A stretch of 48,073 bases of DNA. Source: a bacterium. GTDB lineage: Bacteria; Desulfobacterota; Deferrisomatia; Deferrisomatales; BM512. The DNA lies in contig SCTA01000031.1 in NCBI GenBank assembly GCA_004322275.1, forward strand, positions 1-48,073, read 5' to 3'. Below, piece after piece: positions 1 through 48,073 of the stretch. The notes below the pieces were generated by a model that saw only the letters and a program-made list of their open reading frames with translations, did not search any database and was not told the DNA's origin. Position 1 is the first letter of the stretch, and each line of letters opens with the position of its first letter. The translations under genes were made by a program, and so were the position numbers.

Positions 1-378
1 GTGAAGGAGAACCACCCTTTCGCGATCCTGGCGTGGGTAATTTTACCGGACCATTTGCATTGCATATGGCGGCTCCCGGAAGGGGATGACGATTTTTCCA
101 TCCGGTGGCAATTGATAAAAACGAGGTTCACGAGAAGGGCCAGGGAAGAGCGCAAGGTGTGGCAGGGGAGGTTTTGGGAGCACGTGATAAAGGACGAGGG
201 CGATTTGATCCGGCACGTGGAGTATATCCATTACAACCCCGTGAAACACGGGTATGCAAGGTCGCCGATGGAGTGGCCGCATTCGAGCTTCAAGAGGTTC
301 GTGGAAAACGGAATGTATTCGTCGGAGTGGGGAAACGGCGGTCCGGGGTGCGTTATCGGTTGCGTGGGAATGGAGTAA
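1..378 (+). CDS. REP-associated tyrosine transposase (RAYT), 5' end outside window
   Basis: Single-strand DNA transposase-like protein of the Y1/HUH superfamily, of the kind that mobilises REP palindromes. The HUH-type metal-binding motif is visible as LPDHLHCIW near residue 16. The family C-terminal block HVEYIHYNPVKHG (about residue 72), which carries the candidate catalytic tyrosine, is followed by WPHSSFKRFV. Full-length RAYTs run to roughly 150-180 residues and start with a block containing the first beta strand. That block is missing here because the window begins inside the gene, so the GTG at position 1 is probably not the real start. A REP-type hairpin lies just downstream at 433-461, the expected partner. 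Family call is firm; activity is unknown. Confidence 0.85.
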   Translation: MKENHPFAILAWVILPDHLHCIWRLPEGDDDFSIRWQLIKTRFTRRAREERKVWQGRFWEHVIKDEGDLIRHVEYIHYNPVKHGYARSPMEWPHSSFKRFVENGMYSSEWGNGGPGCVIGCVGME

Positions 379-432
379 CGAGTGTGCGCAACGGTTGGGG
401 ACGAAATGAAAAGGCGAAACAGTTAAGGAATT

Positions 433-461
433 GTCGGCTTTCGTTCCTCAAGCCGACCTAC
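433..461 (-). repeat. REP hairpin with GTAG tetranucleotide
   Basis: GTCGGCTT (433-440) pairs with AAGCCGAC (450-457) over a 9-nt loop. Read on the minus strand the hairpin is preceded directly by GTAG (458-461), the tetranucleotide that RAYT enzymes recognise at the foot of REP hairpins. Its position 55 bp after a RAYT gene supports a REP sequence that this transposase acts on. It also sits in the convergent gap and may end transcription. Confidence 0.7.
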
Positions 462-491
462 GCGACTTATTAAGGAACTAGATGGCGAGTC

Positions 492-1223
492 TTAATCATC
501 AGGGGCATCTAACAAATTTCCTTCTGAATACAAAGCTCCGTTTACACTGTCAATTTTACGTCTGTGTTCAAAATGTCGTCTAAGTCCAGCATTTGAAAAT
601 CTAATTTCCCGCTCCGAAAACCTCTCGACGCCATCTAGCGGGTCTTCATAGGTTTCTGGAAATTCAGTAAATTCATATAAACGCCTTATGGCAGACTCGC
701 TAATAGTTCGCAATTCGGGAACGCCTTGCACTCTTTGTCTCGTCGCTAATCTAGCAGCTTCATCCAGGGATATTTCTCCCTGCAAAGGGTCATAACCATA
801 ATAAGCCACTGATGGCAAGTCAAGAAAACGGCTTAGCGTGTGCCGCCAATTATCTAACTCAATTTCGTAAATCTTACGATGATCATTATTAGTAATATTT
901 GACGATAAATCATTTACTCGTTTTAAAATCCTAGCCGCGCCATTCCATATCGCCCTATCGTACGGAGAATCAGATAGCATCTTATCCACTTTTTCGACCG
1001 CGGAAACGCACTCTTCAAGGTAAAACTTTGATTTTGAATACCCCCGCTCGTACACAAACACACCAATAGCCAAACTCACGGCGGCAATAGTGCCAAGCGA
1101 AGAAGCGATTCCGGCTAATTCTTTATCTTTAGAAAAAAATAAAGACCAGAGGGCAAGAAGCGTTAGAAGTACTGCAAAAACCATGAACAACCAATAAAAT
1201 GATAAACGCTGCCTTAGGGCCAT
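492..1223 (-). CDS. AT-rich hypothetical protein with two N-terminal membrane helices
   Basis: 243 residues; not a family I recognise. Two hydrophobic helices lie at about residues 8-30 and 36-60 with a short KDKE link. They are followed by a soluble, mostly helical domain of about 180 residues rich in charged residues, so the bulk is probably cytoplasmic or periplasmic on a membrane anchor. A clear AGGAGG lies 8 nt upstream of the ATG. Base composition is markedly more AT-rich than the flanking genes, and the gene sits alone beside a RAYT/REP pair, which suggests horizontal acquisition. A two-helix anchor with a soluble domain is a common layout in small defence or stress effectors, but nothing in the sequence proves such a role. 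Confidence 0.6.
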   Translation of the reverse strand: MALRQRLSFYWLFMVFAVLLTLLALWSLFFSKDKELAGIASSLGTIAAVSLAIGVFVYERGYSKSKFYLEECVSAVEKVDKMLSDSPYDRAIWNGAARILKRVNDLSSNITNNDHRKIYEIELDNWRHTLSRFLDLPSVAYYGYDPLQGEISLDEAARLATRQRVQGVPELRTISESAIRRLYEFTEFPETYEDPLDGVERFSEREIRFSNAGLRRHFEHRRKIDSVNGALYSEGNLLDAPDD

Positions 1224-1285
1224 ACTATTTCCCTCCTATTTTTCATCTCCCACTACTCCCACCCTCTAGCGCATCGAATACCCGC

Positions 1286-1350
1286 ATTATACCCTCCTCG
1301 ATTTCAAAAAAAAGCATAGTCCTACACACAGCGATTATTACGTTTGTGTA
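1286..1350 (-). promoter_or_regulatory. AT-rich upstream region of the 492-1223 gene
   Basis: The gap 1224-1533 holds a minus-strand TATAAT (1286-1291) as a candidate -10 for the gene at 492-1223, with no good -35. It also holds an imperfect dyad, TACACACA (1323-1330) against TTTGTGTA (1343-1350), which could be an operator. No gene was seen between 1224 and 1533. Confidence 0.3.
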
Positions 1351-1437
1351 TGTCTTGGACCTCCTCCCCGTCATCTGAAACCTACCCCTGATACCGGCCT
1401 TCCCATAAAATTTTCCGATGTTTTTGCCTTGGGAGTC

Positions 1438-1465
1438 TTGACATAGTTTTGCCCGGAACTATGCT
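1438..1465 (+). promoter_or_regulatory. Sigma70-like promoter for the selenopeptide operon
   Basis: TTGACA at 1438-1443 and TATGCT at 1460-1465 with a 16-nt spacer. It lies about 70 nt ahead of the peptide start codon at 1534 and is the best promoter match in the gap. Confidence 0.5.
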
Positions 1466-1533
1466 TTGAAGCGTAGGGGAGATTTGAGTGAGAACCCCGT
1501 TAAAACTGACCTCGGGAAAGGATGGTGATCGCC

Positions 1534-1656
1534 ATGAGGAAAGTTCTCGACAAGAAGACGCTGAAAAAGGAGGCCGAGTTCTGGTCGGCCGTCAAGAAAG
1601 CGGTCTCGGCTGCGCCTGTGAGGCTATGCCGCAACTGAAAGGGCTGAAAAGGCTGA
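1534..1656 (+). CDS. Short multi-UGA selenopeptide precursor (selenobiotic-type)
   Basis: A 34-codon reading frame (MRKVLDKKTLKKEAEFWSAV...LCRN) reaches a TGA at 1636-1638. Reading TGA as selenocysteine continues it as CRN-U-KG-U-KG, with further in-frame TGA at 1645, 1654 and 1687 and no TAA or TAG. The first UGA makes a CxxU redox-type motif. A hairpin with an apical GGUC follows (1657-1673). The apical motif is 24 nt from the first UGA and 15 nt from the second, roughly the spacing bacterial SECIS elements need, but only 6 nt from the third. The third is therefore taken here as the stop, which is an inference. An alternative start is ATG 1522. The next gene is a radical SAM/SPASM peptide maturase. 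From memory, short Sec-containing peptides paired with such enzymes occur in Geobacter under the name 'selenobiotic' family. Standard gene callers would miss this gene. Confidence 0.6.
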
Positions 1657-1673
1657 GTTGCCGGTCCGGCAAC
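1657..1673 (+). promoter_or_regulatory. Candidate bacterial SECIS hairpin
   Basis: GTTGCCG (1657-1663) pairs perfectly with CGGCAAC (1667-1673). The apex reads GGUC, the same apical motif as the Escherichia coli fdhF SECIS bound by SelB. No bulged U is seen on the 5' side, which the fdhF element has, so the match is partial. Confidence 0.5.
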
Positions 1674-1690
1674 AAGACAAGCGTATTGAG

Positions 1691-1725
1691 GAGGCGGGCA
1701 CGACGGCCCGCCTCTTCTTGATTTT
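1691..1725 (+). terminator. Hairpin between selenopeptide and maturase genes
   Basis: GAGGCGGGC (1691-1699) pairs with GCCCGCCTC (1706-1714) over a 6-nt loop, followed by a T-rich stretch. It lies 12 nt ahead of the maturase start. It could be a leaky terminator that makes more peptide than enzyme, a processing stem, or a second structure affecting the UGA at 1687. Confidence 0.5.
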
Positions 1726-1737
1726 AATTACCTTTTC

Positions 1738-2817
1738 ATGAAGACCCGCCTCCCGGCGGGGTTGGCGGCTATGGACGTTTCCGGTTCCACCGATCAGGAG
1801 TTTTTAATCCAGTGGCACCTGACGGAGCGCTGCAACCTGCGTTGCCTGCACTGCTACCAGTCGGCGGACACCTTTCGCGAGCTTTCGCTGGGCGAGATTA
1901 CGGAAACGGCGGCGGAGATTCGCGAGATGCTGGCGGCCTGGGAAGACGCTTACGGAATCGGCTTTTCCAAAAGCTATACCATCACCGGCGGCGAGCCTTT
2001 TTTGCGCGCCGACCTCTTCGAGGTTCTGGAGACGGCGGGAAGCGCGGGTTTCGGCATTTTTCTCCTCTCCAACGGCATCCTCATAAAGGATAGGGAGGCG
2101 TGGCGGCTGGCGGAGCTGGGCGTGGAGGGCGTTCAGATCAGCCTGGAGGGGCCGGGGCTCATTCATGACCGGATACGCGGTTACGGCAGCTTCGAGGCCG
2201 CGCTTCGGGGCGTGCGGTCGCTCATCGAGGCCTCGGTGCCGGTGAATCTTAACGTGACTCTCTCCTCCGTTAACGCCGACTATACAGACGAGCTTGTCTC
2301 CATCGCGGGCAATCTCGGGGCAAGGCGGATAAGTTTTTCGCGGCTGGTGCCCTGCGGGCGCGGCTCGGCGCTGGCGGCCGAGGTGCTCGAACCGCAGAGG
2401 GTCAGGGATATCTACGAGGATTTGTTCAGTCTGAGGATTCCAGGACTGGAGATCGGAAGCGGCGACCCGATAGCCTCGCAGCTTCGCGCAAACGGCGCGG
2501 CGGCGGGGGGCTGCACAGCCGCGGGTGGTTGCGCCGCGGGCGTCTCCGGGCTGACGATAATGGCCGACGGCGGCGTAAGCCCCTGCCGGAGGCTCGGCCT
2601 GACCATCGGGAACGTGCTGACCGATTCGCTACGGGAACTCTGGGCCTCCTCTCCCGTTCTCGAAGCGCTCCGCGACAAGACACGCTACACCGGCCGCTGC
2701 GGGGAGTGCGACCGCTGGGCGGATTGCCGCGGTTGCCGCGCCGTCGCCTACGCCCACGCCCTTTCCTTGGGGTCGGACGACTATCTCGGCGACGACCCCC
2801 AGTGTTTTTTCAGATGA
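1738..2817 (+). CDS. Radical SAM/SPASM peptide maturase (selenobiotic-type)
   Basis: 359 residues. The N-terminal radical SAM domain shows the CxxxCxxC cluster motif in TERCNLRCLHCYQ (about residues 31-39), which binds the 4Fe-4S that cleaves S-adenosylmethionine. The GGEP motif sits near residue 83 and SNGI near residue 110. The C-terminal SPASM domain carries auxiliary-cluster cysteines: GGC (twice), DGGVSPCRRL, GRCGECDRWADCRGCRA and a final DPQCFF. This layout belongs to enzymes that modify ribosomal peptides. It follows a short Cys/Sec peptide gene directly and shares its reading frame with no TAA/TAG between them. No strong ribosome site precedes ATG 1738; ATG 1771 is an alternative start. 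Its TGA overlaps the ATG of the next gene. Substrate assignment to the preceding peptide is by context. Confidence 0.85.
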   Translation: MKTRLPAGLAAMDVSGSTDQEFLIQWHLTERCNLRCLHCYQSADTFRELSLGEITETAAEIREMLAAWEDAYGIGFSKSYTITGGEPFLRADLFEVLETAGSAGFGIFLLSNGILIKDREAWRLAELGVEGVQISLEGPGLIHDRIRGYGSFEAALRGVRSLIEASVPVNLNVTLSSVNADYTDELVSIAGNLGARRISFSRLVPCGRGSALAAEVLEPQRVRDIYEDLFSLRIPGLEIGSGDPIASQLRANGAAAGGCTAAGGCAAGVSGLTIMADGGVSPCRRLGLTIGNVLTDSLRELWASSPVLEALRDKTRYTGRCGECDRWADCRGCRAVAYAHALSLGSDDYLGDDPQCFFR

Positions 2818-3371
2818 GGGAAACCGCCGTCGGCAAGACCAGGCTCGTCTTCGTGCGGGGCGACATAACCCGCCAGGCCGTTGACGCCATCGTCAACGCC
2901 GCCAACTCCACCCTCATGGGCGGCGGCGGGGTTGACGGAGCGATACACCGCGCCGGAGGGCCGAAAATCCTCGAAGAGTGCCGGAAGGTAATCGCGCGCA
3001 TCGGAAGCCTTTCCCCCGGCAGGGCGGTGGCGACCACGGCGGGAAACCTGCCCGCGAAGAGGGTAATTCACACCGTCGGCCCCGTCTGGCGCGGGGGCAA
3101 CGGCGGCGAAGCGGAAACGCTGGCCAGCGCCTACACCGAAAGCCTCCGGCGCGTCCACGAGGAAGGGCTCCGCACCGTCGCCTTCCCCTCCATCTCCACC
3201 GGCGCTTACGGCTACCCCGTCGAAAAAGCCGCCAAAACCGCCATCGAAACCGTCACCTCCTACGTCAAAGCCCACCCCGAAGCCTTCGACGAGGTGCGTT
3301 TCGTACTCTTCTCGGAAAGGGATCTGGAGGTGTACGATAGTCATGTAAGGGCTGGGGGATACGCTCAATAA
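2814..3371 (+). CDS. Macro-domain ADP-ribose hydrolase-like protein
   Basis: 185 residues forming one macro domain. Visible landmarks are VRGDITRQAVDAIVNAANSTLMGGGGVDGAIH (phosphate and ribose loops, residues about 14-45), GRAVATTAGNLP, VIHTVGPVW and the second loop PSISTGAYGYP. Family members bind ADP-ribose and often hydrolyse O-acetyl-ADP-ribose or remove ADP-ribose from proteins. The asparagine and glycine residues needed for that are present. The start codon lies inside the stop of the radical SAM gene (ATGA), so the two are probably translationally coupled. That coupling is what ties this otherwise widespread enzyme to the selenopeptide locus. Confidence 0.88.
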   Translation: MRETAVGKTRLVFVRGDITRQAVDAIVNAANSTLMGGGGVDGAIHRAGGPKILEECRKVIARIGSLSPGRAVATTAGNLPAKRVIHTVGPVWRGGNGGEAETLASAYTESLRRVHEEGLRTVAFPSISTGAYGYPVEKAAKTAIETVTSYVKAHPEAFDEVRFVLFSERDLEVYDSHVRAGGYAQ

Positions 3372-3447
3372 CCGTTTCGCTCGCACATTTCAGAAGAATT
3401 AGCGGACGTCCTTTACAATGCTAAACGTTTACGATGTCAGGCAACAT

Positions 3448-3473
3448 TTGGAATAGCGGCTTCCATATTCCAA
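3448..3473 (+). terminator. Hairpin in convergent gap after macro gene
   Basis: TTGGAATA (3448-3455) pairs with TATTCCAA (3466-3473) over 10 nt, followed by an AT-rich run. It sits between convergent genes and may end transcription from either side. Confidence 0.35.
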
Positions 3474-3482
3474 TCCTTATGC

Positions 3483-4004
3483 TTATTCATTGAATTTATT
3501 GAACCAATAAGAAAGCCTAAACAGCTCTAATACAGCGGCTAAACCAGTGAATACCGAATATACAAAAATTGTAAAACCGGACCAAGCCAAAGGCCCGGAA
3601 TAAATATTTAGACCTTTGCCAATTACAGCATAGATAACAGCCATAATTTGCATCATTATGAAATGAGCAAAGGCAGCATTTACTTGAATAAATGGCGAAG
3701 GGCCCTTAGCACTATCGCCGGATATAGCTTTTTGAAAAGATTCGTTCCCAAATGCGAGCATTATTGCGTATCCGGCTAAAGTAAAACCTAACATATTAGG
3801 AATAACACTTAAGGTTAGGCTATGCCAAGTCCCTTGTTCTTTTGTGTTCCAAAAGGGCCAAATACAGGAGGATAAAATAACTGCAAAATGCAGATACGGC
3901 GACCTAACTAGTGCTAAAAATCCGCCATAAACTTCCCAGTGCCGCCTTGCAATCTCTCTAGCGGCTTTGTATGGCTTAACCCATGATTTTAAGCACTCTA
4001 ACAT
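3483..4004 (-). CDS. Small four-helix membrane protein, partner of DUF4747 gene
   Basis: 173 residues with four likely membrane helices at about 35-52, 62-88, 108-132 and 140-168, and a short basic N-terminal region. No family recognised. It starts 7 bp after the stop of the DUF4747 gene and is almost certainly cotranscribed with it. Both genes are far more AT-rich than the surrounding chromosome. A soluble protein of about 290 residues followed by a small four-helix membrane protein recalls phage lambda RexA/RexB in order, size and topology. That likeness is architectural; I see no convincing sequence match to RexB. Confidence 0.65.
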   Translation of the reverse strand: MLECLKSWVKPYKAAREIARRHWEVYGGFLALVRSPYLHFAVILSSCIWPFWNTKEQGTWHSLTLSVIPNMLGFTLAGYAIMLAFGNESFQKAISGDSAKGPSPFIQVNAAFAHFIMMQIMAVIYAVIGKGLNIYSGPLAWSGFTIFVYSVFTGLAAVLELFRLSYWFNKFNE

Positions 4005-4011
4005 TAAGAGC

Positions 4012-4890
4012 TCAGATTCTGGTTAGTTGCCTCAAAAAACGAGAGGCCATATCCTGAAAAAAAGAAAAGGTGGTTTGAATATTTGGATCGTACTCATCAG
4101 TCATTGTTCTGGGATGGTCTTGAGTAGACTCCACAACCTTTTCATCATTCCTCCCGTATCCAGTTGCCATTATCAATCCATTTGAACTTGCCACACGCAT
4201 TAACTTTTTCATCTCTTCGTCCGGCAACAGACTTTCCCCCTTTTGGCCGCTCCAATTCTCTTGTAGTTTTCGAGCTTTTATTCTGTCAAAACGTCGAAAA
4301 ACCTCCGCTTCATCATCCTCATCAAGAACATCACCCGGATTGGGTTTTGTAATACCTATTTCAATCTTTCTTAAAGTTGGAATCTGCAGAATAATGTCAA
4401 TTGCCTCAATTGATGTCTCCATCTCTATATCAACATTGCCAAATCTCCCAACTATACTTTTCCGATTGAAAAGGGCAGTCATAAGTTTAAGCATCATCCC
4501 AGGAGACATTTCATTGATTTCGTAAATCATTCTATGCTGCTTAGGGAAAAAAGCATAGTAAGATTCTCTTAAATTTGGCTTGAGATTATCTGCAACGGGT
4601 TTTACTATTGCTCCGTTTTCATCTTTTTCCGGTTTCCTTGTATCTGTGTTGAGCCAAGCTTTATCAGGATCAATATTTAAAAATTTATAAACTCTTCCTA
4701 TATAGAAATCATTTCCGTTGCGGTTCATTGTTTGCAGGGTGCCTATCATCCCCCAATCAGATCCCCTAATCTTTATGCCTTTTTTGGTTTTATTAAACAT
4801 CATCATGAACAAATCCAAATACCTCTGCTCAGAGTGCGGCTGTGTTTTGATGTTTAAAGCGCCAATTCGCAAGATTTTCTTTCTAGCCAT
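4012..4890 (-). CDS. DUF4747 family protein
   Basis: 292 residues from the ATG at 4890 (MARKKILRIGALNI), chosen because GGGAGGG lies 9 nt upstream. An in-frame TTG at 4908 would place the start before that site. Landmarks that I associate with DUF4747 are the opening RIGALNI followed by PHSEQRYLDL, and the central LRKIEIGITKPNPGDVLDED. Molecular function is not established. The N-terminal strand-rich part and late helical region resemble soluble sensors. The downstream four-helix membrane protein suggests a two-component toxic or defence module. AT-rich composition and position near a RAYT support horizontal acquisition. Family call is from remembered motifs. Confidence 0.7.
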   Translation of the reverse strand: MARKKILRIGALNIKTQPHSEQRYLDLFMMMFNKTKKGIKIRGSDWGMIGTLQTMNRNGNDFYIGRVYKFLNIDPDKAWLNTDTRKPEKDENGAIVKPVADNLKPNLRESYYAFFPKQHRMIYEINEMSPGMMLKLMTALFNRKSIVGRFGNVDIEMETSIEAIDIILQIPTLRKIEIGITKPNPGDVLDEDDEAEVFRRFDRIKARKLQENWSGQKGESLLPDEEMKKLMRVASSNGLIMATGYGRNDEKVVESTQDHPRTMTDEYDPNIQTTFSFFQDMASRFLRQLTRI

Positions 4891-5074
4891 AATACAAAAC
4901 CCTCCCAAAAAGGTTTAAAACCACTCAAAACTTTGCAGTTGTCTTGAGGTTCATATTGCCTCTCGCGGTATTATACTTTAATCAAAAATCTACCATACCA
5001 CCAAAATGGCCCTCTTTAAACTAATATTGGCACAAGATAAAAAATTTACCGCACTGCTGGAGAGGAAATCGATT

Positions 5075-5332
5075 TTGCTAACCATTCACGAGCTTCTGAG
5101 CAAAATCCGGTGGGACGAGGATTTCGGGCGGGCGAAGTTCGAGCTGGGCTATTGGGACCGCGTGGAGGGAAGGGTCGTGAGGGCGCCGTTTACCTCTTTC
5201 GAGTTCGAGCCGGAGAGTTCGTCTTTTACCTTCTTCGACGAGGAGGGTCGCCGCCGGAGCGCGCCGCTTCACCGGGTGAGGTGCGTTTGGCGCAACAGTG
5301 AACTCATCTGGAGCCGCAAGTGCCGTCCCTGA
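5075..5332 (+). CDS. DUF504 / MJ1316-type RNA-end-binding domain protein
   Basis: 85 residues from a TTG start at 5075, chosen because GGAGAGGA lies 8 nt upstream and the family begins at this point. ATG 5006 would add 23 residues without family match. The protein is a single DUF504 domain: IHELLSKIRWDEDFG, FELGYWDRVEGRVVRAPF and PLHRVRCVWRNSELIWSR are its conserved blocks. Pfam links the domain to recognition of cyclic phosphate RNA ends. The bacterial role is unclear. Composition changes from AT-rich to GC-rich just at this start, so the gene marks the right edge of the acquired segment. It converges on a RNase Z-like gene. Confidence 0.75.
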   Translation: MLTIHELLSKIRWDEDFGRAKFELGYWDRVEGRVVRAPFTSFEFEPESSSFTFFDEEGRRRSAPLHRVRCVWRNSELIWSRKCRP

Positions 5333-5384
5333 TCATCCGGCGCATCCTTTCCGCCCCCGGCGTCGTCATATCCTCGCTTAAGGG

Positions 5385-5421
5385 CTCGCCGTAGCGCTGC
5401 TACCTCGCCCTCTCGCTACGG
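5385..5421 (-). repeat. Diverged copy of the 94-bp dispersed repeat
   Basis: Read on the minus strand this stretch contains CCCGTAGCGAG, then GTAGC and CTACGGCGAG, in the same order as the repeat copies at 14909-15002 and 30329-30422. The flanking GGCGAGGAAT also resembles the repeat. It lies in the convergent gap 5333-5478, as the other two copies lie in convergent gaps. Confidence 0.45.
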
Positions 5422-5478
5422 GATTCCTCGCCGAGAACGGAAAACCGCGCCGGTAAGCTCTTTCGGCGAAGGCGTTTT

Positions 5479-6537
5479 TCAGCGATTCTTTACCGGAACC
5501 CCGAGGATTTTCAGCGGCCCGGCGGCCCCCAGCATCTCTTCGTAGAGCGGCATCGGGTCGTGTTCGTAGCGCTTGGAGAAGTGGAAGGGGGCGAGCCGCT
5601 TTACCCCGGCGGCGCGGGCGATTTCGACGGCCCCGAGGGTGGTGAGATGCTGGGTGGCGCGGGCTTTCCCGCTGTCTTTCGCCAGAAAACCGGCTTCGCA
5701 GAAGAAGGTGTGAGCCCCCTCGGCCAGCGCGATCAGTTTTTCGCGGTTCTCCGGGGTGTCGGCGACGTCGGTGGCGTAGGCCAGCTTGTTTCCCGGCCGC
5801 ACCAGAACAAGCTCTTCGGCAAGCTCTCCAGCGGTTCTGACTACCCCGTCGGGCAGCGTTATCCCCGCATCCAGAGTTCCGGCGACGATGCATTTTTTCA
5901 GCTTTCCCAGCCACGGGCCGGGAGCCAGCCCGAGTCCGGCGAGCTTTTCTTTTCTGACGTTTATCTCGCGGCTTGACTGGAAGGCGTAGGCGACCGAGGG
6001 GGTGTGGTGGTCGCAGACTACGGCGCGGACGGTGAAATTTTCCTCCGCGAGGATTGCGCCGCCGGTGACAGGCATATCCTCCAGCTCCACCCTCGCCTTG
6101 CCGGGCTTGAGACGCGCCCGCCTCAACCTTAAGTTGTCCAGCTCGCAGACCTCGAAGACCGGGCCGTTCTCCTCTATCCGGTCCCAGGTGACGCCGCCGA
6201 TAAACCCTTCTATCCGCTTTATCGTTTCCGCCGGGCCGAAGACTTTGCAAGTCTCAAGGTGGCCTATCCGCGAGCGCAGAAACCACAAAAACCCGCCGAT
6301 GTGGTCGATGTGCGCGTGGCTAAGAAAGACCGCGCTCACCTGATGCGCCGCCCTCGCCGCCAGCCTCGCGGTGTCGCCGAGATCGAAAAGAAGGCTCTGC
6401 TTTTGGTAGCGCAGCCGCACGTGGAGGAGCGGGTCGCCGAAGACGCCGCCCACCAGGGTGGCGAAGGCTCCCCCCACCTTGCTTGCGACCGGCGCGGACC
6501 GCCCGCCGCCCTGCGGTTCTCCAAATCTCAGAGTCAT
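5479..6537 (-). CDS. RNase Z-like metallo-beta-lactamase-fold hydrolase
   Basis: 352 residues. The zinc-binding motif HxHxDH is visible in FLSHAHIDHIGG (about residue 75). A further histidine-bearing block VVCDHHTP lies near 173, an aspartate in LAYATDVADTPEN near 256, and histidines in FHFSKRY near 323. This order fits the ribonuclease Z/arylsulfatase branch of the fold, where the enzyme cuts tRNA 3' trailers. The length is in the usual range. CGGAGA sits 6 nt before the ATG. The gene is monocistronic and convergent with the DUF504 gene. A narrower assignment (tRNase Z or phosphodiesterase) is not possible by eye. Confidence 0.75.
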   Translation of the reverse strand: MTLRFGEPQGGGRSAPVASKVGGAFATLVGGVFGDPLLHVRLRYQKQSLLFDLGDTARLAARAAHQVSAVFLSHAHIDHIGGFLWFLRSRIGHLETCKVFGPAETIKRIEGFIGGVTWDRIEENGPVFEVCELDNLRLRRARLKPGKARVELEDMPVTGGAILAEENFTVRAVVCDHHTPSVAYAFQSSREINVRKEKLAGLGLAPGPWLGKLKKCIVAGTLDAGITLPDGVVRTAGELAEELVLVRPGNKLAYATDVADTPENREKLIALAEGAHTFFCEAGFLAKDSGKARATQHLTTLGAVEIARAAGVKRLAPFHFSKRYEHDPMPLYEEMLGAAGPLKILGVPVKNR

Positions 6538-6683
6538 ATTTTCTCCGGGGCGACGTTGCCCGGCATTGAATCCATTGTAAAACTCACCGTGCCCATGCCG
6601 ATAAGTTTACCAAGGCGGCGGGATTTTGCCGGACACGGGATGGCGGCGTTCCAATGGCCGGTTTAAATTCGGGTTAAATGGTG

Positions 6684-6689
6684 TATAAT
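6684..6689 (+). promoter_or_regulatory. Candidate -10 box for the kinase operon
   Basis: A perfect TATAAT 33 nt before the ATG at 6722. The -35 is poor (TTTAAA at 6662-6667 with 16-nt spacing). The gap 6538-6721 holds nothing else recognisable. Confidence 0.4.
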
Positions 6690-6721
6690 TTTTAAAAGAC
6701 GCTCACCTTTGAAAGCGGATC

Positions 6722-7003
6722 ATGGTGGAAATAGCTGAAACCGGTCTGAAAAAAGAAGCTGTGCAGGAGTCGGCGTCGCAAACCGCTCAGGGGCTCTCCG
6801 TACGGGCCGTGTTCAGCTGCACCCTTTTCATGCTCTTCATCAACTGGCCGCTGCTCTCGCTGGTCTTCGAGGCCCCTCCCCGGTACGCCTACCTCATACT
6901 CTTCTGCTACTGGTTTCTGGCCATTGTCCTGACTCTTCTGGTAGTGCGCTTCCAGATAGCGCGAAACGGCCTCCACAATGACAAGGGCGGCGAAACCCCA
7001 TGA
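6722..7003 (+). CDS. Small two-helix membrane protein, likely symporter small subunit
   Basis: 93 residues with two membrane helices at about 29-48 and 55-78 and a charged N-terminus. It resembles in size and topology the small subunits (DUF4212/YjcH-like) encoded just ahead of sodium/solute symporters of the SSS family. Its stop codon overlaps the start of the symporter-fused kinase (ATGA), so the two proteins are probably made in fixed ratio. The inferred role is a partner of the SSS sensor domain. Sequence identity to a named family could not be confirmed. Confidence 0.65.
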   Translation: MVEIAETGLKKEAVQESASQTAQGLSVRAVFSCTLFMLFINWPLLSLVFEAPPRYAYLILFCYWFLAIVLTLLVVRFQIARNGLHNDKGGETP

Positions 7004-10000
7004 TCTCCCCCTGGATTCTGGGGTTCTTCGCCCTGGCGTATATCGGGATCCTGTTCGGCGTGGCGCTCTGGGCCGAGGCGCGCGCGGCGCAGGGCCGCAA
7101 CGTAGTCAACAATCCCTGGGTCTACTCCCTGACCTTCGCCGTCTACTGCACCTCGTGGACCTACTACGGCAGCGTCGGGGCGGCGGCCAACAGCGGCTAT
7201 CTTTTTCTGGCCATCTACTTCGGGCCGATGGCCTGCGTCTTTTTGTGGTGGAACATCCTGCGCAAGATGGTGAGGATCAAAAACCGCCATCACATCACCA
7301 GCATCGCCGATTTCATCTCCGCCCGGTACGACCGCTCCCAGAACGTGGCGGCAATCGCGACCCTTATCGTCGTCGCGGGCATCACTCCCTACATCGCCCT
7401 CCAGCTTAAGTCCCTTTTCACCGCCTTTAGGATTCTCGCCGGGCCGGGCGACATGATGAGGGACAATTACGTCGCAATCGCAGTCGTCGTCCTCTTGTCA
7501 ATGTTCACCATAATCTTCGGAGCGAGAAGACTCGACCCCACCGAGCGCCACAGCGGAATGGTCGCCGCGCTGGCCGTAGAGTGCGTAATCAAACTCGTGG
7601 CTTTTCTGGCGGTGGGTCTCTTCGTCACTTACGGTCTCTTTGACGGCTTCGGTGACCTCTTCGACAGAATAAGCCAGACGCCGCTTCAAAACCTGCAGGA
7701 AGAGGCCACGAAGGGGTCCAACTACCTTATCTGGACCACCTACACTTTTCTGGCGATGTCCGCCATCCTCCTTCTTCCCCGCCAGTTTCACGTGGCGGTT
7801 GTGGAAAACTCCAGCGAGAAACACCTCCTCACCTCGATGTGGCTCTTCCCCCTCTACCTTTTTCTGATAAACATCTTCGTTCTTCCGATTGCGATCGCGG
7901 GGCTTTCCCTCGGCATGGGCCCGGAGCAGGCGGATACTTACGTGCTCCGCATCCCGCTTGAGCTCGGCAGCTCGTGGCTCGCCATTTTCGTCTTTCTGGG
8001 AGGGTTTTCGGCGGCTACCGGCATGGTCATCGTGGAAACGATGACCATCGCGACGATGATAACAAACCACTGGCTGGTTCCCCTCTCCAACGCCATCAAG
8101 CCGCTTAACTTCCTGCGCAGAAACCTTCTCAAGTGCCGCTGGGTCGCCATCGTCGCCACTCTGGGGCTGGGATACCTCTTCGAGCGGACCGTCGGCGAGA
8201 CCTACATGCTGGTCAACATCGGCATCCTCTCCTTCGCCGCGGTGCTCCAGTTCGCTCCGGCGGTCATCGGAGGGCTTTACTGGCGGTCGGGCAACCGGCT
8301 CGGCGCTCTTCTCGGCCTTTGGGGCGGCTTCATAATGTGGGCCTACACCCTTTTGCTGCCCGCCTTCGTCCGCAGCGGCTGGTTCTCCACCGACATACTC
8401 ATCTACGGACCCCTGGGAATAGGGTGGCTGAAGCCGGAAGGTCTTTTCGGGATGACCGCACTCGATTCCCTCTCCCACAGCGTCTTCTGGACCCTTTTCG
8501 TCAACGGCGGCCTTTACGTGGGGATTCCCCTGGTGACCGAGCAGCGTAGCGAGGAGCGCCGGATCGCCGAGGAGTTCGTCGGGGCTCTCGTAATGGAGAC
8601 CGCAAGGCCCCTTTCCGTCTCCAAAACTTTCGTCATCGACCTTCCCGACAAGATCGAGCGCGTAAGAAAGCTGCTGCTTCAGTACCTCCCGCCGGAAAAC
8701 TGCCGCGCCATCATCGACTCCTGCATCAAGAAAAGCGGCATAGCGGCCAGGGAGTCGCTTGCCGTGCCTGATCTTGTCCAGTTTTACGACATGGTCGAGA
8801 CGAATCTCTCCGGCGCGATAGGGGCGGCCAGCGCCCACCGGGCCTTTGAAATGGCCAACCTCCTCACCCCTTCCGAGAGGGAGATTCTCTCCCGCGCCTA
8901 CGGCGACATCCTCGCGGACCTGAAACTGACTCCGCAGGAGCTTCGCGCGAAGGTGGATTACTACCGCGACCGCGAAATGCTCCTCAAGCGCACCGGCGCG
9001 GAGCTTGAACTGAAGGTCGCCGAGCGCGACAGGGAGATAACCGAAAGAAAGCGCGTCGAAGAGACCCTTCGCGCCAGCGAGCAGAGGCAGAGCCTGCTCC
9101 TCGAAAGCTCCCCGGAGCCTATTTTCAGCTACGACGCAAACCGCATCGTGACCTTCGTGAACGACGCCTTTGAAAACCTCTTCGGCTGGTCGAGGGAGGA
9201 AGTCCTCGGACAGCCTCTCGACTTCTTCATTCCCGAATCGGAAAAGGAAAAAACCGACGAGGCGATAAAAAAACTTGAAAAAGGCGAGACGGTGCTTGGC
9301 TTCGAGACCTTCCGCCTGACCAAAAGCGGCGACCTTCTCGAAGTCCAGATAAGCGCCTCCCCTTTCTTCGACAACGAGCGGCGCTGGGCCGGCAGCATCG
9401 TCTTCATCCGCGACGTAACCGGCCAGAAGCGCGCGGAGGAGATGCTCCGGCTGCTGGCCGCCGCCGTTCAGCACTCCGCCGAGGCGGTCCTCATCTCCGA
9501 CGCCACCGGAAAGATCATTTACGGCAACGCCGCCTTCGAGGAGATGTCCGGCTACGGCTGGTCCAGCCTCGACAACATCCAGTCCTTCCTGAATTTTGAA
9601 GCCGAGCCGGACAAGGGCGAGGAGCTCCGTTCCGCGCTGGTCTGGCAGCGGGTCTGGAAGGGAAGCAGCATCATCGAGAACAAGGACGGGACGCAGAGGA
9701 TAGTAGAGGTCACGATCTCCCCCATTCAGGTCGAGGGCAAGGGCGTATCGAATTTTGTCGCCATCTGCCGCGACGTGACCGCCGAACGCCGCCTTGAAGA
9801 GCACCTCCAGCGCCGCCAGAAGCTGGACGCCATCGGCACTCTGGCGGGCGGAATAGCACATGATTTCAACAACATACTCCAGCCGATGATCGGGTTTACC
9901 GAGATGGCGCTGGGCCGCGTGAAGCAGGATCCGGTGACGGTGGAATACCTCGAGCGCGTTCTTTCGACCGCCGAGCGCGCGCGTTCGCTGATACGGCAGA

Positions 10001-10971
10001 TTCTGGCCTTCGCGAGGCCCGGAGAGGGAAGACGCGAGCCCGTGCACGTCATTCCGGTGCTTGAGGATATCTATAAATTTCTCCGCGCCTCCCTGCCAAC
10101 CACCCTCGAAATACGCCTGGGCGTCGAAACTAAATCCGACGTGGTGCTGGCCGACGAGACGAACCTCCACCAGATGATAATCAACCTCTGCACCAACGCC
10201 GCCCACGCAATGGAGGGTAGAAACGGGATTATGACCCTGTCTCTCAGCGATTTTACGGTGGATTCGGCCATGATCGCCTCCCACCCCGATTTGAAGGAGG
10301 GCGAGTACCTGCTCGTAGCCGTCTCCGACACCGGTACGGGGATGTCGAAGGAGATTATGGCCCACATCTTCGAGCCTTTCTTCACCACAAAGGAGAAGAG
10401 CAAGGGTACGGGGCTCGGCCTCTCGGTCGTCCACGGCATCGTAAAAGAGCTTGGCGGGGCCATTTCGGTCTACAGCGAAGAGGGGAAGGGCTCGACCTTC
10501 AAGATCTTCATCCCGAAGACGAAAGAAGCCGTAAAAGCAGTGGAAAAAACTCCCCAGAAACCCCTTCTCGGCAGCGAGCGCATACTCTTCGTGGACGACG
10601 AGGCCGACATAAGGGACCTTGTCAAGCTGACCCTCGAAGGGCTGGGCTACCACATCGACGTAGCCAAAAACGGCCTCGATGCGCTGGAAAAGCTGAAGGC
10701 CGACATCTCCTTCTACGACGCCGTAATCACGGATTACACCATGCCCGGCATGACGGGGCTGGCGCTGACCCACGAGATAAAGGGACTTCGGCCCTCTCTT
10801 CCCGTAATTCTCTGCACCGGCTACAACGAGTCGCATCCCGGCAGCAAGCTGCCCGGCCTGGAGATCGACGGCTTCCTCTCCAAGCCCTTCACCCTTCGCG
10901 AACTGAGCTCGATGATACGCAGCATCTTCGACAAGAAAAAAGAAACGGCTAATCCTGGTGTTCCCCGATAG
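7000..10971 (+). CDS. SSS-symporter-fused hybrid sensor histidine kinase (CbrA-like with receiver)
   Basis: 1323 residues. Residues 1 to about 520 form a sodium/solute symporter-like membrane domain with about 13 helices. A linker and short coiled coil around 650-690 lead to two PAS domains (about 690-810 and 815-935). The dimerisation/phosphoacceptor domain has H954 in LAGGIAHDFNN. The ATPase domain shows an N box around 1052-1073, DTGTGM at 1110 and GTGLGLS at 1136. A C-terminal receiver has DDE at 1199-1201 and phosphoacceptor D1245 in TDYTMPG. The layout is that of CbrA-type kinases, which sense or transport a nutrient, plus a built-in receiver. No separate response regulator is adjacent, so the output partner is elsewhere. 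The small 2-TM gene upstream overlaps by 4 nt and the TPR gene downstream overlaps by 14 nt. Confidence 0.92.
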   Translation: MISPWILGFFALAYIGILFGVALWAEARAAQGRNVVNNPWVYSLTFAVYCTSWTYYGSVGAAANSGYLFLAIYFGPMACVFLWWNILRKMVRIKNRHHITSIADFISARYDRSQNVAAIATLIVVAGITPYIALQLKSLFTAFRILAGPGDMMRDNYVAIAVVVLLSMFTIIFGARRLDPTERHSGMVAALAVECVIKLVAFLAVGLFVTYGLFDGFGDLFDRISQTPLQNLQEEATKGSNYLIWTTYTFLAMSAILLLPRQFHVAVVENSSEKHLLTSMWLFPLYLFLINIFVLPIAIAGLSLGMGPEQADTYVLRIPLELGSSWLAIFVFLGGFSAATGMVIVETMTIATMITNHWLVPLSNAIKPLNFLRRNLLKCRWVAIVATLGLGYLFERTVGETYMLVNIGILSFAAVLQFAPAVIGGLYWRSGNRLGALLGLWGGFIMWAYTLLLPAFVRSGWFSTDILIYGPLGIGWLKPEGLFGMTALDSLSHSVFWTLFVNGGLYVGIPLVTEQRSEERRIAEEFVGALVMETARPLSVSKTFVIDLPDKIERVRKLLLQYLPPENCRAIIDSCIKKSGIAARESLAVPDLVQFYDMVETNLSGAIGAASAHRAFEMANLLTPSEREILSRAYGDILADLKLTPQELRAKVDYYRDREMLLKRTGAELELKVAERDREITERKRVEETLRASEQRQSLLLESSPEPIFSYDANRIVTFVNDAFENLFGWSREEVLGQPLDFFIPESEKEKTDEAIKKLEKGETVLGFETFRLTKSGDLLEVQISASPFFDNERRWAGSIVFIRDVTGQKRAEEMLRLLAAAVQHSAEAVLISDATGKIIYGNAAFEEMSGYGWSSLDNIQSFLNFEAEPDKGEELRSALVWQRVWKGSSIIENKDGTQRIVEVTISPIQVEGKGVSNFVAICRDVTAERRLEEHLQRRQKLDAIGTLAGGIAHDFNNILQPMIGFTEMALGRVKQDPVTVEYLERVLSTAERARSLIRQILAFARPGEGRREPVHVIPVLEDIYKFLRASLPTTLEIRLGVETKSDVVLADETNLHQMIINLCTNAAHAMEGRNGIMTLSLSDFTVDSAMIASHPDLKEGEYLLVAVSDTGTGMSKEIMAHIFEPFFTTKEKSKGTGLGLSVVHGIVKELGGAISVYSEEGKGSTFKIFIPKTKEAVKAVEKTPQKPLLGSERILFVDDEADIRDLVKLTLEGLGYHIDVAKNGLDALEKLKADISFYDAVITDYTMPGMTGLALTHEIKGLRPSLPVILCTGYNESHPGSKLPGLEIDGFLSKPFTLRELSSMIRSIFDKKKETANPGVPR

Positions 10972-12964
10972 AAAAAATCCCGGGCCGCATGGCGGACACT
11001 CTGCGCTTTACCTCGCGCTGGCCCTGGCGCTGGCGGTCGCGGTGCTTTATTTTCCCTCCCTGAAGTTCGACTTCATCAACATCGACGACCCCGAGTACGT
11101 GACTCAAAACGAGACGGTGATAAGCGGACTTGCCTGGACCGGGGTGAAAGCCGCCTCGACTAAAATCATCGAAAACTACTGGATTCCCCTAACGTGGTTC
11201 TCCCTGATGCTGGATTCCCAAGCCTTCGGGACAGACGCCAGCGGTTTCCACTTCACGAACGTCCTGCTCCACACGGTTAATTCCCTTCTTCTCTTCGTCT
11301 TCCTTCACAGGGCGACCGGGTCGGCATGGAAGAGCTTTTTCGCGGCGTCGCTTTGGGCTCTCCATCCCCTGCGAGTCGAATCCGTGGTGTGGATCACCTC
11401 AAGGAAGGACGTTTTGTCGGGGGTCTTCTTTTTTTGCTGCCTGCTTTTCTATTCCGAATATGCAAAATCAAGGCGGGCCTCCTGGTATTTAGCGTCGCTG
11501 GCGGCGATGCTGGCGGGACTGGCCTCGAAGCCGGTTCTGGTCGTCGTTCCCCTTGTCTTGTTGAGCGTGGACCTCTGGCCCCTCAAGAGGTTCTGCGAAA
11601 AACCGGCTTTTGGAGAGGTGAAGAGGATCACGGTCGAGAAAATTCCCTTCTTCGCGCTTTCGGCGATTTTTTCAGCGGTGACGCTCTACACCCAGAAGTC
11701 CTCCCTCAAACCTCTGGCGCTTACGCCTCTTTCGTCAAGGCTCGCGGGTTTCGCCGCTTCCTACCTCCGCTATCTCGGAAAAACCCTCTGGCCCTCCGGC
11801 CTGGCGCTTGAATCCAGCGAATCCGCCGTTCCCTTTGCGTTACCAGCCGCGCTGGCGGCGGGGCTTCTTCTGGCGGCGACGCTCTTCTTCTGGCGAGCCC
11901 GCAAGGTCTCGGCCGCCATCCCCGCCGGTTGGCTGTGGTACCTTGCGGCCCTTCTTCCGGTGAGCGGCATAGTGTCGGTGGGGGTGAACAATTTCGCCGA
12001 CCGCTTCACCTACCTTCCCCTCGCCGGGATTGCAATAATGGCGGTCTGGGGAATCGACGCGGCAATCGGCGAAAGAGAAACCGTCCGGCGCGCGGCGTCT
12101 CTCGCCTGTCTTTTTCTGGCGCTGGCCCTCTCGACGGCGACCGCCGGATACATGCGCTTCTGGAAAGACTCCGTCACTCTCGGCAGGCATTTAGTCAGCG
12201 TCAATGACAGCGCCTGGTCCGAAAGGGTGCTCGCCAGCGCCCTGTCTGACAACGGGAACCATGAAGAAGCGCTGGCGCTCTTCGCAAAATCTCTGGAAAA
12301 AAATCCTTCGGACCCCCTGACTTACCGGAACCTGGGAATACTTTACTCGGGGACAAGGCGCTATCAGGAAGCGCTCGAAGCTTTTGAAAAATACCTCTCC
12401 CTCTCCCCCGGAAGCGTAGACGCGCGCTTCAATATCGCCGCAAGCGCCATGGAACTCGGGCTTTACGGCCTCGCGCAGGAGCACCTCGATAAGGGCCTCA
12501 GGGTCGAGCCGGAGAACTGGCGGCTTGTCTTCAACATGGGGCTGGTCTTCGGCGCGACGGGCAGGCTGGAGGAGGCGCATGAATACCTGACAAGAGCCGA
12601 CCGGCTTCATCCCCGCGACGCCGGAATTCTGAACGGCCTCGGAACAGTGCTCGCCAGGAAAAAGCGCTTTGAAGAGGCTGCTTTCCATTTCGGACGGGCA
12701 CTGGCGCTTGACCCTTTAAATTCCGAGGCGAAATTCAACCTCGCCCTGTCTCTCTACGAATCCGGGCAGCTTGAAAAAGCCGGTTCCCACTTCAAAAAAA
12801 TAATCGAGCTCGAACCGGGTAACGCGGGGGCGCATTTTTACTACGGGCTGATCCTCAAAAAGACCGGCCGGAAAGAAGAAGCGGCGCGCCAGCAAAAAGA
12901 GGTGCTGAGGCTGTCGCCCGGCAACGAGGCCGCCCTGAAAGAGCTGGGCGGGACGGAAAGTTGA
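10958..12964 (+). CDS. TMTC-like membrane glycosyltransferase-fold protein with TPR repeats
   Basis: 668 residues from a GTG that overlaps the kinase gene. Residues 1 to about 400 are a polytopic membrane domain of the GT-C type. The acidic IDDPEYV near residue 42 and the block LHPLRVESVVWITSRKDVL near 135 are hallmarks of the TMTC/DUF1736 group, related to O-mannosyltransferases. Residues about 420-660 form at least six TPR units (for example DPLTYRNLGILYSGTRRYQEALEAFEKYL). The predicted role is lipid-linked sugar transfer to exported protein, with the TPRs binding substrate or partner. The donor sugar is unknown. Overlapping starts on both sides place it in one operon with the kinase and the U32 gene. 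Confidence 0.78.
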   Translation: MFPDRKNPGPHGGHSALYLALALALAVAVLYFPSLKFDFINIDDPEYVTQNETVISGLAWTGVKAASTKIIENYWIPLTWFSLMLDSQAFGTDASGFHFTNVLLHTVNSLLLFVFLHRATGSAWKSFFAASLWALHPLRVESVVWITSRKDVLSGVFFFCCLLFYSEYAKSRRASWYLASLAAMLAGLASKPVLVVVPLVLLSVDLWPLKRFCEKPAFGEVKRITVEKIPFFALSAIFSAVTLYTQKSSLKPLALTPLSSRLAGFAASYLRYLGKTLWPSGLALESSESAVPFALPAALAAGLLLAATLFFWRARKVSAAIPAGWLWYLAALLPVSGIVSVGVNNFADRFTYLPLAGIAIMAVWGIDAAIGERETVRRAASLACLFLALALSTATAGYMRFWKDSVTLGRHLVSVNDSAWSERVLASALSDNGNHEEALALFAKSLEKNPSDPLTYRNLGILYSGTRRYQEALEAFEKYLSLSPGSVDARFNIAASAMELGLYGLAQEHLDKGLRVEPENWRLVFNMGLVFGATGRLEEAHEYLTRADRLHPRDAGILNGLGTVLARKKRFEEAAFHFGRALALDPLNSEAKFNLALSLYESGQLEKAGSHFKKIIELEPGNAGAHFYYGLILKKTGRKEEAARQQKEVLRLSPGNEAALKELGGTES

Positions 12965-14838
12965 CCTTGGACGGCGGCAACAAAAACAACGGCGGGAACG
13001 GGAGAAAAACACTCGAACTGCTTTCGCCCGCCGGAAATCTGGAAACCGGGCTGGAGGCGGTGAACCACGGGGCGGACGCCATCTACATCGGCGGACCCTC
13101 GTTCGGAGCAAGGGGAGCGGCCGCGAACCCCGTTGCGGACATCGAAGCCCTCTGCTCCTACGCGCACCGGTATTTCGCGAAGGTCTACGTGGCGCTGAAC
13201 ACCATCCTTCGCGACGAGGAACTCCCCGTGGCGGAGCGGGTGATACGGGAGGTTTACGAGGCCGGGGCCGACGCGCTGATAATACAGGACGCCGGACTTC
13301 TCGAACTCGACCTTCCTCCCATCGCCCTCCACGCGAGCACCCAGATGGACAACCGCACACCCCAAAAGGTGCGGTTTCTGGAGGACGCGGGGTTTTCGCA
13401 GGTGGTGCTGGCGAGGGAGCTGTCCCTCGGGCAGATCCGCGAAATAGCCTCTGAAACCTCGGTAAAACTTGAGTGTTTCGTCCACGGGGCGCTTTGCGTG
13501 AGTTTCAGCGGCCAGTGTTACCTCAGCTTCGCGCAGACCGGGCGGAGCGCCAACCGCGGAGAGTGCGCCCAGCTCTGCCGCCTCCCCTTCACCCTCCTCG
13601 GCCCCGGCGGAAAAATAATCTGCAAAGACCGCCATCTCCTCAGCCTCAGGGACCTTAACCGGAGCGGCAACCTTCGCGAACTAATCGACGCCGGGGTCAG
13701 TTCCTTCAAGATCGAGGGCAGGCTTAAGGAAATTTCCTACGTGAAGAACGTCACCGCCCACTACCGGCGGCTGCTGGACGAGATTCTGCTCGAAAAATCC
13801 GGCTATTCGCCTTCCTCCTCGGGCAAGTCCCGCTTCTTTTTCGAGCCGAACCCCGCGAAATCTTTTAACCGTGGGATGACGGAGTACTTTCTTCACGGGC
13901 GAAGCCGCGAGATAACCTCGTTTTTCACACCCAAGTCGGTCGGGGAATCCGCCGGAAAGGTTACTGCGGTAGCGCGGGACTATCTTGAGACCGACGCGAC
14001 TTTGGAAATACACAACGGCGACGGCCTCTGCTTCTTCACTCCCGGCGGCGAGCTTGTAGGGTTCCGGGTCAACCGCGCGGAAGGGAGCCGCCTTTACCCG
14101 GCGGAGAGCGTAAAAGAACTGGCCGCAGGGACGGAGCTTTACCGCAACCGGGATCAGGAGTTTGAAAAGGCGCTTGAGAAGAAGTCGGCGGAGAGAAAGA
14201 TAGGGGTGAAACTGTTTTTCGGGGAAACTCCCGAGGGGTTTTCCCTTCGCCTCACGGACGAGGACGGGACAAGCGCCGAGGCGGCGGTGAAAACGGAAAG
14301 GACCCCGGCGGTGGACCCAAAAAAGGCGCTGGCGACGGCGCGGACCCAGCTTTCAAGGCTCGGAAACACCCTCTTCGAGGCCGAAGAGGTAGAAATAGAA
14401 GGTGCCGGAAGGTGTTTTATCCCCGTCTCGGTCTTGAACGGCCTTCGCCGGGAAGGAGTGGCGGCTTTGGAAGAAGCAAGGGCGAAGGCCTATAAGCGCC
14501 CGGAAAGAGCGCTGGAGAAAGACCCGCCGCCGCGTTACCCGGTCGCTTCCCTCACTTACCTCGGCAACGTCTGCAACAAAAGAGCCAGGGATTTCTACGC
14601 CCGCCACGGCGTAACCGGCATCGACGAGGGCTACGAGTGGCGCGCCGAGACCGGCGAGGTCCCGCTGATGTTCACCAAGCACTGCCTCCGCTACAGCTTC
14701 GGCCTCTGCCCCAAAGAAAAAGAGGGCGAGAAACCGGAACCGCTCACCCTCATGATGGGCCAAACCCCCCTCACCCTTCGCTTCGACTGTAAAAACTGCG
14801 AGATGCAGGTTGTCGGAAAACTAAAAAGCCGGCCATAA
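12961..14838 (+). CDS. U32 family protein, RlhA/YdcP-like
   Basis: 625 residues from a TTG start (12961) overlapping the previous stop. The N-terminal TIM-barrel-like U32 domain opens with LLSPAGNLETGLEAVNHGADAIYIGG. The conserved cysteine cluster appears in CFVHGALCVSFSGQCYLS and GECAQLCRLPF, with FKIEGRLKEISYV near residue 245 and later DUF3656-type sequence. A C-terminal pair of cysteines (FDCKNCEMQ) may belong to a metal site. In Escherichia coli the long U32 protein RlhA hydroxylates C2501 of 23S rRNA; other members are called peptidases. Length and domain order favour the RlhA-type group over short collagenase-like U32 proteins. Last gene of the operon, followed by a terminator. Confidence 0.82.
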   Translation: MTLDGGNKNNGGNGRKTLELLSPAGNLETGLEAVNHGADAIYIGGPSFGARGAAANPVADIEALCSYAHRYFAKVYVALNTILRDEELPVAERVIREVYEAGADALIIQDAGLLELDLPPIALHASTQMDNRTPQKVRFLEDAGFSQVVLARELSLGQIREIASETSVKLECFVHGALCVSFSGQCYLSFAQTGRSANRGECAQLCRLPFTLLGPGGKIICKDRHLLSLRDLNRSGNLRELIDAGVSSFKIEGRLKEISYVKNVTAHYRRLLDEILLEKSGYSPSSSGKSRFFFEPNPAKSFNRGMTEYFLHGRSREITSFFTPKSVGESAGKVTAVARDYLETDATLEIHNGDGLCFFTPGGELVGFRVNRAEGSRLYPAESVKELAAGTELYRNRDQEFEKALEKKSAERKIGVKLFFGETPEGFSLRLTDEDGTSAEAAVKTERTPAVDPKKALATARTQLSRLGNTLFEAEEVEIEGAGRCFIPVSVLNGLRREGVAALEEARAKAYKRPERALEKDPPPRYPVASLTYLGNVCNKRARDFYARHGVTGIDEGYEWRAETGEVPLMFTKHCLRYSFGLCPKEKEGEKPEPLTLMMGQTPLTLRFDCKNCEMQVVGKLKSRP

Positions 14839-14849
14839 CCCGGCTTTTT
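14823..14849 (+). terminator. Rho-independent terminator of kinase-U32 operon
   Basis: AAAAAGCCGG (14823-14832) pairs with CCGGCTTTTT (14840-14849) over a 7-nt loop and ends in a run of T. The stop codon of the U32 gene lies in the loop. The symmetric A/T ends could serve both strands. Confidence 0.8.
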
Positions 14850-14908
14850 TAATCATCGCGAAAATTTCTCGCTATATCGAAATAGTTCCTTAATCTTCGT
14901 TCTTTCTT

Positions 14909-15002
14909 ACGGCAAAGGATTTTGCCGCCGGGCGAGGAGCCCGCAGGGAGCGCGACGAAGACAGTAGCGTGACTACGGCGAGGAGCGCGACCGAGAAACG
15001 AC
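14909..15002 (+). repeat. 94-bp dispersed repeat, copy A
   Basis: Matches 30329-30422 over 94 bp with 7 mismatches and no gaps by direct comparison. Inside are a small hairpin GGCAAA/TTTGCC and a GTAG/CTAC pair. It lies in the convergent gap between the U32 gene and the oxidoreductase gene at 15032. Confidence 0.85.
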
Positions 15003-15031
15003 GCTGCCCTTCGCCGAAAGAGGAAGCCGGA

Positions 15032-16651
15032 CTATATCTTCTCGGTCTCCATCTTGATTGCCCCGCACGGACACTCCGACGGGCATATCCCGCACCCCTT
15101 GCAGTAATCGTACTTGAACTCGAACCCCTTCCCGAACCCCTTCTTGACGATGGCGTTGTCGGGGCAAAAGCCGTAGCAGTTGTCGCACTCGAAGCAGTTG
15201 CCGCAGGAAAGGCAGCGTCGCGCCTCGTAGGCGGCGTGCTCCTCGTCGAGATCGCCGACAACCTCCGCGAAACCGGACTGACGCCGAATAAGATCGAGGG
15301 TGGGGCGGACGGTCTTCTCGGCGTCGGAGTAGTACCAGGTGTTGAGCTTGTCGTAGGTGGCTACCTCTTTCTGGGGAGGTTTTACGTAGCTCTCTCCCCT
15401 TAGGCAGGCGTCGATGTTACGCGCCGCCTTTTTGCCGTGGCCTATCGCAGTCGTCACCGTGCGATCGGAGGGAACCATGTCGCCGCCCGCGAAGATTCCC
15501 TTCGCGCCGGTCATCATCCCGGAATCGACCAGGACGTTGCTGGAAACGATGGAGATGCCCTGAATGTCCCTGATGAAGTCGAGGTCCGGGTCCTGACCCA
15601 CCGCCTGCACTACCACGTCGGCTTCGATTACCTCGAACTGGCCGGTAGGCTGCGGCCTTCCGTCCTCCGCCGCTATCATCTTCTCCAGGGTGACCGAGGC
15701 GCCGTCAATTCTTGAAATCGACCGCTCGTAGAGGAACTTGACTCCCTCGTAGATCGCCTCCTTGACCTCCACGTCGTGGGCGGCCATGCGGTCGCGGGTC
15801 CGCCTGACCACTACGGTGGTTTCGAGAGCGCCGAGCCGGAGAGCGGAGCGGGCGACGTCCATCGCGGTGTTTCCGCCGCCGTGGACCACTACCCTGCCGT
15901 GGATAGGCGTCGGACGGTCCTCTTCGAGTTCCTTGAGGACGCTTATGCCGTCAAGGATCTTCGGGGCGCCGGTGACGGGGAGGCCGAGGTGTTTTGGAAG
16001 GTGCGCGCCGACGCCCAGAAAGACGGCGTCAAACCCTCCCTCCTTCATCGCTGCGGCTACGTCCGTGATTCTCGTGTCGTATTTTATCGTCACCCCCATC
16101 TTTTCGATGCGGGCAATCTCGGCGTTGAGCTTCTCCCTCGGGAGGCGGTACTTGGGAATGCAGTAGCGGAGCATCCCCCCGGCCCTCGAAGCGGCCTCGC
16201 AGACAACGACCTCGTGGCCGAGTTTCCTGAGATGGTAGGCGGCGGAGAGCCCGGCCGGGCCCGCCCCGACCACCAGCACCTTCTTGCCTGTCGATTCCTG
16301 CGGTGTTATCGACCAGCAGTACCGGAGGGCCTGATCGCCCAGGAAGCGCTCGACGGCGTTTATCCCGACCGATTCGTCGAGCTGTCCGCGGTTGCAGCTC
16401 GCTTCGCAGAGGTGGTAGCAGACCCTCCCCATCAGCGCCGGGAAGGGGTTATCTTCCATTATCTGACGCCAGGCCTCCTCGTAGCGCCCCTCTTCGGCGA
16501 GGAAGAGCCACTTCTGGGTGTTCTCCCCGGCGGGGCAGGCGTTGTTGCAGGGGGGAAGCCGTTCGACGTAGACGGGCTTGGCGTTTCGCCAGGAGCCGGT
16601 GCGGTTCAGGAGGCTGGTGCCGACTTCAAGGGTTATGGCATAGGGCTTCAT
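15032..16651 (-). CDS. GltD-type FAD/NAD(P)H oxidoreductase subunit with 4Fe-4S domain
   Basis: 539 residues. The N-terminal iron-sulfur region has LPPCNNACPAGEN and CYHLCEASCNRG (about residues 33-115). The FAD motif KKVLVVGAGPAGLSAAYHL follows near 148 and the NAD(P) motif VVVHGGGNTAMDVARSA near 280. A flavin-contact block TGAKGIFAGGD lies near 415. The C-terminus is a ferredoxin-like pair of clusters: CLSCGNCFECDNCYGFCPDNAI and CKGCGICPSECPCGAI. This layout links NAD(P)H to ferredoxin-type carriers. It is last in an operon with gamma, alpha and beta subunits of a 2-oxoacid oxidoreductase, as in phenylglyoxylate:acceptor oxidoreductase (PadH-like), so it probably couples oxoacid oxidation to NAD(P) reduction. 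Confidence 0.85.
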   Translation of the reverse strand: MKPYAITLEVGTSLLNRTGSWRNAKPVYVERLPPCNNACPAGENTQKWLFLAEEGRYEEAWRQIMEDNPFPALMGRVCYHLCEASCNRGQLDESVGINAVERFLGDQALRYCWSITPQESTGKKVLVVGAGPAGLSAAYHLRKLGHEVVVCEAASRAGGMLRYCIPKYRLPREKLNAEIARIEKMGVTIKYDTRITDVAAAMKEGGFDAVFLGVGAHLPKHLGLPVTGAPKILDGISVLKELEEDRPTPIHGRVVVHGGGNTAMDVARSALRLGALETTVVVRRTRDRMAAHDVEVKEAIYEGVKFLYERSISRIDGASVTLEKMIAAEDGRPQPTGQFEVIEADVVVQAVGQDPDLDFIRDIQGISIVSSNVLVDSGMMTGAKGIFAGGDMVPSDRTVTTAIGHGKKAARNIDACLRGESYVKPPQKEVATYDKLNTWYYSDAEKTVRPTLDLIRRQSGFAEVVGDLDEEHAAYEARRCLSCGNCFECDNCYGFCPDNAIVKKGFGKGFEFKYDYCKGCGICPSECPCGAIKMETEKI

Positions 16652-16655
16652 ATCG

Positions 16656-17651
16656 TTACGCTCCGTGGACCGTAAGGCCGAATTTTCTGATGTTCTCGTC
16701 CGCGATCGCCTGAATCATCCCGACGCGCTCCTCCGCCCCCTTTTTCATCAGGTGGGCGAAGCGTTTCTGGATTTTGAGGTACTCCGTTACCGGGATGCCC
16801 CTCCTGATCTTTCTCGCGTTGGTGATCTGGCCGTTTTCCGCCTCGAAAAGGGGCCAGAGGCCGCACTCCACGGCGAGGCGGGCCGCCTTGATCGTCTCGT
16901 GGGTCGCAAGGCCCCAGCCCAGCGGACAGGGAACGAGAATCTGTATGTAGCGCGAGCCGCGCATGCCCATCGCCTTCGTCACCTTGTGCTCGAGGTCGTG
17001 GAGGTCGTGGACGCTGGCGGTGGCGACGTAGGGAATCCCGTGGGCCATGGCGATGACCGGGAGGAATTTGCCGGTGCCCATGTCGTTGCCCGGCTCCGGC
17101 CCCACCGGCATCGTCGTGGCGGTGCGCGCCCCCGGAGGGGTGGCGCTGGAGCGCTGCACGCCGGTGTTCATGTAGGCCTGATTGTCGTAGCAGATGTAGA
17201 GCACGTCGTCGTTGCGGTCGAACATCCCGGAGAGGCAGCCGAAACCTATGTCGGTGGTGCCGCCGTCGCCCCCCTGCGCTATGACGCGCACGTCGGTTTT
17301 GCCCTTGGCCTTGAGCGCCGCGGCTACGCCGGTGGCTACCGCCGGGGCGTTGCCGAAGAGGGAGTGAATCCACGGAATCCTCCAGGCGGATTCGGGATAG
17401 GGCGTCGTGAAGACCTCCAGGCACCCCGTGGCGTTGGCGGCGATAAGCTTGTTGCCGGTCGCCCGCATCGCCGCGTCTATGGCGAAGCGCGCGCCCAGTG
17501 CCTCGCCGCACCCCTGACAGGCCCTGTGGCCGGAATCGAGGGAGTTGGAGCGGTCGGGAGTCGCCTGCACCGAGCGCTGGGCCTTGTCCAGAAGGCGGTT
17601 GCCCACCGTGAGAGTGCCTGTCTGATAGAACTTTATCTGCTGGTTTGACAT
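16656..17651 (-). CDS. 2-oxoacid:acceptor oxidoreductase beta subunit (TPP-binding)
   Basis: 331 residues. Thiamine diphosphate site: GGDGGTTDIGFG (about residues 127-138) followed by the metal ligand block CYDNQAYMNTGVQ. Cluster-type cysteines lie in GHRACQGCGEALG near residue 42. The block PPGARTATT and the ending are typical of pyruvate/ketoisovalerate oxidoreductase beta subunits. The extended N-terminus (about 30 residues before the cysteine motif) is longer than minimal PorB. The enzyme oxidatively decarboxylates a 2-oxoacid to acyl-CoA with electron transfer to iron-sulfur centres. Substrate (pyruvate, branched-chain or aryl oxoacid) cannot be read from sequence. Confidence 0.88.
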   Translation of the reverse strand: MSNQQIKFYQTGTLTVGNRLLDKAQRSVQATPDRSNSLDSGHRACQGCGEALGARFAIDAAMRATGNKLIAANATGCLEVFTTPYPESAWRIPWIHSLFGNAPAVATGVAAALKAKGKTDVRVIAQGGDGGTTDIGFGCLSGMFDRNDDVLYICYDNQAYMNTGVQRSSATPPGARTATTMPVGPEPGNDMGTGKFLPVIAMAHGIPYVATASVHDLHDLEHKVTKAMGMRGSRYIQILVPCPLGWGLATHETIKAARLAVECGLWPLFEAENGQITNARKIRRGIPVTEYLKIQKRFAHLMKKGAEERVGMIQAIADENIRKFGLTVHGA

Positions 17652-17662
17652 GACATTTTCTC

Positions 17663-18919
17663 TTAGAAGGGATTCGCGGCGTCAACGACGCCTACGTCTT
17701 TAAGGATGTTTTCCGCGGTGGAGCCCGAGCGCCTCTTTTCCCTCTCCCTCGCGAGCTCGCGCTTTACCACCGCGCAGTCGAGATCGAGGAAGTAGGTGCC
17801 GCGAAGCTCGTCCTTGCGGGCCTTCCGGAAGAGATTGTGGAGGGAGCGCCTGGTTATCGCCCTTCCGCCGAGACCGGCGACCACGGAGCAAATGGGTGTC
17901 GTGGAGTTGCCCAGCGCGGTGCGGAGGTTCGTCGAGACGATGCCGCCCATGCCCAGCGCGAAGGATTTTTCGATGACGATTATCCTTTTGGCGTCCCTCA
18001 GCGCCTCGCGCAGGCAGGATGCGGGGAAGGGGCGAAAGGAGCGGATGGCGAGTACGCCTATCTTCACCCCCTCCTCGCGAAGCTCATCCACAACGTCCTT
18101 TATCGTCCCTATCACCGACCCCATAGCGACGACTATCGTCTCCGCGTCTTCGGCCCGGTAGGTCTTGATGAGCCCGCCGGAGTCGCGCCCGAAGATATTT
18201 TTGAACTCTTCGTTGATGGCGGGAATGAGTTCGAGGGCGCGAAGCTGCTTGTGGTGGGCGAGGTAGCGGACCTCGGTGAAGGCCTCGGGGCCGACCATCG
18301 CGCCGATCGACATCGGGGAGTCCGGGTCGAGCGCCTGAACGGGCTCGAAGGATGGCAAAAACCTGTCCACCTGCTCCTGCTCCGGCACGTCGATGCGCTC
18401 GTAGGCGTGGGTGAGGATGAAGCCGTCCATGCAGACCATGACGGGGCAGCTGAGCAACTCCGCGAGGCGGAAAGCCTGAATGTGGACGTCCACCGCCTTC
18501 TGGTTTGTCTCGACGTAGAGCTGTATCCACCCGGCGTCGCGCATCGACATGGCGTCGGTGTGGTCGTTCCAGATATTTATCGGGGCTCCTATGGAACGGT
18601 TTCCGATAGTCATTACTATCGGAAGCCCGAGGCCGGAGGCGTTGTAGACAGCCTCGGCCATGTAGAGGAGCCCCTGGCTGGCGGTGGCGGTGTAGGTGCG
18701 CGCGCCGGTGGCCGAAGCGCCGATGCAGACTCCCAGCGCGGCGAACTCCGATTCGACGTTGATGAACTCGCAGTTTTCAAGCTCACCCGCCTTCACCATC
18801 TCGCCTATCCCCTCGACGATGTGGGTCTGGGGAGTGATCGGGTAAGCGCCTATGACTTCGGGACGGCAGAGGGCTACGGCCCGGGCGACGGCCAGAGACC
18901 CGTCCATTTGCTTTAGCAT
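17663..18919 (-). CDS. 2-oxoacid:acceptor oxidoreductase alpha subunit
   Basis: 418 residues. The N-terminal pyrimidine-binding domain starts with GSLAVARAVALCRPEVIGAYPITPQTHIVEGI, with the family ITPQ motif. SEFAALGVCIGASATGARTYTATASQGLLYM (about 55-85) is the activating glutamate region. The central transketolase-like domain includes ETIVVAMGSVIGTIKDVVDEL near residue 260. PorA-type proteins hold the dimer interface and help bind thiamine diphosphate with the beta subunit. It lies between the gamma and beta genes with gaps of only 11-12 bp, in an order common in anaerobic deltaproteobacteria and archaea. The delta ferredoxin subunit has no separate gene; its role may be covered by the ferredoxin domain of the GltD-type subunit. 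Confidence 0.88.
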   Translation of the reverse strand: MLKQMDGSLAVARAVALCRPEVIGAYPITPQTHIVEGIGEMVKAGELENCEFINVESEFAALGVCIGASATGARTYTATASQGLLYMAEAVYNASGLGLPIVMTIGNRSIGAPINIWNDHTDAMSMRDAGWIQLYVETNQKAVDVHIQAFRLAELLSCPVMVCMDGFILTHAYERIDVPEQEQVDRFLPSFEPVQALDPDSPMSIGAMVGPEAFTEVRYLAHHKQLRALELIPAINEEFKNIFGRDSGGLIKTYRAEDAETIVVAMGSVIGTIKDVVDELREEGVKIGVLAIRSFRPFPASCLREALRDAKRIIVIEKSFALGMGGIVSTNLRTALGNSTTPICSVVAGLGGRAITRRSLHNLFRKARKDELRGTYFLDLDCAVVKRELAREREKRRSGSTAENILKDVGVVDAANPF

Positions 18920-18931
18920 CTTTAAATCCTC

Positions 18932-19498
18932 TTAAGATTTTAACGGGGCGGAGGTTTCGTAGGCCGCGCACACCGCCGAAATGTTGGCCTCGCCGAGAGG
19001 GCCGGGGAATTTCTCGCGTATAGCGGCCTTCACCGATTCCAGCGATATCTTGCCGGTGAGGCGTGCAAAGCCGCCGAGAAGGGGGACGTTCGGCACCGGC
19101 CGCCTGACGTACTTCATCGCCAGCTCGGTGGCCGGAACCGCCAGAATGTTCCCGGGCGGAAGTTGGCTTGCGAACTCTTCTATTCCCAATTCCTCGAAGG
19201 ACCGGGTAGTATTTACTATGAGAAAGCCATCCGGATTAAAGCCGGTGAAGACGTTTATGGCGCTAAAGAGGGTGGGGTCCTGAATTATAAGGGCGTCCGG
19301 CTCCATAATCGGCTCGCGGAGGCGGATTTCCTTATCGTCTATGCGGCAGAAGGCCACCACGGGGGCTCCCATGCGCTCCGAGCCGAAGCTGGGAAAGGCC
19401 TGGGCGTGCTTCCCCTCCAGAAAAGCCGATATGGAGAGCATCTCGGCTCCCGAAACCACTCCCTGGCCTCCCCGGCCATGAATGCGGATCTGAAACAT
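18932..19498 (-). CDS. 2-oxoacid:acceptor oxidoreductase gamma subunit
   Basis: 188 residues. The glycine-rich opening FQIRIHGRGGQGVVSGAEML is diagnostic for the gamma (PorG/KorC) family, which binds coenzyme A. FPSFGSERMGAPVVAFCRI near residue 35 is the second signature. GGGATAAAAA-type ribosome site precedes the ATG. It is the first gene of the minus-strand operon gamma-alpha-beta-GltD. No good promoter could be fixed in the AT-rich upstream gap. Confidence 0.88.
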   Translation of the reverse strand: MFQIRIHGRGGQGVVSGAEMLSISAFLEGKHAQAFPSFGSERMGAPVVAFCRIDDKEIRLREPIMEPDALIIQDPTLFSAINVFTGFNPDGFLIVNTTRSFEELGIEEFASQLPPGNILAVPATELAMKYVRRPVPNVPLLGGFARLTGKISLESVKAAIREKFPGPLGEANISAVCAAYETSAPLKS

Positions 19499-19624
19499 TT
19501 TTTATCCCTTTCGGCGAATCCATCGCCCGAATCCTTAAATCATATTTAGTATTACTTAAAATATTCATTCCGGTGAAAAAATCAATAGCTTTTTTACTTT
19601 CGCTTAAGAAAATCAATTGACTTT

Positions 19625-19667
19625 AAAATTCCCCCCCTGACGGAGAACCGTCAGAGGGGGAATTTTT
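19625..19667 (+). terminator. Strong terminator-like hairpin in divergent gap
   Basis: A stem of about 18 bp with one mismatch: the left arm 19625-19643 ends in CTGACGG, the right arm 19648-19667 begins with CCGTCAG, with loop AGAA. The right arm ends in TTTTT. It lies upstream of genes on both sides (19499-19896), where no mRNA would need to end. It could terminate an unseen small RNA, act as an attenuator for the 19897 gene, or be a remnant. The gap holds no convincing gene otherwise. Confidence 0.7.
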
Positions 19668-19795
19668 ATGAACGTGATTCCCTTGGCCCGAACTTTCAAA
19701 ATGCCTTTCCGGACCGAAAGCCGGTAGATTTGTGGAGCGAAATACGGCCCGAAGCCCTCCGGAGCCATTAAACCTGAAAGAATTCAGTACATTTG

Positions 19796-19804
19796 TGGCA
19801 TAAT
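19796..19804 (+). promoter_or_regulatory. Extended -10 promoter candidate for 19897 operon
   Basis: TGG followed by CATAAT at 19799-19804 forms an extended -10. It lies about 90 nt before ATG 19897. The -35 is not recognisable. Just upstream the stretch ATTTGTGG occurs twice within about 70 nt, a possible binding repeat. Confidence 0.35.
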
Positions 19805-19896
19805 CTCTGCATAATAATTCAGGAAATGAGACGGCTTGCCCCGCCCGTCCGGAAGCGGGAATCGCTTTTATCGCCATGTACCCAAAGGCATCCGCA

Positions 19897-21030
19897 ATGA
19901 AGAGAATCCGTCCACTGCCCTGCATTCTCCTTTTCTTGTTCGCGTTCGCGTTTTTCCCTTCGCTTTCGCATGCGGGAACCGGAAAAGAAAGCGGGGGCTC
20001 TCCTTCCGGCTCCGGCCTCGAAGGCAAGGTCACCGTTGACGGCGAGGGGCTGCCGGGGGCGAAGGTTTTCGCTTACCCGGCCTTCGGCGACTTTCTGGAG
20101 AACAAGCCCGCCGGAGTCTCCCTCCCGGCGGACGGCGGCGGCAGGTACAGACTGGACCTTTCTCCCGGCGTCTACTACGTGATGGCTAAAAAGACCGCGC
20201 CGGGCAAAGAGAACGCCCCTCTCTCGGCGGGCGACTATTTTTCCTATCAGGGGTCCAATCCGGTTACGGTAAGCGCCGGAAAATATGCCCGCGCCGGCTT
20301 CAGCGCCGTCAAGGCGCCGCCGGACATCGCCTGGGAGGTTTACGAAAGCGGTTCCGACGGGGCGATCACGGGCGTCGTCCTTTACAACGGAACTCCGCTG
20401 GAAGGCGTTTACGTGACCCTCTACGTCGATACCGCCGAGGACCTGCGCGGCGTGGCTTACGCCAACTCGATGCCCACCGGCAAAAACGGGGTATTTCGCT
20501 TCGCCGGCCTCCCCGAGCTGGAATATTTCGTAGTCGCCCGGAAAAGGGCCTCGGGAAAGGGCGCGGGGCCGCTCGGGGAGGGCGACTATTTCAGCTTTTA
20601 CCCGCGAAATCCCGTGCAGGTACGGCAGGGGAAGACGGCAAAGATTGAAGTCCCGGTGGTAAGCAAGGCCAGCGAGGCTGTGATGGAAGACAGCCTGTTC
20701 GGGGCCACCGCCACCCGGATTACCGGAAAGGCGCTCGACAGGGAAGGCAACCCCGCGAAGGGCGTATACGCTTTCGCCTATCTCGACAAGGTTATGGGTC
20801 ACCAGAGACCCGAGGCGATCTCGGCCCTAGTAGACGGGGAGGGGCGCTACGTCATCAGTCTCGCGAAGGGCGGCACCTACTACGTCGGAGCCCGCTCGGC
20901 TTACGGCGACACCCCCTCCATCGGGGAGTGGTACGGGCGCTGGGACGGCACGGGAGACCACTCCGTGAAAATAGAGACCGGACAGGTGCTTGACGGCATA
21001 AACATAACCGTCGAGCGGATACTGCCCTGA
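19897..21030 (+). CDS. Secreted protein with three carboxypeptidase-regulatory-like domains
   Basis: 377 residues from ATG 19897 (MKRIRPLPC), preferred because it gives a compact signal peptide (hydrophobic LLFLFAFAFFPSLSHA) and AAAGG lies 9 nt upstream. ATG 19876 adds 7 residues. After the signal come three beta-sandwich repeats of the CarboxypepD_reg type: GLEGKVTVDGEGLPGAKVFAYP, AITGVVLYNGTPLEGVYVTLYV and RITGKALDREGNPAKGVYAFAY. Each is followed by a glycine/aromatic stretch ending in YYVMAK, YFVVAR or YYVGAR. No catalytic residues are seen; a periplasmic or surface binding or structural role is likely. It starts a run of exported genes (beta-helix, DUF362, polyferredoxin). Confidence 0.75.
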   Translation: MKRIRPLPCILLFLFAFAFFPSLSHAGTGKESGGSPSGSGLEGKVTVDGEGLPGAKVFAYPAFGDFLENKPAGVSLPADGGGRYRLDLSPGVYYVMAKKTAPGKENAPLSAGDYFSYQGSNPVTVSAGKYARAGFSAVKAPPDIAWEVYESGSDGAITGVVLYNGTPLEGVYVTLYVDTAEDLRGVAYANSMPTGKNGVFRFAGLPELEYFVVARKRASGKGAGPLGEGDYFSFYPRNPVQVRQGKTAKIEVPVVSKASEAVMEDSLFGATATRITGKALDREGNPAKGVYAFAYLDKVMGHQRPEAISALVDGEGRYVISLAKGGTYYVGARSAYGDTPSIGEWYGRWDGTGDHSVKIETGQVLDGINITVERILP

Positions 21031-21034
21031 GCGG

Positions 21035-21898
21035 ATGATGAAAAACATGACCGCTCTTGTGATTTTTCTTGCCTTGCTGGCCGCCTTCGCGCCCTCTTCG
21101 GCCACAGCGCAGGAGCCGCTGAGCCTTGACAGGGCGTACATAACAAAGGACACGACCTGGAGCGGAACCGTCCTGCTTCGCGGACAGAACGTAGTCCAGA
21201 GGGGCGTCAACCTGACGATAGAGCCGGGAACGGTTGTAAAATTCGAGTGGAGCGACGAGGACAAGAACAACATAGGCGACGGCGAACTGACGGTAGAGGG
21301 GAACCTGATCGCCAGGGGAACGAAGGAAAAACCCATCCTCTTCACCTCCGCCCGCCAAACCCCGGAAAAAAAGGACTGGACCTTCGTGCAGATCTCGGTC
21401 AGCAAAAATTCCGCCGTCGAGCGATGCATCTTCGAGTACGCCTTCACCGGCCTGCAGATTCACTACTCGAAGGCGGAGGTGCGGGACAATATATTCAGGG
21501 GGAATTACGAAGCCATGCGCTTCTCGACAGCCGACGTGCTGATCGAACACAACGACTTTACCGGCAACGTGTACGGCATACGCACCGAATCCAACGGCTC
21601 GCGCACCACCATACGCAACAACAGCTTCAGGGGAAACGGGCACGCCTACTTCCCCGTCAGAAAAACAGGCTCCTCGGTGAGGTTTTTCGACAACAACGTC
21701 GAAAACTCCCTCCGGTACAACGTCAACGTCGGCCAGAGCCAGCACGAGGACCTCGATCTCTCGGGTAACTGGTGGGGCAGTGCGGACAAAGAAAAGGTCG
21801 CTGAAAAATTCTTCGACAAGACGAAGGACGCCTCCCTCGGGAGGGTAAACTTCGAGCCCTTCCTTCAGAAGCCGGTGGAAGACTCCGGCGTGAGGTAA
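21035..21898 (+). CDS. Secreted right-handed beta-helix protein (NosD-like)
   Basis: 287 residues with a signal peptide (ALVIFLALLAAFAPSSATA). The mature part begins with a capping domain (TIEPGTVVKFEW...GELTVEGNLIARGTKEKPILFTS). It continues as parallel beta-helix coils with repeated N-asparagine ladders (VRDNIFRGN, IEHNDFTGNVYGI, IRNNSFRGN). It closes with the motif SGNWWG typical of NosD/CASH-domain proteins. Such proteins are periplasmic; some bind carbohydrate and NosD helps copper loading of nitrous oxide reductase. No nosZ is present here. It starts 4 bp after the previous stop. A paralogue lies at 24791-26191. Confidence 0.8.
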   Translation: MMKNMTALVIFLALLAAFAPSSATAQEPLSLDRAYITKDTTWSGTVLLRGQNVVQRGVNLTIEPGTVVKFEWSDEDKNNIGDGELTVEGNLIARGTKEKPILFTSARQTPEKKDWTFVQISVSKNSAVERCIFEYAFTGLQIHYSKAEVRDNIFRGNYEAMRFSTADVLIEHNDFTGNVYGIRTESNGSRTTIRNNSFRGNGHAYFPVRKTGSSVRFFDNNVENSLRYNVNVGQSQHEDLDLSGNWWGSADKEKVAEKFFDKTKDASLGRVNFEPFLQKPVEDSGVR

Positions 21899-21923
21899 AC
21901 CTTAAGCGGCCCGTAAGGCCGTC

Positions 21924-22152
21924 CAGACTGTTGACAAAGTCATTTGTGGCGAAAAGGAAAGTTTTCCGCACAGAAAACAGAACAATAAGGGAGCACCAGG
22001 TCAACAGGCTGAGATTGCGACAAACACAGTATTTTCTTCGAGAACAAGGAAGGCGAGAAAAATGACCGGAGGAATGCTCCTTGTATTTTGAGGATCGTTT
22101 TTTGAGCCTGACGAAGTAAATCGGAGAAAAGACGAAGTTTGTCAGCAATCTG
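21924..22152 (+). mobile_element. 229-bp MITE-like element with imperfect terminal inverted repeats
   Basis: The ends CAGACTGTTGACAAA (21924-21938) and TTTGTCAGCAATCTG (22138-22152) are inverted repeats matching at 13 of 15 positions. The interior is non-coding and AT-richer than the genes. Near-identical stretches flank it: AGCGGCCCGTAAGGCCG starting at 21905 and AGCGGCCGTAAGGCCG starting at 22153. This looks like an insertion into, or duplication around, a terminator hairpin. The gap 21899-22216 holds no gene. Confidence 0.55.
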
Positions 22153-22153
22153 A

Positions 22154-22174
22154 GCGGCCGTAAGGCCGCCTTTT
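22154..22174 (+). terminator. Terminator hairpin after NosD-like gene
   Basis: GCGGCC (22154-22159) and GGCCGC (22164-22169) form a stem with loop GTAA, followed by CTTTT. A degenerate copy of the same hairpin lies at about 21906-21921, on the other side of the 229-bp element. Confidence 0.6.
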
Positions 22175-22216
22175 GAGCAGCAGCAGGCGGGATGTTGCCC
22201 GTCCGGAGGATAAAAA

Positions 22217-23128
22217 ATGAACCGCAGGGAATTCATTAAAAATTCCGCCCTGTTTTGCGCCGGAACGGCCCTCGTGCCGGGCTACCCCCTCAGCGCTTAC
22301 GCCGCCCAGGGGCCGCTGGTGGTCATGGCCGAGGGCAAATCCGCGGCTTCGCTCGTGAGGGAGACCGTAAAGGCCCTCGGCGGCATGGAAGCTTTCGTAA
22401 AGCCCGGCGAGACGGTCGTGGTAAAGCCCAATATAGGCTGGGACCGCACCCCCGAGCAGGCCGCCAACACCCACCCCGAGGTGGTCACCGAGGTAATCCG
22501 CCTCTGCCTCGCTGCGGGAGCCGCGAAGGTCAAGGTATTCGACCGCACCTGCAACGAGCCGCGCCGCTGTTACGTGACCAGCGGGATAGGCCCCGCCGTA
22601 GAGGCTATCGGCGACCCGAGGGTCGAGCTTTCCCATATCGACGACCGCCGCTACAGGGTCGTCGATATTCCCGGCGGCGTCTTTCTCACGCGCCAGCCAT
22701 TTTACGAAGACGCGCTTACCGCCGACAAGTTCATAAACCTCCCCGTAGCAAAACACCACGGCGCCTCTCTCCTCACCCTCGGGATGAAGAACATAATGGG
22801 GGTGGCGGGCGGCAACAGGGCAGGTTTTCACAGGAATCTCCCCGACGCGCTGACCGATATAAACCTCGCTATCCGCTCTCACCTGACCATTATCGACGCG
22901 ACCCGCATCCTTCTGGCCAACGGCCCGCAGGGCGGAAGACTTGAGGACGTGAAGATCGCCAATACCCTCGTAGCGGGAACCGACATCGTCGCCGCCGACA
23001 GCGTCGCCGTCTCCCTCTTCGGCAAGACGCCGCTGGATATCCCCTTTCTCGTAACCGCCGGAAAGCGCGGGCTCGGCGTGAACGATCTCGAAAAGATACG
23101 GGTGATGCGCCTAAAGGCGGGCGGATGA
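22217..23128 (+). CDS. DUF362 family exported iron-sulfur-associated protein
   Basis: 303 residues. The N-terminus MNRREFIKNSALFCAGTALV is a twin-arginine-type signal (RREFIK), so it is probably exported folded. The DUF362 domain shows ETVVVKPNIGWDRTPEQAANTHPEVVTEVIRLC (about residues 68-100), FINLPVAKHHGASLLTLGMKNIMG near 175 and a late IDATRILLANGP. DUF362 proteins often accompany ferredoxin-type membrane proteins; the molecular reaction is not settled. GGAGG lies 8 nt before the ATG. The stop overlaps the start of the NapH/NapG-like gene, so the two are coupled. The mature domain has few cysteines itself. Confidence 0.8.
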   Translation: MNRREFIKNSALFCAGTALVPGYPLSAYAAQGPLVVMAEGKSAASLVRETVKALGGMEAFVKPGETVVVKPNIGWDRTPEQAANTHPEVVTEVIRLCLAAGAAKVKVFDRTCNEPRRCYVTSGIGPAVEAIGDPRVELSHIDDRRYRVVDIPGGVFLTRQPFYEDALTADKFINLPVAKHHGASLLTLGMKNIMGVAGGNRAGFHRNLPDALTDINLAIRSHLTIIDATRILLANGPQGGRLEDVKIANTLVAGTDIVAADSVAVSLFGKTPLDIPFLVTAGKRGLGVNDLEKIRVMRLKAGG

Positions 23129-24639
23129 AACCGAAACTTCTCCGGAGACTGTCGCAGGCGGGAGTCTTCGCGGTCTTTTTCTTTCTTTTTCTGAACACCG
23201 AGTACAAGGACAACGACATCCTTCCCTACGCGGTGAATATTTTCCTTCGGCTGGACCCGCTGATGGCGGGCGCGGCAACGCTTGCCTCCCGCACCCTCAT
23301 ACCCATGCTGTGGCCCTCGCTCATCGTGCTGGGCCTGACCGTGCTCTTCGGGCGCTTCTTCTGCGGCTGGCTCTGCCCCCTTGGGTCCATCCTCGACCTG
23401 ACGAGCTTCGCCATCGGCAAAAAGCGCCGTCCCGGCGCGCCGAAACGGTGGAGGAACGTCAAATTCGGCGTGCTGGCCGTCCTCGCGGGCTCCGCCCTCT
23501 TCACCCTTCAACTCGTCTTCCTCTTCGACCCGCTGTGCCTGCTCATCCGCTCCTTCACCGTCTCGATTTTCCCGGCGGCCAATTACGCCCTGAACGGGAC
23601 GTTCTCCTCCCTCTACGAAACGAGGATCGGCGCGGTGACGGCGGTTTCCGAGCCGGTTTATTCCTTCCTGAAAAACCACTTCCTCACCTTCGGGCAGCAG
23701 TATTTTCAGCTTGCGGCTCTGACGGGATTCATTTTTATCGGGATTCTGGGACTTGAGCTTGTCGAGCGCCGCTTCTGGTGCAGAAACCTCTGCCCGCTGG
23801 GGGCTCTTCTTGGCCTCTGCGGTAAGCACGCCCTTGTGAAGCGCAGGGTGTCCACCGCCTGCACAAGCTGCTCCGCCTGCGCCAAAAAGTGCCCGATGGG
23901 TGCGGTCGATGAGGATTTTACCGGCACAAAGTACGCCGAGTGCGTCGCCTGCCTCGAATGCAAAGAGACCTGCCCCGAAAAGGCGATAACCTTTACCGGC
24001 GCGGTCTCACCGAAGCCCTCCGCGCCCGACATCCAGAGGCGGACGGTGCTCACCTCTCTGGCCCTCGGAGCCCTTTCCCTCACTTTTTTGCGGACGGAGG
24101 CGAAAGCGCGTTACGGAGACCCGAGGCGGATACGCCCGCCGGGAGCGCTGCCGGAGGAGGAATTTCTGGCGCGCTGCACCCGCTGCGGCGAGTGCATGAG
24201 GGTCTGCATAGCCAACGGCCTCCAGCCCGCCATCTCCGAAGCGGGCATTCAGGGGGTCTGGAGCCCGGTGCTGGTGGCTAAAATCGGCTACTGCGAATAC
24301 AACTGCTCGCTTTGCGGGCAGGTGTGTCCCACCGGCGCGATAAAAAGACTTCCGCTCGCGGAAAAGACGAAGGTGCGCATAGGCCTTGCCGAGGTGAACA
24401 GAACCCGCTGCCTCCCCTGGATAGGCGCATCGGAGTGCATAGTCTGCGAGGAACACTGCCCGACGCCGGAAAAGGCGATCAAGCTTCGGACGGAGGAACT
24501 GGAGGGGAAATCCTTCAAGAAGCCTTACGTGGACGAGAATCTCTGTATCGGGTGCGGAATCTGCGAGACGAAGTGCCCGCTTGTCGACAAAGCCGCCATA
24601 AACGTCACCTCTCGCGGGGAGTCGCGGGCCGCGACTTAG
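23125..24639 (+). CDS. NapH-NapG-like fused membrane polyferredoxin
   Basis: 504 residues. The N-terminal half is NapH-like: several membrane helices, periplasm-facing CGWLCPLGSI and CRNLCPLGAL motifs, then two 4Fe-4S clusters (CTSCSACAKKCPMGA, CVACLECKETCPEKA, about residues 245-290). An internal twin-arginine-like stretch QRRTVLTSLALGALSL (about 306-322) then begins a MauM/NapG-like half with four more cluster motifs: CTRCGECMRVC, CSLCGQVCPTGA, CIVCEEHCPTPEKA and CIGCGICETKCP. The protein is therefore best read as a fusion of NapH and NapG, normally two genes. It moves electrons from the quinol pool towards a periplasmic acceptor. The end of the gene touches an inverted-repeat element that contains its stop codon. 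Confidence 0.85.
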   Translation: MKPKLLRRLSQAGVFAVFFFLFLNTEYKDNDILPYAVNIFLRLDPLMAGAATLASRTLIPMLWPSLIVLGLTVLFGRFFCGWLCPLGSILDLTSFAIGKKRRPGAPKRWRNVKFGVLAVLAGSALFTLQLVFLFDPLCLLIRSFTVSIFPAANYALNGTFSSLYETRIGAVTAVSEPVYSFLKNHFLTFGQQYFQLAALTGFIFIGILGLELVERRFWCRNLCPLGALLGLCGKHALVKRRVSTACTSCSACAKKCPMGAVDEDFTGTKYAECVACLECKETCPEKAITFTGAVSPKPSAPDIQRRTVLTSLALGALSLTFLRTEAKARYGDPRRIRPPGALPEEEFLARCTRCGECMRVCIANGLQPAISEAGIQGVWSPVLVAKIGYCEYNCSLCGQVCPTGAIKRLPLAEKTKVRIGLAEVNRTRCLPWIGASECIVCEEHCPTPEKAIKLRTEELEGKSFKKPYVDENLCIGCGICETKCPLVDKAAINVTSRGESRAAT

Positions 24640-24779
24640 AAGTCTATTGAAAACGTCGAGAGAACCCCGGTTTCAAGGAGACGCGGAGCGAGAAGCGAGA
24701 CATAACCGGGTGTTAGGCGAGCTTCGAGTGAGCACGCGACACAGAAAACGGGGGTCGAAACAGTTTTCAATAGACTTCT
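24638..24779 (+). mobile_element. 142-bp element with perfect 17-bp terminal inverted repeats
   Basis: AGAAGTCTATTGAAAAC (24638-24654) is repeated exactly in inverse at 24763-24779. The interior has no reading frame and contains short internal palindromic pieces (CCCGGTT/AACCGGG). It fills the convergent gap between the polyferredoxin and the beta-helix gene, and the left repeat includes two bases of the polyferredoxin stop codon. MITE-like insertion or long bidirectional hairpin. Confidence 0.65.
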
Positions 24780-24790
24780 GGATTATCCCC

Positions 24791-26191
24791 TTACTGTTTT
24801 AGACCCTTTGGGCCCGCGTCGGCTACGGGTGCTGAAAGGTAGCCTGAGTAATCTATCTTGTCCTGCACGTACTCCCCCTCCCACCCCTCGTAGGTGCGCT
24901 TTTGAACGTCGTAGTAATCCTTGAGGGTCGAGATATCGGCCTCAGCGCCCTTTTTCTTCATCTCGGCGGTGGTCGCCTCCCCCCACCAGTTCCCGGTTGC
25001 CTCTACGGCGCCCATGTAGGAGATGTCCTCCTCGACCTTCTCCGGCATCGCCCTGCCCTTCTGGACAAGCTGCTCGTTAAGCGCCTGCGCCGAGCGCGTG
25101 GGCTTTTTCGCCGCCCGCCTCTCCCAGTCGGCGCTCATGTTGTCCAGCTCTACGTGAAGCCGGTTTTTGTCGAAGTTGTTGGAGTTCATTATCGCGTAGG
25201 AGGAGAGGTGGAGGTAAACGCCCACCCCGTTCTTCTCTATCTGGTTTTTCTCGATTACGGGGCGGCACATCTGAAGGCACGCTATCGCGGTCTTGTTATC
25301 TTCGAGCCTGTTTTGGGCAATAACCGGGTTCGAGGTCTGGAAACACTTTATGCCGGTTTTTGCTTTGGTGATGGTGTTGGCGATTACCTCGGGGGAAGCG
25401 AACCGGAAGCAGTAGATCCCCGTTTCAACCTCGCTCACCGTATTTCCGTGGATTTTGGTGCCCTCGTTCCCCTGCGAAACCGCGATTCCCTCCACGCATT
25501 TTTTTACCGTATTGTCCGAAACCACCGACTGGTCGCCGGTTACCGAAATTCCGGTTTCGCAATCCGTCACGGTGCAGCCGCCCACCCTTATGGCTCCGTG
25601 CTGGTTGTTGCTGACTCCGGTTTTCTTGCAGCGCTCGATGCTGGAGCCGTAAATCTCCACGAGGGAATTGAGGGTGACCGTCACCCCGCTCTCCGACATG
25701 TCGGAAATCCGACACTTTTCTATCAGAGAGCGCCCCCCGGTGACGAAAAAAAATCCATTCACGCCTTTTTCGACGACCGAATCCGAAAAGGTGACGGAAC
25801 TGTTCGACACCTCGATCTTCTCGGCCCCCACTATCCGTGCGCGGGAAACGCGGGCGGAGGTGACTCCTCCAAAGACGATGCCCCCCCACTTCTGATCCTT
25901 TTTTTCTCCCTCGGCCCCCGGCCCAAGATAGACGCTCCCCCCCGGGCTTCCCTCTACCGACAGGCTTCCCAGCACGATAAGCCTCGCGCCGGGGCCGAAA
26001 GCTGCTTTTGTCCCCGGCCTGACCGTCAGGGTTACGCCTTCTTTGACGACCACTTCGGTTTTGAAATCCAGAGCGCCCGACCACTCGGTGTTTTTTTCGA
26101 GGATAAGCTGCTCCTCGGCCCTCGAAGTGACGCTAAAGAGAATCGCCAGGCAGAGGGCTATCGCAAATGAGGTTTTTTGGGCGTATTTCAT
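24791..26191 (-). CDS. Secreted right-handed beta-helix protein (NosD-like), paralogue
   Basis: 466 residues from ATG 26191 (MKYAQKTSFAIALCLAILF), chosen because it begins a normal signal peptide; an ATG at 26233 would add 14 hydrophilic residues. The mature part opens with a cap (TEWSGALDFKTEVVVKEGVTLTVRPGT). It then runs through at least ten beta-helix coils marked by repeated GI/TGI and N-T-I steps, for example ETGISVTGDQSVVSDNTVKKCVEGIAV and KTGIKCFQTSNPVIAQNRLEDN. A conserved GNWWG lies near residue 408. Cysteines recur at matching coil positions, which may form a ladder. The opening and the GNWWG ending match the 21035-21898 protein, so the two are paralogues on either side of the DUF362/polyferredoxin pair. 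Confidence 0.8.
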   Translation of the reverse strand: MKYAQKTSFAIALCLAILFSVTSRAEEQLILEKNTEWSGALDFKTEVVVKEGVTLTVRPGTKAAFGPGARLIVLGSLSVEGSPGGSVYLGPGAEGEKKDQKWGGIVFGGVTSARVSRARIVGAEKIEVSNSSVTFSDSVVEKGVNGFFFVTGGRSLIEKCRISDMSESGVTVTLNSLVEIYGSSIERCKKTGVSNNQHGAIRVGGCTVTDCETGISVTGDQSVVSDNTVKKCVEGIAVSQGNEGTKIHGNTVSEVETGIYCFRFASPEVIANTITKAKTGIKCFQTSNPVIAQNRLEDNKTAIACLQMCRPVIEKNQIEKNGVGVYLHLSSYAIMNSNNFDKNRLHVELDNMSADWERRAAKKPTRSAQALNEQLVQKGRAMPEKVEEDISYMGAVEATGNWWGEATTAEMKKKGAEADISTLKDYYDVQKRTYEGWEGEYVQDKIDYSGYLSAPVADAGPKGLKQ

Positions 26192-26284
26192 TTTGGTTTT
26201 TATTTCTCCCGCTTTGGACTTCGGCGGGCGCAATGGTGAAACAGTCCGCGCCGCAGAGCGAAATATGCTTTTTTCGTGCCGCAG

Positions 26285-26950
26285 TCACTCGTTTTCCAGG
26301 GCTTTTTTTCTGAGTCTGGCCCTGAAGGTCCGAAAGCCGTGGAGAAGCATCGGGAACATCGAGATAAGGATGATTCCGAAGATGACCAGGGTAAAGCGCT
26401 GCCGGACAAAGGGCAAACTCCCGAAGAAGTATCCCGCGAGCACGAAACCGTTCACCCAGAGTATCGAGCCGCTGACGCTGTAGGGCAGGAAGCGGGAGTA
26501 CTCCATCCGCCCCACGCCCGCGACGAAGGGGACGAAGGTGCGGAAAATGGGCATGAACCGCGCGAAAAGGACGGTTTTCCCCCCGTGTATCCCGTAATAC
26601 CTCTGGGTTTTGTCGAGGTAGTCGCGGCGAAAAAGAATGTTTTTTTCGCTCCTGAATATTCCGGGGCCTATCTTTCTGCCTATCCAGTAATTTGTATTGT
26701 CTCCGCATATGGCTGCGGCGGTGAGGAGGAGCATAAGGGTGAAAAGATCCATCGAGCCGAGGGCGGCGAAGGACCCGGCGGCGAAAAGAAGCGAATCCCC
26801 CGGCAGAAAAGGAGTGACCACGAGGCCCGTCTCGCAGAATATTATCGTAAAGAGGATCGGGTAAACGTAGGCCCCGTGCTCGGCGATAATCGAGCCCAGC
26901 CGGGTATCGACGTGGAGGATGAAATCGATGAAGAAATTTATTATTTCCAT
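26285..26950 (-). CDS. DedA family membrane protein
   Basis: 221 residues with the DedA/VTT fold. Landmarks are FCETGLVVTPFLPGDSLLFAAG (about residues 38-60, with conserved E and the FLPG-D motif), a glycine-rich GRKIGP near 91, and the conserved arginine block FARFMPIFRTFVPFVAGVGRM near 130-150. Four to five membrane helices. Family members act as lipid (undecaprenyl phosphate or phospholipid) flippases and in membrane homeostasis. Clear full-length member. It precedes the beta-helix gene on the same strand with a 93-bp gap and may be independent of it. Confidence 0.9.
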   Translation of the reverse strand: MEIINFFIDFILHVDTRLGSIIAEHGAYVYPILFTIIFCETGLVVTPFLPGDSLLFAAGSFAALGSMDLFTLMLLLTAAAICGDNTNYWIGRKIGPGIFRSEKNILFRRDYLDKTQRYYGIHGGKTVLFARFMPIFRTFVPFVAGVGRMEYSRFLPYSVSGSILWVNGFVLAGYFFGSLPFVRQRFTLVIFGIILISMFPMLLHGFRTFRARLRKKALENE

Positions 26951-27094
26951 GCTTTTCCGTAAGGAGGCCGGCGCGGGGCCGGGTTAAGGGAACCCCGAAT
27001 GCGCAATGATACGGGGTCCGGCGGATTTTTGCCAGCCGGGTATTTTACTTTAAAAGACCTGAGGTTCCGGCGCGGCGCCTTCCGATCTTCACCT

Positions 27095-27391
27095 TCAGTA
27101 TCTGGCCCTGAAACCCTCTTCGGTCATCAGAAGATACGTTATCCCCTCGATAACGCCGAGAATTCCCGGCAACAGGGTCCAGCAAAGGAGAAGATACAGC
27201 ACCCCGGGGCCGATTCGTCCAAGATAAAACTTGTGGGCGCCAAGCGAGCCGAGGAATATCGCCAGAAGGGCGGCGGTCAACCTGCCCGGGCCGGTGCGGC
27301 ACAGTATTCTGGCCCCGCAGCGGGGGCATACCTCCGCTCCGGGCCTTAATTCACCGCCGCACTCCGTGCAAAAACCCGTACCCGGCAACAT
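27095..27391 (-). CDS. Zinc-ribbon TM2-domain membrane protein
   Basis: 98 residues from ATG 27391, chosen because GGTGAAGAG lies just upstream and the zinc ribbon starts at once. An N-terminal CxxC-x10-CxxC zinc ribbon (FCTECGGELRPGAEVCPRCGARI) is followed by a TM2 domain: LTAALLAIFLGSLGAHKFYLGRIGPGVLYLLLCW, with the usual GxHxFYLG turn, and a second helix region. Function of the family is unknown in bacteria. It diverges from the P-type ATPase gene, with a 22-bp perfect palindrome between them. Confidence 0.8.
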   Translation of the reverse strand: MLPGTGFCTECGGELRPGAEVCPRCGARILCRTGPGRLTAALLAIFLGSLGAHKFYLGRIGPGVLYLLLCWTLLPGILGVIEGITYLLMTEEGFRARY

Positions 27392-27487
27392 CTCTTCACC
27401 TTTCGGCGCTGCAAAAAACAGCGCGTCCGGTGAAATAATACATCCCGCCCGCCCTTCCTCAACCCGCCGGGTTTTGGCCCGCTGCGA

Positions 27488-27509
27488 TCCCTGGAGTATA
27501 CTCCAGGGA
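27488..27509. promoter_or_regulatory. 22-bp perfect palindrome, candidate operator of the ATPase gene
   Basis: The half-site TCCCTGGAGTA is followed directly by its inverse complement. The centre includes TATACT (27497-27502), a candidate -10, with TTGGCC at 27473-27478 as a weak -35 and 18-nt spacing. Lying between divergent starts 27391 and 27538, it is well placed for a dimeric repressor or activator. The GGAGT/ACTCC core recalls MerR-family metal-sensor operators such as that of ZntR, but the match to promoter spacing is poor. Confidence 0.55.
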
Positions 27510-27537
27510 GGTTTTGGTCCACTCACCCGGAGCTTTT

Positions 27538-30192
27538 ATGACGACTTTTTTCAGCAAACCCGCCCAGGCGGTCTTTGAAGAGCTTTCCTCCTCGCCGGAA
27601 GGGCTTGAAACCTCCGAGGCCAAAAGCAGGCTTTTGAAATACGGTTCCAACCTCCTACAGGAGCCCGTCAGGGTAAGCCCCCTTTCTCTGCTGTTGTCCC
27701 AGTTCAAAAACGTCCTCATTATCATTCTTCTCATCGCAACGGTCCTTTCCGCCTTTCTCGGGCACGGCCTGGAAGCCGCCGCCATCCTCGTAATCGTCCT
27801 TTTCGCCGTTCTTCTCGGCTTTTATCAGGAGCTGAAATCCGAAAGGGCTATCGAGGCCCTGCGCAAGATGACCGCGCCCACGGCAAGGGTCCTGCGGGAC
27901 AAAAGGGAGGTTCAGCTTCCCTCCGCCGAACTGGTCCCCGGCGACGTTATGGTGCTGGCGGCGGGCGACCGGGTCCCCGCCGACGGCCGCCTTTTCCTGG
28001 CCGTCCACATGAGGACGGAGGAAGCGCCCCTCACCGGGGAATCGACACCCGTAGGCAAGGACGCCTCCCTCGTTCTCCCGGAAAAGGTCCCCACCGGCGA
28101 CAGGGCCAACATGGTCTTCGCGGGCACTACCGTCAGCTCAGGCAGGGCGAGGGCGGTCGTAACCGCGACCGGAATGGAAACGGAGTTCGGCAAGATCGCC
28201 GGGATGCTCCAGTCCATCGCCCCCGAAGCCACCCCCCTGCAGAAAAGCCTCGAAAAGATAGGACACGGGCTCGCGAAGGCGGCAATCGTCATAGTCGCCT
28301 TAATCGTTGTCCTTGGGCTCTTCCGGGGGCAGCCTTTCGTGGAGATGCTGATCTTCGGGATAGCGCTGGCCGTCGCCGTCGTCCCCGAGGCCCTGCCCGC
28401 GGTGGTAACTATCTCGCTGGCCCTCGGCGTCCAAAGGATGAGCAGACGAAACGCCCTCATGCGAAACCTCCACGCCGTCGAGACCCTCGGCTCCACAACG
28501 GTCATATGCACCGACAAGACCGGCACCCTCACTAAAGGCGAGATGACGGTGCGCGAAATTTACCTCGAAGGGGAGCCGGTTGAAGTCACCGGGGCCGGTT
28601 ACGACCCGCGCGGGGAATTCAGGGGAAATGCGGGAAACGGCGGGGCTCCCGCCTCCCTGCCGGAACTGCTCTCGGCAAGCGTCCTTTGCAACGACGCAAC
28701 GCTTTTTCTAAGCGAGAGGGAGGAGTGGGCCATTACCGGCGACCCTACGGAGGGCGCCCTCATCGTCGCCGCCAGAAAAGCGGGGCTCGACGAAACGGAA
28801 ATAGCGGAAAAAAACCCCCGGATCGGGGAAATTCCCTTCTCCTCCGAGACGAAAATGATGGCGACCCTTCACGCCACCCTCTCGGGAAAGAGGATTTTCA
28901 TCAAGGGAGCGCCGGAGGTGGTAATTCCGGTCTGTTCCTTTGAAAAAACCGGGGGGGGCGTCGTCCCGCTCGATCAGGCGGGCAGGGAAAGGATCCTCTT
29001 TGTCGCGCGGGAAATGGCTTCGCGCGCCCTTCGCGTGCTGGCCTTCTGCGAAAAGGAGTCGGAATCCCTTTCCGGCCTCCCCGAGGGCGGCGTCTTCCTC
29101 GGCCTTGCGGGGATGCTGGATCCGCCGAGGGAGGAGGCGAAGGCTGCCGTCGAAACCTGCAAAAACGCCGGCATCCGCCCCGTGATGATAACGGGCGATC
29201 ACCCGAAAACCGCCGAGGCGATAGCGCGGGAACTGGGCATTTTGCAGGATGGGGGTATCGTCACGGGAAAAGAGCTCGACCTCATGAGTGTTGAAGGGCT
29301 CGCCTCGCGTATCGATTCCATCGACGTTTACGCGCGGGTATCCCCGGAACACAAGCTGCGCATCGTTGAGGCTTTCAGGGCGAGGGGCGAGGTGGTGGCG
29401 ATGACCGGCGACGGCGTCAACGACGCGCCGGCTCTCAAAAGGGCTGATATCGGCATCTCTATGGGTAAAAGCGGCACCGACGTAACGCGGGAGGCCTCCG
29501 CGATGACGCTGGCCGACGACAGTTTCGCCTCCATCGTCTCCGCCGTCGAGGAGGGGCGTATTATCTACGACAACATAAAGAAATATCTGAAATACCTTAT
29601 CTCCTCGAACGTCGGCGAGATAGGGCTTATCGCGGGCGCGGCGCTCATCGGGCTCCCCCAGCCCCTTACCGCGGTCCAGATACTCTACGTAAACCTCGCG
29701 ACCGACGGGTTGCCCGCGCTGGCCCTCGCGGTGGACCCGCCGGAAAAGGGGCTCATGCTCCGCCGCCCGAGAAACTCGAAAGAGGGAATCTTCTCGAAGC
29801 CCCTGGCTCTTCTGATGATGGAGGGAGGGCTATGGTCGATGATGGCGAACATCGCCCTTTTCGGCTGGGCGCTTCGCTCGGGGAGGCCGCTCGACGAGGC
29901 GATGACGATGACCTTCGTCTCGCTCGTGCTGATACAGTTTTTCAAGGCCTACAGCTTTCGCTCGGAGCACGAGTCCGTCTTCCGCAACACCCTCGCCAAC
30001 AGGTGGCTCAACCTCTCGGTCGCCTGGGAACTCGCGCTGCTCGCGGCAATCGTCTACCTCCCCGCCTTCCACAAGCCTTTCGGGACCTTTTCGCTTACTG
30101 CGATCGACTTCGCGGAGGCCGCCCTCTGCTCCCTGACCATCGTTCCCGTCCTTGAACTCACCAAATTCATGCTGAGACGAAGGGAAACCTGA
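27538..30192 (+). CDS. P-type cation-transporting ATPase (type IIA, calcium-like)
   Basis: 884 residues from ATG 27538 (CGGAG about 6 nt upstream); an in-frame TTG at 27514 is less likely. It has all P-type landmarks. There is an N-terminal cation ATPase domain, the actuator loop with LTGEST near residue 166, helix M4 with PEALP (284-287), and phosphorylated D326 in DKTGTLT. KGAPE is the nucleotide site, TGDGVNDAPALKRADIG (about 623) the hinge, and a C-terminal bundle of six helices follows. The PE(G/A)LP in M4 and NLATDGLPALAL in M6 fit calcium/SERCA-like pumps (PacL group) rather than heavy-metal P1B pumps, and no N-terminal metal-binding CxxC domain is present. It exports calcium or a related divalent cation. 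Confidence 0.9.
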   Translation: MTTFFSKPAQAVFEELSSSPEGLETSEAKSRLLKYGSNLLQEPVRVSPLSLLLSQFKNVLIIILLIATVLSAFLGHGLEAAAILVIVLFAVLLGFYQELKSERAIEALRKMTAPTARVLRDKREVQLPSAELVPGDVMVLAAGDRVPADGRLFLAVHMRTEEAPLTGESTPVGKDASLVLPEKVPTGDRANMVFAGTTVSSGRARAVVTATGMETEFGKIAGMLQSIAPEATPLQKSLEKIGHGLAKAAIVIVALIVVLGLFRGQPFVEMLIFGIALAVAVVPEALPAVVTISLALGVQRMSRRNALMRNLHAVETLGSTTVICTDKTGTLTKGEMTVREIYLEGEPVEVTGAGYDPRGEFRGNAGNGGAPASLPELLSASVLCNDATLFLSEREEWAITGDPTEGALIVAARKAGLDETEIAEKNPRIGEIPFSSETKMMATLHATLSGKRIFIKGAPEVVIPVCSFEKTGGGVVPLDQAGRERILFVAREMASRALRVLAFCEKESESLSGLPEGGVFLGLAGMLDPPREEAKAAVETCKNAGIRPVMITGDHPKTAEAIARELGILQDGGIVTGKELDLMSVEGLASRIDSIDVYARVSPEHKLRIVEAFRARGEVVAMTGDGVNDAPALKRADIGISMGKSGTDVTREASAMTLADDSFASIVSAVEEGRIIYDNIKKYLKYLISSNVGEIGLIAGAALIGLPQPLTAVQILYVNLATDGLPALALAVDPPEKGLMLRRPRNSKEGIFSKPLALLMMEGGLWSMMANIALFGWALRSGRPLDEAMTMTFVSLVLIQFFKAYSFRSEHESVFRNTLANRWLNLSVAWELALLAAIVYLPAFHKPFGTFSLTAIDFAEAALCSLTIVPVLELTKFMLRRRET

Positions 30193-30217
30193 AAAACTGC
30201 TCCGGCCCGGAGACTTT

Positions 30218-30290
30218 CGTCACTCCCGCGAAGGCGGGAGTCCAGAAATACCGCTACAGCCTCTGGATTCCCTCATGCGAGGGAATGACG
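30218..30290. repeat. Double-hairpin REP-like element
   Basis: Two hairpins in opposite orientation: CTCCCGC/GCGGGAG (30223-30240, loop GAAG) and ATTCCCTC/GAGGGAAT (30067 positions later at 30267-30286, loop ATGC). The whole unit is itself an imperfect inverted repeat starting CGTCACTCCC and ending GGGAATGACG. This 'GTCATTCCCGCGAA...' type of intergenic unit is widespread in bacterial genomes. It follows the ATPase gene in a convergent gap. Confidence 0.7.
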
Positions 30291-30328
30291 CAGTAAAAAA
30301 CAGGCGCTCGACTGTTTTATTTTTACGC

Positions 30329-30422
30329 ACGGCAAAGGATTTTGCCGCCGGGCAAGGAGCCCGTAGCGAGCGCGACGCAGACAGTAGCGTGACTACGGCG
30401 AGGAGCGCGAGCGAGTAGCGAC
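30329..30422 (+). repeat. 94-bp dispersed repeat, copy B
   Basis: Partner of the copy at 14909-15002, same orientation, 7 mismatches over 94 bp. It begins ACGGCAAAGGATTTTGCCG and lies in the convergent gap between the ATPase and CoA-binding genes, directly after the double-hairpin unit. Confidence 0.85.
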
Positions 30423-30459
30423 CAAGCCCCGCGGCAAAAGCCGAAGCCGTTTCCGGCTT

Positions 30460-30828
30460 CTAAAATTCCCCGCTTGAAAGAAGGACCAGAGTACAGGCTT
30501 CTTTGCACGGTATCCCCGCCTTGTTCAGCGCCGCTTTCAGCTCTTCCGATTCCGCTCCGGGGTTCAGGATCACCCTTTTCGGGTTGAGCTTGACGATCTC
30601 CTCTATCGAACTCTTGATGTTCGAGGGCCCCACGTACACGCAGACGGTGTCCACCTCTTCTTGTATCTCGCCCAGGGTCTTTAGAGCGGGGAGCCCCTCG
30701 ACGGGAACGCAATTCACGTTGACGGGAATGACCTTGTGGCCTTTTTCCCTCAGCCGCCTTACCGCCCTGTTCGAGAAGCGCTCGGGGTTGGGGCTGGCTC
30801 CGAGAACCGCTACAATTTCCCTTTTCAT
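30460..30828 (-). CDS. CoA-binding domain protein (YccU-like)
   Basis: 122 residues forming a single Rossmann-type CoA-binding domain. AVLGASPNPERFSNRAVRRLREKGHKVIPVNV is the nucleotide-binding start, then EEVDTVCVYVGPSN and a late VILNPGAESEEL match the succinyl-CoA-synthetase-like fold. Family members are usually about 120-140 residues, so this is full length. They bind coenzyme A, but no reaction is known. GGAG lies 8 nt before the ATG. Monocistronic and convergent with the ATPase gene. Confidence 0.85.
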   Translation of the reverse strand: MKREIVAVLGASPNPERFSNRAVRRLREKGHKVIPVNVNCVPVEGLPALKTLGEIQEEVDTVCVYVGPSNIKSSIEEIVKLNPKRVILNPGAESEELKAALNKAGIPCKEACTLVLLSSGEF

Positions 30829-31143
30829 CGCCGAAACTCCTTGTATTTCACCCTGAAAAGCCTTAAAAAGCCTTTTTTCGCCGGAAAACCCTTTTTCTCT
30901 TTATCGGAGCGGTATTTTCGCCGATAGGTATATATAGGGAGAAGATACCGCAGCCACGGCAAAATTTAAGAATATTTTTCGGCCCGGATAAAACGGAGTA
31001 ACAAAGTTTTAATTGAGCGTATATATTAGTCATAGAGCAGTTTAATCGTGTTTTGCCCCGGCTGACGGAGCGAAACCGGCTGGACTATTTTTTGACGGGG
31101 GTAATTTATTCTCCAAACCCAATGCTCGTTGGGCTAAAGAGAC
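30829..31143 (+). promoter_or_regulatory. AT-rich upstream region of the DUF11 surface cluster
   Basis: No gene is seen in this 315-bp gap. It contains a spaced dyad GCGGTAT...ATACCGC around 30910-30950, a TATATATT run near 31020-31028 that could hold a -10, and a small hairpin CCCAA/TTGGG just ahead of the start of the 31144 gene. It must hold the promoter for the four-gene cluster. No riboswitch class could be matched. Confidence 0.35.
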
Positions 31144-33042
31144 TTGGCGGGATTATTGAGGAAAGTACAACTTTATCTTGCCCCTTCCCAGGCGCTCGCC
31201 CTCATAAGTGAACGTGTAGGACAACTGCGTAAACTCTCCAACAAAAAATTTCTTCTCTTACCTCTCCTCGCCGCTCTCCTCTTTCCCTCTCTCGCCTTCG
31301 CCTGGCCCGCCGACTCCAGCTGGAAGCCGATACTGCGCGGCGGAACCCAGCTTCAGGACCAGATCGGGGACTCCAACAACGAGCGCAACGTCGTCTCGGA
31401 AGCCGGAAAGGCCGCGGCCTACTACTACAACGACGGCACAGACCTCTTCTTCCGCATCCGCCTCGACGATTCCCCGGAGGGCAGCGGGGGCCAGGGATAC
31501 CTCGAACCTTTCGGCTGGGGGATGGAGTTTGACACCGACGGCGTCGTAGATACTTACGAATACCTCATCATGCTGGACGGCATCGCGACCGAGGAGATAT
31601 CGATCCGCCGCAACACCGTTCAGGGAAACATAGACGACCCCAGCGACAACGCCGAAGTCCAGCTCTACGCCGACCCGCTTTCTCCCTCCAACTACAGAAT
31701 CGTCGCGGCGGATACCTTCGTCCACTCCACTCAGGATTACTTCATCGACTGGAAGGTCGATTTCGCGGCCTATCTGGCTGCGACGGGGCTCTCCCCCGAC
31801 CAGCCGATACGCACCTACTGGGGCACAAGCAACAACACCTCCAGTCTCGCAGCCGACCTTTGCGACATCACCGGCTCGGATACCCTTTCGGCAAGCTTCT
31901 CGGACGTAGTCACCTTCTGGGGGACGACCGCCACAACAGCCGTCGTTTCCTTCGCGGACGACATCCTCGGAAACGGCAACCCGGCGATAGCCGATATCTC
32001 CGACAATCTTTTCGTGAAGGTCGTTGACGGGGACCGGAACTTCACCCCCGACGCGGCGCAGGTCCTTTCAGCCGCAATCGCGGGAGGCGGGGACTCCGAG
32101 ACCGTCACCCTCACCGAGACAGGTCTCGATACCGGAATCTTCACCGGGCAGCTTCCCACCGCGTACAGCGCCGTGGCGACCGGGTCCGACGGGATATTGC
32201 AGGCGCTCGGCGGGACGGTTTTCACCGTCACTTTCATAGACACTATCGACTCCGCCTTTCCCGTCAACCGCGACCAGCCGCGCACGGCCTCCATAACGAT
32301 GCGCGCCGCCTCCGTGACGGCGGCAAAAGTTGTAAGCTCTCCCTCAGCCGTAGGAAAAGACAACCTCGTCTATACGGTCACGATCACTAGCGCCGGGCCG
32401 GGAAACGCCCGCGTCTCCGAGGTGATTGACACCCTTCCGGCGGGCTTCACCTACAGCGCGGGCACCACCTCGGGCCTTACAACCTCCGACCCCGCCGTCG
32501 CCGGACAGGTTCTTACCTGGACGGGGCCGTGGATAGTCAACTCCGGCTCCTCGGCTACCCTGTCTTTTACGGCGCAGGCGGGAGGACCGAGAGCTACCGC
32601 CTACAACAACGTAACGATGAACGGAAGAAACTTCCCCTCCGTCTCCACCGGCGACACCGCCCCCGTGCAGGTCGTAGCTCCCATAGTCTCCATCGTCAAA
32701 TCCGCCGACCCCGCCGCGGCTGCTCCCGGCCAGGAGATAACCTACACGATCCACTACAAAAACACCGGCGACTCCTCGGCCCACACCCTGCTCCTTCTCG
32801 ATTCCGCGCCCCTTAACACCACCTACGTGGCGGGCAGCCTGCGGGCGGGAGACGCTTCCTCGACCTACGCCACCGCTACCCCCCGCACGGACGGGGCGGG
32901 AGAGGGAAGCTGGCCCGAGGTGCAGGGAGAGGCCGTAGGCGGAAACATAACTTTCAACATCATCTCCCTCGAAGCCGACGATGGCGTGGCCGATTCCGGC
33001 CCGGACGAGGGAAAAGCCTATTTCAAAGTCCTGATCCAGTGA
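31144..33042 (+). CDS. Secreted DUF11-repeat surface protein (first of cluster)
   Basis: 632 residues from a TTG start; no ATG exists in the frame before the signal peptide, and TTG 31156 is an alternative. The signal hydrophobic core is FLLLPLLAALLFPSLAFA (about residues 37-54). Residues about 55-260 form a beta-rich domain with acidic loops (DNDGT/EFDTDG), perhaps a calcium-binding jelly-roll. Residues about 265-370 carry a domain with ETVTLTETGLDTGIFTG that recurs in the 35346 protein. Two DUF11 domains then follow: VVSSPSAVGKDNLVYTVTIT...EVIDTLPAGFTY and KSADPAAAAPGQEITYTIHYKNTG...LLDSAPLNTTYV. DUF11 domains build extracellular stalks and sheaths. First of four co-directional genes. Confidence 0.75.
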   Translation: MAGLLRKVQLYLAPSQALALISERVGQLRKLSNKKFLLLPLLAALLFPSLAFAWPADSSWKPILRGGTQLQDQIGDSNNERNVVSEAGKAAAYYYNDGTDLFFRIRLDDSPEGSGGQGYLEPFGWGMEFDTDGVVDTYEYLIMLDGIATEEISIRRNTVQGNIDDPSDNAEVQLYADPLSPSNYRIVAADTFVHSTQDYFIDWKVDFAAYLAATGLSPDQPIRTYWGTSNNTSSLAADLCDITGSDTLSASFSDVVTFWGTTATTAVVSFADDILGNGNPAIADISDNLFVKVVDGDRNFTPDAAQVLSAAIAGGGDSETVTLTETGLDTGIFTGQLPTAYSAVATGSDGILQALGGTVFTVTFIDTIDSAFPVNRDQPRTASITMRAASVTAAKVVSSPSAVGKDNLVYTVTITSAGPGNARVSEVIDTLPAGFTYSAGTTSGLTTSDPAVAGQVLTWTGPWIVNSGSSATLSFTAQAGGPRATAYNNVTMNGRNFPSVSTGDTAPVQVVAPIVSIVKSADPAAAAPGQEITYTIHYKNTGDSSAHTLLLLDSAPLNTTYVAGSLRAGDASSTYATATPRTDGAGEGSWPEVQGEAVGGNITFNIISLEADDGVADSGPDEGKAYFKVLIQ

Positions 33043-33058
33043 TGGAGAGGAGAAAAGA

Positions 33059-33586
33059 ATGAAAAAGAAATTTTTCAGTGAATGGAGTTTTGCAAAAAAG
33101 GGAGGGACGCTTCTCGCTTCGGCGCTTTTGCTCCTCCTGTTCTCCTCGGCCGCCCTCGCCGCGCCCAAACTGTCCATAGAGATAACGGCGATAAAGGAGA
33201 TTACGGCGATTGAAAACGGGAAGAGCGTGGTCAAGAAAGTCCCGGCGAAGGAGGGCTACCCCGGCGACGTGCTTGCCTACGCGATTACCTACAAAAACGA
33301 CGGCGACGCCAACGCCGTGGGCGCGCAGATCGTCGATCCGATACCGAACGCCACCGCCTACCTTCCCGGCTCCGCCGCCACCGCCGACGCCGAGCTGACT
33401 TTCAGCATAGACGGCGGCAAAAACTACTCGGCCGAGCCGGTCACCTACACCATCGCCGACGAGAAGGGCGTCAAGGTCCAGAAGACGGCGACTCCCGAGA
33501 TGTATACGCACATCAAGTGGAAACTTCTAAAGCCCGTCCTGCCCGGAGGGACGGGAACACTCGAATTCAAGGTTAAAGTCAAATGA
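33059..33586 (+). CDS. Small secreted DUF11-like protein
   Basis: 175 residues. Signal peptide GGTLLASALLLLLFSSAALA, then one immunoglobulin-like DUF11 domain: GYPGDVLAYAITYKNDGDANAVGAQIVDPIPNATAYLPGSA, ending in a GTLEFKVKVK strand. GGAGAGGAG lies 7 nt before the ATG, a very strong ribosome site. With a single domain it could be a subunit, cap or minor component for the larger proteins around it. It lies 16 bp after the preceding gene. Confidence 0.75.
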   Translation: MKKKFFSEWSFAKKGGTLLASALLLLLFSSAALAAPKLSIEITAIKEITAIENGKSVVKKVPAKEGYPGDVLAYAITYKNDGDANAVGAQIVDPIPNATAYLPGSAATADAELTFSIDGGKNYSAEPVTYTIADEKGVKVQKTATPEMYTHIKWKLLKPVLPGGTGTLEFKVKVK

Positions 33587-33645
33587 CGCGGAAAAAAAGA
33601 AGCCAAACCGAAACCTACGCGGAAATACCAACAGGAGGTGCACCT

Positions 33646-35313
33646 ATGCGAAAACGAACGTCTCTCATCACAATTCTGGCGTTGGCGCTGCTTGCGGCGA
33701 CGTCGGCCTGGTCGGCGGGAACAGCCGTCGGGCAGGACATCTCGAACACCGCCAATGTAACCTACTACGACGCGAACGGGACGATAATCGGGAACAACGT
33801 CGCGTCAAACACGGTTCACACCACCGTGACTCAGATCGGCGGAGTCGTCGTGGCCGCCGGGGTAACGACGGGAAACGGAGCGAACAACACCTTCGTCAAC
33901 TACGCGGTTGACATCGAGAACAACGGCAACGGCTCCGACACCATCAATTTTACCGTTGCGACGAGCGCGGGCTGGAGTCCGGCCTCCATCACCGTCTACA
34001 ACGACGTTGACAACAACGACGCCTACACGGCTGGCGTCGACACGCTGATCCCGGCCGGGTCCTACACCACCGGCGCTATCCTGGCCGAGGCGGTCTTCGA
34101 CATCATCGTCAGGGTAGAGATTCCCAACGGCGACGTAGCTGCCGGAGGAGCGCCCAACTCGGTTCTGGTCACCGGCACATCAGTGTTCGACAACACCAAA
34201 ACCGGTTCGGTAACCCTGACGACCACCGCCAACGCCGCGGTCCTCACGGTTGACCTCGTAGCGAACGACACCACCCCGGTTCCCGGGCAGGTGATTACCT
34301 TCACCGCCACGATAACCAACAACGGAAACGCGGGATCAAGCGATATCGGTTGCTCCAACCTGATTCCCGGCGGCTTCACCTTCGTCCCCGGCTCAATAGT
34401 GCTCGGCGGCCCCGGCAGTATCGATTTCGTAGGAGGCGTCGTCTCAGGAGTCCTTACGGGACCCCTGGCGGTAGGCGCCTCGACCACCGTTGCCTTCCAG
34501 GCGACCCTGAACTCCGGCGTCGTTTCCGGGACACCAATAAACTTCGTCCAGTCCATCAGTCATATGGCGGGCACCGCACCTCTTGTTGTGACCGACACCG
34601 AACCCCTCACCGTAGGAGCCGGTTCCGGCCTCACCGTTTCCGTAGGCTCCAGCGCCGACACCAAGACCCCCGGCGACGTCACCTCCTTTCCCTTCGACGT
34701 GACGAATGGCGGAAGCATCAACGATACCTTCGACCTCACTTCCGCGGGCGGAGCGGCGGGTTACGTCTACACCTTCGGCACCGACGCCACCTGCTCCTCG
34801 GCGATAACCGACACCGGCGTCATGGCTCCCGGCGCAACGGCCACCTTCTACGTTTGCGCGACCGTCCCCGCCACGGCGGGCGACACCACCACCAGCACGA
34901 TCACGATAACGGTGACCTCGGCGGCCGACGTGACCAAGACCTTCACCAGCGGCAACCTCGTCACCACCGTCACCGCCCCCGTGCTCGGGATACTCAAGGC
35001 AGTCGATCTCGCCAACGCGGCCCCCGGCGACACCCTGACCTACACGATAACTGTCACCAACAGCGGAACGGGCAACGCCACGGCGATTCTCATCTCCGAC
35101 GTGGTCCCGGCCTTCACCACCTACACGCCGGGCACCATCCAGGCCGGTTTTTCCGGCTCGGTAGCAGCCAGAACGGACAGCGCCAACAGCGACGGCGCCA
35201 GGTTTAACGCCAATACCGTATCCGCCGGCGACGACGGGATGGTTATAAACCTCGACAACGCCTCGGGCGTGAACAAGGTCTACATACTCAGCTATCAGGT
35301 CACCGTAGACTAA
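33646..35313 (+). CDS. Secreted DUF11-repeat protein, candidate major subunit
   Basis: 555 residues from ATG 33646. This start is fixed by AGGAGGTG at 33633-33640 and a signal peptide right after it (RKRTSLITILALALLAATSAWSA); a frame start at 33583 would overlap the previous gene. The mature protein is threonine-, valine- and asparagine-rich with almost no lysine. It is built of repeated Ig-like domains: ISNTANVTYYDANGTIIGNNV, VNYAVDIENNGNGSDTINFTV, LVANDTTPVPGQVITFTATITNNGN, TPGDVTSFPFDVTNGG and a final DUF11 LGILKAVDLANAAPGDTLTYTITVTNSGTGNATAILISDVVP. The near-perfect ribosome site suggests high expression, which with low complexity fits a structural surface protein. Confidence 0.75.
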   Translation: MRKRTSLITILALALLAATSAWSAGTAVGQDISNTANVTYYDANGTIIGNNVASNTVHTTVTQIGGVVVAAGVTTGNGANNTFVNYAVDIENNGNGSDTINFTVATSAGWSPASITVYNDVDNNDAYTAGVDTLIPAGSYTTGAILAEAVFDIIVRVEIPNGDVAAGGAPNSVLVTGTSVFDNTKTGSVTLTTTANAAVLTVDLVANDTTPVPGQVITFTATITNNGNAGSSDIGCSNLIPGGFTFVPGSIVLGGPGSIDFVGGVVSGVLTGPLAVGASTTVAFQATLNSGVVSGTPINFVQSISHMAGTAPLVVTDTEPLTVGAGSGLTVSVGSSADTKTPGDVTSFPFDVTNGGSINDTFDLTSAGGAAGYVYTFGTDATCSSAITDTGVMAPGATATFYVCATVPATAGDTTTSTITITVTSAADVTKTFTSGNLVTTVTAPVLGILKAVDLANAAPGDTLTYTITVTNSGTGNATAILISDVVPAFTTYTPGTIQAGFSGSVAARTDSANSDGARFNANTVSAGDDGMVINLDNASGVNKVYILSYQVTVD

Positions 35314-35345
35314 GGCCTGAAAGGAATTGACGGGAAATATATAAG

Positions 35346-38300
35346 TTGAACTTCCGCGGGTTTGGCTTAAAAGCGTTAGGTGCGCTCGTAGTTGCCGCTG
35401 CGGTCCTCTTCGGAGGACCGCAGACGGCTCCTTGCGCCTCTGCGCCCGCGGGAACGGAGATTATCAACAAGGCCGCGGTCTCTTACAAGGACGCGAACTC
35501 AAACTGGCGTCCCTCCGAGGTAAGCCCCGGCGCGGTCTCTTCGGTAACCTCCCTGCCGGTATTGACCATCGGAATCTCGGTAAGTTCAAACCCCGTCAAC
35601 ATGGGCGAGAACTTCGCCCTCACAATAACGTTTCAAAACGAAGGCAACGACGCCGCCAGGAATTGCTCACTCACCCTCGACCTGAGCGAGTTCCTTATTT
35701 ACCTGGGCAACTCGGGCGGCGGCGTCTACGACCCCTCTATAACCGCCGGAGGCCAGGTATCCTGGGCGCTCGGCGACTTACCGGCCGGTTCCGGGGGCTT
35801 TGTCACCGTGCAGACGAGGGTGAAAACACCCTCCGACTACGCCGCGAGGGCGGCGCTTGACATCTCTTCCCGGTCCCTCATCATCAACACCGCCACGATA
35901 GCGGCGACAAACACCGCCAGAGCCGCAACGGCTTCGACGGTGGCCAAGGTCGGCGTCGGGCCTAATCTCTCCATCACCAAGGAAGTGGACGACGCCACGG
36001 TTGTTCCGGGCGGAACGCTTCTCTACACCCTGCGCTTTGCCAACACCGGCAACGATACCGCCTCAGGCGTAACGGTAACAGACACTTTCCCCGCCGGGAC
36101 TTCCTACCTCTCCGGTTCCGCAACCGGAGCGGGACTCACCGTAAATCCCGGCTCACTCAGCTGGAGAATCGACGAGGTCGCGCCGGGCGAAACGGGTTTG
36201 CTCGTCTTCGCCGTAACGGCCAATGGCGCGGCTGTCGCAGGTTCAAAGATAACCAACGTCGCGACCGCAAGGTCCGACACGACGATCCCGGTAAACTCGA
36301 ATACCGTCGAATCGACCGTGGTCAACCCCCCCGCCTTCACCCTGACCAATACCCCGGAAAGCCCCGCCGTACCGGTAGGCGGGACCATCAGACTCAAAAT
36401 GGAAGTCACGAATTCCGGGGTAGTGCCGACGGGCGATCTGACTCTCACAAGCTCCCTGCCCTCCTTTACCCATTTCGTCTCCGCCGACGGCGAGGCGGTC
36501 TTCGCTCCGGAAGGAGCGGGGGGGAAGCTGGTTTGGGACCTGGGCTCGCTCGATCCCGGCGAAACGGCGGTGCTTAGCGTCGTCCTTCTCCTCGACAGGG
36601 CAACCCCCGCCGGTACCCTCATCGACACCACCGCAACCGTCTCGGGCTCCATGACCGACGAACTTTCCGCAACCGCCAGCGTCACTGCGCTCGCGAGAAC
36701 CGGCGCGGTTCTCACCTTCACCGACACCACCGGCGCTCCGGTGCTCTTTTACGAGATCGGAGACACCGTATGCCTCCGGGTCAGCGACCCTGACCGCAAC
36801 AACTCGCCGCTCGTAAGCGACTCGGTTACCGCTATTCTCGGCTCCGCCTCCTCGGGCGACGTTGAAACTCTTACCCTTATCGAAGAGGGCTTGAACGCAG
36901 GAACCTTTTACGGGTGCATGGACTCCACCGGAATCGCAACGCCTTCCGGCGACGGCGTCTTCACCGCGCCCCGCAACCTCACCTTCACGGCGACCTACAC
37001 AGATCCGCTGGACGACAGCCCGGTCACCGTGGCGACGGTGTGGATAAATCCCAACGGAGTGGTCTTCGACTCCGGCACCCTGAGCCCGGTTGCAGGCGTA
37101 GAGGTTACCCTGCTCGACGCGGACAACCTCCCCGTCGCCGTGCCCGCCGGGTGGCAGAACCCCTTCCTGACGAAGGAAGACGGCGTCTTCTCCTTCCCCG
37201 ACCTGCCCCCCGGAGAGTACCGGGTAGAGGTCGAAGGCGGGCGCAGGTACCAGTTCCCCTCCGCCGTTCCCGAAGGGCTCATGCGAAGCCTCTACAGGGT
37301 AGTCCCGGCCTCGAAGGGAAGGAGTTTCTCCCTTTCGGTGAGAAGCTCGCTGGGCTTCGACATTCCCATCGATCCGGCGAACCCCCCGGATCTCGTCGTC
37401 GAGAAAAAGGCCAACCGCACTTTTGCCTCCATCGGCGACGTAATCAGGTACACGGTCACCGTGGAAAACCTCTCCGGCCTGCCGGTGACGGCCGCGAGCG
37501 TGACCGACGTTCTGCCGAAGGGAATTCATTACAAGAAGGGGACCTCCCGCCTCGACGGGGCCGACGTGGCCGATCCCGCCGCCGACGAGTCGCGCACCCT
37601 TGTCTGGGACCTCGGCGATCTGGCCGTGGATCAGAAAATTACTCTCGACTACGTCACCGTCGCCGGAGCCGGAGCAAAAACCGGCAGGGCGGTTAACAAG
37701 GCGACGGCAGGCGGCACGGTGGGCGGAATTCCCGCCGTCGCCAACACCTCTACCTCGGGAGTAAACATCTCCGAAGGCGTCTTCACATCGAAGGGAACGA
37801 TTATCGGCAAGGTCTTCGAGGACAAAGACTGCGACACGCTTGCCGGCGAAGGCGAACGCGGCTTCGGACAAATCGCCATCTACATGGAGGACGGCCGGAA
37901 GGTCGTCACCGACGAAAACGGCCTCTACTCGATACCCAGAGTAACCGCCGGAACCCACGTCCTCCTGCTGGACAAGACCACCATCCCCGAGGGGTTTTGC
38001 CCGTCCCCGGTCGGCTCAAGATTCATGGGCGACGCCGAATCGCAGTTCGTCGAGATCTTTTACGGCGATCTCGCCAAGGCCAACTTCGGCCTTTACGCCT
38101 GCGAAAAGGAAACCCCGGCGAAGTCCAGTCTCCTCGAAGAGCTGAAAGCCTCGGAACCCTCTGCGGGAAAGACCGAAGCTACGGCGGGCAAAAATGAAAC
38201 CGCAAAGATAGCTTCCCTTCCCGGCGAACTGAAAGGTTCCACGGAGCCTGAAACTCCGAAGGGCGTAAAGGAAGAGGTCAAGGCCGGGGCGGACGAGCCC

Positions 38301-41300
38301 ATTGAAAAACGGGTTGCCGCGATGGAGCGCGGCCTCGAAATCCTCTCCCCGAAAGAGGGCGAGGAGATATTCGGCGGGCAGGTGACGATTCTCGTCAAGG
38401 GCGACTCAAACGCCCCCCTCGTCCTCGCGGTAAACGGCGTGGCGGTGGGGGAATCGCGCATTTCAAAACGAATGAACGTCGAGGCGCGCCGTTTCAGGGT
38501 GCTCGAATACCTGAACGTGCCCCTTTCCGAAGGCAGCGAGAACGTCATCGAGGCCTTTGAAATGCGGCCCACGGGAAAGCCCGGCAACTCACGCAGGATA
38601 ACCGTCAAGGCCATAGGCAAGGCGGCTTCGATACGCATCTCCCTCGACCCCCCGGAGGTTCCGGCCGACGGAAAATCCGAAGTGAAGGCGATCCTCGTCC
38701 TTCTGGACGCTTCCGGCCTTCGGGTTCCCGTAGACACCCACATAACCTTGGAAGCGAGCGCGGGGACGATAGTCGAAGAGGACTCCGACAAAGCAAGCGC
38801 GGGCCATCAGGTGAAATGCACCGGAGGCACAGCCTCCTTCACGATCAGGGCCCCCTCCGCGACCGGCAGGGGAACCGTAACGGCAAGGGCGGGAGACGCA
38901 ACCGGAACCGCCGAAACCTACTTCTCGCCGAACCTTCGCGAGATGCTGATCGTCGGCTACGGCGAGCTTTCCCTGACCCCCGGCGAAAGCAGGGGCGATT
39001 TCGACACCGGCGGCAGAGGGGCCTTCTTCGCGCAAGGCAAGATTCTGGACGACGTTCTGCTCACCGCCTCCTACGATTCGGACAAGGCGGAGGACGGCTT
39101 TTTCTCCACCGGCGGCGAGGGGAAGGACACCGAAGAAGATTACCCGGCCTACGGCGACGAATCGGAGAATTCCAGCGAGGCGAGATCCGCCGGCAAGCTC
39201 TTCGTGAGGCTGGACAAGGGAAAGAACCACGCCCTTTACGGCGACTACGAGACCGCGCTCACACAAAACCGCCTCTCGGCTTATACCCGAACCCTTACGG
39301 GAGCCGAGATCGAGGGGCAAACGGGCAAATTCGGACTCTACGGCTTTTACAGCCTGACAGACAGGACCCAGGCGATCGACAAGATGCGGGCGAAGGGCGT
39401 CTCCGGCTACTACTTCCTCTCGCGCTCGCCCGTCGTAACCGGAAGCGAGCGGGTGGTAATAGAGACAAGAGACCGCGACAGAACCGATTCGGTGTTAAAG
39501 AGCAAAACCCTTACGCGCTTCACCGACTACAGAATCGACTACAACCTCGGCACGATAATGTTCCTGCGGCCGGTGCCCAGCATCGACGCGGATCTCAACC
39601 CGATTTACATAATCGTCACCTACGAGAGCGAGGGCGGACCCAGGGAATTCGCCGTTACCGGCGGCAGGGCTTCCTACTCTCCCTTCGGCTGGCTCGAACT
39701 CGGCCTGACCGCCCTCTCCGAAGAGCAGCAGTTCGAGGATTTCGAGCTTCTCGGGGCGGACCTCACCGTCAAACTCCCCTACGAAACCACCCTGAAGGTC
39801 GAGAGCGCGAAGACCCATTCCGCGCTCGACGACGGGGGCGTCCTCCAGCCCGCGGACGGCTCGGCGCTCGACGTGGAACTGAAATCAAGCCCCTCGCGAA
39901 AGACCGGGGTAACGGCCTACTACCGCGAGATCGGCGAGAAGTTCAACAACCCCTCGGCGACCGGAGTGAGCCGCGGAACGGTCAAATACGGCGTCGATGG
40001 CTCCGTGCAGGCTTCCGAAACGGTTAAGCTCACCGGCGAATACTTCAACGAGGAAGACAACCTCAACGACATGAGCCACTGGGGAGTCTCGGCGGGCGGC
40101 GAAAAGACTTTCGGCCCGGCGAAAGCCGGTATCGAGCTTTCCCACGAGGAATCGGACGACAGGAAGGTCCCCTCGGCAAGCACGAAGACCCGCGAGCCCT
40201 TCGACATAAGCGTCCAGACCCCCGAAGAATCCACCGCAGCCCGCATCTTCGCGGAGACGAGGCTCGGAGAAAACATTTCCGTCAGCGCCTCCCACAAAGA
40301 AGACATAACCTCGAAGAAAAACAACCTCACCGGAGTTGGCGCGGACTACCGCATCGACGACAGCAACCGGCTCTACCTGCGCTCCGAGTATCAGGTGACG
40401 GACAGCGACGACTACGTCCGCACCGTCTTCGGCGCCGAATCGAAGATTACCGAAAACACCGTGGCCTACAACGAAAACAGGATGGAGAACGGCCAGTCCG
40501 CCACGAGAAACGTAGAGGTTCTCGGCCTTCGCAACCGCCTCCTCCTCGCGGAAGGGCTTTCGGGCGATTTCTCGGCCGAGCAGCAGTTTACGGCCACCAG
40601 AGGCGAAGGTTCGGAAGACCCCGACACTCTCGCCCTCACCGCCGCCGTCGAATACGTGCCCAGCGAACGCCAGAGGATAACGGCCCGGAGCGAATTCCTC
40701 ACCCAGACCTCCAGCTCGGGTAAAAATTCCCTCCTTTGCGAACTGGGGATAACGAGAAAGCTCACGAGCGACCTCTCCCTCCTCGCCGACGGCAGGTACT
40801 TTGAAGACTCCACAAGAGAGAGCGATTTTCGGGAAAGAAGAGTGCGGCTCGGGCTCGCCAGAAGGCCGCTTTCCGGCGACCGCCTGAACGGCCTCGCCCG
40901 GATAGAATACCGCCTGGAAACCGGCGACGGCGCAGACAACGATTACGAGGCTGAAAACTACATCGCCAGCCTCGCGGGAAATTATCAGGCGAACGCAAAG
41001 ACTATACTCAGCGCCAAGTGGGCGGGCAAGGCTGTCAGCGACCTTCGTGTGGACACTTATACCGATCTTGTCAGCCTCGGCGTCACCCGCGACCTCGGCG
41101 ACCGCTTCGATCTGGGCGGAAAATACAGAATACTCAGAAGCCCCTCCGTCTCGGCCGTCGAACAGGGCGGACAGGTAGAGGCGGGGTACCGCGTGGACAA
41201 GAACATCTGGCTGACCGCAGGCTGGTCCTTCGACTCCTTCGACAACGACCTCACCGGCGAAAACATCGAACGGGAAGGGGTTTTCCTGAAGCTCCGCGTG

Positions 41301-42020
41301 AAGTGGCCGGTAAGACCGGGATTTGACGCGGGCGAAGAGGCGAAGGTCTGCGGCGGCACGGGCGAGCGGATAACGCTGGTCGCCGCGAACCCGCCGGTGG
41401 AGATCCTCCCGGCAGTCGAAATCACAGCGGCCGTGGAAACCCAGCCGGTTACGATTCTCCCCTCGCCCGAAATCGTCGCGCTGGCTGAAAACCCAGAGGT
41501 GGCGATTTTGCCTTCGCCGGAAATTTCCGCAACCGTCGTAAACCCCCCGGTGGCGATTATGCCCGCGCCAAATATCGTCGTAACCGGAATCAATCCGCCG
41601 CTTACCGTCCTTCCCGCGCCGGAGCCGGTGAGAATAGTGACGGAAGACCCGTACGTCTCCGTGCCCACCTCGTCCATCGAGTTGAAGGTGCATTTCGACA
41701 CCGGCAAGGCGGACATCAAGGACGAGTACCGGCAGGAGATAGCGGCGGTGGCCGAACTTCTCGTCGCTTCCCCCGAGGTCACCGTCCTCATCGAAGGCCA
41801 CACCGACAACGTGGGCAGCGAAAGGTACAACCGGAAGCTCTCCGAGAAGCGCGCCCTGGCCGTCGCAAACCGCCTCATCCAGTGGTACGGGGTAGCGCCG
41901 CAGCGCATCCAGGTCATCGGCTACGGAGAGGCGAGACCCCTTGAGCCGAACGTCACGGATGCCGGGAGGGCCAAAAACCGCCGTATCTACGCGGTGATAC
42001 CGATCGGCTACCGGCCTTGA
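35346..42020 (+). CDS. Giant DUF11-adhesin/outer-membrane-barrel/OmpA fusion protein
   Basis: 2224 residues from a TTG start with a signal peptide (LGALVVAAAVLFGG). In order: Ig/DUF11 domains (about 30-450), the ETLTLIEEGLNAGTFYG domain shared with the 31144 protein (450-560), a carboxypeptidase-regulatory-like domain (570-640) and another DUF11 (680-800). Next come an SdrD B-like domain GTIIGKVFEDKDCDTLAGEGERGF (817-885), a charged linker, and two Big-like domains (995-1195, the second like invasin Big_1). Then a region of alternating polar/aromatic strands of about 800 residues consistent with a large beta-barrel (1200-2010), five 17-residue proline repeats (2015-2099), and an OmpA C-terminal domain (HFDTGKADI, EGHTDNVGS). 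OmpA domains bind peptidoglycan. The protein thus would span from cell wall to outside. Barrel assignment is by eye. Confidence 0.75.
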   Translation: MNFRGFGLKALGALVVAAAVLFGGPQTAPCASAPAGTEIINKAAVSYKDANSNWRPSEVSPGAVSSVTSLPVLTIGISVSSNPVNMGENFALTITFQNEGNDAARNCSLTLDLSEFLIYLGNSGGGVYDPSITAGGQVSWALGDLPAGSGGFVTVQTRVKTPSDYAARAALDISSRSLIINTATIAATNTARAATASTVAKVGVGPNLSITKEVDDATVVPGGTLLYTLRFANTGNDTASGVTVTDTFPAGTSYLSGSATGAGLTVNPGSLSWRIDEVAPGETGLLVFAVTANGAAVAGSKITNVATARSDTTIPVNSNTVESTVVNPPAFTLTNTPESPAVPVGGTIRLKMEVTNSGVVPTGDLTLTSSLPSFTHFVSADGEAVFAPEGAGGKLVWDLGSLDPGETAVLSVVLLLDRATPAGTLIDTTATVSGSMTDELSATASVTALARTGAVLTFTDTTGAPVLFYEIGDTVCLRVSDPDRNNSPLVSDSVTAILGSASSGDVETLTLIEEGLNAGTFYGCMDSTGIATPSGDGVFTAPRNLTFTATYTDPLDDSPVTVATVWINPNGVVFDSGTLSPVAGVEVTLLDADNLPVAVPAGWQNPFLTKEDGVFSFPDLPPGEYRVEVEGGRRYQFPSAVPEGLMRSLYRVVPASKGRSFSLSVRSSLGFDIPIDPANPPDLVVEKKANRTFASIGDVIRYTVTVENLSGLPVTAASVTDVLPKGIHYKKGTSRLDGADVADPAADESRTLVWDLGDLAVDQKITLDYVTVAGAGAKTGRAVNKATAGGTVGGIPAVANTSTSGVNISEGVFTSKGTIIGKVFEDKDCDTLAGEGERGFGQIAIYMEDGRKVVTDENGLYSIPRVTAGTHVLLLDKTTIPEGFCPSPVGSRFMGDAESQFVEIFYGDLAKANFGLYACEKETPAKSSLLEELKASEPSAGKTEATAGKNETAKIASLPGELKGSTEPETPKGVKEEVKAGADEPIEKRVAAMERGLEILSPKEGEEIFGGQVTILVKGDSNAPLVLAVNGVAVGESRISKRMNVEARRFRVLEYLNVPLSEGSENVIEAFEMRPTGKPGNSRRITVKAIGKAASIRISLDPPEVPADGKSEVKAILVLLDASGLRVPVDTHITLEASAGTIVEEDSDKASAGHQVKCTGGTASFTIRAPSATGRGTVTARAGDATGTAETYFSPNLREMLIVGYGELSLTPGESRGDFDTGGRGAFFAQGKILDDVLLTASYDSDKAEDGFFSTGGEGKDTEEDYPAYGDESENSSEARSAGKLFVRLDKGKNHALYGDYETALTQNRLSAYTRTLTGAEIEGQTGKFGLYGFYSLTDRTQAIDKMRAKGVSGYYFLSRSPVVTGSERVVIETRDRDRTDSVLKSKTLTRFTDYRIDYNLGTIMFLRPVPSIDADLNPIYIIVTYESEGGPREFAVTGGRASYSPFGWLELGLTALSEEQQFEDFELLGADLTVKLPYETTLKVESAKTHSALDDGGVLQPADGSALDVELKSSPSRKTGVTAYYREIGEKFNNPSATGVSRGTVKYGVDGSVQASETVKLTGEYFNEEDNLNDMSHWGVSAGGEKTFGPAKAGIELSHEESDDRKVPSASTKTREPFDISVQTPEESTAARIFAETRLGENISVSASHKEDITSKKNNLTGVGADYRIDDSNRLYLRSEYQVTDSDDYVRTVFGAESKITENTVAYNENRMENGQSATRNVEVLGLRNRLLLAEGLSGDFSAEQQFTATRGEGSEDPDTLALTAAVEYVPSERQRITARSEFLTQTSSSGKNSLLCELGITRKLTSDLSLLADGRYFEDSTRESDFRERRVRLGLARRPLSGDRLNGLARIEYRLETGDGADNDYEAENYIASLAGNYQANAKTILSAKWAGKAVSDLRVDTYTDLVSLGVTRDLGDRFDLGGKYRILRSPSVSAVEQGGQVEAGYRVDKNIWLTAGWSFDSFDNDLTGENIEREGVFLKLRVKWPVRPGFDAGEEAKVCGGTGERITLVAANPPVEILPAVEITAAVETQPVTILPSPEIVALAENPEVAILPSPEISATVVNPPVAIMPAPNIVVTGINPPLTVLPAPEPVRIVTEDPYVSVPTSSIELKVHFDTGKADIKDEYRQEIAAVAELLVASPEVTVLIEGHTDNVGSERYNRKLSEKRALAVANRLIQWYGVAPQRIQVIGYGEARPLEPNVTDAGRAKNRRIYAVIPIGYRP
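41388..41642 (+). repeat. Five tandem 51-bp repeats coding 17-residue proline units
   Basis: Residues 2015-2099 of the giant protein are five in-phase units of exactly 17 residues, following NPPV-x-I-L-P-x-P-E-I (for example TQPVTILPSPEIVALAE and NPEVAILPSPEISATVV). The DNA units have diverged, so the array is old. The unit likely forms an extended rod between the barrel and the OmpA domain. Confidence 0.85.
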
Positions 42021-42051
42021 TCCTCGAAAACTGCTCTTTCCCCCGGCTGTC

Positions 42052-42107
42052 TTGGCTTTGGCTTTTTTCGCCATGCATCGTTGCCTGACGCAAAAATCCA
42101 AAGCCAA
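42052..42107. terminator. Long hairpin after giant surface protein gene
   Basis: TTGGCTTTGG (42052-42061) pairs with CCAAAGCCAA (42098-42107). The stem continues with a T-run against an A-run after one mismatch. It lies 32 bp after the stop of the 2224-residue protein. No T-run follows the right arm, so termination would be imperfect. The rest of the 42021-42292 gap holds nothing recognisable. Confidence 0.45.
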
Positions 42108-42292
42108 ATGAAAAAGCAAGTGTGCTGCCTCATCCTCCCCGCACCGTTGCAGCTTAGCGAAGGCGGGTCGCCCGCGTCACCTTGAACTCCGGACTCCCCG
42201 CAACGTTTTCGGAAGACCCCTAACTCTGTGGGCAACGGCGGAAAACGAGTGTATCCTGCGCCGGAACAACTCCCGCAACGCAAGGAGCGCTC

Positions 42293-42631
42293 ATGGAACG
42301 CTACGGAGTCCTCGTCCTCCTCTTTTTCTCCAACATCTTCATGACCTACGCCTGGTACGGCCACCTAAAGGATTTCAGAAAATCCCCCCTCGTGGCGGTC
42401 ATCCTCCTGAGCTGGGGAGTGGCCTTTTTCGAGTACTGTTTGCAGGTTCCCGCAAACCGGTTCGGCCACTCCTATTACACCGTCGCACAGCTGAAAGTGA
42501 TGCAGGAGGTGATAACGATGGTGGTTTTCGGACTCTTCTCGGTTTTTTATTCAGTGTCCCGTGCGGCTAGTGGCTTCCGGCAATTTGGGCGTCGATTCGC
42601 CCGAGCCGCCAGGAGCGAAGAGCCCGAATAG
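42293..42631 (+). CDS. DUF486 (DMT-type) membrane protein, C-terminus replaced by inserted element
   Basis: 112 residues as read. Residues 1-87 are clear DUF486: LFFSNIFMTYAWYGHLK, SWGVAFFEYCLQVPANRFG and AQLKVMQEVITMVVFGLFSVFYS. In this family the last helix follows as GEPLRWxYLxGF. Here residues 88-112 (VSRAASGFRQFGRRFARAARSEEPE) are basic, unlike the family, and are coded by an inverted-repeat element that begins at 42554. The missing last helix is found just after the element (42717-42806). The family is a small multidrug-type membrane protein of unknown substrate; this copy is probably inactive. Confidence 0.8.
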   Translation: MERYGVLVLLFFSNIFMTYAWYGHLKDFRKSPLVAVILLSWGVAFFEYCLQVPANRFGHSYYTVAQLKVMQEVITMVVFGLFSVFYSVSRAASGFRQFGRRFARAARSEEPE

Positions 42632-42714
42632 CGGGCTCTCTTCGGGCGATAAGCGACGACGCGGGTCGGGATGAAGCGGCGGCCAAATCGGGAGGAACTA
42701 GCCACACGGGACAC
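42554..42714 (+). mobile_element. 161-bp MITE-like element inserted in DUF486 gene
   Basis: Terminal inverted repeats GTGTCCCGTGCGGCTAGT (42554-42571) and ACTAGCCACACGGGACAC (42697-42714) match at 17 of 18 positions. A two-base CA lies on both sides (42552-42553 and 42715-42716), consistent with a target duplication. An internal hairpin AGAGCCCG/CGGGCTCT and no reading frame mark it as non-autonomous. Removing the element and one CA restores the DUF486 frame. Confidence 0.8.
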
Positions 42715-42716
42715 CA

Positions 42717-42806
42717 GGGGAGCAGTAGCGGACGGATTACCTCTGGAGCGGTCTTTGCCTGGTCGCGGCGGCGTATTTTATGTTTCGGGGCGTGGCGGTG
42801 AACTGA
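42717..42806 (+). pseudogene. Detached C-terminal part of the DUF486 gene
   Basis: In the frame continuous with codon TCA 42551-42553, the sequence reads GEQ-stop-RTDYLWSGLCLVAAAYFMFRGVAVN and ends at TGA 42804-42806. This is the last DUF486 helix (family form GEPLRWxYLxGFxLIxxAxxFxF). The in-frame TAG at 42726-42728 stands where the family has PL codons, so mutations followed the insertion. No start codon or ribosome site is seen. Confidence 0.75.
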
Positions 42807-42813
42807 GGGAGAA

Positions 42814-43842
42814 TCAGGCGGTCCGGCGGGAGAGACAGCGCTTTTTGTAAGCGCCGTAAAACCAGACCAGCGCCAGAGTAACGGCGCAAAGAGCGCCGAC
42901 CCACTCCGGCAGCGCTTCGGTGAGGGTCCCCATGCGGGCCGAGGGGTTGATCTTCATCGCGGCGTAAACCGCGTCGAGGAGCCAGCCCATCAGGAGGGCC
43001 GAAACGCCTATGGAGAGAAGGTAGCGGACGGTGGTCTTCTTCCCGAAGACCCTGGAGAGCGCCATTATCGAGGCGGCGTTGGTCGCCGGACCGGCGAGCA
43101 GAAAGACGAGGGCCGCTCCGGGGCTCAGCCCCTTCGCTATCATGGCGGCGGCGACTGGGGTGGAGGCGCTGGCGCAGATGTACATCGGTATGCCGACCGC
43201 CAGCATCAGAAGGTGGCTCTGAAAGCCGGTCCCCACGTATTCGAGAAAGAAACCCTCCGGAATGACGGCGGTGATTACGCCCGCCAGTATCAGTCCCCCG
43301 AAGAGCCAGGGAGCTATCCCCAGATAGAGAGGCCCGAAGGCGAAGGAAACCCCCTCCGCCAGAATTCCGAAGAAGGTGTTGCTCTTCCCCCGCACCGTCG
43401 AGAGCGAAACCTCTGTCACTTTCGCCTCCTCCTCCCTTTCTCCGAACACCGCCTCGGAAACCCCCGCGACCACCGCCGAAAAGAAGGCGCAAAAGGGCCT
43501 CGCTACGGTCATCAGAGGATCCATCAGGGCGCTGGTCAGCAGTATCGAGTCTACGCCGGATTCCGGCGTCGAGACGAGGAAGCTGAGTATCGCGGGCTTT
43601 CCCGCCCCCTTGGCCCGAAGCCCGAGGGCGGTCGGCACCACCGCGCAGGAGCAGACCGGAAGGGGGACGCCGAAAAGGGCGGCCTTGAAGATGGGGGCGA
43701 ACCTTCCCCTCCCGAGGTGGGAGGCGACAAAATCCCCCGGAATAAATCCGTAGATGAGCCCCGCCGCCAGAAACCCGAAGAGCAGCCAGGGGCCGGAATC
43801 GGAAAAAGTCTTCAGTATCTCGCTGATAATATCGTTAAACAA
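42814..43842 (-). CDS. Permease of the SO_0444/DUF318 metal-efflux type
   Basis: 342 residues from a TTG start. About eight to ten membrane helices. Family landmarks: GVPLPVCSCAVVPTALGLRAKGAGKPAILSFLVSTPESGVDSI (about residues 58-100), with paired cysteines in the CSC motif. A second half repeats this plan with GIPMYICASASTPVAAAMIAKGLSPGAALVFLLAGPATNAAS. The SO_0444 group is linked to copper/zinc or arsenic-type export; the metal is not certain here. A cytoplasmic loop around 130-150 is acidic. It lies 108 bp downstream of the acyltransferase gene on the same strand. Confidence 0.8.
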   Translation of the reverse strand: MFNDIISEILKTFSDSGPWLLFGFLAAGLIYGFIPGDFVASHLGRGRFAPIFKAALFGVPLPVCSCAVVPTALGLRAKGAGKPAILSFLVSTPESGVDSILLTSALMDPLMTVARPFCAFFSAVVAGVSEAVFGEREEEAKVTEVSLSTVRGKSNTFFGILAEGVSFAFGPLYLGIAPWLFGGLILAGVITAVIPEGFFLEYVGTGFQSHLLMLAVGIPMYICASASTPVAAAMIAKGLSPGAALVFLLAGPATNAASIMALSRVFGKKTTVRYLLSIGVSALLMGWLLDAVYAAMKINPSARMGTLTEALPEWVGALCAVTLALVWFYGAYKKRCLSRRTA

Positions 43843-43950
43843 TTCGTCACCTGAGTTTAGGTTTTTTAAAAATATACCCTGCGTTGCGGCGAAAAGGGGC
43901 TCGGCGGTGATTTTATTTTGCGCGGGGGCTTGTCCCCGGGAAGGCGGGCG

Positions 43951-45426
43951 TTACTTCAGTTTCGCGGCTATCCGGTTGGCGTACTGGCGAAGGAGCGGTT
44001 CGTCCAGTATTTCGCAACTCTCACCCTGAAGGGCGATAAAGCCGCGCATGGCGAAGATGCCGAGGGCGTCGTTAAGAGCCCCGTCGATCTCCTCGTCCTT
44101 GACCAGTTTTTCCGTCTCTCCGCCGATTCCGGCGAAGATATCCCTTATGGCGCTTACGGCGAAGACGCTGGAGCCGCCGGGGCCGTCCTTGTACTTGCAG
44201 ATGGCCGCCGCGAGGCGGTAGGTCGGGGTGATGACCACTCCCGCCGCGACCATCGCCATAAGTTCCTCGGCCAGTTTCCCTCTCGACTGCTTCTCGGAGG
44301 TCAGCTCTACCGGCGCGCCGAAACGGACGTCTATCTCGGAACGCGAATAGGCCTTGTACTGCTTGTCGAGGCTGGCGAGCTGGGAGAGAAGGTCCTTGTG
44401 GGAAATGTTCTTTCCCGTGCGGCTCGCCTCGATGTCCTTGTCCTCGGGCACTATCGTATAGGCCAGCGAAACCGGGACAAGGTAAACCGAGCGTCCGTTT
44501 TCTCTCGCGTACGCGAAAATATCGGCCATTATGCCGAGTTTCGGCTTTCCTATCCTGCCGTCCCGCGAACGGGTTCCCTCCGGGTAGAACATCAAAGGCT
44601 CGTTATGATTCCATCCGTATTTCAAATACTCCGTGTGGACCTTCCTGTAGACCGGGTTCTGGAACCACTTTATCTCCCTGAAAAACCCGCCCTCGCCTAT
44701 GTATTCGCGCCGTATCCTGTAGGCGTTGAGCCTCGGAAGGGCGAGCGCGGAGACCCCGCGGAACAGGTTATCCCCGGCGGCGATCTTCGGCTGGGGCAGC
44801 CCGAAGGCGCTGAGCGCGAGGCAGATCGGGATGTGGTCCGCGTTGGAGAGGTGATTCGGGAGAAAAATTACGGGGGCTTTCTCGGTGAGGCCCTTTATCT
44901 CCTCGGCAAGGCCGGGCCTGGCCTCGGAGATGCGGAGGCTCCTGGCGAGGTTTGGGAAGAAGCGGTAGGAAAGCTGCTTGAAGAGCAGGAAAAAGGCGGG
45001 GTCGAACTCCGCCGCCATGTCGTCGGCGTAGTAGCTCGAAAGGTATTCGATGATCTCCAGAGGGTTCTTCAGGGCGGACAGCTCGCTGATTTTGCTCTGG
45101 AAATGCTTGAGCAGCCTTCTTTGCCTGTGGAGGCGCTCCGGATGCCCCTCCAGCGGCGCGTCGAGTATCTTTTTCTTGAGGGATTTTATCTGCGCGCGGA
45201 AGTGGACGAGCTGATAGGCCTTGGCGGTGCGGGCGGCCACGGCGGCGTCGAGGCGCTTCTCGGAGTAGCCCTTGACCACCCCCTTCGCAACCGCGTCCAC
45301 GACCTCGTCCTTGGTCCGTATCACGCGGTTGTTGGATACCATCCCCGCGAACCATCTCACCGGGGGTATCTTGCCGGCCTGTATGAAGAGCTCAAGGAGC
45401 TTTTCGGGAATTTCTTTCTTTTCCAC
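43951..45426 (-). CDS. Glycerolipid 1-acyltransferase-like protein
   Basis: 491 residues from a GTG start. The acyltransferase block I is present as FLPNHLSNADHIPI (an NHxxNxD form of the HxxxxD catalytic motif, about residue 185) and block III as MFYPEGTRSRDGRIGKPKLG (about 281-300). This is longer than PlsC (about 250 residues) and has a helical N-terminal domain of about 160 residues, as in PlsB-type or uncharacterised long acyltransferases. It transfers acyl chains to a glycerol or lipid acceptor at the membrane. Soluble-looking; no clear membrane helix. It precedes the permease gene. Confidence 0.78.
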   Translation of the reverse strand: MEKKEIPEKLLELFIQAGKIPPVRWFAGMVSNNRVIRTKDEVVDAVAKGVVKGYSEKRLDAAVAARTAKAYQLVHFRAQIKSLKKKILDAPLEGHPERLHRQRRLLKHFQSKISELSALKNPLEIIEYLSSYYADDMAAEFDPAFFLLFKQLSYRFFPNLARSLRISEARPGLAEEIKGLTEKAPVIFLPNHLSNADHIPICLALSAFGLPQPKIAAGDNLFRGVSALALPRLNAYRIRREYIGEGGFFREIKWFQNPVYRKVHTEYLKYGWNHNEPLMFYPEGTRSRDGRIGKPKLGIMADIFAYARENGRSVYLVPVSLAYTIVPEDKDIEASRTGKNISHKDLLSQLASLDKQYKAYSRSEIDVRFGAPVELTSEKQSRGKLAEELMAMVAAGVVITPTYRLAAAICKYKDGPGGSSVFAVSAIRDIFAGIGGETEKLVKDEEIDGALNDALGIFAMRGFIALQGESCEILDEPLLRQYANRIAAKLK

Positions 45427-45599
45427 TGTCTTCCCCGGAAAGGATTGCCTTAGAAGCGCTGACGTCGATTCTGACTTTTGCCATATAATGCCTTCTTAGC
45501 TTTCACTAGCCAAGCATTTTGCGACGGATTTTTTTCGTCCCCTCCGGCCGCCGCCGCCCTTGGCTGGAAAACCGGCGGCCAATCGTTTATCCTCTGCCC

Positions 45600-46562
45600 A
45601 TGACATCAACTCTCTCCCCGACGCTCGCCGTGGGGCGTTTCGCCCCCTCGCCCACCGGCCCGCTCCATCTCGGCTCGCTCGTCACCGCAGTCGGCAGCTA
45701 CCTCTTCGCCCGCTCACGGGGTGGTCGGTGGCTCCTGCGCATCGAGGATATAGACACGCAAAGGGTGGTAAAGGGCTGCGACGGCGACATCCTTCGCACC
45801 CTCGAAGCGCTCGGCCTTTGCTGGGACGGCGAGATAGTCTACCAGAGCAAGAGAACCGAAAGGTACGAGGCGGCGCTTTTTTCGCTCCTCGAAAAGGGAC
45901 TCGCCTACCCCTGCGGCTGCACCCGTAGCGAGATAGCCTCGGCCCCTTCCGCCCCACACCCCGGCGAGGAGGGGCCGCCCTACCCCGGCTTTTGCCGGAG
46001 AGGAATAAGGGAGAGCAAAATCCCCCGCTCGACGAGGGTTTGCACCGGTGACGGCGAAATATCCTTCACCGATCTTTTGCGCGGGAAAATCGCTTACGAC
46101 CTCTCAAGGGTTTCCGGGGACTTCGTCCTGAAAAGGGGTGACGGAATCTTCGCCTACCAGCTCGCCGTCGTTGTAGACGACCACGACGCCGGAGTGACTC
46201 AGGTGGTGCGCGGGGCGGACCTTCTCTCCTCCACCCCGAGGCAGATTCTCCTCCAGAAATATCTCGGTTTCCCGGTCCCCTCCTACGCGCACCTGCCGCT
46301 GGTTCTCGGGCCGGAGGGCCAAAAGCTCTCCAAGAGGGAAAGCGCCGTGTCTCTACTTGACGGCGTAAACCCCCGTAAAAAGGGCTCCGGGCTCATCGCC
46401 TCCGCACTGGCCTTCCTCGGCCATCCCCCGCCGCCGGGTCTCGACTCCGCTCCACCTGAAGAAATGCTCGCCTTCGCCGTTGAAAACTTCGACCCGGCCC
46501 GCATCCCCCTCGCCGATTCGCCCCTAAATCTTAAAAATATCTTGACGGCTTGCGCCCCCTGA
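45600..46562 (+). CDS. gluQRS: Glutamyl-Q tRNA(Asp) synthetase
   Basis: 320 residues from ATG 45600. It resembles the catalytic half of glutamyl-tRNA synthetase without an anticodon domain: GRFAPSPTGPLHLGSLVTA (HIGH-type, as HLGS), the IEDIDTQR block, a zinc-type CGCTRSEI...CRRG, and KLSKRESAVSL (KMSKS-type). GluQRS adds glutamate to queuosine at position 34 of tRNA(Asp). The absence of the anticodon-binding domain and the length near 300 residues separate it from true GluRS. Divergent from the acyltransferase gene. Confidence 0.92.
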   Translation: MTSTLSPTLAVGRFAPSPTGPLHLGSLVTAVGSYLFARSRGGRWLLRIEDIDTQRVVKGCDGDILRTLEALGLCWDGEIVYQSKRTERYEAALFSLLEKGLAYPCGCTRSEIASAPSAPHPGEEGPPYPGFCRRGIRESKIPRSTRVCTGDGEISFTDLLRGKIAYDLSRVSGDFVLKRGDGIFAYQLAVVVDDHDAGVTQVVRGADLLSSTPRQILLQKYLGFPVPSYAHLPLVLGPEGQKLSKRESAVSLLDGVNPRKKGSGLIASALAFLGHPPPPGLDSAPPEEMLAFAVENFDPARIPLADSPLNLKNILTACAP

Positions 46563-46702
46563 AAAGATTTTTATTATGATATAGCAGGATTTTTCTCTTT
46601 CGGCGGTTAAACCGGGTATATTTGAGTTGGGCAGGCTTGACCACAGCCCGAAAAACTGAAATGATAGAATACCGTTTTAATACTTTAAGCACCGGATAAT
46701 AT

Positions 46703-47803
46703 ATGCAGTTACCTTCACTCAAGATTCGCGACGTCATTCGCCCCTGCCCGGTTATTCAGGGCGGGATGGGCGTCGGCATATCCCTTTCGAGGCTCGCCAG
46801 CGCGGTCTCCCACGAAGGCGGGCTCGGAACGATATCGAGCGCCGCCCTGGACCGGCTTGTTTCAAAGGCCCTCGGCAGGAAGGTCTCGACGAGGGAAGCG
46901 GCCGCCCACGAAGTCGCCGAATCTAAAAAGGGCGGGGAGCCCGTGGCGATAAACATAATGGTCGCCCTCGAATCCACCTATGCGGATTCGGTTCTCGGCT
47001 CCCTCGACGCGGGCGTGGACGCGATAATCTCGGGAGCCGGCCTCCCCCTCGCTCTGCCCGCCCTTGCGAACGACCACCCCAACGGCAATAAAACCGCCCT
47101 CGTGCCCATCGTCTCCTCGGGCAGGGCGCTTCGCATCATCTGCAAGAGATGGCAAAAGCTCGGCAGGCTTCCCGACGCGGCGGTTGTCGAAGGTCCGCTC
47201 GCGGGCGGACACCTCGGGTGGAAAACCACGGACGAGATCTTCTCCCCCGAAGCCCGCCTCGAAAACATCCTTCCCGAATGTCTCGAAGTGGCGAAGGAAT
47301 TCGGCGGCTTCCCGATAATCGCGGCGGGCGGCATCTTCACCCACGAAGACATCGTCCGCTACATAGCGATGGGCGCTTCGGGGGTCCAGATGGGTACGCG
47401 CTTTCTGGCCACCGAAGAGAGCGGCGCTTCCGAGCGCTTTAAAAAGGCCGTCGTGGAGTGCGAGGAGAAGGACATCCTCATAGCAACCCAGCCCGGAAGC
47501 CCTTGCGGCCTTCCCTTCAGGATACTGAACAACTCCCCGATGTTCCTCGAAACCCTGCGCGGCATGAGAAAGACGATCTGCGACAAGGGCTACGCGATGC
47601 TTGGCGGAAAATGCGCCGCCCGCGAGCTTCCCGACCGCTTCTTCTGCATCTGCAACGGCCTTCTGAGTTCCGCGGGCTTCGAGCCGGGCAAAGAACCCGA
47701 GCTTTACACCGTCGGAGCCCTCGCCGGGATGGTCGACAGGATCATGTCGGTGGCCGACCTTATGAAAGAGCTTTGCGGCACTGCGGCGACGCAGGAAAGC
47801 TAG
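46703..47803 (+). CDS. Nitronate monooxygenase / FabK-like flavoprotein
   Basis: 366 residues, a TIM-barrel FMN protein. It opens with PVIQGGMGVGISLSRLASAVSHEGGLGTISS (FMN-binding glycine-rich start), then PVAINIMVAL, VVEGPLAGGHLGWKT (catalytic-histidine region) and PIIAAGGIFTHEDIVRYIAMGASGVQMGTRFLATEES, the phosphate-binding signature. A C-terminal extension with a cysteine set (GGKCAARELPDRFFCICNGLL) differs from short nitronate monooxygenases and is found in one anaerobe-type subgroup. Likely an oxidoreductase acting on nitronate or an enoyl substrate; the exact reaction is open. Confidence 0.85.
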   Translation: MQLPSLKIRDVIRPCPVIQGGMGVGISLSRLASAVSHEGGLGTISSAALDRLVSKALGRKVSTREAAAHEVAESKKGGEPVAINIMVALESTYADSVLGSLDAGVDAIISGAGLPLALPALANDHPNGNKTALVPIVSSGRALRIICKRWQKLGRLPDAAVVEGPLAGGHLGWKTTDEIFSPEARLENILPECLEVAKEFGGFPIIAAGGIFTHEDIVRYIAMGASGVQMGTRFLATEESGASERFKKAVVECEEKDILIATQPGSPCGLPFRILNNSPMFLETLRGMRKTICDKGYAMLGGKCAARELPDRFFCICNGLLSSAGFEPGKEPELYTVGALAGMVDRIMSVADLMKELCGTAATQES

Positions 47804-47824
47804 CTGTAGACAAACTACCTTCGA

Positions 47825-47857
47825 GTCCAAAAACATTTCATTAACCTGTTTTTGGAC
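47825..47857 (+). terminator. Terminator-like hairpin after nitronate monooxygenase gene
   Basis: GTCCAAAAACA (47825-47835) pairs with TGTTTTTGGAC (47847-47857) over an 11-nt loop, followed by a CTTCTTTTC tail. It lies about 20 bp after the stop codon at 47803. Confidence 0.6.
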
Positions 47858-48024
47858 GAGCCTTCTTTTCGTCTTTCCCCGTGGCCCGTAGGTGACGCAG
47901 GGAGCGGAGGCGGAAAGGGCGGCGGGGGGGTCTTAGCGAGCTTTTGCGAGCGGGTGCCCCCTCACGCCCCCGCCGTAGCGACCGGTCGCTCGTAGAGCGA
48001 GCGGCTCCTTCCGGGCCGAGTTTT

Positions 48025-48052
48025 GCCCCACTTTTTCGACAAAAAGTGGGGC
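48025..48052. repeat. Perfect 12-bp hairpin near window end
   Basis: GCCCCACTTTTT (48025-48036) and AAAAAGTGGGGC (48041-48052) pair over loop CGAC. It belongs to the GC-rich repeat region 47880-48073, which also holds a GCGACCGGTCGC palindrome and sequences resembling the 94-bp repeat. No gene was seen in this 3' stretch. Confidence 0.6.
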
Positions 48053-48073
48053 GCGGGTGCGGGGCGCGCCAAG

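What the first reader, a model, noticed from the sequence alone, without database searches (positions are those of the whole stretch)
42293..42806. DUF486 gene cut by a 161-bp element; frame is restored by in-silico removal
The DUF486 protein matches its family until residue 87. Then an element with 17/18 matching ends and CA on both sides begins. After it, in exactly the same frame, lies the missing last helix (RTDYLWSGLCLVAAAYFMFRG). A TAG now stands where the family has PL, so decay followed. The element thus records a dated gene-inactivation event, and its ends and 2-bp CA duplication define a MITE family.
Basis: seen in the sequence. Interest (0 to 1): 0.68.

Follow-up and report, generated by a model that had tools for sequence, protein, structure and literature searches.

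The report
Hairpin mini-transposon that broke a gene
A 161-base hairpin-shaped "passenger" transposon of the IS630 type jumped into a small membrane-protein gene and cut off its last helix; it belongs to a large family spread through Geobacter-like bacteria whose hairpin seems to be kept paired at the RNA level.

Summary
Bases 42554-42714 are a 161-bp element with 17/18 matching ends and CA on both sides. It splits a DUF486 (DMT_6) gene after codon 87. Removing element plus one CA (163 bp) rejoins the frame. The Pfam match then rises from 125.8 to 148.6 bits and covers profile positions 2-104 of 104. A same-genus relative has the gene whole and element-free beside the same OmpA-like gene.

The element is a MITE: 8 complete copies lie in this genome. 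Its ends and the family's CTAG/TA target tie it to IS630; full 1.15-kb IS630 elements with these ends exist in Desulfuromonadia, but none was found in this genome. Family-wide the duplication is TA (53/75); CA is the exception.

Beyond the finding: 82 of 277 Desulfuromonadia genomes carry the end motif. Copies keep a 159-162-bp length and a full-length hairpin through compensatory changes, with an RNA-like preference for G·U over A·C on one strand. Many copies sit exactly in a TAG stop codon, which the insertion regenerates.

The parts
42293..42553 (+). DUF486 / DMT_6 gene, first 87 codons (residue 87 encoded by TCA)
   Evidence: Pfam PF04342, 125.8 bits, profile 2-80/104; 79% identical to the same-genus relative over 86 codons
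42552..42553 (.). left copy of the 2-bp target duplication, CA
   Evidence: sequence
42554..42714 (+). 161-bp MITE of IS630 type, near-palindromic
   Evidence: + is the strand that folds best (-102 against -86 kcal/mol)
42554..42579 (+). left terminal inverted repeat (26 nt; the 18-nt tip is shared with the IS630 partner)
42689..42714 (-). right terminal inverted repeat
42593..42678 (.). 86-bp central hairpin, shared with five other palindromic repeats of this genome that have different ends
42554..42631 (+). element-derived tail of the present ORF (VSRAASGFRQFGRRFARAARSEEPE, stop at 42629-42631)
   Evidence: ORF 42293-42631, 112 aa
42715..42716 (.). right copy of the 2-bp target duplication, CA
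   Evidence: sequence
42717..42806 (+). separated 3' end of DUF486 (GEQ*RTDYLWSGLCLVAAAYFMFRGVAVN, own stop TGA 42804-42806)
   Evidence: joined flanks give full Pfam coverage; differences from G001 by codon position over codons 92-112 are 1, 2, 9
42726..42728 (+). TAG stop in the joined frame (codon 91)

Best explanation
A non-autonomous IS630-type (Tc1/mariner-like) MITE was inserted by an IS630 transposase, acting in trans, into a DUF486 gene. The 2-bp target CA was duplicated. The reading frame now runs into the element and stops after 25 element-encoded residues, so the protein loses its last transmembrane helix. Shown: the insertion anatomy, the empty site in a relative, the multi-copy family, and IS630 elements elsewhere with the same ends. 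Inferred: that this transposase family moved it, and that the protein lost function. The hairpin interior is most likely maintained because it acts as RNA within neighbouring transcripts; that step is suggested by covariation, not proven.
For: Element and flanks. Frame rejoined and Pfam coverage from 2-80 to 2-104 of 104. Same-genus genome G001: whole gene, no element, beside an OmpA-like gene, and no end motif anywhere in that genome. In this genome: 8 complete copies of 119-255 bp plus about 5 stray ends. Family: 75 complete copies, 53 flanked by TA/TA, 37 by CTA|TAG, the target reported for IS630 (Tenzen & Ohtsubo 1991, title cited in PMC2170065). Autonomous partner: 1152-1159-bp elements with these ends and an IS630 transposase, NCBIfam NF033545 at 285 bits against a cut-off of 100.
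Against: No IS630 transposase was found in the window's genome or its four nearest relatives. The duplication here is CA, while IS630 elements use TA almost exclusively. The IS and the MITE share only the terminal ~18 bp. No expression or transposition data.
Confidence: 0.9

Rival explanations
1. The gene was already broken (for example by the TAG at codon 91) and the MITE landed later in a pseudogene.
For: The TAG lies only 4 codons past the insertion; codons 87-93 differ at many positions from G001; G002-G011 have no DUF486 match, so the gene seems dispensable in this family and order.
Against: Both halves still show mostly third-position differences from G001 (13, 13, 48 upstream; 1, 2, 9 downstream), so neither half has decayed for long; this does not settle which event came first.
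Confidence: 0.3
2. The 112-aa read-through protein with an element-derived tail is still functional, so this is exaptation rather than inactivation.
For: ORF 42293-42631 is open for 112 codons, close to the original length of about 115; dN over the first 86 codons is low (0.16).
Against: The tail is arginine-rich and hydrophilic and replaces a transmembrane helix present in every relative examined; the low dN mostly predates the insertion.
Confidence: 0.08
3. The element is a structured RNA gene or attenuator that belongs at this place, not a transposon copy.
For: Very stable hairpin and RNA-like covariation across the family.
Against: Empty site in the relative, 2-bp duplication, IS630 ends, dispersed copies; no Rfam match.
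Confidence: 0.03

Closest known systems
IS630 family (Tc1/mariner superfamily) and its MITEs
   Same: TA duplication in CTAG for most copies; terminal repeats shared with elements carrying an IS630 transposase
   Different: This copy is flanked by CA; only about 18 terminal bp are shared, so it is a type II MITE by the definition in PMC10969869
Nezha, a cyanobacterial MITE
   Same: Small non-autonomous element; to my knowledge also linked to an IS630-type IS
   Different: Sequence not compared; known here only by title in a reference list
Chunjie, MITE of Geobacter uraniireducens (Chen et al. 2008)
   Same: MITE in the same bacterial group, many copies, mostly intergenic (PMC10969869)
   Different: 178-235 bp against 159-162 bp here; its end sequence could not be read (paper not held), so identity is untested
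'Multicopy nucleotide sequences' of Geobacter and Pelobacter genomes (PMC2700814, PMC2996986, PMC3543383)
   Same: Dispersed palindromic repeats in the same group; the family may well be listed there
   Different: Alignments are in supplements that could not be opened; the main-text passages read do not link them to IS630
ERIC and Correia elements
   Same: About 120-200-bp palindromic MITEs spread over related genera; their transcripts can be cut by RNases (PMC10969869)
   Different: No sequence comparison made; different hosts

Membership tests
MITE | under about 500 bp, no transposase gene | tested here: met
   161 bp
MITE | terminal inverted repeats | tested here: met
   17/18 or 26 nt at 85%
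MITE | target-site duplication | tested here: met
   CA/CA here; TA/TA in 53 of 75 relatives; the empty site in a relative has a single dinucleotide
MITE | multiple dispersed copies | tested here: met
   8 complete copies in this genome, up to 54 ends in one Desulfuromonadia genome
IS630-derived MITE | ends shared with an autonomous IS630 element | tested here: met
   L191, L193, L194, L195: 1158-1159 bp with both ends; L190: 1152 bp with more divergent ends; transposase NF033545
IS630-derived MITE | TA target, preferably CTAG | tested here: inconclusive
   met by the family: 53/75 TA/TA, 37/75 CTA|TAG; not met by this copy, which is CA/CA
IS630-derived MITE | autonomous partner in the same genome (usual, not required) | tested here: not met
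   no DDE_3 or transposase match in G000; may be lost or unassembled
IS630-derived MITE | mobilised in trans by the transposase | not testable with these tools
   needs an experiment
Chunjie | same end sequence | not testable with these tools
   original paper not held

The most novel reading that the evidence does not exclude
The family is a long-lived, RNA-selected hairpin carried by IS630 ends across a bacterial class: its 159-162-bp length and full hairpin are kept by compensatory change, G-U pairs are tolerated and A-C oppositions avoided on one strand, and its CTAG specificity lets it sit in TAG stop codons that it rebuilds, so it joins transcripts as a 3' hairpin (and sometimes supplies an AGGA/GGGA ribosome site) without harming the gene.
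Probability: 0.35. Interest if true: 0.6.

Novelty: new member of a known kind. Interest (0 to 1): 0.4.

Why it matters
The insertion itself is a clean textbook case of gene loss by a MITE. The family matters more: MITEs are usually described as decaying leftovers, yet this one keeps length and pairing across many genera with a strand-specific, RNA-like signature. That makes a testable case for a transposon passenger that is selected as RNA. Its stop-codon-rebuilding target site would help explain how such elements reach high copy number with little damage.

Tried and rejected
Rfam search of eight loci: no match. Search for the partner transposase in the window's genome by family and by protein: none. 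Larger pairs of end motifs (L085 1864 bp, L093 3078 bp, L164 767 bp) were checked as autonomous elements; no transposase was recognised in them and they look like chance pairings around unrelated genes. Literature search for the end sequence: no paper. The first parsimony count of G-U against A-C used an alphabetical tie rule that favours G-U; redone with random ties, the result is unchanged. Pairs taken only from the fold of the opposite strand do not show the G-U excess (GU 42, AC 118 cells), as expected since that fold selects for A-C columns; pairs on which both folds agree do (GU 38, AC 8). Orientation of the RNA strand relative to the gene whose stop it uses: 21 against 17, no bias.

Full report
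WHAT IS THERE. Bases 42554-42714 form a 161-bp near-palindrome, GTGTCCCGTGCGGCTAGT...ACTAGCCACACGGGACAC, flanked by CA on both sides. The ends agree at 17 of 18 positions. As a single strand it folds at -102 kcal/mol against -64 for shuffles, z -9.65.

THE GENE. The ORF 42293-42631 matches Pfam DMT_6/DUF486 up to profile position 80 of 104. It then runs into the element and stops after 25 further residues. Joining the flanks with a single CA restores the frame and gives 148.6 bits over profile positions 2-104 of 104, with one TAG at codon 91. The same-genus genome G001 has the gene whole, next to an OmpA-like gene as here, with no element; at the aligned position it reads TAC CTA AAG where this genome reads TAT TCA GGG. 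Of the 11 other genomes of the same order that were searched only G001 carries the gene, and 7 more in the phylum do, so its presence is patchy.

TIMING. Downstream codons 92-112 differ from G001 at 1, 2 and 9 first, second and third positions, and the upstream part at 13, 13 and 48. Both halves were therefore under constraint for most of the time since the split, and the break is younger than that split. No date can be given. The TAG could have come before or after the insertion; 'decay followed' is an inference.

THE ELEMENT FAMILY IN THIS GENOME. Complete copies: C31 (this one, 161 bp), C8 161, C24 162 and 255, C18 253, C7 252, C32 252, C22 119, plus stray ends on C2, C3, C7, C14 and C21. 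Flanks are CA/CA (C31, C24a), TA/TA (C24b, C7), and mixed TA, CA or TG in the rest. No copy was found in G001-G004 by similarity or by end motif.

THE FAMILY ELSEWHERE. A scan of genome contigs with the end motif stopped at its limit with 118 stretches, nearly all Desulfuromonadales: Geobacter, Geotalea, Oryzomonas, Desulfuromonas, Geoalkalibacter. From them 75 complete copies of 150-170 bp were cut out; most are 159-162 bp. Flanks are TA/TA in 53 and CTA|TAG in 37. In the class of Pelovirga (the class Desulfuromonadia to my knowledge), 82 of 277 genomes have the motif, up to 54 ends in one; the reversed-pattern control gives only single hits in about a dozen genomes. The window's element is about 47% identical to these overall, yet its interior aligns far above shuffled versions in the given orientation (z about 11 against mononucleotide shuffles). 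It is most likely a diverged branch of the same element.

THE MOVER. Contig ends in Pelovirga start with the same 18 bp and run into what looks like a transposase N-terminus. Searching the class with that piece gave elements with the same ends: 1158-1159 bp in L191, L193, L194 and L195, and 1152 bp in L190. The L190 transposase matches NCBIfam IS630 (285 bits, cut-off 100) and Pfam DDE_3. IS630 elements duplicate TA, and IS630 itself prefers CTAG (PMC2170065 and the 1991 title it cites). In vitro ISY100, of the same family, made 34 of 39 insertions with normal TA duplication and 2 into AA/TT, so rare non-TA duplications such as CA are credible.

THE HAIRPIN IS KEPT. On 29 copies less than 90% identical, the consensus hairpin pairs in 95.5% of cells. 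Shuffled partners give 88.4%, slid partners 35-43%. Eighteen of 42 pairs have double changes, and 86 cells are compensatory against 27 expected from shuffles. Seventy-three of 74 copies fold better on the same strand, on average -85.8 against -71.8 kcal/mol, and the window's three short copies do too; these copies are related, so they are not independent tests. By parsimony with random ties, Watson-Crick pairs changed to G-U 63 times and to A-C 25 times, while unpaired columns show no such skew (60 against 64; Fisher p about 0.001). Mutation alone treats the two outcomes alike, so this points to constraint on one RNA strand. Caveat: pair columns were partly chosen by folding the given strand; pairs chosen by both strands' folds still show the skew (38 against 8 cells), those from the opposite strand's fold do not.

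STOP CODONS. Because TA is followed by the element's first G, an insertion into CTAG rebuilds TAG. In 35 of 75 copies this junction TAG ends an ORF of at least 100 codons, against 29 of 103 element-free CTAG sites in the same loci (odds ratio 2.2, p 0.012). In nine copies an ATG ORF begins 3-11 bp outside the element, where the terminal AGGAC or GGGAC could act as a ribosome site; the enrichment is weak (11 ATGs in the first 12 nt against about 5.5 per later 12-nt bin). ORFs here are mechanical calls, not curated genes.

VERDICT. The finding is real and its core reading is right; family, target and timing needed correction. It is an ordinary kind of event by a member of a known kind of element, inside a family that looks more interesting than the event.

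Noticed in passing
L004-L008 (G000 C19, C1, C3, C8, C32), e.g. L006:1465-1627: Five palindromic repeats of about 163 bp in this genome share the element's 86-bp central hairpin (89-91% in four, 79% in the fifth) but carry different ends (GCGTTACCATCGGCC...), and lie within larger repeats of 700-800 bp. The hairpin looks like a module that changes its ends.
   Followed up: partly
L002:1458-1734 and L003 (reverse complement) 1458-1758: Copies C8 and C24a sit at the same position in homologous flanks, but the element is in opposite orientation in the two, suggesting inversion through its ends or two independent hits on one site.
   Followed up: partly
L053 (C22) and L016 (C24b): An ffh-like gene (signal recognition particle protein) and an M16-peptidase-like gene, named by eye, start 3-5 bp outside a copy's end, so the element end would be their ribosome-binding site.
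   Followed up: partly
L135:6799-6832, L186:7288-7321: Bare end-to-end palindromes of 34 bp (GTGTCCTGTGCGGTTAGT..CACCGCACAGGACAC) flanked by CTA/TAG: minimal two-end elements with no interior.
   Followed up: no
window 14900-15029 and 30320-30449: A 130-bp direct repeat, 85% identical, 15.4 kb apart.
   Followed up: no
window 35346-42020: 2224-aa repeat protein with an OmpA-like C-terminus directly upstream of DUF486; an OmpA-like gene also lies beside DUF486 in G001.
   Followed up: no
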